A stretch of 64,000 nucleotides of DNA from Natrinema longum (GTDB taxonomy: Archaea; Halobacteriota; Halobacteria; Halobacteriales; Natrialbaceae), in assembly GCF_017352095.1 (NCBI RefSeq), contig NZ_CP071463.1, forward strand, positions 1,364,001 to 1,428,000, in the 5' to 3' direction. The notes beneath the pieces were generated by a model. That model had not been told where the DNA came from. It ran no database searches and saw only the letters and a list, made by a program, of their open reading frames with translations. A program made the translations under genes and the position numbers. This document shows, one piece after another, positions 1 through 64,000 of this stretch. Within the stretch, counting starts at the first letter, position 1. Every line of letters starts with the position of its first letter.

Positions 1-1
1 G

Positions 2-457
2 ACCGATGTCACGTACGTCCAGAAGGCGTGTGCGTACATCACCCGCGACACGGACGAGCTACTGGTCTTCGAGGGGCCGGGACACGACGGCCTACAGATC
101 CCCAAGGGAACGCTCGAGGACGGCGAATCACCCAGAGAAGCGCTTTTCAGGGAGGTTCTCGAGGAGAGCGGACTCGGGACGCTGAACGGAACGCGACACC
201 TGACGACCGATATCTGGACGCGACGCGAGGAGCCGCCAAAGCGCTACGTGCGCCACTTCTTCCACGCGACGGTCCACGAACCACGCGACCGGTGGACGCA
301 CACTGTCACCGACGGCGGGGACGAACACGGTGCCGAGTTCGAGTTTCGCTGGGTCCGGCCCCGGCGCACAGGGACGTTCGCGCTCGACCTCGACGATTAC
401 GTCGGGGTGCTTCCGAGCACCAGCGGCGTCGATGCAGTCGCGAGCGCCTCGGACTGA
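2..457 (+). CDS. NUDIX hydrolase, 5' end outside the window
   Basis: The reading frame is open from base 2 and stops at 457, giving 151 visible residues. A complete NUDIX box is readable around residues 37-59: GTLEDGESPREALFREVLEE followed by SGL, matching Gx5Ex7REUxEExGU. NUDIX enzymes hydrolyse a nucleoside diphosphate linked to another moiety, using Mg2+ bound by the box glutamates. The substrate cannot be told from this sequence. The N-terminus lies to the left of the window, so the true start and the upstream neighbours are unknown. The frame ends in a short alanine-rich tail. Confidence 0.85.
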   Translation, partial: TDVTYVQKACAYITRDTDELLVFEGPGHDGLQIPKGTLEDGESPREALFREVLEESGLGTLNGTRHLTTDIWTRREEPPKRYVRHFFHATVHEPRDRWTHTVTDGGDEHGAEFEFRWVRPRRTGTFALDLDDYVGVLPSTSGVDAVASASD

Positions 458-535
458 GTCTCCGAGCGGCGTGCTCGATCACGGTCGCGTCCGACGGGAA
501 GGGCGAACACATCAACATAGATACGCTATCGTTGC

Positions 536-736
536 GTGACAGGATCCGCGATCACCATCGGTGTCCCTGGCGGTCCGGAGCTGCTGATACTGCTGTTACT
601 GGCCGTCTTCTACCTCGCCGCTCCGATCCTCGTCGTCGTTGCGATCGTCACGTCCCTCGAGAGAAGGCGCAACGACGACGAACGAGTTCGGTCACTCGAG
701 CAACGAATCGAGGCGCTCGAAGGTGAACGTCCATAG
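536..736 (+). CDS. Small single-pass membrane protein
   Basis: This is a 66-residue protein with a GTG start. A hydrophobic segment at about residues 14-40 (LLILLLLAVFYLAAPILVVV) is followed by a charged tail that looks helical or coiled (RVRSLEQRIEALEGERP). The short Pro-Gly-Gly-Pro-Glu-Leu before the membrane segment resembles the start of many small haloarchaeal membrane proteins. No enzymatic motif is visible. It sits between the NUDIX gene on the same strand and the convergent RNase gene. An AT-rich patch just upstream (around 511-530) could hold the promoter. Function unknown. Confidence 0.6.
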   Translation: MTGSAITIGVPGGPELLILLLLAVFYLAAPILVVVAIVTSLERRRNDDERVRSLEQRIEALEGERP

Positions 737-748
737 CAGTACTCGCCG

Positions 749-2188
749 TTACTTCGAGAGCGCTCGCTGGACGGCCTCCGCGACGTCCATCGCCTTTTCG
801 GAGAGCGCCTCGGTGACCAGTCCGTCGTCGACGGCCGCCTCGAGTTCGTCCGCATCCACGATCTCGACCGTCCCGTCGGCTCCCCGAATCACGTCGACGT
901 AGAGGTCCACGTAGCGCGCACAGTCCGGAAAGAGTTCGACCGGCGTACAGACGTTGACGTACGTTCCCTTCGCCGCGCCGCTCGCGTCTTTGTACGTCGT
1001 CGGATACCACCATCGCCCTTCCCGGAACTTCGTCACGGCGACGTCGCCCGACTCCTTGGGAACGCCGAGCGCGTCGTAGCTGCCCCCGCCGCGCATCGAG
1101 CGCTCGAGCGTGAGCTTCCCCTCGGGCTCCCAGGCGGTGACCTCGCCGCGACCCAGCGAGATGCATCGCCCGTCGGGTTTGCCGTGGCCGATCTCGAGGC
1201 GATCGCCCCTCGTGGGGCCGAACTGGCGAGCGACCGCAGCGAAGGGGAACTCGCCGCCGTCGGCGCTCGGATCGTCCCCGAGGGAGCCACAGACCGCCTC
1301 CGCGAAGTCGACCGCCGCGCTCGCGGCTCGATCGGCCGCTTTCGTCCGATGATGGCCCGGCATCGTCGTCTCCACCCGACGCCGGACCCCATCCAGCGCG
1401 AGTCGCGACTCGCGGCCGAACCAGAGCCACTCGGTCCCACGCGGTGTGGCGAGGAGTCCCGTCTCGCCGGGTTCCGTGGGCGCATCGGCGAGTGCAGCCT
1501 CGAGCGCCCGTGCCCGGTTCGCGGCGTCCTCGAGGGCCGTTCCCATCGCCTCGAGGTTGGCGTCGGCCGCGGCGTGTTGCCAGCGCAGGCCCCAGCCCTC
1601 CGGAATCTCGACGGCGAGCAACTCGGTCATGCCGACCAACTCCTCCGCGCGCTCGCCGCGCAGCGCCGCCGAGACGCCGGTTCGGTCACGGGAGAGCGTA
1701 CAGAGCCCGCCCTCGACCTCGAGCGTGGGCACTACGAGCGGCCGGTCGTCCTCCCACGGCGGTGCGGGTTCGTGGACCTGGACCCGGTATCGATTCCCGG
1801 CGTCGACGTAGCCGTCGGCGTCGTCGTAGTTCAGAAAGCCGCGCCGGCCGTCGCCGAGGTCGACGACCGCGCCGCTGCCGCCGCCGGCCTCGAGTACCTC
1901 GGCGTCGAAGACCGCGCCGCGGGACGCCTCGTCGGTCCAGCGGAACGCGTCGACGGCGAGCGCCGCGAGTTCGTCCGCGACGGTCTCGACCGCGTCGGGA
2001 TCGCCCGAGAGCTCGACGCCCTGCCGGTCGCGCGTCGTCTCGACCGAGACGTCGGCCGGCGCGGCCTCGAACGACTGCTCGAAGCGCTCCCGGATCGGTT
2101 CGGAGGCCTGGACGACCTCGTAGCCGGCCTCGCTCAGCAGCTGGGTAACCGCGGTCGTGTAGATCCCGCGGACGCGAGCCCTCGTCAT
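749..2188 (-). CDS. fau-1: FAU-1-type ribonuclease / AU-rich RNA-binding protein
   Basis: This 479-residue protein matches the archaeal RNase E/G-like FAU-1 family in length and order. An S1-like RNA-binding stretch lies near residues 90-145 (GAVFDAEVLEAGGG... DLGDGRRGFLNY). A C-terminal DUF402 domain lies at about 330-450, with the motifs WWYPTTYKD, NVCTPVELFP and YVDLYVDVI, and an acidic turn VDADELE. Family members bind and cleave A/U-rich RNA and have been linked to rRNA maturation. Its start overlaps the stop of the upstream gene by four bases (ATGA at 2185-2188), so the two are probably co-transcribed and translationally coupled. Confidence 0.88.
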   Translation of the reverse strand: MTRARVRGIYTTAVTQLLSEAGYEVVQASEPIRERFEQSFEAAPADVSVETTRDRQGVELSGDPDAVETVADELAALAVDAFRWTDEASRGAVFDAEVLEAGGGSGAVVDLGDGRRGFLNYDDADGYVDAGNRYRVQVHEPAPPWEDDRPLVVPTLEVEGGLCTLSRDRTGVSAALRGERAEELVGMTELLAVEIPEGWGLRWQHAAADANLEAMGTALEDAANRARALEAALADAPTEPGETGLLATPRGTEWLWFGRESRLALDGVRRRVETTMPGHHRTKAADRAASAAVDFAEAVCGSLGDDPSADGGEFPFAAVARQFGPTRGDRLEIGHGKPDGRCISLGRGEVTAWEPEGKLTLERSMRGGGSYDALGVPKESGDVAVTKFREGRWWYPTTYKDASGAAKGTYVNVCTPVELFPDCARYVDLYVDVIRGADGTVEIVDADELEAAVDDGLVTEALSEKAMDVAEAVQRALSK

Positions 2189-2562
2189 CGGAGGCGATCG
2201 CGGTCGGCGGCGAACCGCACCCGGTCGTCGATCGTCGGCCCGAGGCGCAACTCGACGGAGCCGTCGTCCAGGATCCGACCGTCCTCGACGGGGACGCCCC
2301 AGCTCTCGAACCGGAGCCAGCCGCGCATCTCGTCGGCGTGGGTCGGGATGTCGGCGTAGTCGACGTCGTGTGCCGGATAGTCGGCGCTCGAATGCGCCAG
2401 CTCCATGTCGGAGTAGACGGTGTCATGTTCGTCGAAGAAGGCCTCGAGGCGCGCCGCGTCCTCGGCGACGGCCTCGACGACCGCCTCCGAGGCCGCCCGG
2501 AGGTCGTCGGTCTCGAGGCCGACATCGCGAAGCGCCCGCTGGGTTCGCTGGTCGAAGTGCAT
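2185..2562 (-). CDS. Conserved haloarchaeal protein, coupled to FAU-1
   Basis: This acidic protein of 125 residues begins MHFDQRTQRALRDVGLETDD. I chose the ATG at 2562 because the family, as I remember it (a haloarchaeal DUF, possibly DUF7532), starts with this MHFD sequence, and the upstream in-frame extension is GC-rich non-coding-like sequence. No catalytic motif is visible. The last bases overlap the start of the FAU-1 gene (ATGA), which argues for a two-gene operon and a possible role in RNA metabolism; that role is inferred only from position. Confidence 0.75.
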   Translation of the reverse strand: MHFDQRTQRALRDVGLETDDLRAASEAVVEAVAEDAARLEAFFDEHDTVYSDMELAHSSADYPAHDVDYADIPTHADEMRGWLRFESWGVPVEDGRILDDGSVELRLGPTIDDRVRFAADRDRLR

Positions 2563-2673
2563 ACACGCCGGTTGGGACGGGAGGCCTTTGATAATTCCGA
2601 GTCGGTGCGTCGCGGTGACCGCCGAGTCGCCGGTTGCCGAACCTATACCGGGCCGGCGGGTGTACACGCCGCC

Positions 2674-3693
2674 ATGCAGCGTAGGCGCGACCCGGTCGAA
2701 CGAGCCACGGACCGAAACGGCGAGCCGACGGACCTCCAGGACGTCTCGACGTGGGAGCCGCGATCGATCCTCGATCTGTTCGCGTACACGCTTTACAACG
2801 CGGTCAGCTACGGGCTTCGGGGGATCGTCCTGCTGATCGCGATCGTGATCACACTCGTGCTGTTGATCTCGCCGGCCGCACTCGTCCTCGAGGAGCCGTT
2901 CGTCGGACTCTTCTTCGCGCTCTCGGTCGTTCCCGCCGGGTTGCTCGCGGCCTACGTCTGGTACGCCGACATCACGACGAGCGAACCCCTCTCCCTGGTC
3001 GTCGTGACCTTTCTGCTGGCGATCCTGTTCGCGACGTTCGCAGCGGTCGTCAACTCCGTTGCACAGCTGATCTTCGGTGCCGGCTTCCTCGCGACCTTGC
3101 TTTACTTTTATCTGATCGTCGGCCCCATCGAAGAGTTGGTCAAGCTACTCGCCGTGCAGGTGTTCGCCTATCGAAGCGATAGCTTCAACGCGGTCATCGA
3201 CGGGGCGGTCTACGGTGCCGTCGCGGGGCTTGGCTTTGCGGCCATCGAGAACGCGATCTACATCGGCCGCGTCGTGGGAGAATCGGAACCGGAAGCGGGG
3301 CTGCTCGTGACCGTCAGCGGGATCACGGCGGTTCGAGCGCTGGCCGGCCCCGGTCACGTCATCTACTCGGCGATCGCGGGCTACTACCTCGGGCTGGCGA
3401 AGTTCAACCGCGAGTACGCCGGCCCGATCGTCCTCAAGGGCCTGCTCGTCGCCGCCTTCGTCCACGGCACGTACAACGTGACGGTCGGCATCGTTCCCGG
3501 CCTGCTCACGGAGATCCTGCCGATCGCGCCCGGACTCGCGTTCGTCGGCTACGTGATCGTCTACGACGCCACGATCGGCTACTACCTCTACCGCAAGCTC
3601 GCGCGCTACCGTCGAACGTATCAGACCATCGTCTCCGATGTGGATCGCGATAGCCGGGCGGAGCTAACCGAGTTCGAACCGCCACAGCGCTAA
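2674..3693 (+). CDS. PrsW-family intramembrane metalloprotease
   Basis: This 339-residue polytopic membrane protein has about eight hydrophobic segments. The family's catalytic signatures are present and in order: EELVK in one helix, ENAIY in the next, then His in PGHVIYS and His in HGTYN. In Bacillus, PrsW cleaves an anti-sigma factor in the membrane; archaea lack that pathway, so the substrate here is unknown. The ATG at 2674 is preferred over in-frame upstream codons because the extra sequence overlaps the divergent promoter of the DUF gene. The C-terminal tail after residue 315 is cytoplasmic-looking and charged. Confidence 0.85.
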   Translation: MQRRRDPVERATDRNGEPTDLQDVSTWEPRSILDLFAYTLYNAVSYGLRGIVLLIAIVITLVLLISPAALVLEEPFVGLFFALSVVPAGLLAAYVWYADITTSEPLSLVVVTFLLAILFATFAAVVNSVAQLIFGAGFLATLLYFYLIVGPIEELVKLLAVQVFAYRSDSFNAVIDGAVYGAVAGLGFAAIENAIYIGRVVGESEPEAGLLVTVSGITAVRALAGPGHVIYSAIAGYYLGLAKFNREYAGPIVLKGLLVAAFVHGTYNVTVGIVPGLLTEILPIAPGLAFVGYVIVYDATIGYYLYRKLARYRRTYQTIVSDVDRDSRAELTEFEPPQR

Positions 3694-3731
3694 CCGTCCG
3701 GACCAGCCCCCGGTTGCCACCGTCGTCCCCG

Positions 3732-4340
3732 TCACTCCTCGAAGCGCGCCTCGAGCAGCCGTTCGACGTATTTGGCGAGCACGTCGACCTCGAGGTGGAT
3801 CGGATCGCCTGGCTCCTTCTCCGAGAGGGTCGTCAGTCGGTAGGTCGTCGGAATGATCGCGACGGTCACCCGACCGTTCGCGGCGTCGAACTCGGCGACG
3901 GTCAGACTGATGCCGTCGAGCGTGATCGATCCCTTCTCGACGACGTAGCGGCCGTACCCCTCGGGGAGGTCGAATTCGAAGAACCAGTCCTCGTCGACCG
4001 ATTCGACGTTCCGGACGGTCGCGACCGCGTCGACGTGGCCCTGGACGACGTGGCCGTCGAACCGGCCGTCGGCCGGCATCGCCCGTTCGAGATTGACCGT
4101 CTCGCCCTCGTCGAGTCCGCCGAGATAGGTCCGTTCGACGGTCTCGGTCGCCAGAAAGACCTCGAACCACTCGCCGGGCTCGTACTCCTCGACGGTGAGA
4201 CACGCGCCGCTGACGCTGATGCTCTGGCCGTACTCGAGTCCCGTCGCGACCTCGTCGGCGCCGACGCGAAGCCGGAGGCCGTCCTCGGTGCGCTCTCGGG
4301 CGACGATCTCGCCGGTTTCTTCGACGATCCCGGTAAACAT
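3732..4340 (-). CDS. ribE: Riboflavin synthase, alpha-type (lumazine-binding)
   Basis: This protein of 202 residues starts with MFTGIVEETGEIV, the standard N-terminus of riboflavin synthase alpha chain. It has two tandem lumazine-binding repeats, each with its signature: SGACLTVEEY at about 42-52 and LDGISLTVAEF at about 141-151. The motif VVQGHVDAVATV joins them. The enzyme dismutates two molecules of 6,7-dimethyl-8-ribityllumazine to riboflavin and a pyrimidinedione. This is the bacterial-type enzyme, found in haloarchaea in place of the archaeal RibC type. It converges on the PrsW gene with a 38-bp gap. No other riboflavin gene is near. Confidence 0.93.
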   Translation of the reverse strand: MFTGIVEETGEIVARERTEDGLRLRVGADEVATGLEYGQSISVSGACLTVEEYEPGEWFEVFLATETVERTYLGGLDEGETVNLERAMPADGRFDGHVVQGHVDAVATVRNVESVDEDWFFEFDLPEGYGRYVVEKGSITLDGISLTVAEFDAANGRVTVAIIPTTYRLTTLSEKEPGDPIHLEVDVLAKYVERLLEARFEE

Positions 4341-4440
4341 ACGTCTAGCTGACGGGCGAGGCGAAAAAGCCGTTCCGGGTCGGCCCGACCTCGCCGGGAG
4401 CCCTGACGGAATCGGGCACGGACCACCGGGGAAGCGGCGC

Positions 4441-6306
4441 TTACCCGTCGAACGGGCCGTCGGAGACGGTGGTTCGAACGCCGGTAAAATCGAAGCGCGC
4501 ACCGCCGGTCGGACTCGCGGTGACGGAAACGTCCCACTCGTGGGCCCCTGCGATCTCGCGAACGATGTTCAGCCCGAGTCCCGTGCCGTCTTCGTCCGTC
4601 GTCCACCCCGGTTCCAGCACGCGGTCGCGCTCGGCCGGCGGAATGCCGGGCCCGTCGTCGGCGACGTAAAACCCTCCCTCGAAGACGCCGGCGGTAACCG
4701 TGACCCCCTCGCCGGCGTGGTCCACGGCGTTTCGAAACAGGTTCTCGAACAGGTTCCGGATCCGGCTCGAGTCGGCGTAGAGGAACCCGTTGGACTCGAC
4801 CCGGACCGATGCAGTCCCGGTCGCGACGGCGTCCCAGCACACGTCGACGATGGATGCGAACTCGAGCGCCTCGACGTCGTCGACGTCGTAGCCGCTCCGG
4901 ACCATTGTCAACACGTCGTCGACGATCCCGGCCATCCGATCGAGGACGGTCTCGATCTCGTCGAGTTCCTCGCTGGTGTCCGCTCCTCGAGCGGTATCGA
5001 GCAGTCCCTGGGCGACGTTGAGCGGGTTCCTGAGGTCGTGGGCGAGGACGCTCGCGAACTCGTCGAGACGTTCGTTCTGTCGCTCGAGGTCCCGCTGGTA
5101 GAGGATCCGTTTGAGTGCGATTTCGGCGTTGAGCGACAGAATGGACGCGAGTTCCTCGTCGGACTCGTCGAATGCGCCGACTGCGGGGTCGACGATACTG
5201 ATCACGCCGTACTCGCCCAGCGGGAGATACATCGCGGATCGTGCCTCGCCGCGATCGTAGCCGTCATCAAGGGACCGAACGTCGTCGTAGCGGAGCGAGT
5301 CGCCGTTGTCGTACGCGCGACTGACCGGTGCGGGGCCGGTGATCGGGTAGTCCGGCCGGTCGCCCATCTCAGTTTCCGCCTTCTCGGTCACTGCAACCGG
5401 CTGTAATCGCGTTTCGTCGGCGAGGAGTCGGACGACGTTGTGCTCGTATCCGAGGATCGTCCGCGCCGCATCGGCGACGAGACGGGCGATCTCCTCGCAG
5501 TCGGTTGCATCCATCAACTCCCGCGTCGCCGCGTGAAGCGTCCGGAGTTGCCGCCCGTACTCCTTGCGGGTCGTTACGTCGCGGAAGACGCCGGCGATCA
5601 GTCGTCGCTCTCGGAGTTCGAAAACGTGGGCGTTGATCTCGACGGGAACGTGGCGGCCGGTCTTCGTTTCGACGTAGAGATCGGAGCCGTCCGGTAGCTG
5701 GCCCAGGATCCGGTTCTCGCTCGCGATGTGCTCGTCGAACAGTTCCCGGTAGCGGTCTTCCGCTCCCGTCGGGTGGAGGATCGTCTGTGGCCGTCCGAGG
5801 AGTTCCTCGGGGTCGTATCCCACCAGGTCCGTGACGTGGTCGTTGACCTCGATGATCTCGCCCGTCGCCGCGTCCGCGACGATGACTGCGTCCGGCACGG
5901 CTTCGAGGATCGTCCGATACTTCGTCTGGAGCGCTTCCTGCTCGCTGATATCCCGGATGGCGGCCATGAACTCACGTTGGCCGTCGGTCTCGATCGGACT
6001 CAACGTGATGTCGATCGGGACCGCCGATCCGTCCTTCCGCCGGCCCGAGAGATCCAGGTCCGCACCCATCGGGCGGATCTCGGGGGCGTCGATGTACGCA
6101 TCCCGCTTGGCTATGTGCTGGTCTCGAGCGGCTTCGGGCACGAGGATTTCGACCGGTTCACCGACGAGTTCCGCCGGTTCGTAGCCGAACAGATCGGTAA
6201 CCCGTGCGTTCGCGTAGGTGATTCGACCGTCGAAATCGACGAGGACGATCGCATCCGGTGACGCTTCACAGATCGCTTCGTACCGCTGTCGTGGGTGCCG
6301 AGACAT
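4441..6306 (-). CDS. Cytoplasmic PAS-PAS-GAF sensor histidine kinase
   Basis: This protein has 621 residues and no membrane segment. Domain order: PAS 8-120 (ASPDAIVLVDFDGRITYAN), PAS 130-250 (AVPDAVIVADAATGEII), GAF-like 255-400, HisKA with phospho-acceptor His423 in VLAHDLRNPLN, and HATPase_c with N box (LFENLFRNAVDHA), G1 (DDGPGIP) and G2 (GTGLGLNIV). All ATP-binding boxes are intact, so the kinase should be active. No response regulator lies beside it, which is usual for haloarchaeal orphan kinases. The two PAS and the GAF domains suggest sensing of a cytoplasmic redox, light or ligand signal; the ligand is unknown. Confidence 0.92.
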   Translation of the reverse strand: MSRHPRQRYEAICEASPDAIVLVDFDGRITYANARVTDLFGYEPAELVGEPVEILVPEAARDQHIAKRDAYIDAPEIRPMGADLDLSGRRKDGSAVPIDITLSPIETDGQREFMAAIRDISEQEALQTKYRTILEAVPDAVIVADAATGEIIEVNDHVTDLVGYDPEELLGRPQTILHPTGAEDRYRELFDEHIASENRILGQLPDGSDLYVETKTGRHVPVEINAHVFELRERRLIAGVFRDVTTRKEYGRQLRTLHAATRELMDATDCEEIARLVADAARTILGYEHNVVRLLADETRLQPVAVTEKAETEMGDRPDYPITGPAPVSRAYDNGDSLRYDDVRSLDDGYDRGEARSAMYLPLGEYGVISIVDPAVGAFDESDEELASILSLNAEIALKRILYQRDLERQNERLDEFASVLAHDLRNPLNVAQGLLDTARGADTSEELDEIETVLDRMAGIVDDVLTMVRSGYDVDDVEALEFASIVDVCWDAVATGTASVRVESNGFLYADSSRIRNLFENLFRNAVDHAGEGVTVTAGVFEGGFYVADDGPGIPPAERDRVLEPGWTTDEDGTGLGLNIVREIAGAHEWDVSVTASPTGGARFDFTGVRTTVSDGPFDG

Positions 6307-6621
6307 GAGGTTCTTCTGTCGCTTGTGGTGTCGATACGACTACCAGATACGCCACCTATTTCAAGCATATGGCTTCCGTCGTCGACGACTCGAGTCGGGC
6401 TGATACGGCTCGTTTCCGCCGGGGCGTCCGTTTTGACGACGGTCGTATCGAAACGGCGGAACAGTGTGGACTCCGAAACGAGTGCCGGCAGTCACGTCGT
6501 CGTTCTCGCTGCCGGTATCGTTCCGTTCCACGCGTTACCGCCGCCGCCGTCCCGTTCCACACGTTACTGCCGTCGAACCGACACCGGGCCTGATTCGACC
6601 CGATACCGTCGATAGCGACGC
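6307..6621. other. Intergenic region with a 21-bp imperfect direct repeat
   Basis: These 315 bp separate the start of the histidine kinase from the end of the binding-protein gene. No convincing gene is seen. Two 21-bp copies (6523-6543 and 6552-6572, core GTTCCAC[G/A]CGTTAC) differ at two positions and are spaced 29 bp start to start. An AT-rich patch near 6350-6370 is the likely kinase promoter. Confidence 0.5.
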
Positions 6622-7803
6622 TCACTCGACACCGTCGGTAACGATCGTCGCGACGCGTCGCCGGTCGAACAGTCGTTCGTCGGTCGGTATCGCCGGATAC
6701 GGCTCGCCGGGTTCGGAGCCGGGCCACTCGCCGAACTGCTCGGGATAGAGCTGTTTGGCCGTCATCTCGAGCTGGAACAGGTTCATGAGCGGTCCCTGGT
6801 ATCGCATCCCACTGGCGAAGACCCGGTCGTTCCGGACCGCAGTCAGCTCGCTCCCGGCCGCATCGGCTGCCAGCCGGGCTCGGATGTCCCCGATGGCATA
6901 CCGCGAGGTGATGCCCCAGAGGTGGAGGATGACGTCCGGATCGGCCTCGAGCATGGTCTCGTAGCTGATCTCGCCCCAGTCGCCCGACCACGCTACGTCG
7001 GCGAGTGCGTCGCGAGCCCCAAGCGGTCGCGTCTCCGCCTGCCAGAAGCCGGGCGTGTTGAGGTGGTAGGCGTAGAAAACGCCGTTGTCGGCGTCCAGCG
7101 TGACCCGCGCAACCGTCGGTCGCTCGCGTTCGGGCGGGAGGGCCGACTCGATCTGCGATCGGGTTTCGTCGTAGACCTCGGCGAGCGCCTCGTACCGGTC
7201 CCGTTCCCGGAAGACGGCCGCCACGTTCTCGAACAGTTCCCAGAGCGTGTAGTACTCGTAACTGTCGGCGTAGGTCTCGGCCGGGTCGCTGTGAACGCCG
7301 CTGTGATAGCTGCCGACCCACGGGCCGACCGTGTCGGCGATCTCCTCGATGTCGGATTCGTCCCACTCGGGCTGGGTCGTCAACACGTACGACGGATCGA
7401 GGAAGTGGACGTCGCTCTCCGCGCTGTAGAGTTGCTCTTTCGTCACCCCGCCCTCGAGAGGGTTCTTCAGCCCCTCCCAATCGAAGGAGACGCCCTCGAG
7501 GCGCTCGTAGAACCCGTTCATCGTCGTCCCCGACATCTCCGGGGCGAACAGCGTCCGTACCGCATCGCCGTGGCCAAGCGCGACCGCCATGTCGGCGTAC
7601 TGTGTGAAGCTGACGAAGGCGTTCTCGGGGACGGCGTCGAACGGTATCTCGCCCATCGGTGCCATCGACACCGTATACGAGTCTCGCCCGCTCTCCGAGC
7701 CGGAGTCGCCGCCGAGACAGCCGGCCAGCGCCCCGCTCCCCGCCGCGATCCCCGTCGCCACGAACGCACGCCGACTTCGATCGAACTGCCGCGTCGTTTC
7801 CAT
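6622..7803 (-). CDS. Tat-exported siderophore/Fe(III) ABC substrate-binding lipoprotein
   Basis: This 393-residue protein begins with a twin-arginine signal (DRSRRAFVATGIAAG) and a lipobox (GALAGCLGG), so it should be anchored outside the membrane. The rest resembles class III periplasmic binding proteins used for Fe-siderophores or cobalamin: a short helix linker and motifs such as YADMAVALGHGDAVRTL and LEADPDVILHLWG. No permease or ATPase gene is adjacent, so it must work with a transporter encoded elsewhere. A DtxR-like palindrome lies 6 bp before the start codon, which supports an iron-related role. Ligand identity is inference. Confidence 0.82.
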   Translation of the reverse strand: METTRQFDRSRRAFVATGIAAGSGALAGCLGGDSGSESGRDSYTVSMAPMGEIPFDAVPENAFVSFTQYADMAVALGHGDAVRTLFAPEMSGTTMNGFYERLEGVSFDWEGLKNPLEGGVTKEQLYSAESDVHFLDPSYVLTTQPEWDESDIEEIADTVGPWVGSYHSGVHSDPAETYADSYEYYTLWELFENVAAVFRERDRYEALAEVYDETRSQIESALPPERERPTVARVTLDADNGVFYAYHLNTPGFWQAETRPLGARDALADVAWSGDWGEISYETMLEADPDVILHLWGITSRYAIGDIRARLAADAAGSELTAVRNDRVFASGMRYQGPLMNLFQLEMTAKQLYPEQFGEWPGSEPGEPYPAIPTDERLFDRRRVATIVTDGVE

Positions 7804-7808
7804 ATGTT

Positions 7809-7822
7809 TTAGGCCAACCTAA
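7809..7822 (-). promoter_or_regulatory. Iron-box-like operator TTAGGCCAACCTAA
   Basis: The 14-bp sequence TTAGGCCAACCTAA has perfect TTAGG/CCTAA arms around a 4-bp centre. It lies 6 bp upstream of the ATG of the siderophore-binding protein gene and overlaps its likely transcription start, just after an AT-rich TATA-like stretch (7820-7833). Its arms and spacing match the binding sites of DtxR/IdeR/SirR-family metal repressors, which haloarchaea use for iron control. A repressor bound here would block transcription when iron is plentiful. Confidence 0.7.
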
Positions 7823-7890
7823 TAATTGAAAAGGCGTTCGGTTAGCGGCGGACCAAAAGAACTGCTCGCGGTCGGTTCGGTCGTCGGCAG

Positions 7891-8649
7891 TTACTCGGCG
7901 AACGCGTACGTGACCGTGACGCTCGCACTCACACTCACGGGATCGGCATCGATCTCCGTCGACGCCGCCGCGTCGTCAGCCGCGCCGGCGCTGGCGTAGG
8001 TCTCGACGCGAACGGGGTTTACCTGGACGTCGCCGGTCGTGACCGACGTCGTCCCCGCGAGGTCGACCCCGCGATTGTCGGCGATGTGGGCGGCTTCCTC
8101 GTCGGCGTTCTCGAGTGCAGCGTCGATCGCGTCCTCTCGAAGGGTCGATCGCGTGTCCTCCTGGAGCGTGAAGTTCACCCGGCCGACATTGTCGGCACCG
8201 GCGTCGATCGACGCGTCGATGACGTCGCCGACACGTTCGATGTCGGTGAGCGTCACCTCGAACGAGTGGGCTCCCTCGAACCCCTGGGCATCGCGTCCGG
8301 ACGCCGGGTGGACCCGGTAGCGGCCTTCCTCGACGTTTTCCTCGGGGATATCGAGGTCGTCGAACGCCGCCCGGAGCTGTTCGGCTCCGGTCGCGAGTTC
8401 GTCGGTCACGTCGCTGGCGGTTTCGCCGGTCGCCTCCACGCCGACGGTAACGATCGCCCGGTCGGGCTCCGTTTCGACCTCACCGCTGGCACCGACCGTT
8501 ATTTCGCCGTCGCTCTCGCTCGCATCCGATTCCGATCCGGGATCGTCCGCCGCGCCGGGATCGTCGGTATTGAGCTGGCTGCCGGTACAGCCCGCCATCG
8601 TCGCTGCGAGTCCGATGCTCGAGGCCGCGAGGAACTGTCGTCGATCCAT
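7891..8649 (-). CDS. SIMPL-domain (DUF541) lipoprotein
   Basis: This protein of 252 residues starts with a Tat-like signal (MDRRQFLAASSIGLAATMAG) and a lipobox ending in Cys20, followed by an Asp/Ser-rich spacer. The rest is a SIMPL/DUF541 domain: ITVGASGEVETEPDRAIVTVGVEATG opens it and VSVSASVTVTYAF closes it. Family members are exported or periplasmic proteins; mouse SIMPL gave the name, and the prokaryotic function is poorly known. It lies 87 bp upstream of the siderophore-binding gene on the same strand, but that gene has its own promoter. It diverges from cysK. Confidence 0.82.
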   Translation of the reverse strand: MDRRQFLAASSIGLAATMAGCTGSQLNTDDPGAADDPGSESDASESDGEITVGASGEVETEPDRAIVTVGVEATGETASDVTDELATGAEQLRAAFDDLDIPEENVEEGRYRVHPASGRDAQGFEGAHSFEVTLTDIERVGDVIDASIDAGADNVGRVNFTLQEDTRSTLREDAIDAALENADEEAAHIADNRGVDLAGTTSVTTGDVQVNPVRVETYASAGAADDAAASTEIDADPVSVSASVTVTYAFAE

Positions 8650-8689
8650 AGGTGAGTGATGAGTAGGGAACGGAAAAAAGATCGCCCCT

Positions 8690-8711
8690 AGCTCAAAGGA
8701 CGGTTTGAGCT
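8690..8711. repeat. Inverted repeat AGCTCAAA-N6-TTTGAGCT between divergent genes
   Basis: Perfect 8-bp arms around a 6-bp loop lie in the 130-bp region between the SIMPL lipoprotein gene and cysK. The element could be an operator for either gene or a short hairpin; position does not decide. Confidence 0.45.
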
Positions 8712-8779
8712 TCGGGTAGTGGTGGCTCCGAAGACGTTCGGGGCAACTGCTACCGGTACTGTCTCGGTTACGGAGACTA

Positions 8780-9721
8780 ATGGGACGGACTATCGAATCC
8801 GCGGGCGATATTGACGCCGCCGAGACTGTCGGCGAACTGATCGGCGAAACGCCGCTGTTACGACTGGACGCGTTCGCCGACAACTGCTTCGGAAAGATCG
8901 AGGCGGGGAACCCGTACTCGGTCAAGGATCGCATCGCGCGGGCGATCATCGACGCCGCCGAACGAGCCGGCGCGCTCGAGCCCGGCGGCACCGTCGTGGA
9001 ATCGACCAGTGGCAATACGGGTATCGGCCTGGCGGCGGTTTCGGCCGCCCGCGGGTACGACTGCGTGCTGACGATGCCGTCTTCGATGTCCACCGAGCGA
9101 CGGCAACTCCTGCGAGCACTGGGGGCCGACCTCGAACTCACTCCCGCCGAGGACGGGATGACGGGAGCGAACGAGTGCGCCGAGGAGATCGTCGCCGAGC
9201 ACGAGGACGCGATCATGGCCCGGCAGTTCGAGAACGAAGCCAATCCCGCGGCTCACCGGGAGACGACGGGGCCGGAAATCTGGGCGGCCACCGACGGCGC
9301 GGTCGACGCGATCGTCGCGGGCGTCGGCACCGGTGGGACGATTACCGGCGTCTCGGAGCACCTGAAAGCGGACAGGGGGAAAACCGAGCTCACGTCGGTC
9401 GCGGTCGAACCCGCCGAGTCGCCGACCCTCTCGGAACTGAGCTCCGCAGGCCACGACATTCAAGGGATCGGCCCCGGCTTCGTCCCCGACACCCTCCGGA
9501 CCGAACTCGTCGACGAGGTCCGCGCGATCGAGGCGTCCGAGGCCAAAGACGCAGCCCGAAAGCTCGGTCGGAGCGAAGGGCTGTTGGTCGGAATCTCCTC
9601 GGGTGCGGCGCTGGCTGCGGCCGCCGACTACGCGGCCGACAACCCAGACGAACTGACCGTCGTCGTCCTCCCGGACACCGGCGAACGCTATCTCTCGACC
9701 GATCTCTACGACATCGAGTAA
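8780..9721 (+). CDS. cysK: Cysteine synthase A (O-acetylserine sulfhydrylase)
   Basis: The 313-residue PLP enzyme has the usual CysK length. The Schiff-base lysine is in NPYSVKDR (about residue 50). The substrate loop is ESTSGNTGIGLAA and the phosphate-binding loop is GVGTGGTITG. The C-terminal motif GISSGAALAAA is also present. It makes L-cysteine from O-acetylserine (or possibly O-phosphoserine) and sulfide. It is transcribed alone, divergent from the SIMPL-domain gene. The family also contains cystathionine beta-synthases, but the short length and lack of a CBS pair favour CysK. Confidence 0.93.
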   Translation: MGRTIESAGDIDAAETVGELIGETPLLRLDAFADNCFGKIEAGNPYSVKDRIARAIIDAAERAGALEPGGTVVESTSGNTGIGLAAVSAARGYDCVLTMPSSMSTERRQLLRALGADLELTPAEDGMTGANECAEEIVAEHEDAIMARQFENEANPAAHRETTGPEIWAATDGAVDAIVAGVGTGGTITGVSEHLKADRGKTELTSVAVEPAESPTLSELSSAGHDIQGIGPGFVPDTLRTELVDEVRAIEASEAKDAARKLGRSEGLLVGISSGAALAAAADYAADNPDELTVVVLPDTGERYLSTDLYDIE

Positions 9722-9802
9722 CCGAACACTCACCGAGCCTGAACTCCCATCCTCCCTGAAATCGGGGAATATCCAAGTGCCTCGAGAACGTACCACACGG
9801 CG

Positions 9803-10132
9803 ATGGAGCTCTGGGGCTGGCTCATCGGTTACGTCGTGTTGTTCGCCCTGCTTCATCTGTTACTGTACTACCTGTACGTCCGACGCGACGACGAGGAGAG
9901 CGAACGCAGGCCGTCGCTCGCCGACCCGAATCGGACGCGGATGCAGTCTGCACCCGGGCCGGATCGGTACCCCCGTCGGGGCGACGATTTCGGCGATGTC
10001 GACCGGGTCGACGACGACCGCGAGCCCGAGTTCGACGGGGAGACGACCCGGTGTCCCCATTGTGGCGCACGAAACGAGGCCGATCAGACGTTTACGTACT
10101 GCTGGAACTGTATCTCGGGATTACGTCGGTGA
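9803..10132 (+). CDS. Membrane-anchored zinc-ribbon protein
   Basis: This protein has 109 residues. One membrane helix at about residues 4-26 is followed by an acidic, Arg-rich linker. A C-terminal zinc ribbon has CPHC at about 84-87 and CWNC at about 99-102. The layout matches small haloarchaeal membrane zinc-ribbon families (a DUF7577-like protein, from memory). A structural zinc site and a role in membrane protein interactions are likely; nothing more specific can be read. Confidence 0.7.
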   Translation: MELWGWLIGYVVLFALLHLLLYYLYVRRDDEESERRPSLADPNRTRMQSAPGPDRYPRRGDDFGDVDRVDDDREPEFDGETTRCPHCGARNEADQTFTYCWNCISGLRR

Positions 10133-10346
10133 CGGACTCGAGCGGCTCGGCGGGAGGCCGAACTGCTGTGGGTTCCACGTCCGGAACGGCTCTACGAGTA
10201 CCACGGTCTCCCCACCAGCGGTTCGTTCTTCATACGGTGACTTTCACCGACATGTGCCAGTATAGCGGACAAATAGGGCGATCTGTCCAGTAATAAACGA
10301 TTACGCTTTTGGTCTCCAAGGAGAGAGTGAGGGACAACGAACAGTG

Positions 10347-10661
10347 ATGAACGGATACACCGCCTCCACCTCGCAGGCTCCCTCTCGGCCCCTGTATCGC
10401 GCGACGCACGATCCGACCGGGCCGGCAACACTCAGTACGACCGTCATCCACGCGCTGGCCGACTGCATGGGCGTCGACGTGACCGACAGCCGCGTCTCGC
10501 TGTACGATACCGTCGATCCGGGCGCTCTGGACGAACTCTTCCGACCGCGTCACGACGGCACACCACGAGCCGGCGGGACGCTTTCGTTCGTCGTCAACGG
10601 ACACCACGTAACCGTCAGCGGCGACGGCGAGATCCTCATCGAACCGCCGACGCGACGGTAG
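10347..10661 (+). CDS. HalOD1 output-domain protein
   Basis: This 104-residue protein carries a HalOD1 domain across its last 80 residues, with the typical motifs LYDTVDPGALDELFRPR and GTLSFVVNGHHVTVSGDGEI. HalOD1 is a haloarchaea-specific output domain, often linked to response-regulator receivers or found alone, as here. Its partner is unknown. The ATG at 10347 is used; a GTG directly before it is equally possible. A TATA-like AATAAACGATTA lies about 45 bp upstream. Confidence 0.82.
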   Translation: MNGYTASTSQAPSRPLYRATHDPTGPATLSTTVIHALADCMGVDVTDSRVSLYDTVDPGALDELFRPRHDGTPRAGGTLSFVVNGHHVTVSGDGEILIEPPTRR

Positions 10662-10682
10662 CAGTCTCCGGAAAACCGATCC

Positions 10683-11435
10683 TCACGCCGAGAGTTCCGT
10701 TTCGAGTCGCTCGAGGTGGTCGACACCCACGACGGCGACGACGTCGCCGGGAGCCGACCGAACGGTCTCGAGGCGCTCGATCATGCACTCCTCGCGCGTC
10801 TCGTCTCGGTAGGCGACCGCCGACCCGTCCGTGTGGACGCTCCCGAGAAGCGCCTGTACGCTGGCGACGTGAGACCGTTCGTGGGCAGCCTGCTGGGCCG
10901 GGGAGTCGTCGGGCTCACAGTCGTACTCGACTCGATCCCCGGGAACGACGGTCATCGACGTCGCGTGAGTCAGCGTCGCGGCGACTCGGCACGCGAGGGC
11001 CTCGCGGGTCGCGCCACCGACGCTCGAGAGGACGCGCCGAACTGTCGCCGGCGGGACGCGGTCGGCGACCAACCGCACCACGAGCCGCCGAAGGAACGAC
11101 CAGTTCGGCGCGTCGATGCCGACCAGGTCGGCGTCGGGTGCGGCACGGATCGCCGCGCTCATCTCGCCACCGAACCGCGGCGATGGCGAGTCGTCGGCAT
11201 CGCCGTTGTGTGCATAGACGCGGTACAGCGGCATCGCGACGGGTGGCAATTCGAGTGCGAGCGTTTCCGGCTCGACGTGCTCGAGGACGCGTTCGACGCG
11301 TGCGACGCTTGCGGGATGGTCGTGGACGACGCCGAGGAGAACGAGGTCGCCGGTCTCGCCGGAGAGTCGACGGCAGAACTGCGGTGTGATTCGGGGATCG
11401 TCGAACGATTCGGTGACGGACGGTGGCTCGTCCAT
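10683..11435 (-). CDS. TraB-domain-like protein
   Basis: The protein is 250 residues long. Its N-terminal part matches the TraB/PrgY/GumN pattern: GDLVLLGVVHDHPASVARV, then PETLALELPP. The C-terminus has VVAVVGVDHLERLE, the typical closing strand with a conserved His. In enterococci, TraB/PrgY proteins act on peptide pheromones; archaeal TraB homologues have no assigned substrate. Most TraB proteins are followed by membrane helices, and this one is not, so it looks like a soluble, short version. Conserved Glu and His residues suggest a metal-binding hydrolase fold. Confidence 0.65.
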   Translation of the reverse strand: MDEPPSVTESFDDPRITPQFCRRLSGETGDLVLLGVVHDHPASVARVERVLEHVEPETLALELPPVAMPLYRVYAHNGDADDSPSPRFGGEMSAAIRAAPDADLVGIDAPNWSFLRRLVVRLVADRVPPATVRRVLSSVGGATREALACRVAATLTHATSMTVVPGDRVEYDCEPDDSPAQQAAHERSHVASVQALLGSVHTDGSAVAYRDETREECMIERLETVRSAPGDVVAVVGVDHLERLETELSA

Positions 11436-11811
11436 TGCTCGAATGGTAATACGCGACTACCGGCATAACCCTTCTGTTGGGTTTACTCGAGTCCGAGTCA
11501 GTAACAATATACTACCGCGACGAAGCCAGTTTCAGCCGAACAAACCGACGATTATCGAACTGAAACCGACCGCCGCTGACGCGACACGGCTCGAACGCGT
11601 CGGACGACCGTTCGCTACATCCACTAATATAAAAGCACCGTATCGCCGATCGACTGAGAACGATTGACGATCGGATCGAGCGAACGGAAACCGTCGTGAT
11701 TGCCGCGCACTGTGGCGGTTTCTTGTTTCTCACCGACCGACAGACACCCGCTGTGGTCTGTCGAGATTCAGCAAACTTTATGTAGAAGCACAATCAATCA
11801 TCCGCTCGACT
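11436..11811. other. Intergenic region upstream of the thermosome gene
   Basis: This 376-bp region lies between divergent genes. No coding sequence is convincing. Two TATA-like sites point towards the thermosome gene: AATATAAAAG near 11624-11633 and TTTATGTA at 11777-11784. The second is at the right distance (28-35 bp) from the ATG at 11812. The first could drive a longer leader or an unannotated transcript. Confidence 0.45.
11777..11784 (+). promoter_or_regulatory. TATA-like element of the thermosome gene
   Basis: TTTATGTA lies 28 bp before the thermosome ATG, the distance expected for an archaeal TATA box giving a nearly leaderless transcript. Confidence 0.5.
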
Positions 11812-13482
11812 ATGAGTCAGCGAATGCAGCAGGGCCAGCCGATGATCGTAATGAGCGAGGACTCCCAGCGCGTCAAGGACAAGGACGCGCAGGATTACAA
11901 CATCAGCGCCGCCCGTGCGGTCGCTGAAGCAGTTCGCTCCACACTCGGACCGAAGGGCATGGACAAGATGCTCGTCGACTCCATGGGATCGGTGACGATC
12001 ACCAACGACGGCGTCACCATCCTCAAGGAGATGGACATCGACAACCCGACGGCCGAGATGATCATCGAGGTCGCCGAGACCCAGGAGGACGAAGCGGGCG
12101 ACGGCACCACGACGGCCGTCGCGATCGCCGGCGAACTCCTCAAGAACGCCGAGGACCTCCTCGAGCAGGACATCCACCCGACGGCGATCATCAAGGGCTT
12201 CCACCTCGCGAGCGAGCAGGCCCGCGAGGAGATCGACGACATCGCGACCGACATCGACACCGACGACGAAGAACTGCTGCGCAAAACGGCGGAAACCTCG
12301 ATGACCGGCAAGGGCACCGAGGTCAACAAGGAGTATCTCGCCCAGCTGATCGTCGAAGCCATCCGTCAGGTCACCGTCGAAGACGAGAACGGCGACAACG
12401 TCGTCGACCTCGAGTTCCTCAACATCGAGACCCAGACCGGCCGCAGCGCCGGCGAATCCGACCTCCTCGAAGGGGGCATCATCGACAAGGACCCCACCCA
12501 CGACAACATGCCCACCGAGGCGACGGACGCCGACATCCTGCTGCTCAACGAGGCCATCGAGGTCGAGGAGACCGACGTCGACACCGAAGTCTCCGTCACC
12601 GACCCCGATCAGCTCCAGAAGTTCCTCGACCGCGAGGAGAAACAGCTCCGCGAGAAGGTCGATACGATCGCCGACCTCGGCGCGGACGTCGTCTTCTGCC
12701 AGAAGGGCATCGACGACCTCGCCCAGCACTACCTCGCCAAGGAAGGCATCCTCGCAGTCCGCCGTGCCAAGAAGTCCGACCTCGAGTTCCTCCAAGAGGT
12801 CGTCGGCGCGTCGATCGTCTCCGACCTCGAGAGCGCGACCGCCGAGGACCTCGGCTTCGGTGACGTCACCCGCGACGAGGAGGACGAACTCTTCTACGTC
12901 GAGGGCGAGGACGCCCACGGCGTCACGCTCCTGCTTCGGGGCTCGACCGACCACGTCGTCGACGAACTCGAGCGCGGCGTCAACGACGCGCTCGACGTCG
13001 TCGCACAGACCGTCTCCGACGGCCGCGTGCTGGCCGGCGGCGGTGCGATCGAAGTCGAGCTCGCCGGTCGCCTGCGCGACTACGCCGACTCCGTCTCCGG
13101 CCGCGAGCAGCTGGCCGTCGAAGCCTTCGCCGACTCGCTCGAGCTCGTCCCGCGCGTCCTCGCCGGGAACGCGGGACTGGACTCGATCGACACGCTCGTC
13201 GACCTGCGTGCGGCCCACGACGACGGCCAGATCACGGCCGGTCTGAACGTCTTCTCGGGCGACGTCGAGGACACCTTCGAGGCCGGCGTCGTCGAACCGG
13301 CCCACGCCAAGGAACAGGCCGTCACCTCCGCCGCCGAAGCGGCCAACCTCGTGCTCAAAATCGACGACATCATCTCCGCCGGTGACCTGTCGACCGACAA
13401 GGGCGACGACGAGGAAGGCGGCCCCGGCGGCGCGCCCGGCGGCATGGGCGGCATGGGCGGCGGCATGGGCGGCATGATGTGA
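11812..13482 (+). CDS. thsA: Thermosome subunit (group II chaperonin)
   Basis: This 556-residue chaperonin subunit has all family hallmarks: [16 protein letters not shown]-type N-terminal motif, the ATP-hydrolysis motif GDGTTT at about residue 100, the helical protrusion of the apical domain, and the closing [15 protein letters not shown] and [10 protein letters not shown]. It ends in a Gly-Met-rich tail (repeated GGM), the disordered C-terminus pointing into the cavity. It folds proteins in two stacked rings with ATP. Haloarchaea carry two or three paralogues; which one this is cannot be told here. A large hairpin follows the stop codon directly. Confidence 0.97.
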
Positions 13483-13483
13483 G

Positions 13484-13536
13484 ACTAAATTTTGCTCTGC
13501 GAGCGCGGCGAAGCCGCGCTCTCGGCAAAATTTAGT
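13484..13536 (+). terminator. Long two-part hairpin after the thermosome gene
   Basis: The outer arms ACTAAATTTTGC (13484-13495) and GCAAAATTTAGT (13525-13536) are perfectly complementary over 12 bp. Inside is a 9-bp GC stem, GAGCGCGGC (13501-13509) with GCCGCGCTC (13513-13521), and a GAA loop. It starts two bases after the stop codon. This is far stronger than usual archaeal T-tract terminators and may end transcription or protect the mRNA 3' end. Confidence 0.65.
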
Positions 13537-13780
13537 ATAAAAGCACTCCCCCTTCCGTTCCGACCCGCTACGCGGGTCTCCACATCAGTCGTCGGCCCGC
13601 TCGCTCACTGATTCGCGGCGCTTCGCGCCGCGCTCCCGTTCGCTCGCGGTGAACGGCGTCGTTCGGGTTCTTCGAACCACTCACTCGCCGATATTTGTTC
13701 GAGTAGCTGATAGCGTATTCAACAGACAACACGGAGTCGCCACTACTCGAGATGGTGTCCCGTCAGAAAGCGGCGTTCGA
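13537..13780. other. Intergenic region with GC-rich palindromes
   Basis: The convergent gap between the thermosome hairpin and lrp. It contains two further hairpins, GACCCGC-TAC-GCGGGTC near 13561-13577 and GCGGCGC-TTC-GCGCCGC near 13617-13633. No gene is seen. Confidence 0.45.
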
Positions 13781-14245
13781 TTACTCCTCGTTGTCGACCT
13801 CGAGTTCGAACTGCTCGTTCTCACTGACGGCGTTGAGGACGACGCTGGTGTTCGAGGCCTTGATGTCGGGGTCGGTCAACAATTGTTTGATCTGGTCGTT
13901 CATCCCGTCGGTGTCTTCGAACTTGCCGATGGCGATCACGTCGTAGTCGCCGGTGACCTCGTAGACGCTGATCATCTGGCGGTGGTCGCGCAGCGTGTCG
14001 GTGACGTCGGGCAGGGCGTTGCCTTCGACCTGGAGTTGAATGACCGCGGTCACGTCGTAGCCGACCGCATCGTAATCGACCTTCGGCGTGTAGCCGTCGA
14101 TCACGCCCTGTTCCTCGAGATCCGAGAGGTGATTCGAGACGGTCGTGACGGAAACGTCGAGGTCCTCGGCGAGGCTTCGCAGACTCGCTCGCCCGTCGCC
14201 GAGAAGTGCATTCACTAGCTTTGCATCGAGATTTTCGTACGTCAT
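13781..14245 (-). CDS. lrp: Lrp/AsnC-family transcriptional regulator
   Basis: The protein is 154 residues long. An N-terminal helix-turn-helix ([29 protein letters not shown], about 22-50) precedes a ligand-binding RAM domain of about 80 residues ([10 protein letters not shown] ... [18 protein letters not shown]). Lrp proteins bind amino acids and form octamers on DNA. The gene lies head to head with glnA, 125 bp apart. In Halobacterium the neighbour of glnA is also an Lrp regulator that affects glnA expression, so the pairing is expected. Autoregulation through the shared promoter region is likely. Confidence 0.93.
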
Positions 14246-14316
14246 ACATCAATTCACTCACTCGCCCCTTTAGAACTTTACGAATATACAGTTTGGTGGG
14301 AGAGACCGAAGATTTG

Positions 14317-14352
14317 CTCGGAACAGTAGTGTTTTAGTAGGCTGGTTCCGAG
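14317..14352. promoter_or_regulatory. Inverted repeat flanking the glnA TATA box
   Basis: CTCGGAAC (14317-14324) and GTTCCGAG (14345-14352) are perfect 8-bp inverted copies separated by 20 bp. The glnA TATA-like GTTTTAGTAG lies between the arms, and the ATG follows 18 bp after the right arm. A dimeric regulator bound to both arms would cover the promoter. The product of the adjacent lrp gene is the natural candidate; this is inference. Confidence 0.55.
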
Positions 14353-14370
14353 AATACGACGACGAGAAAG

Positions 14371-15726
14371 ATGACAAGCGGCAACCTTACTGAGACCGAA
14401 CAGGCGGTACTGGACGAGATCGAGGAGGAGGACGTCGACTTCCTCCGACTGCAGTTTACCGACATTCTGGGGACGGTCAAGAACGTCTCCGTGCCGGCGC
14501 GACAGGCCGAGAAGGCCTTTACCGAGGGGATCTACTTCGACGGTTCTTCTATCGAGGGCTTCGTTCGCATTCAGGAATCGGACATGCGGCTCAAACCCGA
14601 TCCGGACACCTTCGCGATTCTCCCATGGCGCCAGAAGGAGGAAAGCGCCGCCGCCCGGATGATCTGTGACGTCTACGACACCTCCACGGGCGAGCCCTTC
14701 GAGGGTGACCCGCGCCGCGTCCTCAAGAACGCGCTGGATCGGGCCAACGAGATGGGCTATACGGTCAACGCCGCCCCCGAACCGGAGTTCTTCCTCTTCG
14801 AAGAGGACGAGGAGGGGCGAGCGACGACCAAGACCAACGACGCCGGCGGCTACTTCGACCTCGCACCGAAAGACCTCGCCAGCGACGTTCGCCGCGACAT
14901 CATCTACGGCCTCGAGAGCATGGGCTTCGAGGTCGAGGCGAGCCACCACGAGGTCGCCGAGGGCCAACACGAGATCAACTTCACCTACGACGACGCCCTG
15001 ACGACGGCCGACAACGTCGGTACCTTCCGCACCGTCGTCCGCGCGATCGCCGCCCAGCACGACCTGCACGCGACGTTCATGCCCAAACCGATCCCGCGCA
15101 TCAACGGCTCGGGCATGCACACGCACCTCTCCCTGTTCACCGAGGACGGCGAGAACGCGTTCCACGACGAGGACGACGAGTTCAACCTGAGCGAGGAGGC
15201 CCACGCCTTCACCGCCGGTATCCTCGAGCACGCGCCGGCGATCACGGCGATCGCGAACCCGACGGTCAACAGCTACAAACGGCTCGTGCCCGGCTACGAA
15301 GCGCCGGTCTACGTCGCCTGGTCGGACCGCAACCGCTCGGCGCTGATCCGCAAGCCGGCGGCACGCACGCCCGCGGCCTCGCGCGTCGAACTGCGCTCGC
15401 CGGACCCGTCCTGTAACCCCTACCTCGCACTCGCCGTCATGATCCACGCCGGTCTCGACGGGATCGAACAGGACCTCGAGTGTCCGGATCCGGTTCGGGA
15501 GAACATCTACGAGTTCGACGAGGCAAAGCGCGACGAGTACGGCATCGACACCCTGCCGTCGAACCTCGGCGCAGCCGTCGACGCGCTCGAGGAGGACGAC
15601 GCGATCTACAACGCACTCGGCGACCACGTCAGCTCCAAGTTCGTCGAGGCCAAACGCCAGGAGTTCGAGGACTACCTCGTCGACGTCTCCGACTGGGAAC
15701 TCGACCGCTACCTCGAGACGTTCTGA
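14371..15726 (+). CDS. glnA: Glutamine synthetase, type I
   Basis: This 451-residue enzyme ligates ammonia to glutamate using ATP. Signatures: the N-terminal [22 protein letters not shown], the metal-binding [20 protein letters not shown] (ATP/ammonium site), [28 protein letters not shown] (glutamate site), and [29 protein letters not shown]. The length fits the short GSI-alpha type, which is not adenylylated. Control is more likely transcriptional (lrp next door) and by PII proteins encoded elsewhere. The stop codon forms the first bases of a repeated intergenic element. Confidence 0.97.
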
Positions 15727-15812
15727 GACGGTCTCCTGTCCGTCAGCGCCGGTGGGACCGCCGACCGCCCTGCGGTCCCACCGGGACATCGGGACAGCAA
15801 ACCGTATCAGGC
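15724..15812 (+). repeat. Dispersed intergenic element, copy A
   Basis: This about 89-bp element begins at the glnA stop codon (TGAGACGGTC) and ends with ACCGTATCAGGC. A second copy at 48699-48786 is about 90% identical. The core is a hairpin with 11-bp arms GGTGGGACCGC / GCGGTCCCACC and a 10-base loop. Outer arms CTGTCC / GGACAG extend it. It fills the whole space between the convergent glnA and coiled-coil genes. It may be a terminator, a repetitive extragenic palindrome or a non-autonomous mobile element. Confidence 0.75.
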
Positions 15813-16652
15813 CTCGGCCTGTTCGATCCACTCCTCGGCCTGACTCTCAGAGATGTCGGCGGCTTCTGCGACGGCTTCGGGGCCGGCGCGCGTGAGGTCG
15901 TCGATCGTCGCGATGCCGGCCTCCGAGAGCCGTTCGCGGGTGTCCGCGTCGATTCCCTCGACGGACTCGAGCGTGTGCTCCGGATCGGTTTCGATCTTCG
16001 TGTGTGGCTCGTCGATTCCCTGCACCGGAATCTCCTGGATCGCCGACTCGGTCTGTGCTTCGAGTTGCTGCTGGAACTGCTCGATCCGTTCGGCCTGTCG
16101 TTCGAGCAGTTCCTCGATGTCAGTGGTCTGGTCCTCGAGTTGGTCTTCGAGCCGGTCCTGAAGCTCCTGGGTCCGCTCGAGTTGCTCGCGGAGCTGCCCC
16201 GAGAGCTCGTCGACGTTCTGGACCGTCTGGTCCTCGACGGACTGCGTCATCTCGAGGAGCTGGTCGGTCTGCTCGTCGAGCGCGTCGACGAACTCCTCGG
16301 AGAGCTCGGTGGCGGAGTCGACGTCTCGCTCCAGTTCGCGCTCGAAAGCGTCGTAGAACTCCGTGTGGGTCGTTTTCAACTGGCCGAACGTCTCGTCGAT
16401 CGTCCGGTGGGCCTCGGGAGCGTCGTCGGTGGGCAGCATCGCTGCCGTCGCGCTGAGATAGCCGTGGGTCGCCGCCTGTGCGAGCTCGAGTTGCTGGCGC
16501 TGGAGGGACTTCTGGCCTTTCAGGCCAGTGAGTGCCATCGTGTCGGCGTTTCGCTGGGTGGCCATGCTCTGCTTGAACAGCTGCTGGCTCTGTTTGACGG
16601 CGGTTCGCTGTGCGTCGAACATCGCTCGAATCGGGGATTCTGACTGGCTCAT
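15807..16652 (-). CDS. Coiled-coil protein with C-terminal helix-hairpin-helix domain
   Basis: The protein is 281 residues long. It is almost wholly helical: an amphipathic N-terminal part (residues 1-95, Gln-rich, phasin-like in character), a long coiled coil at about 95-200 full of Glu/Gln heptads (LREQLERTQELQDRLEDQLEDQ), a Thr/Glu linker, and a helix-hairpin-helix module at about 225-281 (VEGIDADTRERLSEAGIATIDDLTRA). Such HhH modules bind DNA non-specifically or mediate protein contacts. The combination suggests a structural or granule-associated protein; function is not known. Its stop codon lies inside the repeated element shared with glnA. Confidence 0.7.
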   Translation of the reverse strand: MSQSESPIRAMFDAQRTAVKQSQQLFKQSMATQRNADTMALTGLKGQKSLQRQQLELAQAATHGYLSATAAMLPTDDAPEAHRTIDETFGQLKTTHTEFYDAFERELERDVDSATELSEEFVDALDEQTDQLLEMTQSVEDQTVQNVDELSGQLREQLERTQELQDRLEDQLEDQTTDIEELLERQAERIEQFQQQLEAQTESAIQEIPVQGIDEPHTKIETDPEHTLESVEGIDADTRERLSEAGIATIDDLTRAGPEAVAEAADISESQAEEWIEQAEA

Positions 16653-16844
16653 GTTCGACTAGTCGTTCGACTCGACACGGGATAAGTGGCGGGCTTGCGG
16701 ACCATTGAATGGTTCTCAATGGTAGATATCTCCCTCGAACCGACGGTACTAGCGTCGACTTCGTGTCGGATCACGTCTGACCGACGGTGACTGTCAGGAT
16801 AGTCGTGATGCAGTATTATGCGCGCGATCGTGGATCGGCTACGT

Positions 16845-17363
16845 ATGGTCGACAGCAGAAGCTACGCATTCGAGGGAGACCGACCGACGATCGACGACGC
16901 GGCACGGGTAAGCCGGGACGCAACGCTCGTCGGTGACGTCGAGATCGACGCGGACGCGAGCGTCTGGCCGGGGGTCGTCCTCCGTGGCGATATCGGTCCC
17001 GTCCGAATCGGACGGGAGACCCACGTCGGCGACAACGCGACGATTCACGCCTCGCGACTCGGCGACGAGGTCATGGTCGGACACGGAGCCGTGCTCAACG
17101 AGACGACCGTCGAAGAACGGGCGCTCGTCGGGTTCAACGCGACGATCAACTCCGACGTCACCGTCGGCAGCGGGAGCATCGTCGCCGCGGGAACCGTCGT
17201 TCCGGACGAGTACGCGATCCCACCGGAGTCGTTCGTCCGCGGCGTTCCGGCGGAGATCACGCCACTCGAGGAGACGGGGATCGATGCGACGGCAATCCTC
17301 GACGAGTTCTCCTCGGGAGCGTACACGGATCTGGCGGACCGTCACGAGGAACTGTTCGAGTGA
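16845..17363 (+). CDS. Gamma-carbonic-anhydrase-like left-handed beta-helix protein
   Basis: This 172-residue protein is made of hexapeptide repeats that form a left-handed beta-helix trimer. It has VLRGDIGPVRIGRETHVGDNATIH and VGHGAVLNETTV, the places where gamma-carbonic anhydrases hold zinc. The first two zinc histidines (IH and GH) are present, but the third position (normally GHGAVLH) is Asn. It may therefore lack carbonic anhydrase activity or use a different metal site. The start at 16845 is supported by TATTATG 25-31 bp upstream (16814-16820). Confidence 0.85.
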   Translation: MVDSRSYAFEGDRPTIDDAARVSRDATLVGDVEIDADASVWPGVVLRGDIGPVRIGRETHVGDNATIHASRLGDEVMVGHGAVLNETTVEERALVGFNATINSDVTVGSGSIVAAGTVVPDEYAIPPESFVRGVPAEITPLEETGIDATAILDEFSSGAYTDLADRHEELFE

Positions 17364-17367
17364 TCGA

Positions 17368-17850
17368 TTACGACGTGAACTCGAATATCTCTCGGTAGAG
17401 GCTCTCGGCGACGCGGTCGATGTTGGCCGCCGCTTCGTCGGCAGCCATCGTATCGCCGACACCCTGCCACTCGACGGAGAGCCGAGCGATCGGCACCAGT
17501 GCGACCCCGCCGATGATGATCTCTCCGTCGGGCGTGTGTACGCGCCACTCCGTCCGCATGCCGGTGGACGAACGCGTGACGGCTTCGATCTCCCCGCCGG
17601 CCGCGTCCCAGCGCTCGACGAGGTCGTCGGTGAGCCGGCGGAGCTTCCGTTCACCGAACAGGTGGCAGGCGACGCCACCCCCTGCCAGCAGCGTAAACGC
17701 CCCGGCAGCCATCGGCAATCCGCCGTAGGGAACGTTTATCGAGGCCGCGAGGGCCGCCGTCACGACGACGAGCCCCACCACTCGCGCGTCGACCGCACTC
17801 GGCACCGTGCCGCTCCAGGTCGCCCTCCCGGACGACTGCTCGAGTTGCAT
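17368..17850 (-). CDS. Membrane protein of unknown function
   Basis: The protein is 160 residues long. Two hydrophobic segments lie at about 24-40 (VVGLVVVTAALAASI) and 44-63 (YGGLPMAAGAFTLLAGGGVA). They are followed by a soluble domain of about 95 residues with a strand-rich middle (TEWRVHTPDGEIIIGG). No known motif. It converges with the gamma-carbonic-anhydrase-like gene (4-bp gap). Conserved gene structure and codon use support a real protein. Confidence 0.65.
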   Translation of the reverse strand: MQLEQSSGRATWSGTVPSAVDARVVGLVVVTAALAASINVPYGGLPMAAGAFTLLAGGGVACHLFGERKLRRLTDDLVERWDAAGGEIEAVTRSSTGMRTEWRVHTPDGEIIIGGVALVPIARLSVEWQGVGDTMAADEAAANIDRVAESLYREIFEFTS

Positions 17851-17927
17851 CTCGACTGCAGGTCACCGCGGGGGCCACATCGCCCTTCGCCTGTCCCACT
17901 GCCGGTTTTATATACTCGTGGGAGAGC

Positions 17928-19055
17928 TTACTCGTCTTCGAGTAATTCGCTGTCGCCGTGGCGTTCCCGCAGGTCCGCGAGGGCGTCGCGTTGTGCCTCG
18001 AGTCGGGGGGTTGGCTCCGCGTAGGCGTACTCGAACATCTCGCTGGGGTCGACAGCGACGTCTTCGGCGCGATCGACGAGCGTCGCGAGCGTCTCCTCGA
18101 TTTCGGTTTCGATCGCGTCGATCCGGTCGTCGTCGAGGACACCCTCGGTTCGCAGGTAGGACTCGAACCGGTCGATCGGGTCCCGCTCGCGCCACTGTTC
18201 GACCTCCTCGTCCTCCCGGTAGACGCTCGGGTCGTCCGCCGTCGTGTGTGCGCCGTAGCGATACTGAACCGCTTCGATCAGCGTCGGTCGCGGCCGGTCG
18301 CCGTCGGCCTCGAGGGCCTTCTCTCGAGCGGCCGCCGTGACGACGTAGGTCGCCAGCGGGTCCATTCCGTCGACCTGGACGCCCTCGAAGCCGTAGGCGT
18401 GGGCCTTCTGTGCGATCGTGGCACTCGCGGTTTGCTGTTCGCGGGGGATCGAGATGGCCCACTGGTTGTTGTTACAGAAGAAGACGTTCGGGGTGTCGAA
18501 CACGCCCGCGAAGTTCATCGCCTCGTGGAAGTCCCCTTCCGACGTCGAGCCGTCGCCGAAGTGGACGACGCTCACGCGGTCGTCGCCGTTCAGTTTCGCC
18601 GCCCACGACCAGCCCACCGCGTGTGGGAGGTGGCTGGCGATCGAGATGTTCAGCGGGAAGACGTCGATATCCGCCAGCGCGGCGTTGCCGTCCTCGTGGC
18701 CCATCCAGTACAGCAGGTACTCCCAGGGGAGTCCGCGCGCGACCAGGGCACCGTGTTCGCGGTACTGAAAGGAAAGCAGGTCGTCGTCGACCAGCGCGTA
18801 CGTCGACCCGATCTGGGACCCTTCCTGTCCCGCCAGCGACGAATACGTTCCCATGCGACCCTGACGCTGGAGGCTGATCATTCGTTCGTCGAACCGGCGG
18901 GAAAACCGAATATCGCGGTACATCGATCGCAGCGTCTCCGCCGCGAGAGTGGGCTCTAGCTCCGGCGCGACGACGGTCCCGTCGGCGTCGAGCACCTGGA
19001 TCCGATCGTCGGGCTCCCGATCGAAGAGGTCGCGCTCGAGGACGTCTCCTGACAT
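17928..19055 (-). CDS. 2-oxoacid dehydrogenase E1 component, alpha subunit (orphan)
   Basis: This 375-residue thiamine-diphosphate enzyme subunit has the TPP/Mg motif GDGSTSEGDFHEAMNFAGVF ending in NNNQWAIS. It also has MGTYSSLAGQEGSQIGS and the phosphorylation-loop-like YRYGAHTTADDPS. E1-alpha works with E1-beta to decarboxylate pyruvate or branched-chain 2-oxoacids. No E1-beta, E2 or E3 gene is in the neighbourhood, so its partner must be encoded elsewhere or it serves another role. Haloarchaea are known to keep several 2-oxoacid dehydrogenase clusters of unclear substrate. Confidence 0.9.
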   Translation of the reverse strand: MSGDVLERDLFDREPDDRIQVLDADGTVVAPELEPTLAAETLRSMYRDIRFSRRFDERMISLQRQGRMGTYSSLAGQEGSQIGSTYALVDDDLLSFQYREHGALVARGLPWEYLLYWMGHEDGNAALADIDVFPLNISIASHLPHAVGWSWAAKLNGDDRVSVVHFGDGSTSEGDFHEAMNFAGVFDTPNVFFCNNNQWAISIPREQQTASATIAQKAHAYGFEGVQVDGMDPLATYVVTAAAREKALEADGDRPRPTLIEAVQYRYGAHTTADDPSVYREDEEVEQWRERDPIDRFESYLRTEGVLDDDRIDAIETEIEETLATLVDRAEDVAVDPSEMFEYAYAEPTPRLEAQRDALADLRERHGDSELLEDE

Positions 19056-19236
19056 GGATTGACCGTTGTGTTCGGTCCATATAACAGTAGCTCTGCCCGT
19101 GGGGTCGCGATCGATCGCCGGGACCTCGCGGGCGCGACCCGGTCGGCGACGGGTCGTTCACTCGATTAATCAAAACTCGCCCGAGCGTGAAAATGGACCG
19201 TCTTCAAGGAGTGTCCGATCCTATACCGGTGTGGAA

Positions 19237-19554
19237 ATGAATCAGATATACGATGAGTTATTCGAAGCGCTAGCGAACGAACGTCGTCGACGAATACTGT
19301 TCGAACTCGTCGACCAGAACTCGCAAAGCGAAGCACCGGTTCACATCGACGCACCGCCGGACAGGACAGATACCCGACAGGCCGTCGATATCGAGTTGTA
19401 CCACGTTCATCTCCCCAAATTGGACGACTACGGCTTCGTCGACTGGAACCGGAACACGAGCGCCGTCGAACCGGGTGAGCGGTTTGCCGATATCAGACCG
19501 GTTCTGGAGCGATTACGCGGGCAGCGACCCGAAGCGACCGTCAAGTTCGTCTGA
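19237..19554 (+). CDS. Small winged-helix protein (DUF7344-like)
   Basis: The protein is 105 residues long. The first 30 residues (YDELFEALANERRRRILFELVD) form the opening helices of a winged helix, and IELYHVHLPKLDDYGFVDWNRNT is the recognition-helix and wing motif seen in the haloarchaeal DUF7344 family. It is probably a DNA-binding regulator. The ATG at 19237 matches the family start. A second protein of the same type is encoded at 39442. TATACC about 20 bp upstream may be the promoter. Confidence 0.72.
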   Translation: MNQIYDELFEALANERRRRILFELVDQNSQSEAPVHIDAPPDRTDTRQAVDIELYHVHLPKLDDYGFVDWNRNTSAVEPGERFADIRPVLERLRGQRPEATVKFV

Positions 19555-19948
19555 CCGCCGCTCGCGGGAGGCAGGTAGCGGTTCGCCTGCCGTCAGTCCG
19601 TGAGCGCGTGTTCGCCGTCGCCGTGGCTGCGACCGAGCCAGAACCCGGGCTTGGAACGCCGTGGGTTCCGTTCCGACGAAACTGAACCACCGGACGAGAC
19701 GCGTCTCTGTTTGTCGATCTGTTAGTGAAAACGTCTTGGCGAGTCCCGCGTGGTTGGGCCTAACAGGACTCGCCACTCACCTCTATCAACCGTGCCCCCA
19801 AGTAGCTTGTGTGATGATCCGAGTGAACGGGCCGTCATAACGGATATCCCGTAAAAGCACGGGCGCTAACGGTCGGGGAAGACACGAATCCTTATCCATC
19901 CGCGTGCTCTATTTCGCGTGTTCGGATATCCGAATTCGTGGTTGGGCC
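19555..19948. other. Intergenic region upstream of the TrmB-like gene
   Basis: The region is 394 bp long. It holds a 9-bp inverted repeat GGCGAGTCC (19738-19746) / GGACTCGCC (19766-19774), a 12-bp direct repeat CGTGGTTGGGCC (19749-19760 and 19937-19948, the latter touching the ATG), and two CGGATATCC motifs. No gene is seen. Confidence 0.5.
19921..19934. promoter_or_regulatory. 14-bp perfect palindrome before the TrmB-like gene
   Basis: TTCGGATATCCGAA is a perfect palindrome centred about 21 bp before the start codon. A second CGGATATCC lies at 19841-19849. Such placement suggests an operator, perhaps for autoregulation by the TrmB-like protein. The sequence differs from the Halobacterium TrmB motif (TACT-N-GAGTA), so the binder is unknown. 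Confidence 0.5.
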
Positions 19949-20764
19949 ATGACAAAGGACGACACTACAACGGAAGCAATTAGCCTGTTACAGGACCTCG
20001 GGCTACAGGAGTACGAAGCGCGCTGTTTTATAGCGTTGAACAGACTGCCCAGTGGAACGGCAAAGGAGATACACGAGATATCCGAGGTCCCACGAACGAG
20101 GGTATACGACGCGATCCGTGTCCTCGAGTCACAGGGGTTGGTCGAAGTACAGCACACGAGCCCGCAGGTGTATCGCGCCGTCAGTATCGACGAGGCGACA
20201 CAGACCCTGCGTCAGAAGTACAACGACCGGATCGAGACGCTCCAGACGTACCTCGAGAACACGGAGGTACAAAACGTCGAGAAAGACGACCAGCTCCAGG
20301 AAGTCTGGTCGCTGACCGGTCACGAGGCGATCGAGTCGCGAACGATCGACCTCATCGACGAAGCCGAATCCGAAATCGCACTGCTCGTCGTCGACGAAGA
20401 CATCCTCTCCGAGGCGCTGTTCGACGGCTTGCGCTCGGCCGTGACTCGAGACCTCTCGCTCGTCCTGGGCGGACAGACCGACGCGATTATGGAGCAACTC
20501 GAGACGGAAGTCGCGACGACGCACGTGTTCGAGACCGGCCTCGAGTGGCTCACCGGGTTCGAAAGCGAGGGCGAGGTCGCGATCAGTCGAATCCTGCTCG
20601 TCGACCGCGAAACGCTCCTGATCGGCTCGTACTATCCGAACGTCCCCGACGGGAGAGCGAAAGAGCAGGCGGTCTTCGCCCGGGGCCTCGAGAACGGGGT
20701 CGTGGTGCTCCTTCGCCGACTGGTGACTGCGGGGTTGCCACAGATCGAAGATCCGGGGATCTGA
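19949..20764 (+). CDS. TrmB-family transcriptional regulator
   Basis: This 271-residue regulator has an N-terminal TrmB winged helix (LLQDLGLQEYEARCFIALNRL ... VPRTRVYDAIRVLESQGLVE, about 10-75), a short coiled coil (75-110), and a C-terminal domain of about 150 residues resembling the phospholipase-D-like TrmB ligand domain (ESRTIDLIDEAESEIALLVVDE). TrmB proteins sense sugars or other small molecules and control metabolic genes. The start at 19949 is chosen because the family begins about 10 residues before LLQDLGL. No sugar genes are adjacent. Confidence 0.87.
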   Translation: MTKDDTTTEAISLLQDLGLQEYEARCFIALNRLPSGTAKEIHEISEVPRTRVYDAIRVLESQGLVEVQHTSPQVYRAVSIDEATQTLRQKYNDRIETLQTYLENTEVQNVEKDDQLQEVWSLTGHEAIESRTIDLIDEAESEIALLVVDEDILSEALFDGLRSAVTRDLSLVLGGQTDAIMEQLETEVATTHVFETGLEWLTGFESEGEVAISRILLVDRETLLIGSYYPNVPDGRAKEQAVFARGLENGVVVLLRRLVTAGLPQIEDPGI

Positions 20765-20840
20765 TCGGGAATCGCCTCCGACTCGGCGTGTCGGAGAGCG
20801 GTTCTCGGGGCCGGAGTACGCGAACCGCAGAAAGAGAGGA

Positions 20841-20856
20841 CCCACAGAGCTGTGGG
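20841..20856. terminator. Short hairpin between convergent genes
   Basis: CCCACAG-AG-CTGTGGG forms a 7-bp stem midway between the stop codons of the TrmB-like gene (20764) and the YgfZ-like gene (20929). It may serve as a bidirectional terminator. Confidence 0.35.
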
Positions 20857-20928
20857 CTGCATTCTACGACAGTCGTCCACACCGCTCGACACGAAGCGAG
20901 ACGACCCGGAGCGGGCGGCCGTGTCCGG

Positions 20929-22020
20929 CTACTGGTAGACGGGGAGGCGCGCCGATCGATCCGATCCCTCGACGAACGGCAGTTCAGTGCGGGTCGCGGC
21001 CACCTCGTCGCCGTCGACTCGGACGGTCAACTCGTCGCTTTCCAGATCGTAGTCGACGATCGCGAGCGCGATAACGGCCCCGAGCATCGGGCTCTTTCCC
21101 GCGCGGGTCACCTCGCCGACTGACGCGTCGCCGTCGAAGACCGCAGCGCCCGATTCGGGGACCGCCTCGCCCTCGAGGGTCAGCCCGACGAGCCGTCGAC
21201 TGGGCTGACCGCGGTTCTCGACGCGGGAGACGACCTCCTGGCCGACGTAACAGCCCTTCTCGAAGTCCAGCGCCGTTCGCAGGCCGAGTACGTTGGGCAG
21301 CGTCCCCTCGAGTTCGGTGTGAAAGAGCGGCGAGCCGGCCTCGAGTGCGAGGCTCTCGACGGTTCGATAACCGAAGGGAGCGGCGTTGAGTCCCTGGTTG
21401 AGCAGCGTGTCGTGGACGGCCGCGGCGTCGTCGGCGGCACAGATCACTTCGTAGCTCTCCTCGCCGGTGAGCGCGTCGGTTCGGATGACGGAGACGCCCT
21501 CGTCGCCCATCGTCCCGCGGACGAAGGAGTAGCGCTCGTCGGGTGAGCCGGCCCCGTTGAGCACGCTCGCGACCTTCTCGGTCGCCTGGGGACCGTGGAT
21601 CCCGAAGACGGCAAAGTCGTCGGTCGCGACGCGGATGTCGACGTCCTGAATGAACACCTTCTCGGCCCACTCCTCGGCGAGGGGCTCGGCGGACTCGGGC
21701 TGGGTAAAGAGCAGGAGGCGCTCGCCCGCGTTGTAGACGTAGAGTTCCACCTCGATCCCACCCTGGGGGTCGAGCACGAGCGCGTAACAGCCCTGCCCGT
21801 CTGCCGCCGGGACGCGGTTCGAGACCACGTTATCCACGTACTCGACGCGGTCGTCGCCCTCCACGACGATCACGCCGTAGGCCAGTTCGAGCAGGCCGAC
21901 GCCGTTGCGGACCGCCCGATGGGTCCGCTCCGGCCGGCCGTAGTGGTCGACGATCCGGCGGTCGGCGCGCTCGCCGAACGTGGCCCCGTGATCCTCGTGG
22001 ATCGACTCGATGACGCTCAT
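20929..22020 (-). CDS. ygfZ: YgfZ/GcvT-like folate-binding protein
   Basis: The protein is 363 residues long with the GcvT fold (aminomethyltransferase family). The signature KGCYVGQEVVSR at about residues 255-266 is the KGCYxGQE motif of YgfZ, the tetrahydrofolate-dependent factor that helps repair or assemble some Fe-S proteins. GcvT enzymes lack this cysteine motif. The N-terminal part FGERADRRIVDHYGRPERTHRAVRNGVGLLEL resembles GcvT. Haloarchaeal genomes usually annotate it as aminomethyltransferase; YgfZ-like is more exact. It is co-directional with the small gene upstream, 39 bp away. Confidence 0.85.
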   Translation of the reverse strand: MSVIESIHEDHGATFGERADRRIVDHYGRPERTHRAVRNGVGLLELAYGVIVVEGDDRVEYVDNVVSNRVPAADGQGCYALVLDPQGGIEVELYVYNAGERLLLFTQPESAEPLAEEWAEKVFIQDVDIRVATDDFAVFGIHGPQATEKVASVLNGAGSPDERYSFVRGTMGDEGVSVIRTDALTGEESYEVICAADDAAAVHDTLLNQGLNAAPFGYRTVESLALEAGSPLFHTELEGTLPNVLGLRTALDFEKGCYVGQEVVSRVENRGQPSRRLVGLTLEGEAVPESGAAVFDGDASVGEVTRAGKSPMLGAVIALAIVDYDLESDELTVRVDGDEVAATRTELPFVEGSDRSARLPVYQ

Positions 22021-22059
22021 GCATACTCCCAGGGGCCTGAGCGTATCAGGCGTTTCGAT

Positions 22060-22356
22060 TCAGAAAGGAATCCGCTCGCGGAGCCAGTCCCCGATCGACT
22101 GGTCCTCGTCCTCGTCGGTCGGCGCGTCGGGAACCACGCGGTCGGCGGGCTTGATCACCGTCTCCGATCCCGATTCGACGACGATCAGGTCGTCGTCTTT
22201 GAGCGTCGACAGGGCCTCCTCGAGTTCGTCGATATCCACCTCGACGGCCGCGCGGAGTTCGAAGACGGTCATCCCGTCGTCGACGCGATCGACCAGCGCG
22301 TCGAGTACCGCCACCTCCGTCCCCTCCCGGTTCCGGTACTCCCGCTTTGCTCTCAT
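22060..22356 (-). CDS. Small winged-helix-like haloarchaeal protein (DUF6432-like)
   Basis: This protein of 98 residues begins MRAKREYRNREGTEVAVLDA. Residues 10-70 look like a winged helix (DGMTVFELRAAVEVDIDELEEALSTLKDDDLIVVE). The acidic tail ends GDWLRERIPF. The family is, from memory, DUF6432, found in most haloarchaea. It may be a small regulator. It likely forms an operon with the downstream ygfZ-like gene. Confidence 0.7.
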   Translation of the reverse strand: MRAKREYRNREGTEVAVLDALVDRVDDGMTVFELRAAVEVDIDELEEALSTLKDDDLIVVESGSETVIKPADRVVPDAPTDEDEDQSIGDWLRERIPF

Positions 22357-22530
22357 CTACGTCCCTATTCGACCACCTGGGATTTGACGTTTGTCGTTCC
22401 GTCCACGGGCTCGAGACGAGAACGAACGCGTCACAGGAACGAACGGCCCCCGTTCGGCTCGAGTGGCTGTCACGAAACTCCGAGTGCCAGGCAGTACGTT
22501 TTTTATGGGCTGGGTCGGTACGGTGGGACA

Positions 22531-23469
22531 ATGGCCCTTCGATGTTCGCTGCTCGGACACGACTTCGGCGATCCCGACGTCGAACGCGAGCGCGAAGAAC
22601 GGGGCAGCGAGGTCGTCGTGACCGTCCAGGAGTACGAGGAGTGTACCCGGTGTGGCGAGCGAAACGTCATCAGCGAGAACACCGAAGTGACCAGCCTCAC
22701 CACAGGGACGGACGACTCGCTCCCCGACGAACCCGATACCGAACCGCCCGAACCACCACTCGAGTCCGACGCGGAGACGACGGACGCCGAGTTCGTCGAC
22801 GCCGGTGCGGCCGAGTCGGCCGCTCCGGAGACCGAGCCACAAGACACGGCAGCGGACGCGGCGGCGACCGACGACGACGAGTTCGAGCTTCCGACCGACG
22901 AGAACGGCGATCCGGTCACCGACGACGGTGAGATCCTCGAGGACGACGAGCCGTCGGTCGCTCGGGATCGCGACCACGGCGAGTGGCCCGATTCGGACGA
23001 CGTCGGCCCGCCGGTCGACGCGGATTCCGAGCCAGCCACCTGGCCGGTCGACCCGGCCGACGATGAGCCGGCTCCCGACGACGATCCCGATCCGGCTTCG
23101 ATCGACGACGATGCCGTCGTCCTCGAAAGCGACGAGGCAGCACGTCTCGGAGCCGACAGCGCAGACGGCGACGGAGCGGCCACGGGGGAAGCCGACGCCC
23201 GATCGGTGACGGCCGACCACCCGACCGACGATCGCGCCGCTGCCGACGCCGATACCGACCCCACGGCCGATCACGGCACCGGCATCGAACGCGCCGACTC
23301 CGTGCCAGCACCGGCCGAGAGCGACGCGACGCCCGACGAGGACGTCCCGACGGAGTTCTACTGTCCGCGGTGTGAGTTCGTCGCCGCCGGCGACCGCGGG
23401 TCCCTGCGTACCGGCGACATCTGTCCCGACTGTCGGAAAGGCTATCTCAGCGAGCGCGAGCGACGGTAG
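22531..23469 (+). CDS. Acidic protein with zinc ribbons at both ends (DUF7093-like)
   Basis: The protein is 312 residues long. The N-terminus (MALRCSLLGHDFG ... CTRCGERNVI) carries one Cys pair set; the C-terminus has CPRC and CPDC in TEFYCPRCEFVA ... GDICPDCRKGYL. Between them lie about 230 residues of Asp/Glu/Ala/Pro-rich sequence with no predicted fold, longer than in most proteins of this size. The family is DUF7093 from memory. A scaffold with two metal-bound ends joined by a disordered acidic chain is plausible. The TATA-like TTTTTTATGG at 22499-22508 supports the ATG at 22531. Confidence 0.75.
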   Translation: MALRCSLLGHDFGDPDVEREREERGSEVVVTVQEYEECTRCGERNVISENTEVTSLTTGTDDSLPDEPDTEPPEPPLESDAETTDAEFVDAGAAESAAPETEPQDTAADAAATDDDEFELPTDENGDPVTDDGEILEDDEPSVARDRDHGEWPDSDDVGPPVDADSEPATWPVDPADDEPAPDDDPDPASIDDDAVVLESDEAARLGADSADGDGAATGEADARSVTADHPTDDRAAADADTDPTADHGTGIERADSVPAPAESDATPDEDVPTEFYCPRCEFVAAGDRGSLRTGDICPDCRKGYLSERERR

Positions 23470-23673
23470 GACGGACGGCCGGCGACGATCCCCACTCACA
23501 CGGGTTCTTTTCTCGAGACGGCGATCCGAACGGGCGATCCGATGGGCACCGTTCGGTCCGATCCACTCCCGCCACGGATAGCGGATCGACTGTCTCCGCG
23601 CTCGAGTACCCATCAGGCGCTCGAAACGTCGGCTATGAAAAGAGGTAAACACTCCGCCGTGTTTCTCCAATCC

Positions 23674-24057
23674 ATGAAGGAGTACAAGATGCGTCGCGGT
23701 GAATATCTCGAGGAACGAATCCCCGATATGGAGGCGACCGTCGAGGACTACTTCGGTCCCATCACCGGCACCCAAGAGTTCAAGGGCAGTGACCTCTTCG
23801 TCGTCGCCGAGCCCGACAACGCCGTCTTCGAGAAGATCATCGTCGGAGCCGTCGAGTACTCCGGGAAGAAGGACAAACTCGCGGTCGAGTTCCACGAACG
23901 CGACCCCACCGAACTCGGTCCCGACGAGCTCGAGGACGCGGGCGACGCCGTCGACGCGAAAAACGACTTCCTGCTCGAGGCGACCGGCCGGGACGCCAAG
24001 TCCCGCCGCGAATCGATGAAACGGAAGGTCGAAGACGACCCCGACCACGACTTCTAA
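23674..24057 (+). CDS. Conserved haloarchaeal protein (DUF5611-like)
   Basis: The protein is 127 residues long from MKEYKMRRGEYLEERIPDM, which is how the family starts. An in-frame ATG at 23635 would add 13 residues, but the AT-rich stretch 23633-23650 fits a promoter for 23674 better. The N-terminal half forms a small alpha/beta domain (VEDYFGPITGTQEF ... DLFVVAEPDNAVFEKI). The C-terminal third is charged and ends DDPDHDF. Function unknown; DUF5611 proteins are common in euryarchaea. Confidence 0.72.
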   Translation: MKEYKMRRGEYLEERIPDMEATVEDYFGPITGTQEFKGSDLFVVAEPDNAVFEKIIVGAVEYSGKKDKLAVEFHERDPTELGPDELEDAGDAVDAKNDFLLEATGRDAKSRRESMKRKVEDDPDHDF

Positions 24058-24146
24058 CGGCCGTTTCACGTCAGTTTCCGGCTCAGCACGCTCCCTTCGG
24101 GAGGCGAGCGTAATCGGTTTACTTGCCCCGCCGCTACGAGGAGGCA

Positions 24147-26024
24147 GTGACCGACGACCTGTCCTCGAGTGCCCGCGACGACGACATCGAGTCGCGGGAT
24201 GACGACCCCGAGTCCCCGACCGACGAGTTTACCATCGCCGACTTTCACGACGCCAGCCAGCAGGCGGGACGGCCCGTACTGACCGCCGCAGCCGTCTCCC
24301 GCGCGCTCGAGGTCCCCCACGAGGCCGCCAGCGAACACCTCGAGGACCTCGCCGACCGGGGCGACCTCGAGCGCCTCTCGGTCTCGACCGATCCGGTCGT
24401 CTGGTACCCGAGCGAGCTCGAGGATCTGACCGACCGCGAACGGGTGATCGTCTTCCCGAAGCGCCGGGAAATCGTCGTGGATCGGCCCGATCAGTTTACC
24501 CGCGCACAGCTCTCCCAGTTCGCCCATCTCGCCGACGCGAACGGCGAGCAGGGGTATCGCTACGTCGTTCGACCGGCCGACGTCTGGGGGACGCCCCACG
24601 ATTCCTTCGAGGAACTCGCACGAACGATGCGACAGGCGCTCGGGCAACGCTCCGACGCGCTCGAGGAGTGGGTCCACAGCCAGTGGGAGCGAGCCCACCA
24701 GTTCCGGCTCGTGACCCACGAGGAGGGATACACCGTCCTCGAGGCCCAGAGCCCGGAGATCATGGGCAACGTCGCCCGGCAGAAACTCGACGAGGAACAC
24801 GTCCACGCGCCGATCTCCGAGACCGAAGACTGGGTCCGGGAGGGGTCGGAGGCCGCGATCAAGCGCATCCTCTACGAGGCCGGTTATCCCGTCCAGGACC
24901 ACCGCGAACTCGAGTCCGGCGAGGAGTTGCCGATCGATCTCGAGGTACGGCTCCGTGACTACCAGCGGACCTGGGTCGATCGCTTCGCCGACGCCGGGGA
25001 GGGGGTCTTCGTCGGCCCGCCGGGCAGCGGCAAGACCGTCGCCGCGATGGGCGCGATGGCCCACGTCGACGGCGAGACCCTCGTCCTGGTGCCGAGCCGC
25101 GACCTCGCCCAGCAGTGGGCCGACACGATCGTCGAGTACACCTCGCTCGAGCCCCATCAGATCGGCCAGTACCACGGCGGGCAGAAGAACGTCCGGCCGG
25201 TGACGATCGCGACCTACCAGATCGCGGGGATGGACCGACACCGCTCGCTGTTCGACGACCGCGAGTGGGGGCTGGTGATCTTCGACGAGTGTCAACACGT
25301 TCCCTCGGACGTCTACCGACGGAGTACACATCTCCAGTCCAAACACCGCCTCGGCCTCTCGGCGAGTCCGATCCGGGAGGACGACCGCCAGACCGAGATC
25401 TTTACCCTGGTCGGCCCGCCGATCGGGACCGACTGGGACGCCCTGTTCGAGGCCGGCTTCGTCGCCGAGCCCGAACTCGAGATCCGCTACGTGCCGTGGG
25501 GTGACGACGAACAGGCAAACGCCTACGGCTCGGCCGACGGCCGAGAGAAGTACCGGATCGCCGCCCGAAACCGGGGGAAGATCGACGAGGTTCGATACCT
25601 GCTGTCGGCCCACCCCGACTCGAAGGCGATCGTCTTCGTCGACTACTTAGAGCAGGGCCGCGAACTCGCCGCGGCCCTCGAGGTTCCCTTCCTCAGCGGC
25701 GAGACGCCCCACCACGAGCGCCGGCGGCTGCTCGAGGAGTTCCGCCGCGACGAGCGGACGCTGTTGCTCGTCTCGCGAGTCGGCGACGAGGGGATCGACC
25801 TGCCGACGGCGGATCTGGCGATCGTCGCCTCGGGGCTGGGTGGCTCCCGACGGCAGGGAACCCAGCGAGCCGGCCGGACGATGCGGCCCGCCGGCGGCGC
25901 GCTCGTGTACGTCCTCGCGACGCGAGGCACGCGCGAGGAGGACTTCGCCCGCAAACAGCTCCAGCACCTGGGCCGCAAGGGGATGACGATCCGCGAGCGG
26001 ACGGTCGAGCGCGAGGACGAGTGA
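24147..26024 (+). CDS. XPB/Rad25-like superfamily 2 helicase
   Basis: This 625-residue helicase contains an N-terminal damage-recognition-like region (residues 1-270, with a winged-helix-like part at 40-85), the P-loop GPPGSGKT (about 290-297), the Walker B DECQ (in VIFDECQHVP), motif III LGLSASP, and motif VI QRAGRTMRP. The DECQ box in place of DEAH is a recorded variant. XPB unwinds DNA in repair and transcription initiation; haloarchaea carry several paralogues. I use the GTG at 24147: a TATA-like GTTTACTT lies about 27 bp upstream, and GAGGAG lies just before it. A TTG at 24123 would add 8 residues. A HerA-type ATPase gene follows after 85 bp. Confidence 0.9.
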   Translation: MTDDLSSSARDDDIESRDDDPESPTDEFTIADFHDASQQAGRPVLTAAAVSRALEVPHEAASEHLEDLADRGDLERLSVSTDPVVWYPSELEDLTDRERVIVFPKRREIVVDRPDQFTRAQLSQFAHLADANGEQGYRYVVRPADVWGTPHDSFEELARTMRQALGQRSDALEEWVHSQWERAHQFRLVTHEEGYTVLEAQSPEIMGNVARQKLDEEHVHAPISETEDWVREGSEAAIKRILYEAGYPVQDHRELESGEELPIDLEVRLRDYQRTWVDRFADAGEGVFVGPPGSGKTVAAMGAMAHVDGETLVLVPSRDLAQQWADTIVEYTSLEPHQIGQYHGGQKNVRPVTIATYQIAGMDRHRSLFDDREWGLVIFDECQHVPSDVYRRSTHLQSKHRLGLSASPIREDDRQTEIFTLVGPPIGTDWDALFEAGFVAEPELEIRYVPWGDDEQANAYGSADGREKYRIAARNRGKIDEVRYLLSAHPDSKAIVFVDYLEQGRELAAALEVPFLSGETPHHERRRLLEEFRRDERTLLLVSRVGDEGIDLPTADLAIVASGLGGSRRQGTQRAGRTMRPAGGALVYVLATRGTREEDFARKQLQHLGRKGMTIRERTVEREDE

Positions 26025-26109
26025 CGAACGCGGGGCCAATATTCAAGGTCGCGTGTTCGGACTGTACAGATAGCATGAACGACTCGCGCGCGAGCAGGGT
26101 GATCGGTCG

Positions 26110-27828
26110 GTGAGCGACGACTCGAGGCAGCGACAGATCCGCGTCGGGCAGACGGCCGACGGTGCCGATCTCAAGCTCCCCGTCATCGAGATCCTGACCG
26201 GACGCGGGTTCGCGACCGGCAAGTCCGGCTCGGGAAAGTCAAACACCGCGTCGGTCGTCGCCGAGGAGTTGCTCGAGGCCGGCTATCCGCTCCTCATCGT
26301 CGATACGGACGGCGAGTACTACGGGCTCAAAGAGGAGTACGAGATGCTGCACGCGGGGGCCGACGAGGAGTGTGACATTCAGATCGGGCCCGAACACGCC
26401 GAACAGATGGCCACGCTCGCACTCGAGGAGAACGTCCCCGTCATTCTCGACGTCTCGGGCTATCTCGACGAGGAGGTGGCCGACGAACTCCTCCGGAAGA
26501 TCGCCCGCCAGCTGTTCGTCAAGGAGAAGAAGCTCAAGAAGCCGTTCCTGCTGGTCGTCGAGGAAGTCCACGAGTACATTCCGGAGGGTGGCGGCGTCGG
26601 CGAGACCGGCAAGTTGCTGATCAAGATCAGCAAACGTGGTCGCAAGCACGGGCTGGGGATCCTGGGGATCAGCCAGCGGCCGGCCGACGTCAAGAAGGAC
26701 TTCATCACGCAAGCGAACTGGCTCGTCTGGCATCGACTGACCTGGGACAACGACACGAAGGTCGTCGGGCGGATCATCGACACCGAGTACAAGGAACTCG
26801 TCTCCGACCTCGACGACGGCCAGGCGTTCGTCCAGACCGACTGGACCGAGGTCGACGTTCGGAAGGTCCAGTTCCGCCGGAAACGGACCTTCGACGCCGG
26901 CGCGACGCCCGGTCTCGACGACTTCGAGCGCCCCGAACTCAAGTCCGTCTCGGACGCACTGGTCGGCGACTTACAGGACATCTCCGAGCGCAAGGAGCGC
27001 GAACAGGACCGGATCAACGAGCTCGAGGCCGAACTCGAGAAAAAGGAGACCCGGATCGAGACCTTAGAGGACGAGCTCTCCTCCGCCCGGGACGTCTCGA
27101 GTGCGGCCAGACAGATGGCCGACGCCTTGCAGAACACGGACACGATCCAGTCACAGCTCCCGGAATCCGACGAGGACCTGCGCCGGCTCCACGAGGAGAT
27201 CGCCGATCTCGAGGCCGAGCGAGACGACCTCGAGGCGGAGCTCGCGGCTCGCGACGACCGCATCGAGCGCCTCGAGGACCAGCTCGCGGGTCGGACGGCG
27301 GAAGTCGATCGGCTCCGAACCGAGGCCAAGCAGTTGCGAGAGGTCGTCCGCGACCTCGAGAGCGACGAGGAGGACGGCGGGGCGACGGGGCGAAACGACG
27401 GCAGCGACGGTGAGACGTCGATCGTCCAGGCCGGCGGTGACGCCGTCGAGTTCGGCTACACGTCCGTCGGCGAGGAACAGGGTTCGGAGACGGAGGCGAC
27501 CGAGGAGTCGGGATTCGTCGTCGCGGACGAAAAGCGCGACCTCTCGGAGTTACTCGAGCGCTCGTGGATCGACGAGCGGATCACCCGCGCGTGCGAGGGA
27601 TCGCAGTGTTCGGCCGAAACGGCCGAGGAGATCCTGGCCGTCTTCGTCCGGGATGGCCCCCTCGAGGCGGCGACGATCGCCGGTCAGGTGGATCGATCGC
27701 GGGTCGCGGTCCAGAGTCTCCTTTCGGAACTCCGGACGGCGGGGCTACTCGAGCGGTCGGGCGAACGGACGTACGCGCTGAGCGAGGCCCTTCGCGAGGA
27801 ACTGGCGGCCACGACGCCGACCGAGTGA
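26110..27828 (+). CDS. HerA-like ATPase with coiled coil and winged helix
   Basis: The protein is 572 residues long. The HerA/FtsK-type ATPase domain spans 20-275, with P-loop GKSGSGKS (37-44), Walker B VVEEVHEY (E151/E152), and sensor GISQRPADV (Arg190). A long Glu/Asp-rich coiled coil follows at about 285-410, then a disordered linker. A winged helix at 495-572 (ITRACEGSQCSAETAEEILAVFV ... QSLLSELRTAGLLERSGERTYALS) ends it. HerA-type ATPases translocate DNA as hexamers, usually with NurA; no nurA is present here. The start is GTG at 26110. Spacing to the XPB-like gene (85 bp) suggests linked function in DNA transactions; that is inference. Confidence 0.87.
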   Translation: MSDDSRQRQIRVGQTADGADLKLPVIEILTGRGFATGKSGSGKSNTASVVAEELLEAGYPLLIVDTDGEYYGLKEEYEMLHAGADEECDIQIGPEHAEQMATLALEENVPVILDVSGYLDEEVADELLRKIARQLFVKEKKLKKPFLLVVEEVHEYIPEGGGVGETGKLLIKISKRGRKHGLGILGISQRPADVKKDFITQANWLVWHRLTWDNDTKVVGRIIDTEYKELVSDLDDGQAFVQTDWTEVDVRKVQFRRKRTFDAGATPGLDDFERPELKSVSDALVGDLQDISERKEREQDRINELEAELEKKETRIETLEDELSSARDVSSAARQMADALQNTDTIQSQLPESDEDLRRLHEEIADLEAERDDLEAELAARDDRIERLEDQLAGRTAEVDRLRTEAKQLREVVRDLESDEEDGGATGRNDGSDGETSIVQAGGDAVEFGYTSVGEEQGSETEATEESGFVVADEKRDLSELLERSWIDERITRACEGSQCSAETAEEILAVFVRDGPLEAATIAGQVDRSRVAVQSLLSELRTAGLLERSGERTYALSEALREELAATTPTE

Positions 27829-27836
27829 GACCGGCT

Positions 27837-28955
27837 CTACCGCCGCAGTCGAGTCCCGACCCGCTCGATCGCCGACGGTTCGATACCCTGGTGGACGGGG
27901 AGCACGACGAGTTCCTCCGCGAGCGCCCTCGCGGTCTCGTAGGTCTCGTCCTCGCGTACGCACCGGCGGAGCGTCGGCCAGGTGTGGGCACCCACGACGC
28001 CACAGTCCTCGAGTTCCGCGAGGAACGCCGCCGGCTCGCTCGCCCGGATGGGGACCCCGTACGGACTGATCCCCGCTGGCAGCCGTTCGTAGTACATCGT
28101 CACGTCGTCACGGGCGCTCAGTACTCGTCTCCACGCGTGGTAGTTCTCCCGGCGAGCGGATCGAATCACCGCCGGATCGGCAGTATCGATGACGAGCGTC
28201 GACAGTTTCGACATCGGAACTTTTGCGGCCTCGTATCGGTCGCCGGGCTCGGCGGCCGACGAGCCGTCGCCGTCGGAGACGGCCCGTTCGACGGATCGGT
28301 AGAGCGCCGGGCTCCGCTCGAGGACGGCTCCGGCGGCCGACGTAGCGACGAATCGCCAGTCTCTGGCGGTGAACCGGTCCGACCGGCCGGCCAGCGACGA
28401 CGGGGAACACTCGGCCGTGACCGTCCCGTCGGTGCAGTAGAGCAACGCACCGTCAGGAACCGGGAGCAGTTTCCGCAACGACGTAATGCCGAGATCGCCG
28501 CTGGTCCCGAGGAGCCGCCCCTCGTGGACGCTGAGCAGTGAATGTGCGTTGTCGTCGATGTGGTACAGGTCGTAGGTGTCGGCCAGCGACGCGATCACCT
28601 CGAGGTCGGGCTGTGGAAACCCGAAGTAGTTGACCGACATGACGGCGACGGTGTCGTCGTCGATCCGGGCCTCGAGATCGGCAACGTCCGGTGCGAGCGT
28701 ATCCTGCACGGCGTAGAATCGGGACTCGAGCCCGAGTTCGTGGAACGGCTCGACGACGGCGAGCGAGAGATAGGCCGGAACGAGAACGTTCTCGCCGGGT
28801 TCGACCACTCCGGCGAGGCCGTCCCGGAGCGCGACCTTTCCCGATCCGTACTCGATCGCCGCGGCCTCGTCGGTATGTCGGTCGACGAACGCGTCGATTC
28901 CCGACCCCGAACGCGAGAGCGACCGATCGAACAGGGAGGGGACTGTACTGATCAT
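27837..28955 (-). CDS. DegT/DnrJ/EryC1-like PLP aminotransferase-fold protein
   Basis: The protein is 372 residues long. It follows the aminotransferase fold used in sugar-nucleotide and polysaccharide pathways: VALRDGLAGVVEPGENVLVPAYLSL, the aspartate site HIDDNAHSL, and GDLGITSLRKLLPVPDGALLY, where Lys is the probable PLP-binding residue. The start (MISTVPSLFDRS) was chosen because upstream in-frame sequence is non-coding-like. It is divergent from a phosphatase-fold gene and a FemAB-like gene, which points to surface glycan or lipid-linked sugar modification. The exact amino-sugar substrate is unknown. Confidence 0.72.
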   Translation of the reverse strand: MISTVPSLFDRSLSRSGSGIDAFVDRHTDEAAAIEYGSGKVALRDGLAGVVEPGENVLVPAYLSLAVVEPFHELGLESRFYAVQDTLAPDVADLEARIDDDTVAVMSVNYFGFPQPDLEVIASLADTYDLYHIDDNAHSLLSVHEGRLLGTSGDLGITSLRKLLPVPDGALLYCTDGTVTAECSPSSLAGRSDRFTARDWRFVATSAAGAVLERSPALYRSVERAVSDGDGSSAAEPGDRYEAAKVPMSKLSTLVIDTADPAVIRSARRENYHAWRRVLSARDDVTMYYERLPAGISPYGVPIRASEPAAFLAELEDCGVVGAHTWPTLRRCVREDETYETARALAEELVVLPVHQGIEPSAIERVGTRLRR

Positions 28956-29284
28956 ATCGAAGCACGGAACGGTCGGGCACGCTCCACGACTGGGCTGTGG
29001 ACTCGAGGGTGAGAGGACCGATCGGGGTGGCCCCGGAGCCGGCGTCTGGAACCAAACGAATCGGTCGCAGTAGAACCGATCATGGACGTACGACGGCCAC
29101 GAGCGGGGATTTAGTGCTAGGGAGAGTACAGACGGGAGCCGTCGAGCAATCGCGGCATACACACATCGACGGGGACAGACAGTCACGATATCCGAACCGC
29201 TATTCCGAGCGTACAGCCGCCAGCACGAGCATACACTCCGCCAGCGGTCGCATAACAAAGCACGAACGGACGAACAACGCGGCC
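28956..29284. other. Divergent intergenic region of the glycan cluster
   Basis: These 329 bp separate the divergent aminotransferase and phosphatase-fold genes. CATAACAAAG at about 29249-29258 is a TATA candidate for the right-hand gene (ATG 29285). No other gene is seen. Confidence 0.4.
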
Positions 29285-30913
29285 ATGGCAGGTTCGACCG
29301 ACGGAGACGACCTCCGTCTGCTCGTTATCGGGGTGGACGCCGGCTGTCGGCCGGTGCTCGAGCCGTTGTTCGAGTCGGGCGACGTTCCGACCCTCGAGGG
29401 GCTGTTCGATCGCGGGACTGCCGGGGGGCTCGAATCCCAGATCCCGCCGTGGACGGCCAGCGCCTGGCCGTCGCTGTACACCGGAAAGAATCCGGGCAAA
29501 CACGGCGTCTACGATTTCCTCTCGTTCGACGGCTACGACTGGGACGTCGTCAACGCGACGCACGTCCGTGCACGACCGATCTGGGAACTGTTGAACGAGC
29601 ATGGCTTCTCGAGCGTCGTCGTCAACGTCCCGGTCACCCACCCCCCGCGGGCGTTCGACGGCGCGTTGATTCCCGGACTGACCGCCCCCGAGGAGCCGGA
29701 CTGTCACCCGGCTGGGATCCTCGAGGACGTGAAACTCGCCTGTGGCGGCGACTACTGGCTCTATCCACAGAGCGCTCCGACACCGGACCGGTCGATCGAG
29801 GGGTACGAACGGACGGTCGAACTCCGGGGCCGGGCGTTTCGCTATCTCAGCCGACGGTTCGATCCCGACTTCGGCTTCCTCCAGTTCCAGCAGACCGACT
29901 CGGTGTTCCACGAACGACCGGGGGACAAGCGGGCGATCGAAGCGGTCTACCGCGAGGTCGATCGACAGCTCGAGGCGACCCTCGAGCGGACCGACCCCGA
30001 CAACGTCCTGGTCGTCAGCGACCACGGCATGGGGAAGGTGACCGGCGACGAGTTCCGCGTCAACGAGTTCCTCCGGGAGCGCGGCGACGTCCGCGCGAAA
30101 AGTGGCGGCGAGGGGATGCCAAACTGGTCGACGTCCTGGGAGAACGACCTCCTCGAGGGTGCCGAGGCCGGCGATCACGAGCCTGGGCCGATCGAGCGGG
30201 CGATGAACGTCGCCGCGAAAGTCGGAATTACGACACAACGCGTCGCGAGCGCGCTCGACCGCGTCGGACTGAAGGAACCGATCGGGAAACGGGTCCCCAA
30301 CGAGATGATCCGGGCGGCGAGCGAGCAGGTCGACTTCCCCGAATCGCGAGCGTACGTCCGTTCGAAGAGCGAACTCGGCGTTCGCATCAATCTCGAGGGT
30401 CGGGAACCCGACGGACAGGTCCCGGCCGGGGCCTACGAGAGCGTCCGCGAGGACCTCATCGAGGCGCTCTCGAGCGTTCGAACGCCCGACGGCGAGCCGA
30501 TGTTCGAGGCCGTCGAGCCACGGGAGACGTACTTCGAGGGGCCACACGTGGAGGCGGCACCGGACGTGCTGACGGTCCCGCGGGGATTCGACAACGCGAT
30601 CGCGGCCGACCTCGGGAAACCACAGTTCGGCGAGCCGATGGAGTCGTGGAATCACAAGCGAACCGGCGTCGTCGCCGCCGCCGGGAGCGCGTTCGATCAC
30701 GACGTTTCCCTCGACGGAGCGACGATATTCGATATCGCGCCGACGATCTGTTCGCTGTTCGACGTGCCGGTCGACGCCGCGATGGACGGGACACCGCTCC
30801 CGGCCGTCGAGGGGAGCGGAGAGCGATCGTATCCGGCGTACGATCCGGCCCCGATCACGGCAACTGACGACGGGACCGTCGAAGATCGGCTGTCCGATCT
30901 GGGCTATCTATGA
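29285..30913 (+). CDS. Type I phosphodiesterase / alkaline-phosphatase-fold protein
   Basis: This 542-residue protein has the alkaline-phosphatase superfamily pattern. LLVIGVDAGC is the first metal-binding strand. PPWTASAWPSLYTGKNPGKHGVYDF holds the nucleophile Thr/Ser. VVSDHGMGKV is the second metal site, and the ending SWNHKRTGVVAAAG carries a metal His. Such proteins are common in archaeal glycosylation clusters and may act on lipid-linked or nucleotide-linked phosphate. No signal peptide is visible, so it is probably cytoplasmic. The stop overlaps the start of the next gene (ATGA), showing translational coupling. Confidence 0.82.
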   Translation: MAGSTDGDDLRLLVIGVDAGCRPVLEPLFESGDVPTLEGLFDRGTAGGLESQIPPWTASAWPSLYTGKNPGKHGVYDFLSFDGYDWDVVNATHVRARPIWELLNEHGFSSVVVNVPVTHPPRAFDGALIPGLTAPEEPDCHPAGILEDVKLACGGDYWLYPQSAPTPDRSIEGYERTVELRGRAFRYLSRRFDPDFGFLQFQQTDSVFHERPGDKRAIEAVYREVDRQLEATLERTDPDNVLVVSDHGMGKVTGDEFRVNEFLRERGDVRAKSGGEGMPNWSTSWENDLLEGAEAGDHEPGPIERAMNVAAKVGITTQRVASALDRVGLKEPIGKRVPNEMIRAASEQVDFPESRAYVRSKSELGVRINLEGREPDGQVPAGAYESVREDLIEALSSVRTPDGEPMFEAVEPRETYFEGPHVEAAPDVLTVPRGFDNAIAADLGKPQFGEPMESWNHKRTGVVAAAGSAFDHDVSLDGATIFDIAPTICSLFDVPVDAAMDGTPLPAVEGSGERSYPAYDPAPITATDDGTVEDRLSDLGYL

Positions 30914-31920
30914 GTGTCGAGATACGCACCCTCGATCCCGAAACCGACGCCGACGAGTGGAACCGCTACGTCGACCGAGCGGACGGATCGAACCCGTTTT
31001 TCCGGGCCGACGCCCTCCGGTTGCAGGCCGCGGATACCGGCTCCGCGCTGTTCCTGCTCGCCGGCTTCAAGGGCCAGGAGCCGGTCGGGATCTTCCCGGT
31101 CTTCGAGTACGCCAAGGGTCCGGTCACCGGGGCGTTCTCCCCGGCTCCCCACTCGTGGGTGGGGTACCTCGGTCCCGCCCTGCTGAACGTCGCGAAACTC
31201 AAACAGCGAAAGGCCGATCGCCGGACGAAGCGCTTCCTCGAGGGCTGTCTCGAGTGGATCGACGAGGAAATCGCCCCGCTGTATTGCAAGTTCGTCACCG
31301 GCGAGTTCGACGACATCCGGCCGTTCGTCTGGAACGAATACGACGTCGAACCGAGATACACCTACGTGGTAGATCTCGATGGGACCGAATCGGAGCTGTT
31401 GGACCGATTCAGCGGCGACGCGCGAAGCAACATCAGGAACGCCGACGACACGAGGGCCGTCATCGAGGAGGGCGACGCCGACGACGTCGAACGCATCGTC
31501 GAGCAGGTCCGACAGCGCTACGCGAACCAGAACCGACCGTTCCGACTGGGTGCCGAGTTCGCGCGATCGCTGTACGAAACGCTCCCCGACGGCGCGATCC
31601 GGCCGTACGTCTGTCGGCTCGACGGCGAGTTCCTCGGCGGCATCCTGGTCGTCGAAGCGGATCGAACGCGGTATCGATGGCAGGGCGGCGTCAAACCGGA
31701 CGTCGACGTCGACGTCGCGATCAACGACGTCCTCGACTGGCAGGTCATGCGCGACGGCCTCGAGACCGGGATCGCGGCCTACGACCTCGTCGGGGCCGGC
31801 GTTCCGAGCATCAACCGCTACAAGGCGAAGTTCAATCCCCGACTCGAGACCCACTACGAGGTCACCGCCGGCTCGTTCGGGATCGACCTGCTGGTCGATC
31901 GGTACCAGAAACACCGGTAG
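30910..31920 (+). CDS. FemAB/GNAT-like acyltransferase
   Basis: The protein is 336 residues long. It resembles the FemAB-related or lipid II-type aminoacyltransferase fold: an N-terminal GNAT-like half (EWNRYVDRADGSNPFFRADALRLQ ... GIFPVFEYAKGPVTGAFSPAP) and a second half with GGILVVEADRTRYRWQGGV. It ends in AYDLVGAGVPSINRYKAKFNPR, the usual closing motif. In bacteria such enzymes add amino acids to peptidoglycan; archaea have none, so a glycan or glycolipid substrate is more likely. It starts four bases inside the phosphatase gene. Confidence 0.75.
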   Translation: MSVEIRTLDPETDADEWNRYVDRADGSNPFFRADALRLQAADTGSALFLLAGFKGQEPVGIFPVFEYAKGPVTGAFSPAPHSWVGYLGPALLNVAKLKQRKADRRTKRFLEGCLEWIDEEIAPLYCKFVTGEFDDIRPFVWNEYDVEPRYTYVVDLDGTESELLDRFSGDARSNIRNADDTRAVIEEGDADDVERIVEQVRQRYANQNRPFRLGAEFARSLYETLPDGAIRPYVCRLDGEFLGGILVVEADRTRYRWQGGVKPDVDVDVAINDVLDWQVMRDGLETGIAAYDLVGAGVPSINRYKAKFNPRLETHYEVTAGSFGIDLLVDRYQKHR

Positions 31921-32056
31921 CGTCTGCGAGAGTCCGACTGCCGAACGGCAGCCACGGGGTCAAACCAGCGGCGGCCGCCAGCTTCTATGTCGCACCTCGA
32001 GCGTGTGCGTCCACCGACCGAGTCGCGGTCGCCGCGAGCGAGTCCCCCGGGATCAG

Positions 32057-33016
32057 TTAGGGGGTGACGATCAATTTCCCGAGAGAGCCGCCCTCGAGAA
32101 CGTCGCGATGGGCCCGACCGGCGTCCTCGAGGTCGTAGCTGTCCGCGACGACGGCGGTGAGCTCACCCCGTTCCATGAGGCGACACAGCCGTTGCAAGAT
32201 GTCCCGGCGTTCGGCCCTGTTTCCGAGACTCATTCCCCGCAGGGTGACCTCCTTGTTGCGCAGGGGTGCGCCGTCCGTCGCGGGAACCCCACCCATGGTC
32301 GTGACGATGTGACCGCCGGGGGCGACGACCTCGAAGTCGAGTTCGAGGTACTCCTCGAGCATGTGGTCGAGGACGATCTCGACGCCGGAGCCGTCCGTCG
32401 CATCGAGGACGTCCGCGGCGAGCGTGTCGCTGTCGTAGTTCAGGACTGTGGTCGCACCCAGCTCCCGGACCCGGTCGCCGAGATCGTCCGAGCCGACGGT
32501 GGCGATGACTGCTGCGCCGGCGCTTGCGGCGAGTTGGACGGCAACGTGGCCGACGCCGCCAGCGCCGCCGTGGATCAGGACCCGGTCGCCGGCGTCGATT
32601 CCGGCGATCCGTTCCAGCGCAGTCCAGGCGGTCGCCCCCACGTTTCCGATCGCACCGCCGACCTCGAAGGGGACACCCTCGGGGAGGCGGGCTAGTTTCA
32701 TCGCGGGGAACGCCACGTATTCGGCGGTGGTCCCGCCCTCGGCGTGGCCCATCCCGGAGGCGAAGACCCGATCGCCCACGTCGAACGCGTCGACGTCCGC
32801 ACCGACCTCGACGACCGTCCCGGCACCGTCGCCGCCGGGGATCGCCGGAACGTTCACGTCCCCGTACTCGCCCGACCGAAACATCGTGTCGACCGGGTTG
32901 ACGCTCGCGGCGCGTATCTCGACGACGACTTCGTCCCCATCGGGGGACGGGCGCTCGACCTCGTCTACCTGAAGCACGTCCGGGCCGCCATGCTCGTGGT
33001 AACGGACGACTCGCAT
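32057..33016 (-). CDS. NADPH:quinone reductase-like medium-chain dehydrogenase
   Basis: The protein is 319 residues long. It belongs to the zinc-independent quinone oxidoreductase branch of the medium-chain dehydrogenase family. The N-terminal catalytic domain has ASVNPVDTMFRSGEY and PGGDGAGTVVEVGADV. The NADPH-binding Rossmann motif is IHGGAGGVGHVAVQLAASAGA. The typical zinc ligands of alcohol dehydrogenases are missing. It ends GSLGKLIVTP. Probable role: two-electron reduction of quinones or enones. It stands alone, with the left-hand neighbour convergent. Confidence 0.88.
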   Translation of the reverse strand: MRVVRYHEHGGPDVLQVDEVERPSPDGDEVVVEIRAASVNPVDTMFRSGEYGDVNVPAIPGGDGAGTVVEVGADVDAFDVGDRVFASGMGHAEGGTTAEYVAFPAMKLARLPEGVPFEVGGAIGNVGATAWTALERIAGIDAGDRVLIHGGAGGVGHVAVQLAASAGAAVIATVGSDDLGDRVRELGATTVLNYDSDTLAADVLDATDGSGVEIVLDHMLEEYLELDFEVVAPGGHIVTTMGGVPATDGAPLRNKEVTLRGMSLGNRAERRDILQRLCRLMERGELTAVVADSYDLEDAGRAHRDVLEGGSLGKLIVTP

Positions 33017-33091
33017 ACCCGTGTGAACCGTCCCTCGCCCCTAAAAGTCCAGGGGTGCACCACCTCCAGAGCGGACGCGGACGGCGAGCGA

Positions 33092-33340
33092 TCACCGGGA
33101 CAGGGTGGTGACGGACAGGAGGACCGCGGCTACCCCGAAGATGGCCGGAAGGGCCCAAAAGAACTCCGTGAACGTCCGCTGTGAATCGAGGATGGCGTTG
33201 GTCGTCAGGAGCAGCCATCCCAGCGACATGCAGACGAGTAGTCCCGCGAGGGACACCTGGGCGAGTATGACCGGATAGGAGACGTCGACCTCGACATCGT
33301 CCGCCCGATCGACGTCTTCGTCCGCCCGATCCGTCGCCAT
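33092..33340 (-). CDS. Small two-helix membrane protein
   Basis: This protein of 82 residues starts MATDRADEDVDRADD. It has an acidic N-terminus and two hydrophobic helices (ILAQVSLAGLLVCMSLGWLLL and FFWALPAIFGVAAVLLSVTTL). The start at 33340 is preferred because CTTTATGTGA on the same strand (33361-33370) lies 21-30 bp upstream; a start at 33364 would place the promoter inside the gene. Function unknown. Confidence 0.65.
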   Translation of the reverse strand: MATDRADEDVDRADDVEVDVSYPVILAQVSLAGLLVCMSLGWLLLTTNAILDSQRTFTEFFWALPAIFGVAAVLLSVTTLSR

Positions 33341-33443
33341 ACGTGATTCAAGCGGAAGACTCACATAAAGTCCTATCGCGCCCCCTATTCGGAACGCTCC
33401 TCGGATGCCTCGAGGATGGTGGCGGAGACCTGACAGGTACCCG

Positions 33444-33707
33444 TCAGCTATCGATCCGGTAGTTCGACTGGCGGGCGTCCTCGAGGCAGACGCGACTGGT
33501 CACCAGCCCCTCGTCCTCGAGTTTCCCCAGCGCGTAGCGGACGGTCCGTGAGCAAAGGCGGGATTCGGCCGCGATCCCCTCCTGGGTCAGCGGTGCCTCG
33601 TACTCGAGGACCTTGTAGACGAGTTTCGCACTCGGTGGGAGTTCGGAAAGCGGCCCATCGACGGCGGTTCCGTCGCCGGTCCCGGCGTCCGATTCGGTTG
33701 CACTCAT
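33444..33707 (-). CDS. Small MarR-like winged-helix protein
   Basis: The protein is 87 residues long. After a short acidic N-terminus, LPPSAKLVYKVLEYEAPLTQEGIAAESRLCSRTVRYALGKLEDEGLV forms a complete winged helix, with the wing VCLEDARQSNYRID at the end. This single-domain type is widespread in haloarchaea and probably acts as a dimeric DNA-binding regulator. ATG at 33707 is the family-like start; another in-frame start lies 6 codons upstream. Confidence 0.8.
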   Translation of the reverse strand: MSATESDAGTGDGTAVDGPLSELPPSAKLVYKVLEYEAPLTQEGIAAESRLCSRTVRYALGKLEDEGLVTSRVCLEDARQSNYRIDS

Positions 33708-34032
33708 GCGTCTCGGGTCGGCCACTGGGCAGGCGGCGTCTCGAAATCCGATGCTCGAGCACGAACTGCGGACGGTCCCTCCACAGGAAGTTGAGGCGGT
33801 CGCATTCTCACTCGAGCGTACGCCAGTCCGTCGTATATACGGTACTGACAGTTCAATACGACAGGGAGGACCTACCGACTATCGGCTGGGGGGGAGTCGG
33901 CGGATGGAGCGCGAGTCGTGTTCGCGACCGCGCCTCGAATCGACGCCGCCGCGGCGACGCCGGGTGGGGACTCCGAAAACGCGCGGGCAGTAACCCGTGC
34001 ATAGTAAGGCAATGGCTCCCGGAGAAGCGGAT
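33708..34032. other. Divergent intergenic region
   Basis: These 325 bp lie between the MarR-like gene and the phosphohexomutase gene. They contain the palindrome CGTATATACG (33832-33841) and the TATA-like GCATAGTAAG (33999-34008) for the right-hand gene. No further gene is seen. Confidence 0.4.
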
Positions 34033-35355
34033 ATGTTCGGAACCAGCGGCATTCGCGGGCGGGTCGGAGACGAGGTGACGGCAACGCTGGCACTGTCGGT
34101 CGGCCGAGCGGTCGCCTCGGAAGGGTACGACAGGGTCGTCGTCGGGCGCGACGTGCGCGAGAGCGGCTCGATGCTCGTCGACGCGATCGGCGCGGGACTG
34201 TGCGAGTGTGGGGCGGAGGTCGTCACGGTCGGGGTCGAGGCGACGCCGACGGTCGCTCGAGCGATCGCCCATCTTGAGGCCGACGCGGGAGTGGTAGTGA
34301 CGGCCTCGCACAACCCCGCGGAAGACAACGGGATCAAGCTCTGGAACCCGTCGGGGAAGGCGTTCGGTCCCGACCAGCGGGCGGCGATCGAACGACGGCT
34401 CCGCGAGGACGACTACGACCTGGTCGCGTGGGACGGCGTCGGCGAGCGCTCCCACCGCGAGGGCGTCCGCGACCACCACGCCGGCACGCTCCGGAACTCC
34501 GTCGCCCTCGAGCGATCGCCGAGCGTCATCGTCGATCTCGGCAACGGTGCCGGCGGCGTGACGGCGTCGGTACTCGACGAGTTGGACTGTCGCGTCCGCA
34601 CCCTGAACGGCCAGGAAGACGGTTCGTTCCCCGGGCGGGCCAGCGAGCCGACCGAGGAGAGCCTCGAGACGCTGTCGACCCTGGTCGCGGAGACGGACGC
34701 CGAGGTGGGGATCGCACACGACGGCGACGCCGATCGGATGCTGGCGGTCGACGAAACCGGGGCCTTCGTGCCGAAAGACGCGTTGCTCGCGCTGTTCGCT
34801 CGAGAGGCAGCCGGCGCGGGAGACCGCGTCGCCGTCCCCGTCGATACCAGTCTCGCCGTCGAGGACGCGCTGGCGGGAGTCGGTGCCTCGCTGACCCGCA
34901 CGCGAGTCGGGGACGTATACGTCGCGGAACGGACGACGGAATCCGACGTCGTCTTCGGTGGCGAACCGAGCGGGGCCTGGATCTGGCCCGACGAGACGCG
35001 CTGTCCGGACGGTCCGCTGGCGGCCTGCAAGCTGGTCGAACTGGTCGACCAGCGGGGGCCGCTGTCCGAACTCGTCGCAGCCATCGAGTCGTATCCGATC
35101 CGGCGAACGTCGATCGAAGTTGCGGACAAAACGGCGGTGATGGCGGCCGTGACCGACCGGGTCAGCGAACGATACGAGGACGTCGACACGCTCGACGGCG
35201 TCAGGGTCTCGACCGAGGACGGCTGGTTCCTGCTCCGTGCGAGCGGAACGCAACCGCTGGTCCGGGTCACTGCGGAGGCGCGGTCGACGTCCGACGCGGC
35301 GGCGCTGTTCGAGACTGCACGGCAACTCGTGACCGAGACGATGACAGCGGACTGA
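34033..35355 (+). CDS. Phosphoglucomutase/phosphomannomutase-family phosphohexomutase
   Basis: The protein is 440 residues long from MFGTSGIRGRVGDEV, the family N-terminus. The phosphoserine loop is VVTASHNPAEDNGIK and the metal loop is DGDADRM. The sugar-binding motif is GGEPSGAWIWPD, and the phosphate-binding C-terminus is RASGTQPLVRVTAEA. It isomerises hexose-1-phosphate and hexose-6-phosphate; phosphoglucosamine mutase (GlmM) or phosphomannomutase activity cannot be told apart from sequence alone. The ATG at 34012 is possible, but TATA-like GCATAGTAAG fits 34033 better. It may supply sugar nucleotides for surface glycans. Confidence 0.9.
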   Translation: MFGTSGIRGRVGDEVTATLALSVGRAVASEGYDRVVVGRDVRESGSMLVDAIGAGLCECGAEVVTVGVEATPTVARAIAHLEADAGVVVTASHNPAEDNGIKLWNPSGKAFGPDQRAAIERRLREDDYDLVAWDGVGERSHREGVRDHHAGTLRNSVALERSPSVIVDLGNGAGGVTASVLDELDCRVRTLNGQEDGSFPGRASEPTEESLETLSTLVAETDAEVGIAHDGDADRMLAVDETGAFVPKDALLALFAREAAGAGDRVAVPVDTSLAVEDALAGVGASLTRTRVGDVYVAERTTESDVVFGGEPSGAWIWPDETRCPDGPLAACKLVELVDQRGPLSELVAAIESYPIRRTSIEVADKTAVMAAVTDRVSERYEDVDTLDGVRVSTEDGWFLLRASGTQPLVRVTAEARSTSDAAALFETARQLVTETMTAD

Positions 35356-35439
35356 GGAGGGAAGGCAGCCCCGTCCTGATCCGGAACGACGCGGGGGAGA
35401 CGGTAGGCCGACACTCGCTCGAGGGAGTCGATCGGGACG

Positions 35440-35646
35440 CTATCTCGCGTCTTTGGGGATGAAATCGGACGTCTTCATCTCACGGTACGTCGCGCAGTCG
35501 GGGCAGGCGTGGACGACGTCGCGATTGTCGCCGAAGACACGAGCGAACTGGCGGGTGACCTGGTTACCACAGTTGACACATCGAGGGGCGCTCGTTTGCT
35601 CTCTGGACGACATTGGCGTCCACTTCGCGGATTGGTCCGTCGACAT
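35440..35646 (-). CDS. Small zinc-finger protein (DUF7563-like)
   Basis: The protein is 68 residues long. The two CxxC pairs, CVNC (about residue 23-26) and CPDC (about 48-51), form one zinc ribbon, followed by ATYREMKTSDFIPKDA. Small zinc-finger proteins of this kind are abundant in haloarchaea and some affect growth or biofilm. The start at 35646 is supported by TATAGTAAATA on the same strand 25-36 bp upstream. A shorter start at 35610 (MSSREQ) is possible. Confidence 0.75.
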   Translation of the reverse strand: MSTDQSAKWTPMSSREQTSAPRCVNCGNQVTRQFARVFGDNRDVVHACPDCATYREMKTSDFIPKDAR

Positions 35647-36444
35647 CAACAACCCGTATCCACAGAACGGTATTTACTATAGACCGCATAATCTCCCTCG
35701 ATACTGGTAGTCACGCGTTTCGACGGTAATTCACAGGTGAGAAAGACGGTTCGGATATGGAGAGTATTGGCGGCTCGTTCGGTAGAAATACGATATTTCG
35801 ACCGGGTAATACGATATTTCACGGCCGGTGACCGGGACGTCGGGAGCGACCAGCTATCTGCGGGAATGACGAGGGGTAGTTCGCGACCCCCACGGGCACG
35901 GAGTCGACCGTGCAGTCGGTTCCGGGAACACCACGCTCGGCTACCGGGCCGGCCACCGTCAATCGAGTATCGGCAGGTGTCTCGTTCCGATGGCGACTGC
36001 GACGCACGGGGAGAGACCAGACGCGTGGACCCCCATCCGTTCGTGGAATAACTACCAGCAGTCGTATTGAACCGTAGAACGCACGAACGCAGATACCGAC
36101 GACGATAGCCAGCCGCCAGCCCTCGAGGGGGTTCCCGTGGCCGGGCCTCGAGCGAAATGACCGTCTCTAACGGGTCACGACGGTCGCTCTGCCCCGACGA
36201 CGAAACACCTAACACGGTTCCCGAGGCAAGCAGTAGATATGAGCGATTCCGTCGCTCCCACGGCGTTCTCGGGTCCACGCGCCACCGTTTTCGTAGGGGC
36301 TCCGTAGCCCCCCATTTCCCCACCCCGTTTCGACGGATGTATTGTCGCCGACCAGCATTCACCGAGCAACGACCGCTCTATGGACGAGACCCAATCAGAC
36401 AGTTCGACGACGTACCGACGGCGCCCACGACGGGCGGTGAGAGC
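35647..36444. other. Long intergenic region upstream of valS
   Basis: Almost 800 bp without a convincing gene. The left part is AT-rich and holds two 13-bp direct repeats AATACGATATTTC at 35787-35799 and 35808-35820. The right part (about 35850-36440) is GC-rich and open in several frames, but without recognisable protein similarity or codon bias. Confidence 0.5.
35787..35820. repeat. Two 13-bp direct repeats 21 bp apart
   Basis: AATACGATATTTC occurs twice with a 21-bp period, two turns of the helix. This places both copies on the same face of DNA, as expected for a pair of protein-binding sites. Confidence 0.5.
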
Positions 36445-39159
36445 ATGAGCATGGACACGCCCGAGCGAGAAGACGAACCCAGCCTCGAGGGCGGCTACGA
36501 CCCGGAATCGGTCGAAACCCGCTGGCAACGGCGCTGGATCGACGAGGACGTCTACGCGTACGAGGCCGAGGAAGAGCGGGACCCGAACACGGTCTACGCG
36601 ATCGACACGCCGCCACCGACGGTCTCGGGAAGCCTGCATATGGGCCACCTCTATGGCTCGACCTTGCAGGATTTCGCCGCGCGATTCCAGCGAATGCACG
36701 ACGGCAACGTACTCTTTCCGTTTGGCTACGACGACAACGGGATCGCGAGCGAACGGTTGACCGAATCGGAACTGGACATCCGCCACCAGGACTACGAGCG
36801 CCGGGAGTTTCAGGAACTCTGCCGCGAGATCTGTGCGGAGTACGAGGCCGAGTTCACGGAGAAGATGCAGAACCTCGGGACCTCGATCGACTGGTCGAAC
36901 ACCTACAAGACGATCGAGCCCCGCGTCCAGCGGATCTCCCAACTGTCCTTCCTCGATCTCTACGAGAAGGGGCGTGAGTACCGCAAGAAGGCACCCGCGA
37001 TCTGGTGTCCCGAGTGCGAGACGGCCATCTCACAGGTCGAGATGGAAGACGACGAGCGCGGCTCGCACTTCAACGACATCGCGTTCGAACTCGTCGGTGA
37101 CGATGCGCCCCGCGAGGAGTTCGTCATCTCCACGACGCGACCGGAACTCATCCCGGCCTGCGTCTCCGTCTTCGTCCACCCCGACGACGAGGAGAACCAG
37201 GACCTCGTCGGCGAGACCGCTCGCATCCCGATCTTCGGCCACGAGGTGCCGATCATCGAGGACGAGCGCGTGGACATGGAGAAGGGCAGCGGCGTCGTGA
37301 TGTGCTGTACCTTCGGCGACCAGAACGACATCGAGTGGTACCAGGCCCACGACCTGCCCCTGCGCGTCGCGATCGACGAATCCGCGACGATGACCGATCT
37401 CGCGGGCGAGTACGAGGGCATGTCCACCGAGGAGGCCCGCGACGCCATCGTCGAGGATCTCGACGACGAGGGCTCCCTGCGCGACCGCTGGGAGATCACC
37501 CACGCCGTGCAGGTCCACGAACGCTGCGACACCGCCGTCGAGTACCGCGTCTCCAAGCAGTGGTACGTCGAAATCTTAGATCACAAAGACGAGTACCTCA
37601 AGGCCGGCCGCGAGATGGACTGGTACCCCGAGAAGATGTTTACCAGGTACGAACATTGGATCGAGGGCCTCGAGTGGGACTGGCTGATCTCGCGCCAGCG
37701 CGACTCGGGGATCCCGTTCCCGGTCTGGTATTGTGCGGACTGCGACCATCCGGTGATGGCCGAGCGGGAGGAGCTGCCGGTCGATCCGCTGAGCGACGAT
37801 CCCCCAGTCGATGCCTGTCCCGAATGTGGCCACGACGAGTTCGAGGCCGAAGAGGACGTCTTCGACACGTGGGCGACCTCCTCGCTGACGCCGCTGATCA
37901 ACGCGGGCTGGGACTGGGACGCCGACGCCGAGCAGTTCACGATGGACAACCCCGAGCTCTACCCGTTCGATCTCCGCCCGCAGGGCCACGACATCATCTC
38001 CTTCTGGCTGTTCCACACCGTCGTCAAGTGCTACGAGCACACCGGCGAGGTGCCATTCGACGCGACGATGATCAACGGCCACGTGCTCGACGAGAACCGC
38101 GAGAAGATGTCCAAATCGCGGGGGAACGTCGTCGAACCCGACGAAGTGCTTTCGGAGTACCCCGTCGACGCCGTCCGGTTCTGGGCGGCCAGCGCCGCCG
38201 TCGGCGACGACTTCCCGTATCAGGAGAAGGACCTCACCGCAGGCGAGAAGCTCCTGCGAAAGCTCTGGAACGCCTCGAAACTCGTCGACACGCTCGCGCC
38301 CGCCGATCCCGACGAGCCCGCCGACCTCGAGGCGATCGATCGCTGGCTCCTCGCGGAGCTGGACGACGCCGTCGACGACCTCACGGCCCACCTCGAGGAC
38401 TACGAGTTCGCGAAGGCCCGCGATCGGCTGCGGACCTTCTTCTGGAACACCTTCTGTGACGACTACCTCGAGATCGCCAAGACGCGCGAGGACAACCCGT
38501 CGACACAGTACGCGCTACGGACGGCTCACCGAACGTTCCTCGAGCTGTGGGCTCCGTTCCTGCCCCACGCGACGGAGGAGGTCTGGCAGGCCGTCTACGC
38601 AGACAGCGAGGCGCGTAGCGCCTCGGATACGTCGAACGGCGAGGGAAGCGAGCCGCGAGACAGTGACGGCGACCTCGAGAGCATCCACACCCGCGACTGG
38701 CCCGCCCCACAGGGCCACGAGGCCGACCTCGAGGCCGGCGAAACGGCTATGGAGGTCATCTCCGCGCTGCGTCGCTACAAGAGCGAACGCCAGTTGCCGC
38801 TGAACGCCGACCTCGAGTCCGTGGCCGTCTACGGCTCCATCGACGGCTTCGAGGACGCGATCCAGAACGTGATGCACGTCGACGAACTCACGGTCCTCGC
38901 GGAACCACCGGAGATCACGACCGAGGTCGCCGAAATCGACCTCGACTACTCGACGCTCGGCCCGAAATTCGGGTCGAAGGTCGGCGAGATCGACGCCGGC
39001 ATCGAGAGCGGCGAGTACGAGATCGACGACGACGAGGACGTTCTGAGAGTCGCCGGCGAGGAACTCGAGGACGACCTCTTCGACGTCGAACTCGAGCGGA
39101 CCTACTCGGGCGAAGGCGAGATGATCGAAACCGAGTCGGCGGTTCTCATCCTCGAGTAG
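36445..39159 (+). CDS. valS: Valyl-tRNA synthetase
   Basis: This class I synthetase has 904 residues and charges tRNA-Val. The HIGH-type motif is TVSGSLHMGHLYGS (near residue 60), the KMSKS motif is REKMSKSRGNVVEPDE, and the CP1 editing domain with EFVISTTRPELIPA is complete. Cys pairs (WCPECETAI and CPEC) form zinc sites. Near residue 725 there is a low-complexity insertion rich in Ser, Glu and Asp, whose DNA contains a perfect hairpin (38608-38624). The start MSMDTPERED (36445) precedes the first conserved residues; ATG 36451 is an alternative. Confidence 0.96.
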   Translation: MSMDTPEREDEPSLEGGYDPESVETRWQRRWIDEDVYAYEAEEERDPNTVYAIDTPPPTVSGSLHMGHLYGSTLQDFAARFQRMHDGNVLFPFGYDDNGIASERLTESELDIRHQDYERREFQELCREICAEYEAEFTEKMQNLGTSIDWSNTYKTIEPRVQRISQLSFLDLYEKGREYRKKAPAIWCPECETAISQVEMEDDERGSHFNDIAFELVGDDAPREEFVISTTRPELIPACVSVFVHPDDEENQDLVGETARIPIFGHEVPIIEDERVDMEKGSGVVMCCTFGDQNDIEWYQAHDLPLRVAIDESATMTDLAGEYEGMSTEEARDAIVEDLDDEGSLRDRWEITHAVQVHERCDTAVEYRVSKQWYVEILDHKDEYLKAGREMDWYPEKMFTRYEHWIEGLEWDWLISRQRDSGIPFPVWYCADCDHPVMAEREELPVDPLSDDPPVDACPECGHDEFEAEEDVFDTWATSSLTPLINAGWDWDADAEQFTMDNPELYPFDLRPQGHDIISFWLFHTVVKCYEHTGEVPFDATMINGHVLDENREKMSKSRGNVVEPDEVLSEYPVDAVRFWAASAAVGDDFPYQEKDLTAGEKLLRKLWNASKLVDTLAPADPDEPADLEAIDRWLLAELDDAVDDLTAHLEDYEFAKARDRLRTFFWNTFCDDYLEIAKTREDNPSTQYALRTAHRTFLELWAPFLPHATEEVWQAVYADSEARSASDTSNGEGSEPRDSDGDLESIHTRDWPAPQGHEADLEAGETAMEVISALRRYKSERQLPLNADLESVAVYGSIDGFEDAIQNVMHVDELTVLAEPPEITTEVAEIDLDYSTLGPKFGSKVGEIDAGIESGEYEIDDDEDVLRVAGEELEDDLFDVELERTYSGEGEMIETESAVLILE
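38608..38624 (+). repeat. Palindromic insert within valS
   Basis: GAGGCGC-GTA-GCGCCTC is a 7-bp perfect stem with a GTA loop in the linker between the anticodon-binding and C-terminal parts. On the other strand it reads GAGGCGC-TAC-GCGCCTC, similar in design to GACCCGC-TAC-GCGGGTC after the thermosome gene. Confidence 0.4.
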
Positions 39160-39441
39160 CGTCCGCCGTCCCGTCTCCGAGTGTGGACCGCCGACGCACA
39201 GTGTCGGCGTGATCGGCCCCGAACCACCGGGCGACGATGCCGTGCGTCGATATCCCGTGTCCGTTCGGCGTTTCGGCGATCGGATCCACTCGATTCTGCC
39301 GGACTGTCTCGAAATCCGTCCGAAAAGACCGGTTCTAACGGAACAGTTATGCCACTATCGGCCAATCGTGAGCCGTACTCTGCTACAGCCGCTACGAGCC
39401 GACGGGTCGATCGCCGCCGTGTCAGCCGAGTACAGTGCACT

Positions 39442-39792
39442 ATGACGACAGATATCTCGGACGCGAAACCCGTGGACATCGATCCGTCCCTGGCCCAGAA
39501 CACGATCTTCGAGCTCCTACTCGAGGAACGACGCCGATACGCGTTGTACTACCTCTCCCGGACCGTGGGAGCGGTCAGCCTCGAGGACCTCATCGACCGA
39601 ATCGCCGATCGAACGGATGCCGATCACGACGGAAGCGACCGGATCGCCGTCGAGTTCCACCACAACCACTTGCGAAAGTTGATCGACGCGGGGGTCCTGC
39701 GCTACGACGAAGACGCCGGGACGGTCGAGCGACGGACCGCGGCCCGTTCGCTGGACCCGTACCTCGAACTCACGTACGTCGACGACCTGTAG
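39442..39792 (+). CDS. Small winged-helix protein (DUF7344-like), second copy
   Basis: The protein is 116 residues long. NTIFELLLEERRRYALYYLSRTVGAVSLEDLIDRIAD and the later VEFHHNHLRKLIDAGVLRYDED follow the DUF7344 pattern (LLxxxRRRYxLxYL ... HxxHLxKLxxAGxxxYD). It is probably a DNA-binding regulator. It resembles the protein encoded at 19237 in architecture but differs in most positions. No promoter element stands out in the 282-bp gap upstream. Confidence 0.75.
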   Translation: MTTDISDAKPVDIDPSLAQNTIFELLLEERRRYALYYLSRTVGAVSLEDLIDRIADRTDADHDGSDRIAVEFHHNHLRKLIDAGVLRYDEDAGTVERRTAARSLDPYLELTYVDDL

Positions 39793-39821
39793 AACACACT
39801 CGACACTGCCCGAATCGACAG

Positions 39822-40526
39822 CTACGGGTGGCTCCTGGCAGATTCACACTTTTTGACCCGGGTCGCGAGCGCGAGAAACAGCGCCAGGAGGACGAAGGTA
39901 ACTTCGCCCGCGGCGATCACGCCGAGTGCGTCGGCCTCGAGGAACACGCTCGTCTCCCGCGCGACGGGGATGATCGTGTGATGGGGCTCCCCGACGATCG
40001 GGACGAAGTAGTCGACGACGAGGTTGCTCCAGTACCAAACCACGGCGACGGCGACGGCCCACACCGGGAAGTCGCTGATCCGGTAGAGGACGAACGCCTG
40101 GACGACCATCGCGAGGTGGCTCCAGAAGAGGAACTGATACATCAGCGGGTGGAGATACGCGTACGAATCGGCGAACACGAGCAGCGTGTACGGGGTCCAA
40201 AGCCCCAGGACGACGTTTCCGAAGAAGGCCAGCGCGGTGAGCCACGGCTGTTCGCGACCGAGTTTCCAGGCGGCGATCGCCAGCGCGATAAACAGCGTCG
40301 CGAGCGGACTATCCGGGACCCAGGGCCACAGCACGGTCGCCGTCCCGGCGAACTGTCCCGAGTAGTACCAGAAGCCGAAGGCCGTCCCCGCGAGGTTGAT
40401 CGCCACGACCAGCCACGCAAAGCGCAGGCCGAGGTCCTCGAGTATCGTCGGCACTGGCGCGAGATAGGCCGGGAGCGACTCGTCGTCGGGTCGCTGACGA
40501 TCGGACAGCCGAGTCGACGCGGTCAT
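39822..40526 (-). CDS. DUF1405-family membrane protein
   Basis: This protein of 234 residues has about six hydrophobic helices. The pattern FWYYSGQFAGT, LWTPYTLLVFADS and YWSNLVVDYFVPIVGEPHHTIIP matches the DUF1405 family of archaea and Firmicutes. Its function is unknown. The start at MTASTRLSDRQ was chosen because the upstream in-frame extension lacks coding character. It converges with the DUF7344-like gene and is divergent from pdxS. Confidence 0.78.
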   Translation of the reverse strand: MTASTRLSDRQRPDDESLPAYLAPVPTILEDLGLRFAWLVVAINLAGTAFGFWYYSGQFAGTATVLWPWVPDSPLATLFIALAIAAWKLGREQPWLTALAFFGNVVLGLWTPYTLLVFADSYAYLHPLMYQFLFWSHLAMVVQAFVLYRISDFPVWAVAVAVVWYWSNLVVDYFVPIVGEPHHTIIPVARETSVFLEADALGVIAAGEVTFVLLALFLALATRVKKCESARSHP

Positions 40527-40736
40527 TGTCCGGCGCGACGGACGGAGCCCGCAAAACAGTAGCGGTTGGCTTGCGGCCGCGACCCGTCCCCGCCACGGAG
40601 GCGGTTGGGAGCGAGACGCGACGGGGCTCGAGGTGGCGTCGGAGCCGGCACGTGAATGTTGCCGAACGATTTCGGCTCCTCCGGCCGAACCGTCCCCAAA
40701 GAACACGCGTAAGTGCGGTGACTCCTAACGCGGCAT

Positions 40737-41645
40737 ATGGCCGATACCACCGATCTCGAGGAACTACGGCGCGGAACCGATCTCGTCAAACGCGGATTCG
40801 CACGGATGCAGAAAGGCGGCGTCATCATGGACGTCGTCAACGAGGAACAGGCCCGAATCGCCGAGGACGCCGGTGCCGTCGCGGTCATGGCACTGGAAGC
40901 GGTCCCGGCGGACATCCGCAAGCGCGGCGGCGTCGCCCGGATGGCCGACCCCGCCGACGTCGAGGACATCGTCGACTCCGTTTCGATCCCGGTCATGGGG
41001 AAATCCCGGATCGGCCACACGAAGGAAGCCCAGATCCTCGAGGCCGTCGGGGTCGACATGATCGACGAATCGGAGGTGCTGACCCCCGCCGACGACGCCT
41101 ACCACATCGACAAGCGCGACTTTACCGCGCCGTTCGTCTGTGGCGCACGCGACCTCGGCGAGGCGCTGCGTCGGATCGACGAGGGCGCGGCGATGATCCG
41201 GACGAAAGGCGAGGCCGGCACCGGCGACGTCAACCAGGCCGTCCACCACCAGCGGACGATCAAGGGTGCGATCCGAACGCTCGAGGGCATGAGCCACGAG
41301 GAACGCGAGGCGTTCGCCCGCGAGATCGAGGCACCCGCAGAACTCGTCCACGAGACCGCCGAGATGGGCCGCCTTCCCGTCGTGAACTTCGCCGCCGGCG
41401 GGATCGCGACGCCCGCCGACGCGGCGCTCATGATGCACCACGAGTGTGACGGCATCTTCGTGGGCAGCGGCATCTTCGGCGCGGAGAACCCGCCCGAAAT
41501 GGCCGACGCGATCGTCCAGGCGACGAACAACTGGGACGACCCCGAGACGCTCGCGGAGATCTCGAAGAACCTCGGTAAGAGCATGAAAGGCGACGCGAAC
41601 GTCGACCTCCCCGAGGAAGAGAAGATGCAGGGTCGCGGCGTCTAA
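40737..41645 (+). CDS. pdxS: Pyridoxal 5'-phosphate synthase subunit PdxS
   Basis: The protein is 302 residues long, a (beta/alpha)8 barrel that joins ribose 5-phosphate, glyceraldehyde 3-phosphate and ammonia into PLP. Signatures: [48 protein letters not shown] (lysine of the active site), [16 protein letters not shown] and [17 protein letters not shown]. It forms a 12-mer with the glutaminase PdxT, whose gene is not in this window. Confidence 0.97.
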
Positions 41646-41737
41646 CTGACGGAGGACCCAGTTCCGTTTTCTGACGCCCCTGAACTGCGGCTGATCGGCA
41701 AGCACGTCCGTTTTGTGCGTCTACTGCGCCCGACTAT

Positions 41738-42322
41738 ATGAGTCAGACATCGTCCTCGACCAGCGTCGAGCAACTCCTGGACCGAATTACGGCGGGAACC
41801 GAACGGTTGCTTCAGGAAGCCGCACCCGACGGATCGGACGAGACGCGGGCGACGATAGCAGAACTCCTGGATGTCGTCGAGGAAGTCGACGATCTCCTCG
41901 AGACGATCGATTTCGAGCGGCTGCCGGACGCAGTCGACGTGTCGGCGCTTCCGGATCTCGTCGGGCGAGACGGATTCGCAAACGCGGTCCGCGAAAGGGA
42001 GCCGGACCTGGCGCTGGATCTCAGTACGATCCGGGACGTCATCGAACTGCGAGGGTTGTGGAACACCGTCGATATCGCCGATTTCTTGCGGGAATTGCGA
42101 CAGCTCGAGACGGAACTCGAGGACGTCGTCGGCCCCGGCTACGCTGGTCGGAAACCGGTCTCGAACAACCCGACTGCGGTCTCGTCGGTGCCGTACGGTC
42201 CGTTACCGGCCAGCGTCTCGACGAGAGTGTCGACCGTTCCGACGAACGTTCGGCATGCGAAGGTCGATGCGCTCCCTCGGATCTACAGTCGCCGCTGGAC
42301 GACTGCCGGCCGATCGAAATGA
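41738..42322 (+). CDS. Conserved haloarchaeal helical protein
   Basis: The protein is 194 residues long. The first 140 residues are predicted helical and acidic, with repeats of LLD/VVEEVDDLLETIDFERLPDAVDVSALPDLV. A basic C-terminal part (PVSNNPTAVSSVPYGPLPASVSTRVSTVPTNVRHAKVDALPRIYSRRW) has a conserved-looking Ser-Thr-Val-Pro motif and ends IYSRRW. It resembles conserved haloarchaeal proteins I know only as hypothetical. No functional hint from neighbours. Confidence 0.55.
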   Translation: MSQTSSSTSVEQLLDRITAGTERLLQEAAPDGSDETRATIAELLDVVEEVDDLLETIDFERLPDAVDVSALPDLVGRDGFANAVREREPDLALDLSTIRDVIELRGLWNTVDIADFLRELRQLETELEDVVGPGYAGRKPVSNNPTAVSSVPYGPLPASVSTRVSTVPTNVRHAKVDALPRIYSRRWTTAGRSK

Positions 42323-42357
42323 GCCGCCGCTCCCACCGCGGCCGACACGGCGAACCG

Positions 42358-42708
42358 CTACCACCACCGCTGGAGCGGCGGAACGATGCCCGCTCGGACG
42401 AGCGCGAGAACGGCGAGATACGTCATGGTCGCGCCACAACACAGTGACAGTATCACCACAGGCGCGATTCGAGTCCCGACGACGGCACCGCCGATCGCCG
42501 CCACGAGTGACCCGATCTGGACGCTCCGTCGGTCCCAGTATCGCCGGACGGTGTCGTACTCTCGAGTGGCAAGCAGTTCGAACGCGATCGTTGCGATACC
42601 GCCGCCGAGCAGGAAAAACGGGGACAGCGATACGTCGGCGAGGACGGCGAGGCCCACGAACGCAGCGAGCGCGAGCACCGCGAGCGCGGCGTCGGTTCGC
42701 GTTCCCAT
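42358..42708 (-). CDS. Four-helix membrane protein
   Basis: The protein is 116 residues long with four hydrophobic helices: ALAVLALAAFVGLAVLAD, FFLLGGGIATIAFELLA, IGSLVAAIGGAVVG and VVILSLCCGATMTYLAVLALV. The gene starts two bases after the stop of the upstream thrB gene, so it is probably co-transcribed with it. Function unknown. Confidence 0.65.
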   Translation of the reverse strand: MGTRTDAALAVLALAAFVGLAVLADVSLSPFFLLGGGIATIAFELLATREYDTVRRYWDRRSVQIGSLVAAIGGAVVGTRIAPVVILSLCCGATMTYLAVLALVRAGIVPPLQRWW

Positions 42709-42710
42709 TC

Positions 42711-43598
42711 CTACGAGCCGTCGCGATACAGCGTCGCACCCTCGCCGATCGCGGTCTGATACGCGCGACTCTCCACGCCGGCCGCGTCGAAAGCGTCGAC
42801 CATCGCCGAGGCGATCGCCCGCTGCTCCCGGCGGCGACAGACCGCGAGGATCCCCGGGCCGGCACCGCTGACCGTCACGCCGGTCGCGCCCGCCTCGAGG
42901 GCGGCCTCGCGAACCGACTCGTAGCCGTCGATCAGTTTGGTCCGTTCGGGCGTGACGATGTCGTCGCGCATGCCGCTCCCGACGAGGTCGGGATCGTCTC
43001 GCGTCATGCCGACGGTCAGCGTGGCGGCGCTGCCGACGGTGTCGACGACGTCGTCCATGGAAGCCGAATCAGGGACGACGCCGCGTGCATCGCGCGTGGA
43101 CACGGAAATTTCGGGAAGACAGGCGACGACGGGGACGGCGGCATCGACCTGCGTGACGCCGTCGTCGGTGACGATCGTGAACCCGCCTAACAGCGCGGGG
43201 GCGACGTTGTCGGCGTGGGCTTCACCGGAGACGAGCGCCTCGCCTTCGGCGGCGACGGGGACGAGTTCCCGTCGGGAACGCCCGCGGTCGTAGAGCGCGT
43301 TCAGTGCCACGGCAGCACCGGCGGCGCTCGCTGCCGACGATCCCAGCCCCGAGGACGGCCGGACGCCCTTATCGATCCGGATACGGGCGGGGGCGTCCAA
43401 CGCCTTCGCAACCGCACCGACGGTATTCTTTGCAGGGTCCTCCGGGATGTACTCGCTGCCAGCGCCGGTAACCGTAATCGTCGTTTCCGGGGCGCGTTCG
43501 ACCCTGATCACGTCGGCGGGCGTCCCGAGAGCAACGCCGAAGACGTCGAAGCCACTCCCGAGGTTCGCACTCGTCGCAGGTGCCCGCACGGTGAGCAT
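42711..43598 (-). CDS. thrB: Homoserine kinase
   Basis: The protein is 295 residues long, a GHMP kinase. The start MLTVRAPATSANLGSGFDVFG is the family N-terminus. The ATP loop is VRPSSGLGSSAASAAGAAVALN, and the C-terminal motif VSGAGPGILAVC closes the active site. It phosphorylates L-homoserine in threonine biosynthesis. The gene is followed by a small membrane-protein gene two bases away. Confidence 0.93.
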   Translation of the reverse strand: MLTVRAPATSANLGSGFDVFGVALGTPADVIRVERAPETTITVTGAGSEYIPEDPAKNTVGAVAKALDAPARIRIDKGVRPSSGLGSSAASAAGAAVALNALYDRGRSRRELVPVAAEGEALVSGEAHADNVAPALLGGFTIVTDDGVTQVDAAVPVVACLPEISVSTRDARGVVPDSASMDDVVDTVGSAATLTVGMTRDDPDLVGSGMRDDIVTPERTKLIDGYESVREAALEAGATGVTVSGAGPGILAVCRRREQRAIASAMVDAFDAAGVESRAYQTAIGEGATLYRDGS

Positions 43599-43722
43599 GC
43601 CGATTCCTTCCGAGACGGCGGTCAAAAAGGTAGCGAACGAGACCGACCACCGACGGAGCGGTCAGAACGTCGAATCGATCCGATCGTGGCACCGCTCGGA
43701 CGGTCGAAGTAGACGCAGTGGC

Positions 43723-46700
43723 CTACGTCTCGTCGTCGGTCGCCCCGAAGGTGAACACGTCGTCGCTCTCGGCCTCACTGTCGTCGTCCTCGTCATCCGT
43801 CTCGAGGTCGCCGTCCGCCGAGTCGTCGACGGATTCGGATTCGTCCGTCGTCTCGTCGGCCGCAAGCGGCTCCGCCGATTCCTCCGACTCCGGCGGTTCG
43901 ACTGCAAACGGATCGTCCGCGTCTTCTGAATCCGATTCCGACGGTTCGACTGCAAGCGGATCGTCCGCGTCTTCCGAATCCGATTCCGACGGTTCGACTG
44001 CAAGCGGATCGTCCGCGTCTTCCGAATCCGATTCCGACGGTTCGACTGCAAGCGGATCGTCCGCGTCTTCCGAATCCGATTCCGACGGTTCGACTGCAAG
44101 CGGATCGTCCGCGTCTTCCGAATCCGACGCCGGCGGTTCGGCCGCAAGCGGATCCGGCGATTCGGTCGCTGCACCGAATCCGCCGTCGTCGCTGTCGTCA
44201 CCGTCTTCATCCGGGTCCTCGATCCCGAGGATCTCTTCGGCACCGATCTCGTCGGTGTCCCCGTCGACCGCTGGCTCGTCACCGGGTTCGCGATCTTCGG
44301 GAGTCTCAGCCGGCGTCTCGTCCTCGAGTCCGTCGAGTGACGAGCCCTCCTCGGGCGTCGCGGCCGTCGATCGATCGGTGGTGTCCGCGTCCGAATCCAC
44401 GTCGAGATCGAGTGTCTCCTCGGCTGCACCGTCGTCGAACGTCAGCGTCCCCTCGGCGTCGTCCTGCCCGCTTTCCGCGTCGGCGTCGAAGGTGATGCCA
44501 CGATCCCCGTCACTCGGTTCGTCGTCGGTCGTGTCATCGACGCCGCCCAACTCGGGGCCGTCCAACTCCGCGTCCACGTCGAAACTCGACTCGAAGTCGA
44601 CTGCCGTGCTGTCGACGTCAGTGTCGAACCGGTCGAGCGCTTCCGAGAGCTGGGAGGCCTGCTCGGAGAGGCCCGAGGCCGATTTCGTGACTTCGGTTAG
44701 CGCGGTGGTCTGCTCTTCGGCCGCGGCCGCGACGTTCTCGGCTTCCGACGTCGTCTCCTCGGAGATCGTCGCCGCGTCGTCGACCATCGCGACGACCTCC
44801 TGCGTCGAGGCTGCCTGCTCTTCGGTCGCCGCGGAGATCTCCTGGACGCCCACGTTGGTCTCCTGGGCGAGTTCGGCGATCTCTTCGAGCGCGTTGACCG
44901 CTTCCTCGACCTTCTCGCTGGCGTTTTCGATGTTAGTACTCGTTCCCTCGACCTCGGTGGCGGAGGTCTCGGTCCGCTCCCGAATCGCCTCGAGTCGGTC
45001 TTCGGCTTCGTTGGCCGCCTCGGCGACGTCCTCGGAGAGTGCCTTGACCTCCTTGGCGACGACGGAGAACCCTTCGTCGTCGCTGCCGCCGGCGGAGCGG
45101 GAGGCCTCGATGTTGGCGTTGAGCGCCAGCATGTTGGTCTGGCGAGCGATCTCGGAAATCGTGTTGATGAGTTCGTCGATCTGCTGGACTTCCTCTTCGA
45201 GCCGGCGGATCTCGGAGACGGCGTCGCCGGCTTCGTTCTCGATCTCGTCCATGGCCGTGATCGCCGCCTGGGCGGCCTCCTGCCCTTCCTGTCCGGTATC
45301 GACGGTCCGTTCGGCGATATCGGCCACCTCGTTCGAGGAGGCGGCGATCTCTTCGGTCGTCGTCGAGAGACCGCTCATCTCCTGGTTGACCGACTGGAGC
45401 GACTCGTTCTGTCGGTCCGCACCGTCGGAAATCTCCTGAATGGACTCCGTGACCTGCTGGGAGGCCGACCGGACTTCTTCGCTCGAGGCAGTCACCTGCT
45501 CGGAGGCGGTCGCGACGTCGGTCGCGAACCGGTTGAGCTCGGCGATGGTCTGCTCGATCTCGTCGAGCATCTCGTTGAAGTCCTCCCCGATCTGTTGCAT
45601 CTGCTCGTTGTCGCTTTCGGCGTTCGCGCGGGCGGTGAGGTCGCCGTCGGCGGCATCGCCCATGACCGCACAGTACTCGGCGGCCTTCTCCTGGAGATGG
45701 TCGTTGATCTCCTGGACGCGTTCGCGTTCGCGTTCGGCCTCCTCGCGAGCGGCTTCCGCTTCCTCGATCTGCTCGCGCAAGGCGACGCGCATCGAGTCGA
45801 AGCCGTCGTACAGTCGACCGATGTTGTCGATCCGTTTGGTCTCGAGGTCGACCTCGAGGTTCCCTTTCTCCATCTCGCTTGCTTTGTCCGTGAGGCGGTC
45901 GATCGACACGGCGGTGTTCCGACCGAGGATGGCACCGACCGCGCCGATCATGACGATGCCGAGGATCGTCGCGTAGATCCCATACTGGGTGACGTTGTTG
46001 ACGTACCCGAGCGCCTGGTCGGCGGGCTCGTGTCTGACGATGACCCAGTCGGTACCGAACACCGGAGCGGCACTCGTGACGTAGTTGCTATCGCTTTGGA
46101 AACCGTAGTAGTCGTTGTCGAACGCAAACGAGGAGCCCGATACTTCCCGGGTATTCGCACCCGAGGTCCGGGCCGTCGTGAGGGAATCGCTATCGCCACC
46201 GTATGCGAGTCCGACCGAATCGTGACCCTCGGCGTAGTCCTCGGTGTTGTCGAGCATGACCTCGTCGTCACCGCCGAGGACCATCGTCTCCACACCCTCC
46301 TCGTTCTGTAGCTGATTGGCGTAGGCCTCGAGGTTGGCGGTGTAGACGATCGCTCGGTCCTCGTTTTCCGACGAGAGCTGGACGTAGGTGACGACGGTGG
46401 TATTCTGCCCGAACTGATCCTCAGCGAGGTAGGCGTCCGAAACCCAGATGACGCCCTGTTCAGCCGTCGAGTAGGCGTCCTCGGGAACGTTGTCAATGCT
46501 GCTGGTCGGCTGGTTGCGGAACGCGTCGTTGGTACTTGCGGTTACCGTCTGGGTATCCCGGTTAACGTAAGAGATATCGAACGTATCGGCATCTAGATGT
46601 TCCTCCCAGTCGAGGAAGCGGGCCTGGATCGCCTCGGGATCGTCACTCGCGACGACGTCCGACCGGGCGAGCATCCCAACGGTGTGTTCGTTCTGTTCGT

Positions 46701-46905
46701 TCCACATCTGCAGACTCTGTGCCTCCTGTTGGGCCGCAGCCGTCTGATCGCTTTGTACTCGATCTTCCGCCTGATTCGAGATTGCCGCCGTTGCACCGTA
46801 TCCGATCAGCCCGACCGAGAGCCCGAGAACGAGCAACGCGATCGCGAACTTGACCGCGTATCTACGTCGGATAGCTTTTGGCACCAATCGTCGCGCGAAA
46901 TCCAT
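43723..46905 (-). CDS. Methyl-accepting chemotaxis transducer with acidic repeat tail
   Basis: The protein is 1060 residues long. The order is: cytoplasmic start, membrane helix 1 (about 18-40), an extracellular sensor domain of about 260 residues (Cache-like), membrane helix 2 (about 303-325), HAMP region(s), and a methyl-accepting signalling domain with the hairpin tip NMLALNANIEASRSAGGSDDEGFSVVAKEVKALSE. After the signalling domain comes an about 300-residue acidic tail with five copies of a 16-residue repeat, DDPLAVEPSESDSEDA, ending DDVFTFGATDDET. Such a tail is unusual. It is divergent from a binding-protein gene, which suggests that the two proteins sense a ligand together, as BasT/BasB or CosT/CosB do in Halobacterium. 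Confidence 0.9.
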   Translation of the reverse strand: MDFARRLVPKAIRRRYAVKFAIALLVLGLSVGLIGYGATAAISNQAEDRVQSDQTAAAQQEAQSLQMWNEQNEHTVGMLARSDVVASDDPEAIQARFLDWEEHLDADTFDISYVNRDTQTVTASTNDAFRNQPTSSIDNVPEDAYSTAEQGVIWVSDAYLAEDQFGQNTTVVTYVQLSSENEDRAIVYTANLEAYANQLQNEEGVETMVLGGDDEVMLDNTEDYAEGHDSVGLAYGGDSDSLTTARTSGANTREVSGSSFAFDNDYYGFQSDSNYVTSAAPVFGTDWVIVRHEPADQALGYVNNVTQYGIYATILGIVMIGAVGAILGRNTAVSIDRLTDKASEMEKGNLEVDLETKRIDNIGRLYDGFDSMRVALREQIEEAEAAREEAERERERVQEINDHLQEKAAEYCAVMGDAADGDLTARANAESDNEQMQQIGEDFNEMLDEIEQTIAELNRFATDVATASEQVTASSEEVRSASQQVTESIQEISDGADRQNESLQSVNQEMSGLSTTTEEIAASSNEVADIAERTVDTGQEGQEAAQAAITAMDEIENEAGDAVSEIRRLEEEVQQIDELINTISEIARQTNMLALNANIEASRSAGGSDDEGFSVVAKEVKALSEDVAEAANEAEDRLEAIRERTETSATEVEGTSTNIENASEKVEEAVNALEEIAELAQETNVGVQEISAATEEQAASTQEVVAMVDDAATISEETTSEAENVAAAAEEQTTALTEVTKSASGLSEQASQLSEALDRFDTDVDSTAVDFESSFDVDAELDGPELGGVDDTTDDEPSDGDRGITFDADAESGQDDAEGTLTFDDGAAEETLDLDVDSDADTTDRSTAATPEEGSSLDGLEDETPAETPEDREPGDEPAVDGDTDEIGAEEILGIEDPDEDGDDSDDGGFGAATESPDPLAAEPPASDSEDADDPLAVEPSESDSEDADDPLAVEPSESDSEDADDPLAVEPSESDSEDADDPLAVEPSESDSEDADDPFAVEPPESEESAEPLAADETTDESESVDDSADGDLETDDEDDDSEAESDDVFTFGATDDET
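43895..44158. repeat. 48-bp tandem repeat in the transducer tail
   Basis: About 5.5 copies of a 48-bp unit begin at 43895, 43943, 43991, 44039, 44087 and 44135. The unit codes for 16 residues on the minus strand, and the middle copies are almost identical at the DNA level. The outer copies are degenerate. This is a minisatellite likely to vary in copy number between strains. Confidence 0.85.
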
Positions 46906-47348
46906 GGATAGGAAACGGGTACTCTCGTCACTACATAAATTGTCAGCCACGGTTATCGAAGCTGATAATCGGATCGTGGCACCATATATTCCACATATAA
47001 CAGCGTTAGTCAACCACCACGGCACATATCAAGTTGTACGATATAAAATTAATAATTTCTCTCCATATCACGCAGCGATCATCCGACGGACGTTCGTCCG
47101 ACGGCCCAGTATCAATGTCGAGATATCATCCGGTGTGAGGACAGATTAACAGAGTGGTAGCGATTTATATTGAGACACGTTGATAGAATTAAACCGGCGC
47201 GACCGATTGCGATAAAACGATTATAAATTGAATTGGAGTTTAAATCGTGCAGAGGGTTAACAGCCCGTCCGGAATCTGGCCTCTTTCCTTCCATCCAGTA
47301 TCATCTGGCCGAAACGATTAAGAATGCCAGAAACAGAGACAGTAAGGA
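46906..47348. other. AT-rich divergent region between transducer and binding-protein genes
   Basis: These 443 bp are much more AT-rich than the surroundings. TATA-like stretches occur at about 46983-46998, 47040-47060 and 47212-47250, and ACGATTAAGAATG near 47314-47326 is close to the binding-protein start. The palindrome CGGACG-TT-CGTCCG lies at 47087-47100. No gene is seen; the length suggests several regulator sites. Confidence 0.5.
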
Positions 47349-48701
47349 ATGACTGAACGTAACCGGCGCAGTGGTGAACCGAAACTCCCCTCGAGCGTCG
47401 ACGGGCGACCGAGCGGGCTCGACCGACGGACGCTCCTCAAAACGGGGGCCGGTGGCGTCGCGGGGGTTTCATTTGCGGGCTGTCTGGAGATGGCCGGCAT
47501 GAGCGGCGGGAATAGCGACGGTCCGGAGCCGGTCAAGATCGGCGTTTTGGCACCGAATCCGAAGAGGGACACGATCGGTCAATCGATCGTACGCGGGGCG
47601 GAAGTCGCAGTCACGGAACTCCAGGACAACGGTGGGATCGACGGGAGGGATGTCGAACTGGTCGTCGGCGACACGAACGAGAGTCCGCTCGAGGGGCGTC
47701 GCGAGTACCAGCGACTCACCCTCGAGGAGGACGTGGACGTGACGGTCGGCGTCTTCGCCAGCGAAGTGCTGATGAACATCATAGACGACATCGCCAAACA
47801 AGAGACCCTCCACCTGACGTCCGGTGCCGCGACCACGGCGGCGAGTGAACTGGTGAAAAACCAGTACGAGGACTACAAGTACCACTTCCGCGTGGGACCG
47901 AACAACGACTACGACCTCGGCCGGATGCAGATGGACTTCCTGAACGACATGGCCAGCGATATCGGCTGGAACTCCATTGCCGTCCTGGCGGAGGACTACG
48001 ACTGGACCGAAAAGCCGTGGGAGGTCTATCAGGAACGACTCCCGGAGATGGATATCGATGTCGCCATGGAACGGCGATATCCGGCAGCGACCGACGACTT
48101 CTCGGAGATCTACAGCGAGGTCGCGGATGCGGAGGCCGACGCGGCCTTCATCACGACGGCACACACCGGGAACAGCGCGCTCTCGGACTGGTCCAATCCG
48201 CGGGACCGATCCGAACCACAGCCGTTCGCGTTCGGCGGTATCCACGTTCCGATGCAGCTCCCGTCGTACTACGAGTTAGTCGACGGTGCCTGCGAGTATG
48301 GCGTCATGCAAAACAGTGCCTCAAAACAGAGTACACGGTCCGAGACACAGGCGTTCATCGAACTGTACGAAAACCAGTACGATGGGGAGAGCCCGGTCTA
48401 TACGGGGTATCACGCGTACGACGCAGTCACCCTGTTCGCCAACGCCGTCGAGGAGAGCGGCACGGTCGATTCGACGGAACTCGTCCCGGTTCTCGAGGAG
48501 TTCAGTTTCACCGGCGCTGCCGGTACCATCGAGTTCTACGGCTCCGATCACGACTTCCCGCACGATCTCAGATACAACGCTTCGGACCCCGACCCGGTCT
48601 ACCTCCAGTGGCAGGAAGACGACGACGGCAACGGTGTACAAGAGATCATCTGGCCCGAAGCGCAGGCGACCGCGGACTACATCGCACCGCCCTGGCTCTG
48701 A
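47349..48701 (+). CDS. LivK-type substrate-binding lipoprotein (Tat-exported)
   Basis: The protein is 450 residues long. A twin-arginine signal (GLDRRTLLKTGAGGVAGVSFAG) ends in a lipobox Cys. The binding domain resembles branched-chain amino-acid/urea binding proteins (type I periplasmic fold): KIGVLAPNPKRDTIGQSIVRGAEVAV, TVGVFASEVLMNIIDDIAKQ, TSGAAT, and YTGYHAYDAVTLFANAVEESG. No permease or ATPase is next to it; instead a chemotaxis transducer is divergent from it. It may therefore present the ligand to the transducer. Its stop codon begins copy B of the dispersed element. Confidence 0.85.
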   Translation: MTERNRRSGEPKLPSSVDGRPSGLDRRTLLKTGAGGVAGVSFAGCLEMAGMSGGNSDGPEPVKIGVLAPNPKRDTIGQSIVRGAEVAVTELQDNGGIDGRDVELVVGDTNESPLEGRREYQRLTLEEDVDVTVGVFASEVLMNIIDDIAKQETLHLTSGAATTAASELVKNQYEDYKYHFRVGPNNDYDLGRMQMDFLNDMASDIGWNSIAVLAEDYDWTEKPWEVYQERLPEMDIDVAMERRYPAATDDFSEIYSEVADAEADAAFITTAHTGNSALSDWSNPRDRSEPQPFAFGGIHVPMQLPSYYELVDGACEYGVMQNSASKQSTRSETQAFIELYENQYDGESPVYTGYHAYDAVTLFANAVEESGTVDSTELVPVLEEFSFTGAAGTIEFYGSDHDFPHDLRYNASDPDPVYLQWQEDDDGNGVQEIIWPEAQATADYIAPPWL

Positions 48702-48786
48702 GACGGTCGACTGTCCGTCAGTGCCGCTGGGACCGGGACCGCCCTGCGGTCCCACCGGGACATCGGGACAGCAACCCGTATGAGGC
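48699..48786 (+). repeat. Dispersed intergenic element, copy B
   Basis: This 88-bp copy begins at the binding-protein stop codon and ends ACCCGTATGAGGC. It matches copy A after glnA with about 8 differences including one indel. The hairpin arms are shorter here (GGGACCG / CGGTCCC), but the flanking CCACCGGGACATCGGGACAG is the same. Confidence 0.75.
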
Positions 48787-48849
48787 GTTTTGCTTCGGAC
48801 TCCGAATCGGTTCGCCCGCGATTCCGTTCGACGGGGATCCGTCCGGGGA

Positions 48850-50121
48850 TCAGTCGTCGGCCTCGAGAGCCCCATCCGCCGGTGCGAACCGTCCGCTCCC
48901 GGCCAGCAGGACGCCCGCGAGGAGCCCCCCACCGACCGCGAAGCCGGCGATCAGGACGAAAAACGCCGTTCGGGAGAGTTCGCCGAGCATGAAGCCGCCG
49001 AGAGCGATGCTCGCCGAGCCGAAGCCGAACTCGGCGAGATAGGTGTAGCCATAGGAGAGGCCGCGGGCGTCCGGCGGCGTGTAAACCGCGACCGCGTTCT
49101 GGTAGAACGGCTGGATGGCAAAGAGGAAGAAGCCGAGCACGCCACAGAGCACGACGATCGGGCCGAGCCCGCCCCCCGTTGCAGTCACCGGAATAAACAG
49201 GAGCGCGAGCGCTGCGAGGACGACGAAGAGTCCTGCGAGCCCGCGCGCCGGCCGGACGCGGCCCGTCAGTTTTCCCCCGGCGTACTGACCTGCCATCCCG
49301 ACGACCAGCAGGCCGACGTAGATGTAGTCCGCCGGCTCGATCCCCTCGAGCCCCGCCGGCAACGCCAGCCCCGAGATCGCCGGGAGCGCGTGGAGGATCT
49401 CCGGCAGATAGGTCAGCATTCCCCGGTAGTAGAGTCCTTCGAAGGTGACGAGGACGAAGACGACGGCGAACGCGCTCGCGAACAGCGTTCGCGTGTTTCC
49501 GAGGAGGTCCGACAGCGACAGCGCCTCGTCGGGTCCCGCCTCGGCGTCGTCCGCGACCGCTGCCGTCGGATCGAACGTCGCGCTCAGTCCATAGAGGACT
49601 GCGACGACGCCCGGAACCGCGAGTACCGCTGCGACGAGTGACCACTCGAGGAAGATCAGGAGGGTCGCGGCGACGAACGGGCCGAGCGCGATGCCGGCGT
49701 TGCCGGCGATACCGTGCCAGGCGAAGACGGTTCCGCGATCCTCGACGCCGGTGCTGATGAGTGCGAGACCGGCGGGGTGGTAGACGCTGGCCGCGACCCC
49801 CCACAGGATCAGCCCGACGGCGATGGTGTAGATCGACGTCGCAAGCGAGAGGACCAGAAAGGACAGCGACATCCCGGCGAGACAGACCAGGACGAGCCGC
49901 TTGGTGCCATACCGGTCCGCGAGGATCCCGCCGGGGAGTGCACCCAGCCCGAAGGGTGCGTAGCCGAGTGCGACGACGATGCCAAACAGTGCAACGCCGA
50001 CGTCGAACTCGGCGAGCCAGACGACCAGAAAGATCGGAATCGACGTCTCGAACCAGTGGACGAGCGCGTGTCCGGCCATGGTAAACCCGGCGATCGAACG
50101 GTCGTTGGCGTTCAGCGCCAT
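48850..50121 (-). CDS. MFS transporter
   Basis: This 423-residue protein has about 12 hydrophobic helices in two halves, separated by an acidic loop near residue 200 (AAVADDAEAGPDEALS). The loop 2-3 motif GGILADRYGTKR, variant of the MFS signature GxLaDrxGrk, is clear. The C-terminal half contains GKLTGRVRPARG. The substrate is unknown. It is convergent with the binding-protein gene and lies 78 bp from the divergent polysaccharide deacetylase, on the same strand. Confidence 0.88.
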   Translation of the reverse strand: MALNANDRSIAGFTMAGHALVHWFETSIPIFLVVWLAEFDVGVALFGIVVALGYAPFGLGALPGGILADRYGTKRLVLVCLAGMSLSFLVLSLATSIYTIAVGLILWGVAASVYHPAGLALISTGVEDRGTVFAWHGIAGNAGIALGPFVAATLLIFLEWSLVAAVLAVPGVVAVLYGLSATFDPTAAVADDAEAGPDEALSLSDLLGNTRTLFASAFAVVFVLVTFEGLYYRGMLTYLPEILHALPAISGLALPAGLEGIEPADYIYVGLLVVGMAGQYAGGKLTGRVRPARGLAGLFVVLAALALLFIPVTATGGGLGPIVVLCGVLGFFLFAIQPFYQNAVAVYTPPDARGLSYGYTYLAEFGFGSASIALGGFMLGELSRTAFFVLIAGFAVGGGLLAGVLLAGSGRFAPADGALEADD

Positions 50122-50199
50122 GTGTGAATCGGTGCCTGTACTCGAACGCTCTGCACACTTAGCCGCTTGGAAACCGGAGTCCGACGGTTCATCGCCTCC

Positions 50200-51480
50200 T
50201 CAGACGTGATACAGATACTCGCGCTCGAGCACCGGCGGCAGGATCACCTCGAGTTCGCCGGCGGTCTCGTGTGTGTCGATCGCCTCCAGAGCCGCCTCGA
50301 AGGCGGCGAGGGAATCGCCCTCGAGACGGTGGAAGAACAGCGAGGTGATGGCCCGCATCGATGCCGTGCGCTCGACGGCAGTTCGCGCTCGCTCGACTGA
50401 GGGTTCGCCGATCCGAGACGTTTGACGGGGGTTTACCGCATAGCCCTGGACCGGTCGGCCGCCCGCGAACCCGATGTCGTGGTACTCCTCGACGAGGGCG
50501 AGCGTTCGCTCGTCGTAGTCCCCGTGTGGGTAGGCGAAATATCGAGCACCTTCGGTGAACCCTTCCGCCTCGAGCCAGGCTTTGCCTCGACTGATCTCCG
50601 CGTCCTGTCGCTCCGTGTCGAGTTCCGAAAGGTGGGGATGGGAGTAACAGTGGTTGCCGATGACCCACCCGGCGTCGTGGAGTTCGTGGACCTGATCGAC
50701 CGTCAGACGGGGGAACCCGCCAGGATCGTCGGCACCGCGAGTCTCCGCTTCGATCCGGCCGGGGTTGACGAACGAGACTGCGGGATAGCCGTACTCCTCG
50801 AGGATCGGAAGCGCCGTCGTGTAGTCGGTGACGTGGGCGTCGTCGAACTGGATCATCACGCACCCGGTGTCGGGCCGTGCCACGAGATGGAAATCGTCGA
50901 TCCAGACCGTCCGGCGCTCCCCCTCGTTCGTTCTGACGAGGACGAACACCTCGCGAACGGCCGTTGGATCGAACCCGTCCGCGACCGTCTCGACGCCGAA
51001 GTTGTAGCGGACGAGCGGGAGGGTCCCCTTGATCCCGCGGCGATAATCGAGTTCGTTGCCGTCGTCGTCGATCAGTCGGAGCCAGGGCACGACGAGGCCG
51101 TCCGCCGCGACGGCGAGACCGGGGACGGTATCGGAAAGGTCCCGCGGCTCCGCGAACGACGTCGATATTCCGCCGCTCCGTTCGGCCGCTGGAATCTCGA
51201 GTCTGGCGCTCTGGGTGCCGACAACCGATCGGCTCGCGTCCGCCGAGAGCGTCGCGTTGAGAGGGTCCCACGGATCGAGCGACTCGAAGTCGTCGATCCT
51301 GCCGGCCAGCGCAGGGTCGTCCGTCGATGGTCCGTCATCGGGGTCGGTACTCTGTGGCGGGGTCGGATCCCCGGTCGAATTCGAAGCCGACCCTGGCGAC
51401 GACGAATCGGACGCGTTCAACGTGGCACAGCCGGCCAGACAGAATGACGAGGTCAGCGCGAGGTAGCGTCGCCGTTGCAT
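50200..51480 (-). CDS. Polysaccharide-deacetylase lipoprotein
   Basis: The protein is 426 residues long. A short signal with lipobox (SSFCLAGCATLN) is followed by a Ser/Pro/Asp-rich spacer to about residue 55. A jelly-roll-like domain occupies about 60-205 (carbohydrate-binding-like, SARLEIPAAERSGGISTSF). The NodB deacetylase domain at 210-426 has the metal-binding Asp pair in IQFDDAHVTDY and the HxxxH motif in GNHCYSHPHLS. It should act outside the cell on an acetylated glycan. No other polysaccharide gene is adjacent. RRRY in the signal may direct Tat or Sec export. Confidence 0.85.
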   Translation of the reverse strand: MQRRRYLALTSSFCLAGCATLNASDSSSPGSASNSTGDPTPPQSTDPDDGPSTDDPALAGRIDDFESLDPWDPLNATLSADASRSVVGTQSARLEIPAAERSGGISTSFAEPRDLSDTVPGLAVAADGLVVPWLRLIDDDGNELDYRRGIKGTLPLVRYNFGVETVADGFDPTAVREVFVLVRTNEGERRTVWIDDFHLVARPDTGCVMIQFDDAHVTDYTTALPILEEYGYPAVSFVNPGRIEAETRGADDPGGFPRLTVDQVHELHDAGWVIGNHCYSHPHLSELDTERQDAEISRGKAWLEAEGFTEGARYFAYPHGDYDERTLALVEEYHDIGFAGGRPVQGYAVNPRQTSRIGEPSVERARTAVERTASMRAITSLFFHRLEGDSLAAFEAALEAIDTHETAGELEVILPPVLEREYLYHV

Positions 51481-51656
51481 TCACCGCGAGAACACGTCGG
51501 CGAGAGATATTGTTACAGTCACGTTACCGTCCCGGTTTCCGACGGACGCCGACGCTGAACGAACGCAGCCGACTCGGACGGCGTTCGTCTGCGGTTCTCG
51601 TGACTTCTCTCGACGACTTCAGCGACGCCGAGGCGGCGGTAACGGTCGAGAAGCAG

Positions 51657-52244
51657 TTAGCTGTCGTCGCCGTCCGCGCTGACGACCGTCGAGACGTCGA
51701 TATCGTCGGGTTCGTCCCTGCCGCCGACGACGAGTTCGCCGTCCTCGGTTTCGACGTAGACATCGTCGGCAAATCCGCCCTCAGCGTGGGGGTGTTCGGG
51801 ATCCTCGAGGCGCTCGGGCGTCGACGGTGCTTCGGGGAGGCCCGCCGGCGGCGCAAACTGACCGAGGGGGTCGTCGATCGTAACGTCCCACCGGTCGAAG
51901 AAGTCCCCGTAGCGGTCGTAGTGGGCCTCGAGTTCGTCGGCAGGGAACTCCATCATCTCGGTCCAGCCGTGGTTGTAGAAATCGAAGTTGGCCTGGATGT
52001 GGGTTATCTCGCGGGCCTCGGCCTCGGAGTAGCCCTCCTGGAGCGCCCGCAGGTAGGCGTCCATCGTCGCGTCGAAGAGCCCGTCGAGGTGGGCCGTGCG
52101 CTCCTCGGCGTGGGCGGGATCGGCCTTGTCGGCGAAAATCTTGGTGTGGAGTCTGACCAGTCCTGCGTTGGCGAGCGATCGAACGCCCGGCGTCTCGAGG
52201 GCCGTCCGATAGGCGAAGTGTTTCGCGTTTTGGCGGAGCTTCAT
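51657..52244 (-). CDS. Conserved haloarchaeal protein (DUF6149-like)
   Basis: The protein is 195 residues long and begins MKLRQNAKHFAYRTALETPGVRSLANAG, the start remembered for the DUF6149 family. It is helical and acidic, with Trp/Tyr-rich HIQANFDFYNHGWTEMMEFPADE in the centre. The last 45 residues are Asp/Glu/Gly-rich and probably disordered. Function unknown. The start at 52244 was chosen over 52289 because the additional N-terminal residues match no family pattern. Confidence 0.7.
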   Translation of the reverse strand: MKLRQNAKHFAYRTALETPGVRSLANAGLVRLHTKIFADKADPAHAEERTAHLDGLFDATMDAYLRALQEGYSEAEAREITHIQANFDFYNHGWTEMMEFPADELEAHYDRYGDFFDRWDVTIDDPLGQFAPPAGLPEAPSTPERLEDPEHPHAEGGFADDVYVETEDGELVVGGRDEPDDIDVSTVVSADGDDS

Positions 52245-52522
52245 GACCGGGACTTGGGCGCAAGGAGGGAAGAACGATTCGGACAACAATGTTGTGCCGT
52301 AAGCCCCGTCGTCGTCTCGGGGCGGTCCACGAGGGGGTGGGCAGTCGTCCGAGATAGCGGCAAACCTCCCTCTCTCGAGAAACGATGTCGAAAGACCGGC
52401 GATCGATACACTCGAGTGAACATATTCGGCGTTCAGTGTACGTTCGTTGTGTGCTATCAGTCAGTCCAGCAAAATAGACGAGATAGCAACCCACTTTAAC
52501 CCGCATTACGAACGTTCGGGAT

Positions 52523-53761
52523 ATGACTCAGTACGTCATCATCGGTGACGGGATCTCGGGTAGCTCGGCTGCCGAGACCCTCCGGGAGGAAGACCCGGAC
52601 GCGAAGATTACCGTCATCACCGATGAGGGGGAGCCACTGTACAATCGGATCCTCATCAAGGAACACGCCAAAGGAAAGCTCCCCGAAGCCCCTATCTCGA
52701 TCCACGAGGAGGAGTGGTACGAGGACCGCAACATCGAGCTTTCGTTGAACACCTACGTTACGAGCGTCGATACCGACGCGAAGGTGGTCAATACCCACGA
52801 AAGCGGCGAGATTCCGTACGACAAACTGCTCGTCGCAACCGGTGGAACGCCGACACAACTGCCCGTCGAGAACAGCGACGCCGACGGCATCCACCACTTC
52901 TGGACGTTTCAGGACGCTCGTGGGATTCGCGAGCACGCGGAGCGATCCGACACCGGCGTCATCGTCGGTGCCGGCCTGCTGGGCATCGACTTCGCGGCGG
53001 TCTGTGGCGCACAGGGGATCGACGCCAACTACCTGATGCGTGGCGACCGATGGTGGCGATACGCGCTCTCGAGCGACGGCGCGGAGATCATGCACGAGGG
53101 GATGCGAGAGGTCGGCGTCGAACCCGTCTTCGATAGCGGGGTCGATCACTTCGAGGTCGACGACGAGGGACACGTCACGGCCGCGGTCGACCCCAACGGC
53201 GATCGCTTCGAGTGTGACTTCGCGGGGGTCGCTATCGGACTGAACTTCAACACCGAGTTCCTCCGTGGAGCCGGCATCGAACAGGACAACGGGATCGTCG
53301 TCGACGAGTACATGCAGACCAACGTCGACGACGTCTACGCCGCGGGCGATCTCACCCGCTTCTACGACGTCCTGCTGGGCGAACAGGGCCAGAACGGTTC
53401 GTGGGGCTCGGCCAAGGAACAGGGTCGCGTCGCCGCGGTCAACATGGCCGCCGACGAGGAAGCCGAAGCGTTCCAGTGGGTCTCTTCGTACTCGATTACG
53501 CACTTCGACTTCCCGTTCCTCTCCTTTGGCCACCCGACGCTCGGCGACGAACACGCCGAGCGCAAGTACAGCGACACCGAGTGGCGACGCATCGCGTTCA
53601 AAGACGGCCGGATCGTCGGCGGCGTCCTCATCGGCGACCTCTCGCCACAGAGCAAGTTCAAGCAGCTGATGCGCGAACAGCGCATCGTCGCCGATCAAGC
53701 CGACGTCCTCCTCGAGCAGACCGTCGACCTCGACGACCTCGCTGCGCCACAGGAACAGTAG
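52523..53761 (+). CDS. FAD-dependent NAD(P)H oxidoreductase
   Basis: The protein is 412 residues long. The first dinucleotide site is VIIGDGISGSSAAETL (the usual second Gly is Asp-flanked), then ATGGTPTQLP. The second (NAD(P)H) site is GVIVGAGLLGIDFAA. The FAD-end motif is VDDVYAAGDLTRFYD. It belongs to the rubredoxin/nitrite/ferredoxin reductase-like family. A distinct C-terminal domain of about 100 residues ends in QIVADQADVLL-like sequence. No redox partner gene is nearby. The promoter could lie in the 278-bp AT-richer gap upstream. Confidence 0.87.
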   Translation: MTQYVIIGDGISGSSAAETLREEDPDAKITVITDEGEPLYNRILIKEHAKGKLPEAPISIHEEEWYEDRNIELSLNTYVTSVDTDAKVVNTHESGEIPYDKLLVATGGTPTQLPVENSDADGIHHFWTFQDARGIREHAERSDTGVIVGAGLLGIDFAAVCGAQGIDANYLMRGDRWWRYALSSDGAEIMHEGMREVGVEPVFDSGVDHFEVDDEGHVTAAVDPNGDRFECDFAGVAIGLNFNTEFLRGAGIEQDNGIVVDEYMQTNVDDVYAAGDLTRFYDVLLGEQGQNGSWGSAKEQGRVAAVNMAADEEAEAFQWVSSYSITHFDFPFLSFGHPTLGDEHAERKYSDTEWRRIAFKDGRIVGGVLIGDLSPQSKFKQLMREQRIVADQADVLLEQTVDLDDLAAPQEQ

Positions 53762-54043
53762 CCGGCGTCCGGTACCGCGGTTCGAAATCAGTTTTTCCGT
53801 CGAGAGATCTCGATCGGTGCGTTGGGTCGCCGAAAGCGACCGGCAAGCCACACGGACAGCCGTTTCCGTTCTCCAGGATACCGCTGTCTCACCGGCGATG
53901 AGTCCGCCGGCACCCGAACTCCCGAGGTCCCAGCGGTTCGGGCCACCGCATCGAACGAACAACCGACAGGAATGTGACCCGAACGCGACCGTTGGCGGTG
54001 CACCGGGCGGAACTATTAAGTCCTATCAAGATATTTGGTAACG

Positions 54044-54292
54044 ATGTACATGGCAGCCAGTGAACACCGCAGTCGATCAGTACAACTCGAGACCGTCGAG
54101 GTCCGACTCGAGCCCGTCGAATCGGTCGGGGCGGATGCGACGGTTCGCCACATCGATCAACTCGGTTCGGGGACACTGGCCGCCGTCTATCGTGCCGCTG
54201 CGACGGACCGGACCGTATCGGTCGCCGAAACCGAACTCGAGCCGGGAGAAGTGATCGTCGCGACGGACTACTACCGCGTCGAACCGGTCTGA
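54044..54292 (+). CDS. Small conserved-looking hypothetical protein
   Basis: This 82-residue acidic protein begins MYMAASEHRSRSVQLETVEVRLEPVES. It contains no known motif; strand-like VEVRLEPV, and EPGEVIVATDYYRVEPV suggest a small beta-domain. The ATG at 54044 is supported by CTATTAAG at 54013-54020, 24-31 bp upstream. Function unknown. Confidence 0.6.
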   Translation: MYMAASEHRSRSVQLETVEVRLEPVESVGADATVRHIDQLGSGTLAAVYRAAATDRTVSVAETELEPGEVIVATDYYRVEPV

Positions 54293-54373
54293 GTTTCCAC
54301 GCCACCGGCCCTGTCGGCCTCGCTGAGCGCTCGTATCGAAGTCGTTTTCCCGCGTGCGCGCCTTCGATAGCGC

Positions 54374-54784
54374 ATGAACGGCGACAGCGACATGACACTG
54401 GCGTTCGAACTCGAGGCGCTCAAAGAGCTCGCCTCGCCCGAACGCGTGTTCGAAGACGCCAGAGGCTGGACCGAGTACATCGGCGTCGTCTCCGAGAAAC
54501 CGACCTACGTGGTGACGAACTTCACCCGGAAGAACCGCATCCGACAGGACTTCTTCTCCGGCCCACGCGGGAAAGCCGAGAGCCTCGAGGGCGTCAAAGA
54601 CCAGTTCGACACCGATCGCTACGTCTACATCGGTGCCAGCGACGAGGACGAAGAGCTCGCAGACTCGGTCGACTGGGAGTATCTCGCCGTCGAGGACGCG
54701 GCCGACGCGGCCGACTGGATCCTGGCGACGACGGCCGACGACGAGGACGACGACGCAGAGCAGGTCCGCGACGACTGGCCCTGA
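54374..54784 (+). CDS. Conserved haloarchaeal protein (DUF7124-like)
   Basis: This protein of 136 residues starts MNGDSDMTLAFELEALKELASPERVFEDARGW, followed by YIGVVSEKPTYVVTNFTRKNRIRQDFFSGP, a strongly conserved-looking block. It ends in an acidic tail. The family is DUF7124, from memory, present in most haloarchaea. A start at MTLAFE (54392) is also possible. Function unknown. Confidence 0.72.
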   Translation: MNGDSDMTLAFELEALKELASPERVFEDARGWTEYIGVVSEKPTYVVTNFTRKNRIRQDFFSGPRGKAESLEGVKDQFDTDRYVYIGASDEDEELADSVDWEYLAVEDAADAADWILATTADDEDDDAEQVRDDWP

Positions 54785-55104
54785 GACCGTCCTGACGAGC
54801 GCCCGCGATAGTTCGCCTCCGGTTGCCGCGTCGCGTCTTCTCGAGGTGTCCGTCGCGGCGTCGTTCGAACTCACGTTCGATGACGAGACGATATCCATTC
54901 GAATGGATAATTCGTTTGCAGTCACCGTCGGTCGAAGCGACCGCGGGTCGGACCTGCTTATTAGCCGTCTCAAACGTATTCGAGTCGGGCCGTTGTCAGT
55001 ATGTAATAAAGACGACAAGAATTATACTGCCTGCGGAGTACGAGCGAGTATGCAGACCGTCTCATCGACAGTGGCCGACGCGACGCCGGCTCAGAGGGGC
55101 GACC
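54785..55104. other. Intergenic region upstream of the ABC exporter
   Basis: These 320 bp contain the 18-bp perfect palindrome at 54892-54909 and AT-rich TATA-like stretches at about 55000-55025. No gene is evident. Confidence 0.45.
54892..54909. promoter_or_regulatory. 18-bp perfect palindrome upstream of the ABC exporter
   Basis: TATCCATTCGAATGGATA is a perfect palindrome, 196 bp before the ATPase start. Its length and symmetry suit a dimeric regulator. It may control the ABC exporter or the upstream gene's 3' end. Confidence 0.55.
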
Positions 55105-56022
55105 ATGGCGGCGATTGAACTCGAGGGGCTGACGAAACGGTTCGGCGACGTCGTCGCCGTCGATGGGCTGGATCTGACCGTCGAAGAAGGGGAGATCTTC
55201 GGCTTTCTGGGCCCCAACGGCGCGGGGAAGTCGACCACGATCGACATTCTCCTGGATTTCATCCGCCCGACCGGCGGGACCGCGACCGTGCTTGGACACG
55301 ACGCCCAGTCGGAGGGGTTAGCCGTCCGCGCTCGGACCGGCGTCCTCCCGGACGCCTACCACGTCTACGATCGGCTCACCGGCCGCCAGCACGTCGAGTT
55401 CGCCATCGAAATGAAAGGCGTCGACGACGATCCCGACGCGCTGCTCGAGCGGGTCCGTATCGCCGATGCCGCCGACCGGAAGGCCGGCGGGTATTCGAAG
55501 GGGATGCGCCAGCGGCTGGTGTTGGCCATGGCGCTGGTCGGCGACCCCGACCTGCTCGTCCTCGACGAACCCTCGACCGGGCTCGACCCCAACGGTGCCC
55601 GCGAGATGCGCGAGATCATCCGCGAGGAGAACGACCGCGGGACGACCGTCTTCTTCTCGAGTCACATCATGGAGCAGGTCGAGGCGGTCTGTGATCGCGT
55701 GGCGATCATCGATCGCGGCCGACTCGTCGCCGTCGATACGATCGACGGGCTCCGGGATTCGTCGGAGACGGGCGAGACGCTGTACGTCTACGTCACGGAA
55801 CTCGACGCGGACGTCGTCGAGCGCGTCGAACCACTCGCAGGCGTCGGGAGCGTGGCGATCGACGACGGCCGCCTGCGGGTGACGGTCGACGGCGTCTCGA
55901 AGTTCGCCGTCCTGCACGCCATCGACGAGGTGGCCCCCGTCCAGGACTTCTCGGTCGTCGAATCGTCCCTCGAGGATCTGTTCGTTCGCTACACCAACGA
56001 GGGACAGGAGGGAGCGGGATGA
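55105..56022 (+). CDS. ABC-2-type exporter ATPase
   Basis: The protein is 305 residues long. Walker A GPNGAGKST, Q-loop region, signature GYSKGMRQRL, Walker B LLVLDEPSTGLDP and the switch His in FFSSHIMEQVE are intact. The C-terminal extension of about 80 residues (LYVYVTELDADVVERVEPLAGVGSV) is the usual small domain of the DrrA/CcmA/NatA-like exporters. It overlaps the permease gene by four bases (ATGA), so the two form one operon and complex. The substrate is unknown. Confidence 0.93.
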   Translation: MAAIELEGLTKRFGDVVAVDGLDLTVEEGEIFGFLGPNGAGKSTTIDILLDFIRPTGGTATVLGHDAQSEGLAVRARTGVLPDAYHVYDRLTGRQHVEFAIEMKGVDDDPDALLERVRIADAADRKAGGYSKGMRQRLVLAMALVGDPDLLVLDEPSTGLDPNGAREMREIIREENDRGTTVFFSSHIMEQVEAVCDRVAIIDRGRLVAVDTIDGLRDSSETGETLYVYVTELDADVVERVEPLAGVGSVAIDDGRLRVTVDGVSKFAVLHAIDEVAPVQDFSVVESSLEDLFVRYTNEGQEGAG

Positions 56023-56891
56023 CCTGGCTCGCCGTCGCGAAGAAGGACTTCCGCGACGCCATCCAGTCGCGTGCCCTGTGGGCGCTCGTCGCCGTCTTCG
56101 TCGTGCTCTCGCTCGTCTCCACCTACGCGTACGTCGAAGCGCCCGCGCTGTTAGGGTCGGCGACGGAAGCGACGTTCGGCGGCCTGGTTTTCTTCACGAT
56201 CGGGTTCACCGGGCTCTTCGTACCGCTGGCGGCGATCGTCGTCTGTTACAAGTCCCTCGCCGGCGAGCGCGAACTCGGGAGCATCAAGCTGTTGCTCTCC
56301 TTGCCGACTACCCGAGGGCAGGTCTTCGCCGGGAAGGTCGTCGGGCGAGCGGCCGTCCTCGCGTTCGGGCTCGGCGTCGGGCTCGTCGTCGGACTCGGCT
56401 TTGGCTCCGCGTTGCTCGGTTCCCTCGACGCCGCCGCGCTCCTGGTGTTCGTGCTCGTCACGCTGGCGTTTACAGCCATCTACGCGGCGATCGTCGTCGG
56501 CATCTCGGCGACGACGGGGTCGACCTCGCGTGCGACGACGCTGGCGCTCGGGTTCTTCGTCGTCTTCGAACTGCTGTGGGACGTAATCCCGATGGGGATC
56601 CTTTACGTCGTCGAGGGGTTCTCGCTCCCGTCGACGATTCCCGACTGGGTATTTCCCGTCATGCAGCTGTCGCCGTCCTCGGCGTACCTCTCGACGATCG
56701 TCGCGCTGTTGCCCGATCTCGCCGACGTGGCCGGTGCCGACCCGACCCAGGCGGGGGCCGGCGTCGAGGTACCGGCCGACGCGGCCGAACCGTTCTACGC
56801 GAGCCCCGAGGTCGGCGTCGTCGTCTTGCTCCTGTGGCTCGTCGTTCCGTTCGCCGTCGGCTACTATCGGTTCAGCGCGGCCGATCTCTGA
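56019..56891 (+). CDS. ABC-2-type exporter permease
   Basis: This 290-residue protein has six hydrophobic helices. It begins MTWLAVAKKDFRDAIQSRALW and has the cytoplasmic CYKSLAGERELGSIKLLLSLPTTRGQVFAGKVVGRA, the typical coupling-helix region of ABC-2 permeases. It pairs with the preceding ATPase. The substrate may be a lipid, polysaccharide, drug or copper-related factor (NosY-like permeases share this architecture), but there are no neighbours to decide. Confidence 0.87.
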   Translation: MTWLAVAKKDFRDAIQSRALWALVAVFVVLSLVSTYAYVEAPALLGSATEATFGGLVFFTIGFTGLFVPLAAIVVCYKSLAGERELGSIKLLLSLPTTRGQVFAGKVVGRAAVLAFGLGVGLVVGLGFGSALLGSLDAAALLVFVLVTLAFTAIYAAIVVGISATTGSTSRATTLALGFFVVFELLWDVIPMGILYVVEGFSLPSTIPDWVFPVMQLSPSSAYLSTIVALLPDLADVAGADPTQAGAGVEVPADAAEPFYASPEVGVVVLLLWLVVPFAVGYYRFSAADL

Positions 56892-56982
56892 CGCGCTCAC
56901 GATCGCCGTCGTCCCCCTCCCTCGCTGCCGACCGATACGCCGAGTCGTCGCGCTTATGCCCGCCGCTTACGAAGGAAGGCCA

Positions 56983-57516
56983 ATGGCAGACCCCCGCGGT
57001 CCGGGTTCGGCTGTCGACGGCCTCGAGTTACCCTGCGGGGAGACCGTCGACCCCCACGAGATCGATCTCGGGATGCGCGAGTACAGTTGTCCCTGCGGTG
57101 ACGTCCACGCCGTCGTGACGGACGTCCACCCGCCCTCGCGCTTTTTCCCCGAATCGCTCGTCGCCGTCCTCCAGGAGACGATCGAGACGGACGACGAGTT
57201 CGAGGAGTTCGGCACGCCCCACCTGCTGGGTGTCGTTCTCGAGGAGTTCCCCGACGACGTTGTCGTCCACGACGCGAGCGACGACGGTGCCGTCGGCTAC
57301 ACCCTGCTGTGGATGACCGCGTTCGACGCCCGCCGACTCCACGAGGTCGTCGTCGAACTCGTCGTCGAACTGATGGAACACGCGATCAGTCACGCCGACG
57401 ACGACGCTGCCGTCTCGGAGTTCGAGTCCCAGATGCTCGAGTTCGACGTCGCGGAGTTCGTCGAGCAATACCGGCGAGAGCGGGACTTCGAGAGCGAGCA
57501 TGATCAACCCGTATAG
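56983..57516 (+). CDS. Conserved haloarchaeal protein (DUF5815-like)
   Basis: The protein is 177 residues long. A CPCG motif in REYSCPCGDVHAVVTDVHPPSRFFPES is the likely metal site, with His/Cys residues nearby. The rest is helical and acidic. The family is DUF5815, from memory. CTTATG at 56953-56958 supports the ATG at 56983; an in-frame ATG at 56956 is possible. This is the last GC-rich gene before the AT-rich island. Confidence 0.75.
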   Translation: MADPRGPGSAVDGLELPCGETVDPHEIDLGMREYSCPCGDVHAVVTDVHPPSRFFPESLVAVLQETIETDDEFEEFGTPHLLGVVLEEFPDDVVVHDASDDGAVGYTLLWMTAFDARRLHEVVVELVVELMEHAISHADDDAAVSEFESQMLEFDVAEFVEQYRRERDFESEHDQPV

Positions 57517-57655
57517 CTGCGATTACCCATCGTCTGCAAATGAGACGAGTAGTTCCCCGTCGAAGCAGGCGAAGCCGCGGAAACGGTGCTTTCAGCCTCA
57601 GTTTTATAGTATCCAGAGAAGAAAGTTATTTGACCGGTGATTCGTTTGACTAAAT

Positions 57656-59266
<1,611 letters not shown>

Positions 59267-59274
59267 GTATTTGT
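59267..59274. mobile_element. Target site duplication, left copy (GTATTTGT)
   Basis: GTATTTGT occurs directly before the left terminal repeat and again directly after the right one (60215-60222). This is the 8-bp target duplication of the IS5-type element. Confidence 0.9.
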
Positions 59275-60214
59275 GGCTGTGTTGAATCGCCATACAGCGG
59301 TGGATTTCACTGTTTGACGGCCCGCTTGATGTTATAGACGACACACATCAGGGTAATTTCACGGAACTCTCGATACCAAGTACGCGCTCGCACGGCGTAG
59401 CCGAGCGAGCGCTTGATTGCGGAGTTCACTGTTTCAGTCATTGACCGCTGAGCGTACCGATCGTCGTCAATACGGGCGTTGTGAGCGTGATCGTAGGGAG
59501 CGAAGATCCGGTGTTTGATCAGCGGGCGAATGTCGAGTTTGCGGAGCTGGTCGCGGAGCGCTTGCTTATCGTAGCCCTTGTCAGCGGCAAGGGATCGCAG
59601 ATCGCCCGCGTTCCGGCGGGCGATCTGCTCGGCGAGGTCTGCGTCGCTTCCTTCTAACGTCGTCGAGCAGTGAAGATCGAGAACAGCTTGCGTTGCTGTA
59701 TCGACGAGTTTTGTGACTTTGAGCGTTTGAACGCGGTAATTTGTTCGGTGGCAGTAGTGGCGGCTCGCACGATCACGTTCGTAGAATGTTGCGTCGATAG
59801 CAGCGTGTTCAGAGGTGTCGTGCAACTGCGCCGACTGGCGCAGTAGCACTCGACAGACACCCATTTCGATCCGATCAAACGCCTTACACAGCGTAGATGG
59901 AGCGGGGAGATCGGCCACGTCAAGGCCGATCTCCCCTGTTATTTGCGGCATTTCCTTCAACAGATCGATCGTCATCCGGTAGGACGTATCGAGGTAAATC
60001 CGGAGGCAATGCAGCGAAATGAGGGCATAGTCGGCGAATCCGCCGCCACCAGTTGGGGCAGCGGATTCGCCTCGTTCACCCGTAACTCTTTGTGCAATCG
60101 AGACGCAACGCTCGGTGAAGCGGGAGATTTGTGTCATGGACAACCAAATTTTCCCGCTTCAACTCCTTCGATTTACTGACCTTCCCCGACGCCGTCTAGT
60201 GATTCAACGCAGCC
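59275..60214 (-). mobile_element. Complete IS5-type insertion sequence, 940 bp
   Basis: The ends are defined by 29-bp imperfect inverted repeats: the left end begins GGCTGTGTTGAATCGCCATA and the right end, read inwards, GGCTGCGTTGAATCACTAGA; about 22 of 29 positions agree. Perfect 8-bp target duplications GTATTTGT flank it. One transposase gene occupies most of it. The size, ends, duplication length and DDE order fit the ISH1 branch of IS5. The element is GC-richer than the island around it, so it arrived separately. Confidence 0.92.
59307..60137 (-). CDS. IS5-family transposase
   Basis: The protein is 276 residues long from ATG at 60137 (a TTG at 60143 would add two residues). The catalytic triad is Asp115 (AAIDATFYERD), Asp186 (LAADKGYDKQ) and Glu235 (RSMTETVNSAIKRSLG), with the YREF...R-type DDE context complete. 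The N-terminal part (FADYALISLHCLRIYLDTSYRMTIDLL) contains the helical DNA-binding region. No frameshift or stop is visible, so the enzyme may be active. It lies within the 940-bp IS. Confidence 0.93.
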   Translation of the reverse strand: MTQISRFTERCVSIAQRVTGERGESAAPTGGGGFADYALISLHCLRIYLDTSYRMTIDLLKEMPQITGEIGLDVADLPAPSTLCKAFDRIEMGVCRVLLRQSAQLHDTSEHAAIDATFYERDRASRHYCHRTNYRVQTLKVTKLVDTATQAVLDLHCSTTLEGSDADLAEQIARRNAGDLRSLAADKGYDKQALRDQLRKLDIRPLIKHRIFAPYDHAHNARIDDDRYAQRSMTETVNSAIKRSLGYAVRARTWYREFREITLMCVVYNIKRAVKQ

Positions 60215-60222
60215 GTATTTGT
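60215..60222. mobile_element. Target site duplication, right copy (GTATTTGT)
   Basis: It matches the left copy at 59267-59274 exactly and directly follows the right inverted repeat. Confidence 0.9.
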
Positions 60223-60483
60223 AGACTCTTGTTCTAATTTCCTAAGTGGGATATTAAATCCAGCAACTTCAACCGAACCGCCAGAATTCTTTCGAGCGGG
60301 AATCTGTCCGGTTACTACTTCACCAGTCTCATGGGTTAGGGTATCATATGACAACCCTACCAAATCTCGTCCTTGATCATTTGTGGCAGCCCCTACAACC
60401 GGGATACTAGATAGGGTAGTCACCGATCCAATCCCAAGGTTCTGTAGTACTTTTCTTCTTTTCTGGCTATTATTTCCTGCCAT
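60223..60483 (-). pseudogene. Secreted protein gene, 5' part with Tat signal
   Basis: This is the N-terminal part of the IS-split gene. From MAGNNSQKRRKVLQNLGIGS it encodes a Tat-type signal (KRRKVLQNLGIGSVTTLSSIPVVGAA) and about 55 further residues to STNT; the reading frame then runs into the IS and stops at 60196. Removing the IS and one target copy joins ESTNT to DQEGSRY in frame, giving about 465 residues from this start. An ATG at 60522 would add 13 residues, but the Tat arginines favour 60483. Confidence 0.75.
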
Positions 60484-60589
60484 ATGGATATCTCCAATAG
60501 CAACTATAACAAATCCTTTCATTAAGGAAATCTAACTAGTTTCCACGCTCCTAAATGAGTGAAACTGATTTGATGGTTACTAGGTTGTT

Positions 60590-60823
60590 GCGTGTTTCAA
60601 GTGGCTGCTCGCACCGCAACTGCAGTCGCTGTCTCCCGCGGTCTTCCCGCAGTCGATGGCCCGGACGACGGGCAAGGAACTCCCGAAGACTCGGCTCGGA
60701 TGGGCCCAGCTCGGCACCCTGCTGGCCCTCTGTGGCCCGTTCATCTACTACCGTCTCTCCCATACCGAACTCGGTCGAACGCTCACCGCTCTCTTCGAAC
60801 CCGAGACGGAAGCGCGTCAGTAA
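60590..60823 (+). pseudogene. Truncated membrane ORF, possible gene remnant
   Basis: The frame opens directly after a TAG stop at the island edge and reads CFKWLLAPQLQSLSPAVFP, then MARTTGKELPKTRLGWAQLGTLLALCGPFIYYRLSHTELG, ending EPETEARQ at 60823. One membrane helix lies in the second part. No start codon precedes the first part, so it looks like the 3' remnant of a GC-rich gene cut when the island formed. It could instead be a small protein starting at ATG 60656 (55 residues). Family unknown. Confidence 0.4.
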
Positions 60824-60847
60824 GCGTCGTCGTACCGGCGTCCTGCG

Positions 60848-61098
60848 TTACTGTCGGTCTTGTACTGGAGTCGCCGTGACGACCGAACCGTCCTCGTCCG
60901 CCGTCGAGATTTCGAATCGGAGTCCACCCGCGTCGCTCTCGCTGACGGTGATCCGCCAGCCGTGGGCTTCGACGACTTCGAAGACGATCGCGAACCCGCC
61001 GTCGGTCGCCTCGATCGTGATCGTGACATCGCTTCCGACGCCCCCGACGGTGTCGGAACACGTGCCCGAAGAGGACGAGCAGGCGATCCTCGTCGGCC
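60848..61098 (-). pseudogene. Histidine-kinase ATPase-domain remnant
   Basis: Directly after the amphi-Trp stop codon, one frame reads ADEDRLLVLFGHVFRH, a decayed N box (compare ADxDRLxxLFENxFRNA). A frameshift follows. The next frame reads GSDVTITIEATDGGF, then AIVFEVVEAHGWRITVSES and FEIS, the last strands of a haloarchaeal kinase. The G1 and G2 boxes (DDGPG ... GTGFG) are missing, as if deleted between two similar phenylalanines. No intact kinase can be made. Confidence 0.65.
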
Positions 61099-61386
61099 CT
61101 ACTCGATTTCTAGGGGACCACTCCCGCCGTCTTCGGTCTCGGCGTTTTCGTCCCACTCGAGTTCGAACTCGACGCTCAGTTCGCCGGGACCGTCCGTCGG
61201 CCCCTCGCGTTCGGCTTTGACCTCGAACGTCGGGCTCGCCGGTGGGTTCAGCGTTACCGAGTCGGTACCCGTTTTCAGCGTGATCGCGTCTCCACTCTCG
61301 AGTCTGTCGGCGACCGTGCGGAGATACGACGCGATGTCGGCTCTGGGCTGGCTGCTTTCGGATTCGAACAGGACTTCTTCTGGCAT
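61099..61386 (-). CDS. Amphi-Trp domain protein
   Basis: This 95-residue protein starts MPEEVLFESESSQPRADIASYLRTVADRLESGDAITLK, the standard opening of the amphi-Trp domain. The second half (NPPASPTFEVKAEREG) is an amphipathic strand region, and the C-terminus is acidic. These small proteins are common in haloarchaea and some bacteria; their function is not settled. It is divergent from carB with a 282-bp gap. Confidence 0.85.
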   Translation of the reverse strand: MPEEVLFESESSQPRADIASYLRTVADRLESGDAITLKTGTDSVTLNPPASPTFEVKAEREGPTDGPGELSVEFELEWDENAETEDGGSGPLEIE

Positions 61387-61668
61387 ACGATAGTCGATAC
61401 GTCGTCCGAACCGATAAGTGCGTCTCTGCCTCGAGCGTCGTGTGACGGCCCCCGTCTCGTGACGGCGCGGCTCTCGATGACCTGCTGGGGGACTCGAGAG
61501 AGTGAGTGAGCTTCACACCCAGCCGGGAGAGATCGGTCGTTGCTGTGTGATATCGGGACGTATCGGGCGACCGCCCCGCCTCGAGTTCGAATTTCGAAAA
61601 GCCGTTTCGAGATTCGTACTGTATCGTGGGGCTTATTACGATGTGCGAACTCCGATTGGACAAGACAA

Positions 61669-64000
61669 ATGAGTACGGATACCGCCACAGACGGCGAGAC
61701 GGGGGACGGACGTACGATCCTGTTGATCGGGAGCGGTCCGATCCAGATCGGACAGGCCGCCGAATTCGACTACTCGGGTGCACAGGCCTGCCGAGCCCTC
61801 CAGGAGGAAGGCGCTCGCGTCGTGCTCGTCAACTCGAACCCCGCGACGATCATGACGGATCCGGAGATGGCCGACGAGGTCTACATCGAGCCGATCACGA
61901 CCGACGCCATCGCCGAGATCATCCGCAAGGAGAATCCCGACGGCGTCATCGCCGGGCTGGGCGGCCAGACCGGGCTGAACGTCACCGCCGAACTCGCCGA
62001 GGAAGGCGTCCTCGAGGAGTACGACGTCGATATCATGGGAACGCCCCTGGATACGATCTACGCGACCGAGGACCGCGACCTCTTCCGCCAGCGCATGGAG
62101 AAGATCGGCCAGCCGGTCCCCGCGTCGACCACCATCTCGCTCGAGGACGGCGAGTCGGTCGCCGACATGACCGAGGAGGACCTGAAGGAACGCGTGCAGG
62201 CCGCCGTCGACGAGGTCGGCGGACTGCCGGTCATCGCCCGTACGACCTACACCCTCGGCGGGAGCGGCTCCGGCGTCGTCCACGAGATGGACGAACTCCT
62301 CCGCCGCGTCCGCAAGGGACTGCGCCTCTCTCGCAACAGCGAGGTCCTCATCACCGAGTCCATCGCCGGCTGGGTCGAGTACGAGTACGAAGTGATGCGC
62401 GACGCCGACGACTCGTGTATCATCATCTGCAACATGGAGAACATCGACCCGATGGGGATCCACACTGGCGAGTCGACGGTCGTCACACCCTCCCAGATCG
62501 TCCCCGACGAGGGCCACCAGGAGATGCGCACCGCCGCGCTCGACGTCATCCGCGAACTCGGCATTCAGGGGGGCTGTAACATCCAGTTCGCGTGGCGCGA
62601 CGACGGAACCCCCGGCGGCGAGTACCGCGTCGTCGAGGTCAACCCGCGCGTCTCCCGCTCCTCCGCGCTGGCCTCCAAGGCGACCGGGTATCCGATCGCC
62701 CGCGTGACCGCGAAGGTCGCGCTGGGCAAGCGCCTCCACGAGATCGACAACGAGATCACCGGCGAAACGACGGCGGCGTTCGAGCCCGCGATCGACTACG
62801 TCGTCACCAAGGTGCCCCGGTGGCCCAAGGACAAGTTCGACGACGTCGACTTCGAGCTGACGACGGCGATGAAGTCGACCGGCGAGGCGATGGCCATCGG
62901 CCGCACCTTCGAGGAGTCGCTGCTCAAAGCCCTTCGCTCGAGCGAGTACGAACCCGACATCGACTGGGCCGAGGTTAGCGACGAGGAACTCGAGGAACAC
63001 TACCTCGCACGTCCGTCGCCGGATCGCCCCTACGCGATGTTCGAGGCCTTCGAACGCGGCTACACCGTCGACGAAGTCCAGGAGCTGACGGGCATCTTCG
63101 AGTGGTACACCGAGCGCTTCAAGCGCATCGCCGACTCGACGCTCGCCGCCCAGGAGGGTGACTTCACCGAGGCCGCGATCGCCGGCCACACCAACGCGAC
63201 GATCGCCGCGAGCGCCGGCGCTGACGTCGACACCGTCGAAACCGAGGTCCCCGGTCGCACCTACAAGCAGGTCGACACCTGCGCGGGCGAGTTCAAGGCC
63301 GAGACGCCGTACTACTACTCCGCGCGAAAGTCGGAGTTCGAGTCCGGTCCGCTGCTCGGCGACGCCGCCGCGGGCGAACTCGAGGTCGACCGCGACATCG
63401 AGAGCGTGATCGTCGTCGGCGGCGGCCCGATCCGCATCGGACAGGGCGTCGAGTTCGACTACTGTTCGGTCCACGCGGTCCGCGCGCTGCGCGACCTCGG
63501 CATCGACGCCTACGTCGTCAACAACAACCCCGAGACGGTGTCGACCGACTACGACACCTCCGACGGGCTCTTCTTCGAGCCGATCACGGCGGAGGAAGTC
63601 GCCGACGTCGCCGAGGCGACCGGTGCCGACGGCGTGATGGTCCAGTTCGGCGGTCAGACCTCCGTCAACATCGGCGAACCCCTCGAGGACGAACTCGAGC
63701 GCCGCGGCCTGGACTGTGAAGTCATGGGCACCTCCGTCGAGGCGATGGACTTAGCGGAGGACCGCGATCGCTTTAACGCCCTGATGGACGAACTCGAGAT
63801 CTCCCAGCCCGACGGCGGGACGGCCTTCTCCGAGGAGGAGGCCCTCGAACTCGCCCACGACATCGGCTACCCCGTCCTCGTCCGCCCCTCCTACGTGCTG
63901 GGCGGTCGCGCGATGCAGGTCGTCTACGACGACGCGGAACTCGAGACCTACATCGAGGAGGCCGTCCGCGTCGCCCCCGACAAGCCGATCCTCGTCGACG
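61669..64000 (+). CDS. carB: Carbamoyl-phosphate synthase large subunit, 3' end outside the window
   Basis: The frame runs from ATG 61669 to the end of the window without a stop, giving 777 of about 1070 residues. It starts MSTDTATDGETGDGRTILLIGSGPIQIGQAAEFDYSG. The first ATP-grasp half (about 130-400) includes GGSGSGVVHEMDEL and VVEVNPRVSRSSALASKATGYPIA. The second half begins near residue 580 (VIVVGGGPIRIGQGVEFDY), mirroring the first. It makes carbamoyl phosphate from bicarbonate, ATP and ammonia delivered by CarA, for pyrimidine and arginine synthesis. carA is not in this window. TATA-like CTTATTA lies about 35 bp upstream. Confidence 0.96.
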   Translation, partial: MSTDTATDGETGDGRTILLIGSGPIQIGQAAEFDYSGAQACRALQEEGARVVLVNSNPATIMTDPEMADEVYIEPITTDAIAEIIRKENPDGVIAGLGGQTGLNVTAELAEEGVLEEYDVDIMGTPLDTIYATEDRDLFRQRMEKIGQPVPASTTISLEDGESVADMTEEDLKERVQAAVDEVGGLPVIARTTYTLGGSGSGVVHEMDELLRRVRKGLRLSRNSEVLITESIAGWVEYEYEVMRDADDSCIIICNMENIDPMGIHTGESTVVTPSQIVPDEGHQEMRTAALDVIRELGIQGGCNIQFAWRDDGTPGGEYRVVEVNPRVSRSSALASKATGYPIARVTAKVALGKRLHEIDNEITGETTAAFEPAIDYVVTKVPRWPKDKFDDVDFELTTAMKSTGEAMAIGRTFEESLLKALRSSEYEPDIDWAEVSDEELEEHYLARPSPDRPYAMFEAFERGYTVDEVQELTGIFEWYTERFKRIADSTLAAQEGDFTEAAIAGHTNATIAASAGADVDTVETEVPGRTYKQVDTCAGEFKAETPYYYSARKSEFESGPLLGDAAAGELEVDRDIESVIVVGGGPIRIGQGVEFDYCSVHAVRALRDLGIDAYVVNNNPETVSTDYDTSDGLFFEPITAEEVADVAEATGADGVMVQFGGQTSVNIGEPLEDELERRGLDCEVMGTSVEAMDLAEDRDRFNALMDELEISQPDGGTAFSEEEALELAHDIGYPVLVRPSYVLGGRAMQVVYDDAELETYIEEAVRVAPDKPILVD

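Follow-up and report, generated by a model that had tools for sequence, protein, structure and literature searches.

A 14-bp palindrome, TTAGGNNNNCCTAA, has been proposed as the IdeR/DtxR consensus, with one dimer bound (PMC8464063, in the sections available). The actinobacterial IdeR/DtxR half-site given in those sections has the same 14-bp consensus as the haloarchaeal box described here. The actinobacterial sites are however mostly 19-bp double sites, whereas here the second putative operator is a separate box situated 33–36 bp off, across the TATA region. For Haloferax volcanii, the available parts of PMC11349517 place the Leyn and Rodionov 2015 signal ('ferR regulon signal') ahead of every fhu operon, count 11 fhuD paralogs and two permeases, and give an increase of more than 4-fold in iron starvation for 5 of the 11 fhuD; HVO_A0557 is 7.0-fold up in iron starvation. 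The same parts name DtxR paralogs tied to iron homeostasis, Idr1/Idr2 in Halobacterium and Idr/SirR/TroR in Haloferax, and the genome studied here likewise carries several DtxR-family paralogs. A SirR-type repressor has been suggested for iron-uptake genes in Hfx. mediterranei (PMC11218638, available part).

The present case is in Natrinema. It shows the pattern of the haloarchaeal DtxR-family iron regulon, i.e. a box before fhuD and FecCD genes with many binding proteins and few permeases, and is likened to that regulon by the description of the signal in the available text of PMC11349517. As judged from sequence, the box is a well-supported further case of this already described haloarchaeal iron-regulon signal. 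The following features are found in the window, which is the whole stretch of 64,000 nucleotides analysed.

6622..7803, minus strand, Tat-signal lipoprotein gene, 393 aa, PF01497 (FhuD-like siderophore-binding), intact open reading frame
7809..7822, no strand assigned, DtxR/IdeR-type box TTAGGCCAACCTAA, coding strand TTAGGTTGGCCTAA, −19 to −6 from the ATG
7823..7833, minus strand, TATA-like element CTTTTCAATTA, −30 to −20, directly adjoining the box
7835..7841, minus strand, BRE-like CCGAACG, −38 to −32, shared by 14–19 of 19 orthologs per column
7844..7857, minus strand, putative decayed second operator, coding strand TTTGGTCCGCCGCT, 4 mismatches

The box at 7809–7822 is an exact match to the 14-bp consensus, and in a motif search TTAGGCCAACCTAA was the sole match in the window even with up to 3 mismatches. 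From base composition, 0.022 exact TTAGGNNNNCCTAA sites are expected per window and 1.26 per genome. The start codon occupies 7801–7803 on the minus strand. An initial annotation had placed the palindrome 6 bp before the ATG and over the presumed transcription start. The upstream location is correct but the actual gap is 5 bp, and the second statement is nearly right, in that the box occupies the interval separating the TATA-like element from the ATG, the transcript being presumably leaderless. The CCGAACG segment probably acts as the BRE.

The 393 aa protein matches PF01497, which comprises periplasmic binding proteins of the siderophore type, with an E-value = 1.6e-11 (44.5 bits, curated Pfam cut-off 27.5). 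Its N-terminal sequence, as read directly, displays twin arginines (RR) and an LAGC lipobox. The AlphaFold2 model has a mean pLDDT of 86, and its top Foldseek matches are siderophore/iron binding proteins, e.g. the ferric schizokinen binder YfiY and the staphyloferrin A binder HtsA. Many of the 50 Foldseek rows shown are siderophore/iron binders; one is a molybdate binder (3psa), several are unassigned, and none of the 50 carries a B12-binding protein title. In its Pfam match, Tat lipoprotein form and predicted fold the protein resembles FhuD/YfiY-type proteins (PF01497) that bind Fe-schizokinen, staphyloferrin A or other ligands, but it is only approximately 12–19% identical to the solved structures of this type and the permease genes are not adjacent. 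In NCBIfam the protein gave only a weak match to an F420-0 model, which was rejected, the score being 24.3 bits against a cut-off of 392.4. A Pfam scan of the eight neighbouring genes gave a histidine kinase, a lumazine-binding protein, a PrsW protease, DUF402, DUF7577, a SIMPL protein, a PLP enzyme and one gene with no match, and no transporter component among them; no FecCD permease is found in the 64-kb window. The initial description of an orphan gene with no transporter genes beside it therefore holds for permeases.

The 3.59 Mb genome, a single contig, was searched for the box with the reversed pattern as control, and 22 exact TTAGGNNNNCCTAA sites were found versus 1 for the control. When spacers of 0–14 were permitted there were 23 matches, 22 of them with a spacer of exactly 4; half-sites are thus rare by themselves, and their spacing is specific. 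That the palindrome arose by chance, a view for which only its shortness speaks, has a negligible probability given these counts, a Poisson P of about 6e-21 for at least 22 sites at a mean of 1.15, and the conservation of position in 19 of 19 orthologs detailed below.

The 22 sites group into 18 promoter regions. Transport or regulator genes (binding proteins, FecCD permeases, other ABC-transporter parts and a DtxR-family gene) are found at 10 of the 18, namely five PF01497 genes, two FecCD, one TOBE-type ABC ATPase, one SBP_bac_8 and one DtxR-family gene. The initial annotation had proposed a search for the same motif at other iron-uptake genes, and these sites provide it. The remaining boxes lie ahead of a cupredoxin lipoprotein, DUF7551/7552, a Gluconate_2-dh3 gene with a GMC oxidoreductase behind it, two genes of the glycosyltransferase type, a cupin, and two regions without assignment. 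Five promoters (336060, 1880799, 2620404, 2626963 and 2674650) have no obvious iron-uptake gene, which is a point against the iron assignment, and three more (1781305, 2618182 and 3206058) are ambiguous in this respect. Seen from the genes, five of the nine PF01497 genes have their own box, two closely follow a boxed gene of the same strand and two have no box; box-led units contain two of the three FecCD genes that score above cut-off, and the remaining one is close to one of the box-less binding proteins. The signal is thus present before both fhuD-type and fhu permease genes, as in the definition of the haloarchaeal fhu (FetR/'ferR') regulon in the available part of PMC11349517. The end of the box is 5–6 nt before the ATG in 9 of the 18 promoters, often right behind a TATA-like element. 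At iron genes the box combines a core-promoter location with genomic recurrence at a fixed spacer.

Several box-led loci show features of their own. A box-led PF01497 gene (L030 4430-5537; genome near 2431542) has an apparent frameshift, with the Tat-signal start and the binding domain in different frames. A 63-aa open reading frame (L029 6022-6213) that lies behind a box pair and directly ahead of a FecCD permease looks like a remnant binding-protein signal region. A box-led 822-aa lipoprotein (L025 3080-5548) contains DUF5059 and a plastocyanin-type copper domain, and could be a copper protein expressed when iron is low.

Within the genus, 22 of 29 genomes had a match to the binding protein and 7 had none. 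A close ortholog is found in 19 of the 29; three other matched genomes, not counted among the 19, held only paralogs of about 50% identity. In all 19 orthologs the ten fixed box bases are at −19 to −6, the central tetranucleotide occurs in 15 variants, and the TATA-like element has T at −29, −28 and −27 and A at −23, again in 19 of 19. Of the PF01497 paralogs that are more distant within the genus, 11 were examined; the exact box precedes five and is absent from the stretch examined for the other six, some of which look internal to tandem arrays. Homologs outside the genus (17 sequences, five genomes) have the exact box ahead in 16 cases, with the start codon 3–5 nt behind the box in 15 of these. 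The sole box-less homolog closely follows a boxed one, with both on one strand.

A wider search covered 41 genomes (the genome studied here and 40 relatives) and gave 558 sites versus 52 control matches, the forward count exceeding the control in 39 of 41. In a phylum-wide sample, an excess of boxes is seen in 18 of 19 Halobacteriales genomes versus 19 of 101 others; the Halobacteriales exception, G134, has 4 boxes versus 9 control matches. Box enrichment is confined to Halobacteriales. The proposal of a wide archaeal box was dropped, as the 101 sampled non-Halobacteriales genomes give 150 forward versus 270 control matches.

The palindrome is very probably an operator for a DtxR-family metal-dependent repressor acting in iron control of the binding-protein gene. 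This reading is drawn from the fit to the consensus, the recurrence at iron-uptake-type genes, the conserved position, and the presence of three DtxR proteins in the genome, and the same evidence upholds the original proposal that the palindrome ties the orphan binding protein to iron control. The regulon signal and the induction of several such binding proteins in iron starvation, as reported for Haloferax volcanii (PMC11349517), point the same way. Against the reading stand the promoters with no obvious iron-uptake gene, the six box-less distant paralogs, the counts for G134 and the Hfx. lucentense homolog of HVO_A0466/A0467 described below. With ample intracellular Fe2+, a repressor dimer would occupy the stretch from TATA to the ATG and block RNA polymerase on this leaderless-type promoter. 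When iron drops, the repressor would leave and the siderophore-binding lipoprotein would be made along with the products of other box-bearing genes. The orphan protein would probably feed one of two box-controlled FecCD permease systems located elsewhere on the chromosome. Sequence, position, recurrence, conservation and gene families are direct observations; binding, iron as the effector, repression and the shared permease are inferred. An isolated binding-protein gene is in this way placed in an iron regulon from its promoter sequence alone, and in the shared-regulon picture several binding proteins could use few permeases.

A less expected aspect is that in most orthologs two putative operators appear to bracket the BRE/TATA. 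A second, weaker box, TT(T/C)GGNNNNCCTAA, is found in most orthologs at −53 to −55, beyond the BRE/TATA-like stretch and about 35 bp (33–36 bp) upstream of the proximal box; in this strain it is decayed. Close pairs of exact boxes are 34–36 bp apart in 11 of 16 instances among the sites listed, a count that takes in the 22 sites of the genome studied here and the listed sites of seven relatives (11 of 14 sites for G028) and leaves out single-site contigs. On Hfx. lucentense (90811/90845) and Hfx. mediterranei plasmids, box pairs with a distance of 34 bp are likewise found ahead of binding-protein genes, and box pairs or clusters on these plasmids lie before binding-protein genes that adjoin a gene of the HVO_A0556 family. 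From the neighbouring gene, these binding-protein genes are probably orthologs of HVO_A0557. At the Hfx. lucentense homolog of HVO_A0466/A0467, the most iron-induced operon of H. volcanii, 200 bp were examined and contained no box; this stretch may be intragenic. The paired boxes raise the testable question of how a bacterial-type repressor silences an archaeal promoter of the TATA/TBP type.

Three clear DtxR-family proteins (PF01325 matches) are encoded in the genome. Ligand positions follow the numbering of DtxR, read against the alignments. The first is a paralog of 226 aa; the other two are situated on the genome contig as follows.

2516157-2516588 (L037), plus strand, 144-aa DtxR paralog
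681992-682519 (L026), plus strand, 128-aa DtxR paralog behind a box-led open reading frame

The 226-aa paralog keeps His79, Glu83, His98, Glu105 and His106, has Asp at position 102, and occurs in 41 of 41 genomes. It is tentatively favoured as the protein that reads the box, as it keeps metal ligands. The residue at position 102, where IdeR has Cys102, together with a best NCBIfam match to the MntR model that is below cut-off, would suit a box read by a DtxR-family protein with manganese or a different metal, instead of iron, as its signal. This is improbable, since the genes next to the boxes encode siderophore-type binding proteins and FecCD permeases and the homologous Haloferax proteins rise in iron starvation (PMC11349517, available part). 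An activator, or a regulator with a dual role through the two-box layout, is more improbable still. The upstream boxes do lie outside the BRE/TATA, and at 2620404 the rightward gene has its TATA downstream of the sole exact box, but the constant box between TATA and ATG is in a repressing position.

The 144-aa paralog is a less probable reader of the box than the 226-aa paralog, but a credible one. Cys77, Cys121, Cys124 and Cys132 are kept without exception in an alignment of 81 sequences, made up of the protein itself and the best 80 of 280 relatives, while most of the ligands (His79, His98, position 102 and His106) are replaced. It is therefore possible, although doubtful, that the box is read by this paralog and that iron is sensed via the four cysteines, as an Fe-S cluster or a Cys-bound metal, and not via the classical site. 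No clear ortholog is found in only two of the 41 genomes, and these have 0 and 1 boxes, which would agree with such a role, but both genomes are only 78% complete and one has a size of 0.9 Mb. Judged by this paralog, the nearest named genomes belong to Natrinema species. The search peptides contained CPDCFDAE, which favours recovery of C121 and C124, and the 226-aa paralog, present in all 41 genomes, is an equally good candidate. A related clade in four genomes (G027, G032, G034 and G035) displays the classical ligands with Cys102 plus the cysteines; this complete set of ligands (His, Glu, His, Cys102, Glu, His) accompanied by the cysteines may represent the ancestral state. An extended version, in which two operators about 35 bp apart clamp the BRE/TATA and are read by a DtxR paralog whose classical metal site is lost and which senses iron via four invariant cysteines, perhaps holding an Fe-S cluster or a Cys-bound metal, is unlikely. 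The haloarchaeal DtxR literature, in the parts available, contained no description of the paired-box layout or of the cysteine DtxR paralog; Leyn and Rodionov 2015 may describe the layout. The cysteine-bearing paralog raises a testable question about iron sensing in haloarchaea.

The 128-aa paralog is without metal ligands and is unlikely to read the box. In 11 of 29 genus genomes a search at E 1e-20 gave no counterpart, and four of these 11, G002, G006, G013 and G022, keep the box before the binding-protein ortholog. The 128-aa paralog thus appears dispensable for the box. It has its own box ahead, by way of a 42-codon open reading frame whose stop overlaps the paralog start (ATGA). The box is at −19 to −6 (once −18) of this short open reading frame in 12 of 12 close orthologs. 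These are 12 of 18 loci; five of the others are more distant with no box ahead of the gene and one is on an incomplete contig. The start and the ATGA overlap of the 42–43-codon open reading frame are also kept in 12 of 12, but the candidate of a conserved regulatory peptide was dropped. In the eight 43-codon open reading frames the codon positions vary alike (287/367/304 differences), and codons with a single change are 110 synonymous versus 299 non-synonymous, near the +1 frame. Thus the peptide appears unconstrained.

Two further sites are situated near genes of other types. In the genome studied here, a box is found 435 bp downstream of a DpsA-type ferritin-like gene (L034 2489-3559; NCBIfam DpsA). 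On a Haloferax lucentense plasmid, an exact box is found about 45 bp ahead of a NifU-family gene (L242 7738; NZ_CP104743.1 257738).

Follow-up and report, generated by a model that had tools for sequence, protein, structure and literature searches.

What does a chemoreceptor-type transducer do beside a substrate-binding lipoprotein that has no transporter of its own? The question is raised by a locus in the window, which here means the whole analysed stretch of 64,000 nucleotides of the Natrinema longum chromosome. As listed in Table 1, a transducer gene on the minus strand is divergent from a gene for a LivK-type lipoprotein on the plus strand, and the neighbours of the pair encode a homoserine kinase, an MFS protein, and a polysaccharide deacetylase. 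The first-pass annotation had described this arrangement, had seen no permease or ATPase, and had proposed a sensing pair; the two genes were found as described, and neither a permease nor an ATPase flanks them. The two genes very probably encode one two-protein receptor. The whole account given below, in which this receptor recognizes a carboxylic acid and feeds a CheF-less Che pathway with a non-archaellar output, is held with moderate confidence.

Table 1. Features of the transducer-lipoprotein locus (positions in the window)
Feature	Position	Strand	Remarks
Transducer (MCP/Htr) gene	43723..46905	minus	1060 aa; ATG start at 46905, stop at 43723
Extracytoplasmic tandem-Cache (dCache) domain	46018..46782	minus	residues ~42-296, flanked by two predicted membrane helices
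HAMP domain	45772..45927	minus	residues 327-378
MCP signalling domain	44767..45276	minus	residues 544-713
Acidic C-terminal tail	43726..44625	minus	~300 aa, 41% Asp+Glu
Tandem repeat, in frame, inside the tail	43883..44154	minus	48 bp (16 aa) x 5.7, 95% matches
C-terminal motif DVFTFG	43745..43761	minus	invariant in 42/42 orthologues (at least 50% outer-domain identity; scored as VFTFG followed by 4-17 more residues)
Divergent intergenic region	46906..47348		443 bp
Inverted repeat GTTATC-N6-GATAAT	46952..46969	plus	lies 46 bp 5' of the transducer ATG
Transducer promoter, TATA-like element ATTTATGT	46933..46940	minus	retained in the alignment of intergenic regions and in the lists of upstream sequences
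Substrate-binding lipoprotein gene, LivK/Peripla_BP_6 type	47349..48701	plus	450 aa; venus-flytrap fold
Twin-arginine and lipobox leader (DRRTLLK...FAGC)	47349..47483	plus	read from the translation; lipid anchor Cys45

The transducer start was placed at the Met where the orthologue alignments begin; the ORF listing extends to a GTG at 47025. A Pfam search of the transducer found HAMP (E 2.6e-6) and MCPsignal (E 1.8e-30) and called no outer domain. In an AlphaFold model of residues 1-380 (pLDDT 82), the outer part matched the tandem-Cache chemoreceptors PscC, Tlp3, PctA, and TlpA in the PDB with a Foldseek probability of 1.0, and the Cache-like outer domain read earlier from the letters is thus borne out. 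For its membrane and HAMP segment, the closest match is HtrII of sensory rhodopsin II. With HAMP and MCPsignal domains, two membrane helices, and an outer ligand domain, the protein belongs among the Htr/MCP transducers. The lipoprotein matches Peripla_BP_6 (E 3.2e-41), was confidently modelled in the venus-flytrap fold (pLDDT 95.5), and is 97% identical to its Natrinema ejinorense homologue. An adjacent ABC-type binding lipoprotein and transducer with no permease is the arrangement of the haloarchaeal binding-protein/transducer systems.

Is the pairing conserved? Close homologues of the lipoprotein are divergent from an orthologous transducer, without exception, at 46 loci in Natrialbaceae. 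These loci have 37 distinct sequences between the two genes, count some genomes twice, and come from Natrinema, Natronorubrum, Haloterrigena, Natrialba, Halopiger, Halobiforma, Salinadaptatus, and Natronolimnohabitans. The start-to-start spacing in these relatives ranges from 148 to 722 bp with a median of 276, and the binding protein is present as one copy in 23 loci, two tandem copies in 15, and three in 8. The order was sampled with 392 genomes; a lipoprotein homologue of at least 55% identity is present in 43 genomes of the same family, and every one of these also carries a transducer orthologue (Fisher p ~1e-48, with shared ancestry left uncorrected). Since the co-occurrence is 43/43, the arrangement is far from chance. 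In the same set, seven genomes have the transducer without a lipoprotein at that threshold, and the single match outside the family (56%) lies in an ABC/CoA-ligase operon. No homologue of the focal clade was seen beside a transducer outside Natrialbaceae. A hidden permease was also considered and discarded: none lies within ~4 kb of any transducer-linked binding protein, and none is labelled in the wider maps.

Alternatively, the transducer may sense its own ligand through the Cache domain while the lipoprotein has a separate job, such as scavenging or the supply of a permease encoded elsewhere. Direct ligand binding is common among tandem-Cache domains, and at least nine of the sampled genomes have the transducer but no intact lipoprotein gene (G012, G017, G020, G022, G240, G251, G318, G353, and G356); apart from G012, G017, G020, and G022, such a transducer stands at the same site in five Natrialbaceae species. 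Given these survivors, the Cache domain may itself sense something. However, a separate job sits poorly with the 43/43 co-occurrence, with repeated tandem copies of the binding protein only beside a transducer, and with Haloterrigena sp. H1, in which one deletion took the beginnings of both genes. The outer domain also evolves faster in G022, which has no lipoprotein (w 0.56, versus ~0.25-0.28 in other pairs at a similar distance), although such rate comparisons are few and between related species. The amino-acid sensor (AA) motif of dCache_1 domains includes R126 and W128 of PctA (PMC10104139). In a sequence test, R-x-W was absent from Cache residues 90-230 in 42/42 aligned family members, and the transducer was rejected as a dCache_1 amino-acid sensor on that basis. 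I therefore regard independent sensing by the Cache domain as unlikely, and the two-protein receptor is retained.

Where did the lipoprotein come from? In a maximum-likelihood tree of 113 binding proteins (a quick method with a midpoint root and a few long branches), all 60 transducer-linked proteins and two orphans form one clade with an SH-aLRT of 99, and 47 ABC-linked proteins lie outside. Homologues that always occur with permeases and never with transducers would have spoken against the first-pass proposal; instead, the close clade is always found with a transducer and never with permeases, the two orphans excepted. The nearest outsiders, at 42-56% identity, are followed by LivH, LivM, LivG, and usually LivF. 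A gene for a CoA ligase, an acyl-CoA dehydrogenase, or an enoyl-CoA hydratase lies within 10 kb in 20 of the 24 ABC-linked relatives of at least 42% identity, while acyl-CoA metabolism genes lie within 10 kb of 0/60 transducer-linked proteins. The AMP-forming CoA ligase of these relatives is nearest to fatty-acid--CoA ligase models, below their cut-offs. One orphan of the transducer clade, L118 of Natronorubrum texcoconense, has no transducer of its own and lies among CoA-transferase, thiolase, and CoA-ligase genes.

The lipoprotein was probably captured once by a transducer from a carboxylic-acid uptake (LivHMGF) operon. The direction from ABC-linked to transducer-linked is chosen because the wider family, including bacterial relatives, is ABC-linked. 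The lipoprotein resembles the binding proteins of the LivHMGF importers of Halorussus, Halorientalis, Halomarina, Haladaptatus, and Natronomonas in its 42-56% identity and in residues of the predicted pocket segments common to both groups in the alignment (H97, T104, W161, H214, H241, and Q245). In contrast, those importers have permeases and ATPases and no transducer. The focal protein has no cognate permease and ATPase adjacent to it, as a Liv-type ABC importer subunit should, while a distant paralogue at L061 does have both genes adjacent. If the capture is true, a transport protein was recruited once for sensing and both states are alive in close relatives, which opens the switch to study.

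The origin bears on the ligand. Since the nearest transport relatives adjoin acyl-CoA metabolism genes, an organic, fatty, or aromatic carboxylic acid is the most likely class, over an amino acid, urea, or betaine. A carboxylic acid without an alpha-amino group is my best guess, at slightly less than even chances; the link to acyl-CoA is drawn from relatives, specificity can change in evolution, and the tandem copies differ from each other by ~40%. The rival is the same two-protein receptor with an amino acid, or urea or an amide, as its ligand, as for BasB, the acyl-CoA link being incidental. The fold family includes leucine, GABA, urea, and amide binders, and Ser80 and Thr104 of the lipoprotein are conserved; these two presumably match the carboxylate-binding pair of the LIV-binding proteins. 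However, the segment FGGIHVPMQLPS contains no Asp or Glu, and an amino acid is disfavoured for that reason: the same segment carries the ammonium-binding acid in Leu- and GABA-binding relatives, including Atu2422 (GABA/Ala), and a Glu in BasB-like proteins. All these residue equivalences come from sequence alignment, not from residue-level structural superposition. A urea-binding protein was rejected, as the NCBIfam models TIGR03669 and TIGR03407 scored 55 and 40 bits, far short of cut-offs near 494. Together with the CoA-metabolism operons of 20/24 nearest ABC relatives, these results make the amino-acid rival improbable, and the ligands that had first been suggested for testing (amino acids, urea, or betaine) are not favoured over a carboxylic acid.

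The intergenic region carries a palindrome, GTTATC-N6-GATAAT, just upstream of the TATA-like element. Of 52 transducer genes, 44 have it at this position without a mismatch, some of them lacking a lipoprotein, and 1.32 Mb of sequence from this genome contains it once. Judging from its position and conservation, it is likely to be an operator or activator site. It marks the regulation of the transducer rather than the pair as such.

What does the receptor control? Because the genome encodes no archaellin or CheF, an archaellar output is disfavoured. In H. salinarum, the archaellum requires CheF in order to switch (PMC2666748). The archaellin and CheF models had no match in this closed genome, while Haloferax volcanii and other relatives were found as positive controls; thus, two components that should be encoded in the same genome as an archaellum chemotaxis receptor are missing. 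In a survey of 28 genus members, archaellin was missing in 16 and CheF in all 28. A swimming or swarming response, which had been proposed for this organism, is not supported, and the label "chemotaxis" is doubtful here.

Could archaella and a CheF equivalent have been missed, or be encoded on an absent plasmid, so that ordinary archaellum-driven chemotaxis still applies? The chromosome is one closed contig of 3.59 Mb and plasmids may be missing; besides, the other 12 genus members have archaellin matches, and most of them also have the pair. However, the positive controls, the absence of CheF from 28/28 genus members, and a completeness given as 99.83% make this very unlikely.

The pair most likely signals into a CheF-less cheYBACCDR pathway rather than to the archaellum. 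The focal transducer gene lies outside any che operon, and the genome has a cheYBACCDR operon with two cheW genes (L311, 3.11-3.12 Mb), a locus that resembles the che-only locus Nmag_3145-3153 (PMC3403918). Entry into this operon is suggested by sister transducers inside it: G032 has the same gene order, except that two transducer genes of the focal subfamily separate the intervening ORF from cheR, while G042 has one sister transducer in that same place and no pilin-type operon. In this genome, a T2SSF/pilin-like operon adjoins cheYBACCDR, the pilin reading being based on N-terminal hydrophobic stretches and DUF7287-7289 matches rather than a named pilin model. From this neighbourhood, type IV pili are the best-placed candidate output, if a tentative one. 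Another Che set (rhodopsin, transducer, CheW, CheY, CheA, CheC, and CheD) lies within a gas-vesicle gene cluster; a plasmid search with its CheA gave, among the matches listed, bacterial records only. As the complete cheYBACCDR operon is present and includes CheR and CheB, the gas-vesicle cluster was rejected as the sole pathway and remains an alternative; gas vesicles are possibly an output, as a lesser candidate than pili. If this is true, chemotaxis-type receptors persist in archaea that are seemingly unable to swim, and their Che output becomes testable.

Alternatively, the pair may be a relic on its way out in a lineage that lost its archaella. The three Natrinema species G012, G017, and G020 retain the lipoprotein as short remnants beside an intact transducer, whose signalling part has a w of 0.19-0.25 versus 0.06-0.15 in paired species; they and Haloterrigena sp. 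H1 are all archaellin-less. In Natrinema, the pair was lost in 6 of 16 archaellin-less members and 1 of 12 with archaellin (p 0.18), and such a somewhat commoner loss would be expected if the pair once served swimming. However, both genes are intact here, w against Natrinema ejinorense is 0.25 for the outer domain and 0.12 for the signalling part, and the promoter palindrome and the che operon are intact. A relic is thus quite unlikely.

How may the receptor work? The lipid-anchored protein, whose probable ancestor served as substrate-binding subunit in a LivHMGF importer associated with acyl-CoA metabolism, would capture the ligand outside the membrane. The loaded protein would then dock on the tandem-Cache domain, and the transducer would relay the signal, as BasB/BasT does, along HAMP and the MCP hairpin to a complex of CheA and CheW. 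The signal would enter the CheF-less cheYBACCDR pathway, with the type IV pilus as its best-placed output.

The C-terminal tail of the transducer varies greatly in length and sequence among orthologues, and ends close to DVFTFG. The strict motif was found in 47 of 52 transducer family members and in 0 of 1747 other proteins from the same loci. When haloarchaeal MCPs were sampled more widely, FxF at the terminus was confined to the subfamily with a core identity of ~57% or more. The focal tail thus combines a flexible linker with a terminal motif that is aromatic and conserved, as C-terminal tethers of adaptation enzymes do, and DVFTFG is a candidate tether for CheR, CheB, or CheD. The NWETF-type pentapeptide of bacterial Tar and Tsr is likewise a short aromatic motif that terminates a flexible linker; in contrast to it, the focal motif is FxF instead of WxxF, is followed by 4-17 residues, and belongs to an acidic tail of 150-330 aa. 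A published survey of xZxxZ found the C-terminal pentapeptide in 0/2730 Halobacteriales receptors (PMC7390727). That result does not cover DVFTFG, because the xZxxZ rule applies to the very end only. DVFTFG would be a first candidate for the tethering of adaptation enzymes in haloarchaea, which were reported to have none of the bacterial pentapeptides. Taken together, a Natrialbaceae-specific receptor in which a captured carboxylic-acid-binding protein acts through CheF-less Che on pili or possibly gas vesicles, with DVFTFG recruiting an adaptation enzyme, is doubtful as a complete scheme.

How does the pair compare with known systems? BasB/BasT of Halobacterium salinarum responds to Leu, Ile, Val, Met, and Cys, BasB was copurified with its transducer, and the orthologous pair of Haloferax volcanii is HVO_0553/HVO_0554 (PMC3579733, PMC2841640). 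Both BasB/BasT and the focal pair have an ABC-superfamily binding protein beside a two-helix transducer. In contrast, BasB-like pairs of relatives (L107 and L093, presumed BasB-like) are co-directional and overlapping or nearly so, while the focal pair is divergent and, unlike BasB/BasT, has one to three binding proteins. The presumed BasB-like protein of L107 is 24% identical to the focal lipoprotein over 233 aa (E 0.003), and one genome (G013) has both pairs, so orthology to BasB/BasT was rejected; plasmid-record matches to the L107 pair had generic annotations only, and a BasB-like protein is absent from this genome at E 1e-20. The earlier proposal of a sensing pair distinct from BasB/BasT agrees with this low identity and with the conserved pairing. 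Copurification of a binding protein with its transducer is also known for CosB/CosT, Htr6/OE2170R, and Htr18/OE2196F of H. salinarum, the last two without a known ligand (PMC3579733); compared by description only, they share the binding protein and transducer with the focal pair. In Natrialba magadii, the transducers Nmag_1253 and Nmag_1386 are adjacent to periplasmic ligand-binding proteins (PMC3403918), and either may be the counterpart of the focal locus, the excerpted text of that paper giving no ligand, origin, or output for them. By analogy, the focal pair is likely to be of the BasB/BasT kind in a new form and to work as BasB/BasT does.

In the genome of Natrinema longum, a gas-vesicle gene cluster encloses a set of genes that encode a rhodopsin together with its transducer, CheW, CheY, CheA, CheC, and CheD. 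One flank of this set carries gvpF/L, gvpG, gvpK, and a GvpA-family gene, while gvpO, a gvpN-like AAA gene, and gvpA lie on the opposite flank. Buoyancy may thus be controlled by light. No archaellin was found in the genome bearing this cluster. Among the 28 Natrinema genomes searched, 12 had archaellin matches, and none of the 28, these 12 included, had a CheF match. A conserved ORF of about 400-420 amino acids lies between cheR and the pilin-type operon (or a transducer); the two copies tested had no Pfam match.

Coordinates of features (L, genomic stretch examined; G000, N. longum genome; C1, its contig)
Feature	Stretch	Genome position
Rhodopsin/Che set within gas-vesicle cluster	L252:15953-19500, L253:352-10935	G000:C1:2.32-2.34 Mb
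Conserved ORF beside cheR	L311:4795-6045; L106:3270-4532; L098:6651-7853	
Second pair: Peripla_BP_6/ANF_receptor protein directly upstream of 848-aa transducer	L065:7439-11088	G000:C1:1.31 Mb
Second site, DVFSFG		G000:C1:3267199-3267215
Three-transducer loci	L120, L219	
Halostagnicola PAS-MCP gene	L159:12335, L166:12368	
Solitary binding-protein copy	L100:7602-8801	

N. longum has a second binding-protein/transducer pair, whose genes are co-directional, and its genome encodes DVFSFG at a second site. In Halobiforma haloterrestris and another sampled genome (G169), the locus of the focal pair holds three transducers, and a different Peripla_BP_6 binding protein stands next to the pair. In Halostagnicola, the gene for a soluble PAS-MCP protein adjoins those for a Liv-type binding protein and a permease, with CoA-ligase and thiolase genes also alongside. 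One Natrinema has a solitary, highly divergent copy of the focal binding protein, whose neighbours are the genes bordering a Liv ABC operon in N. longum.
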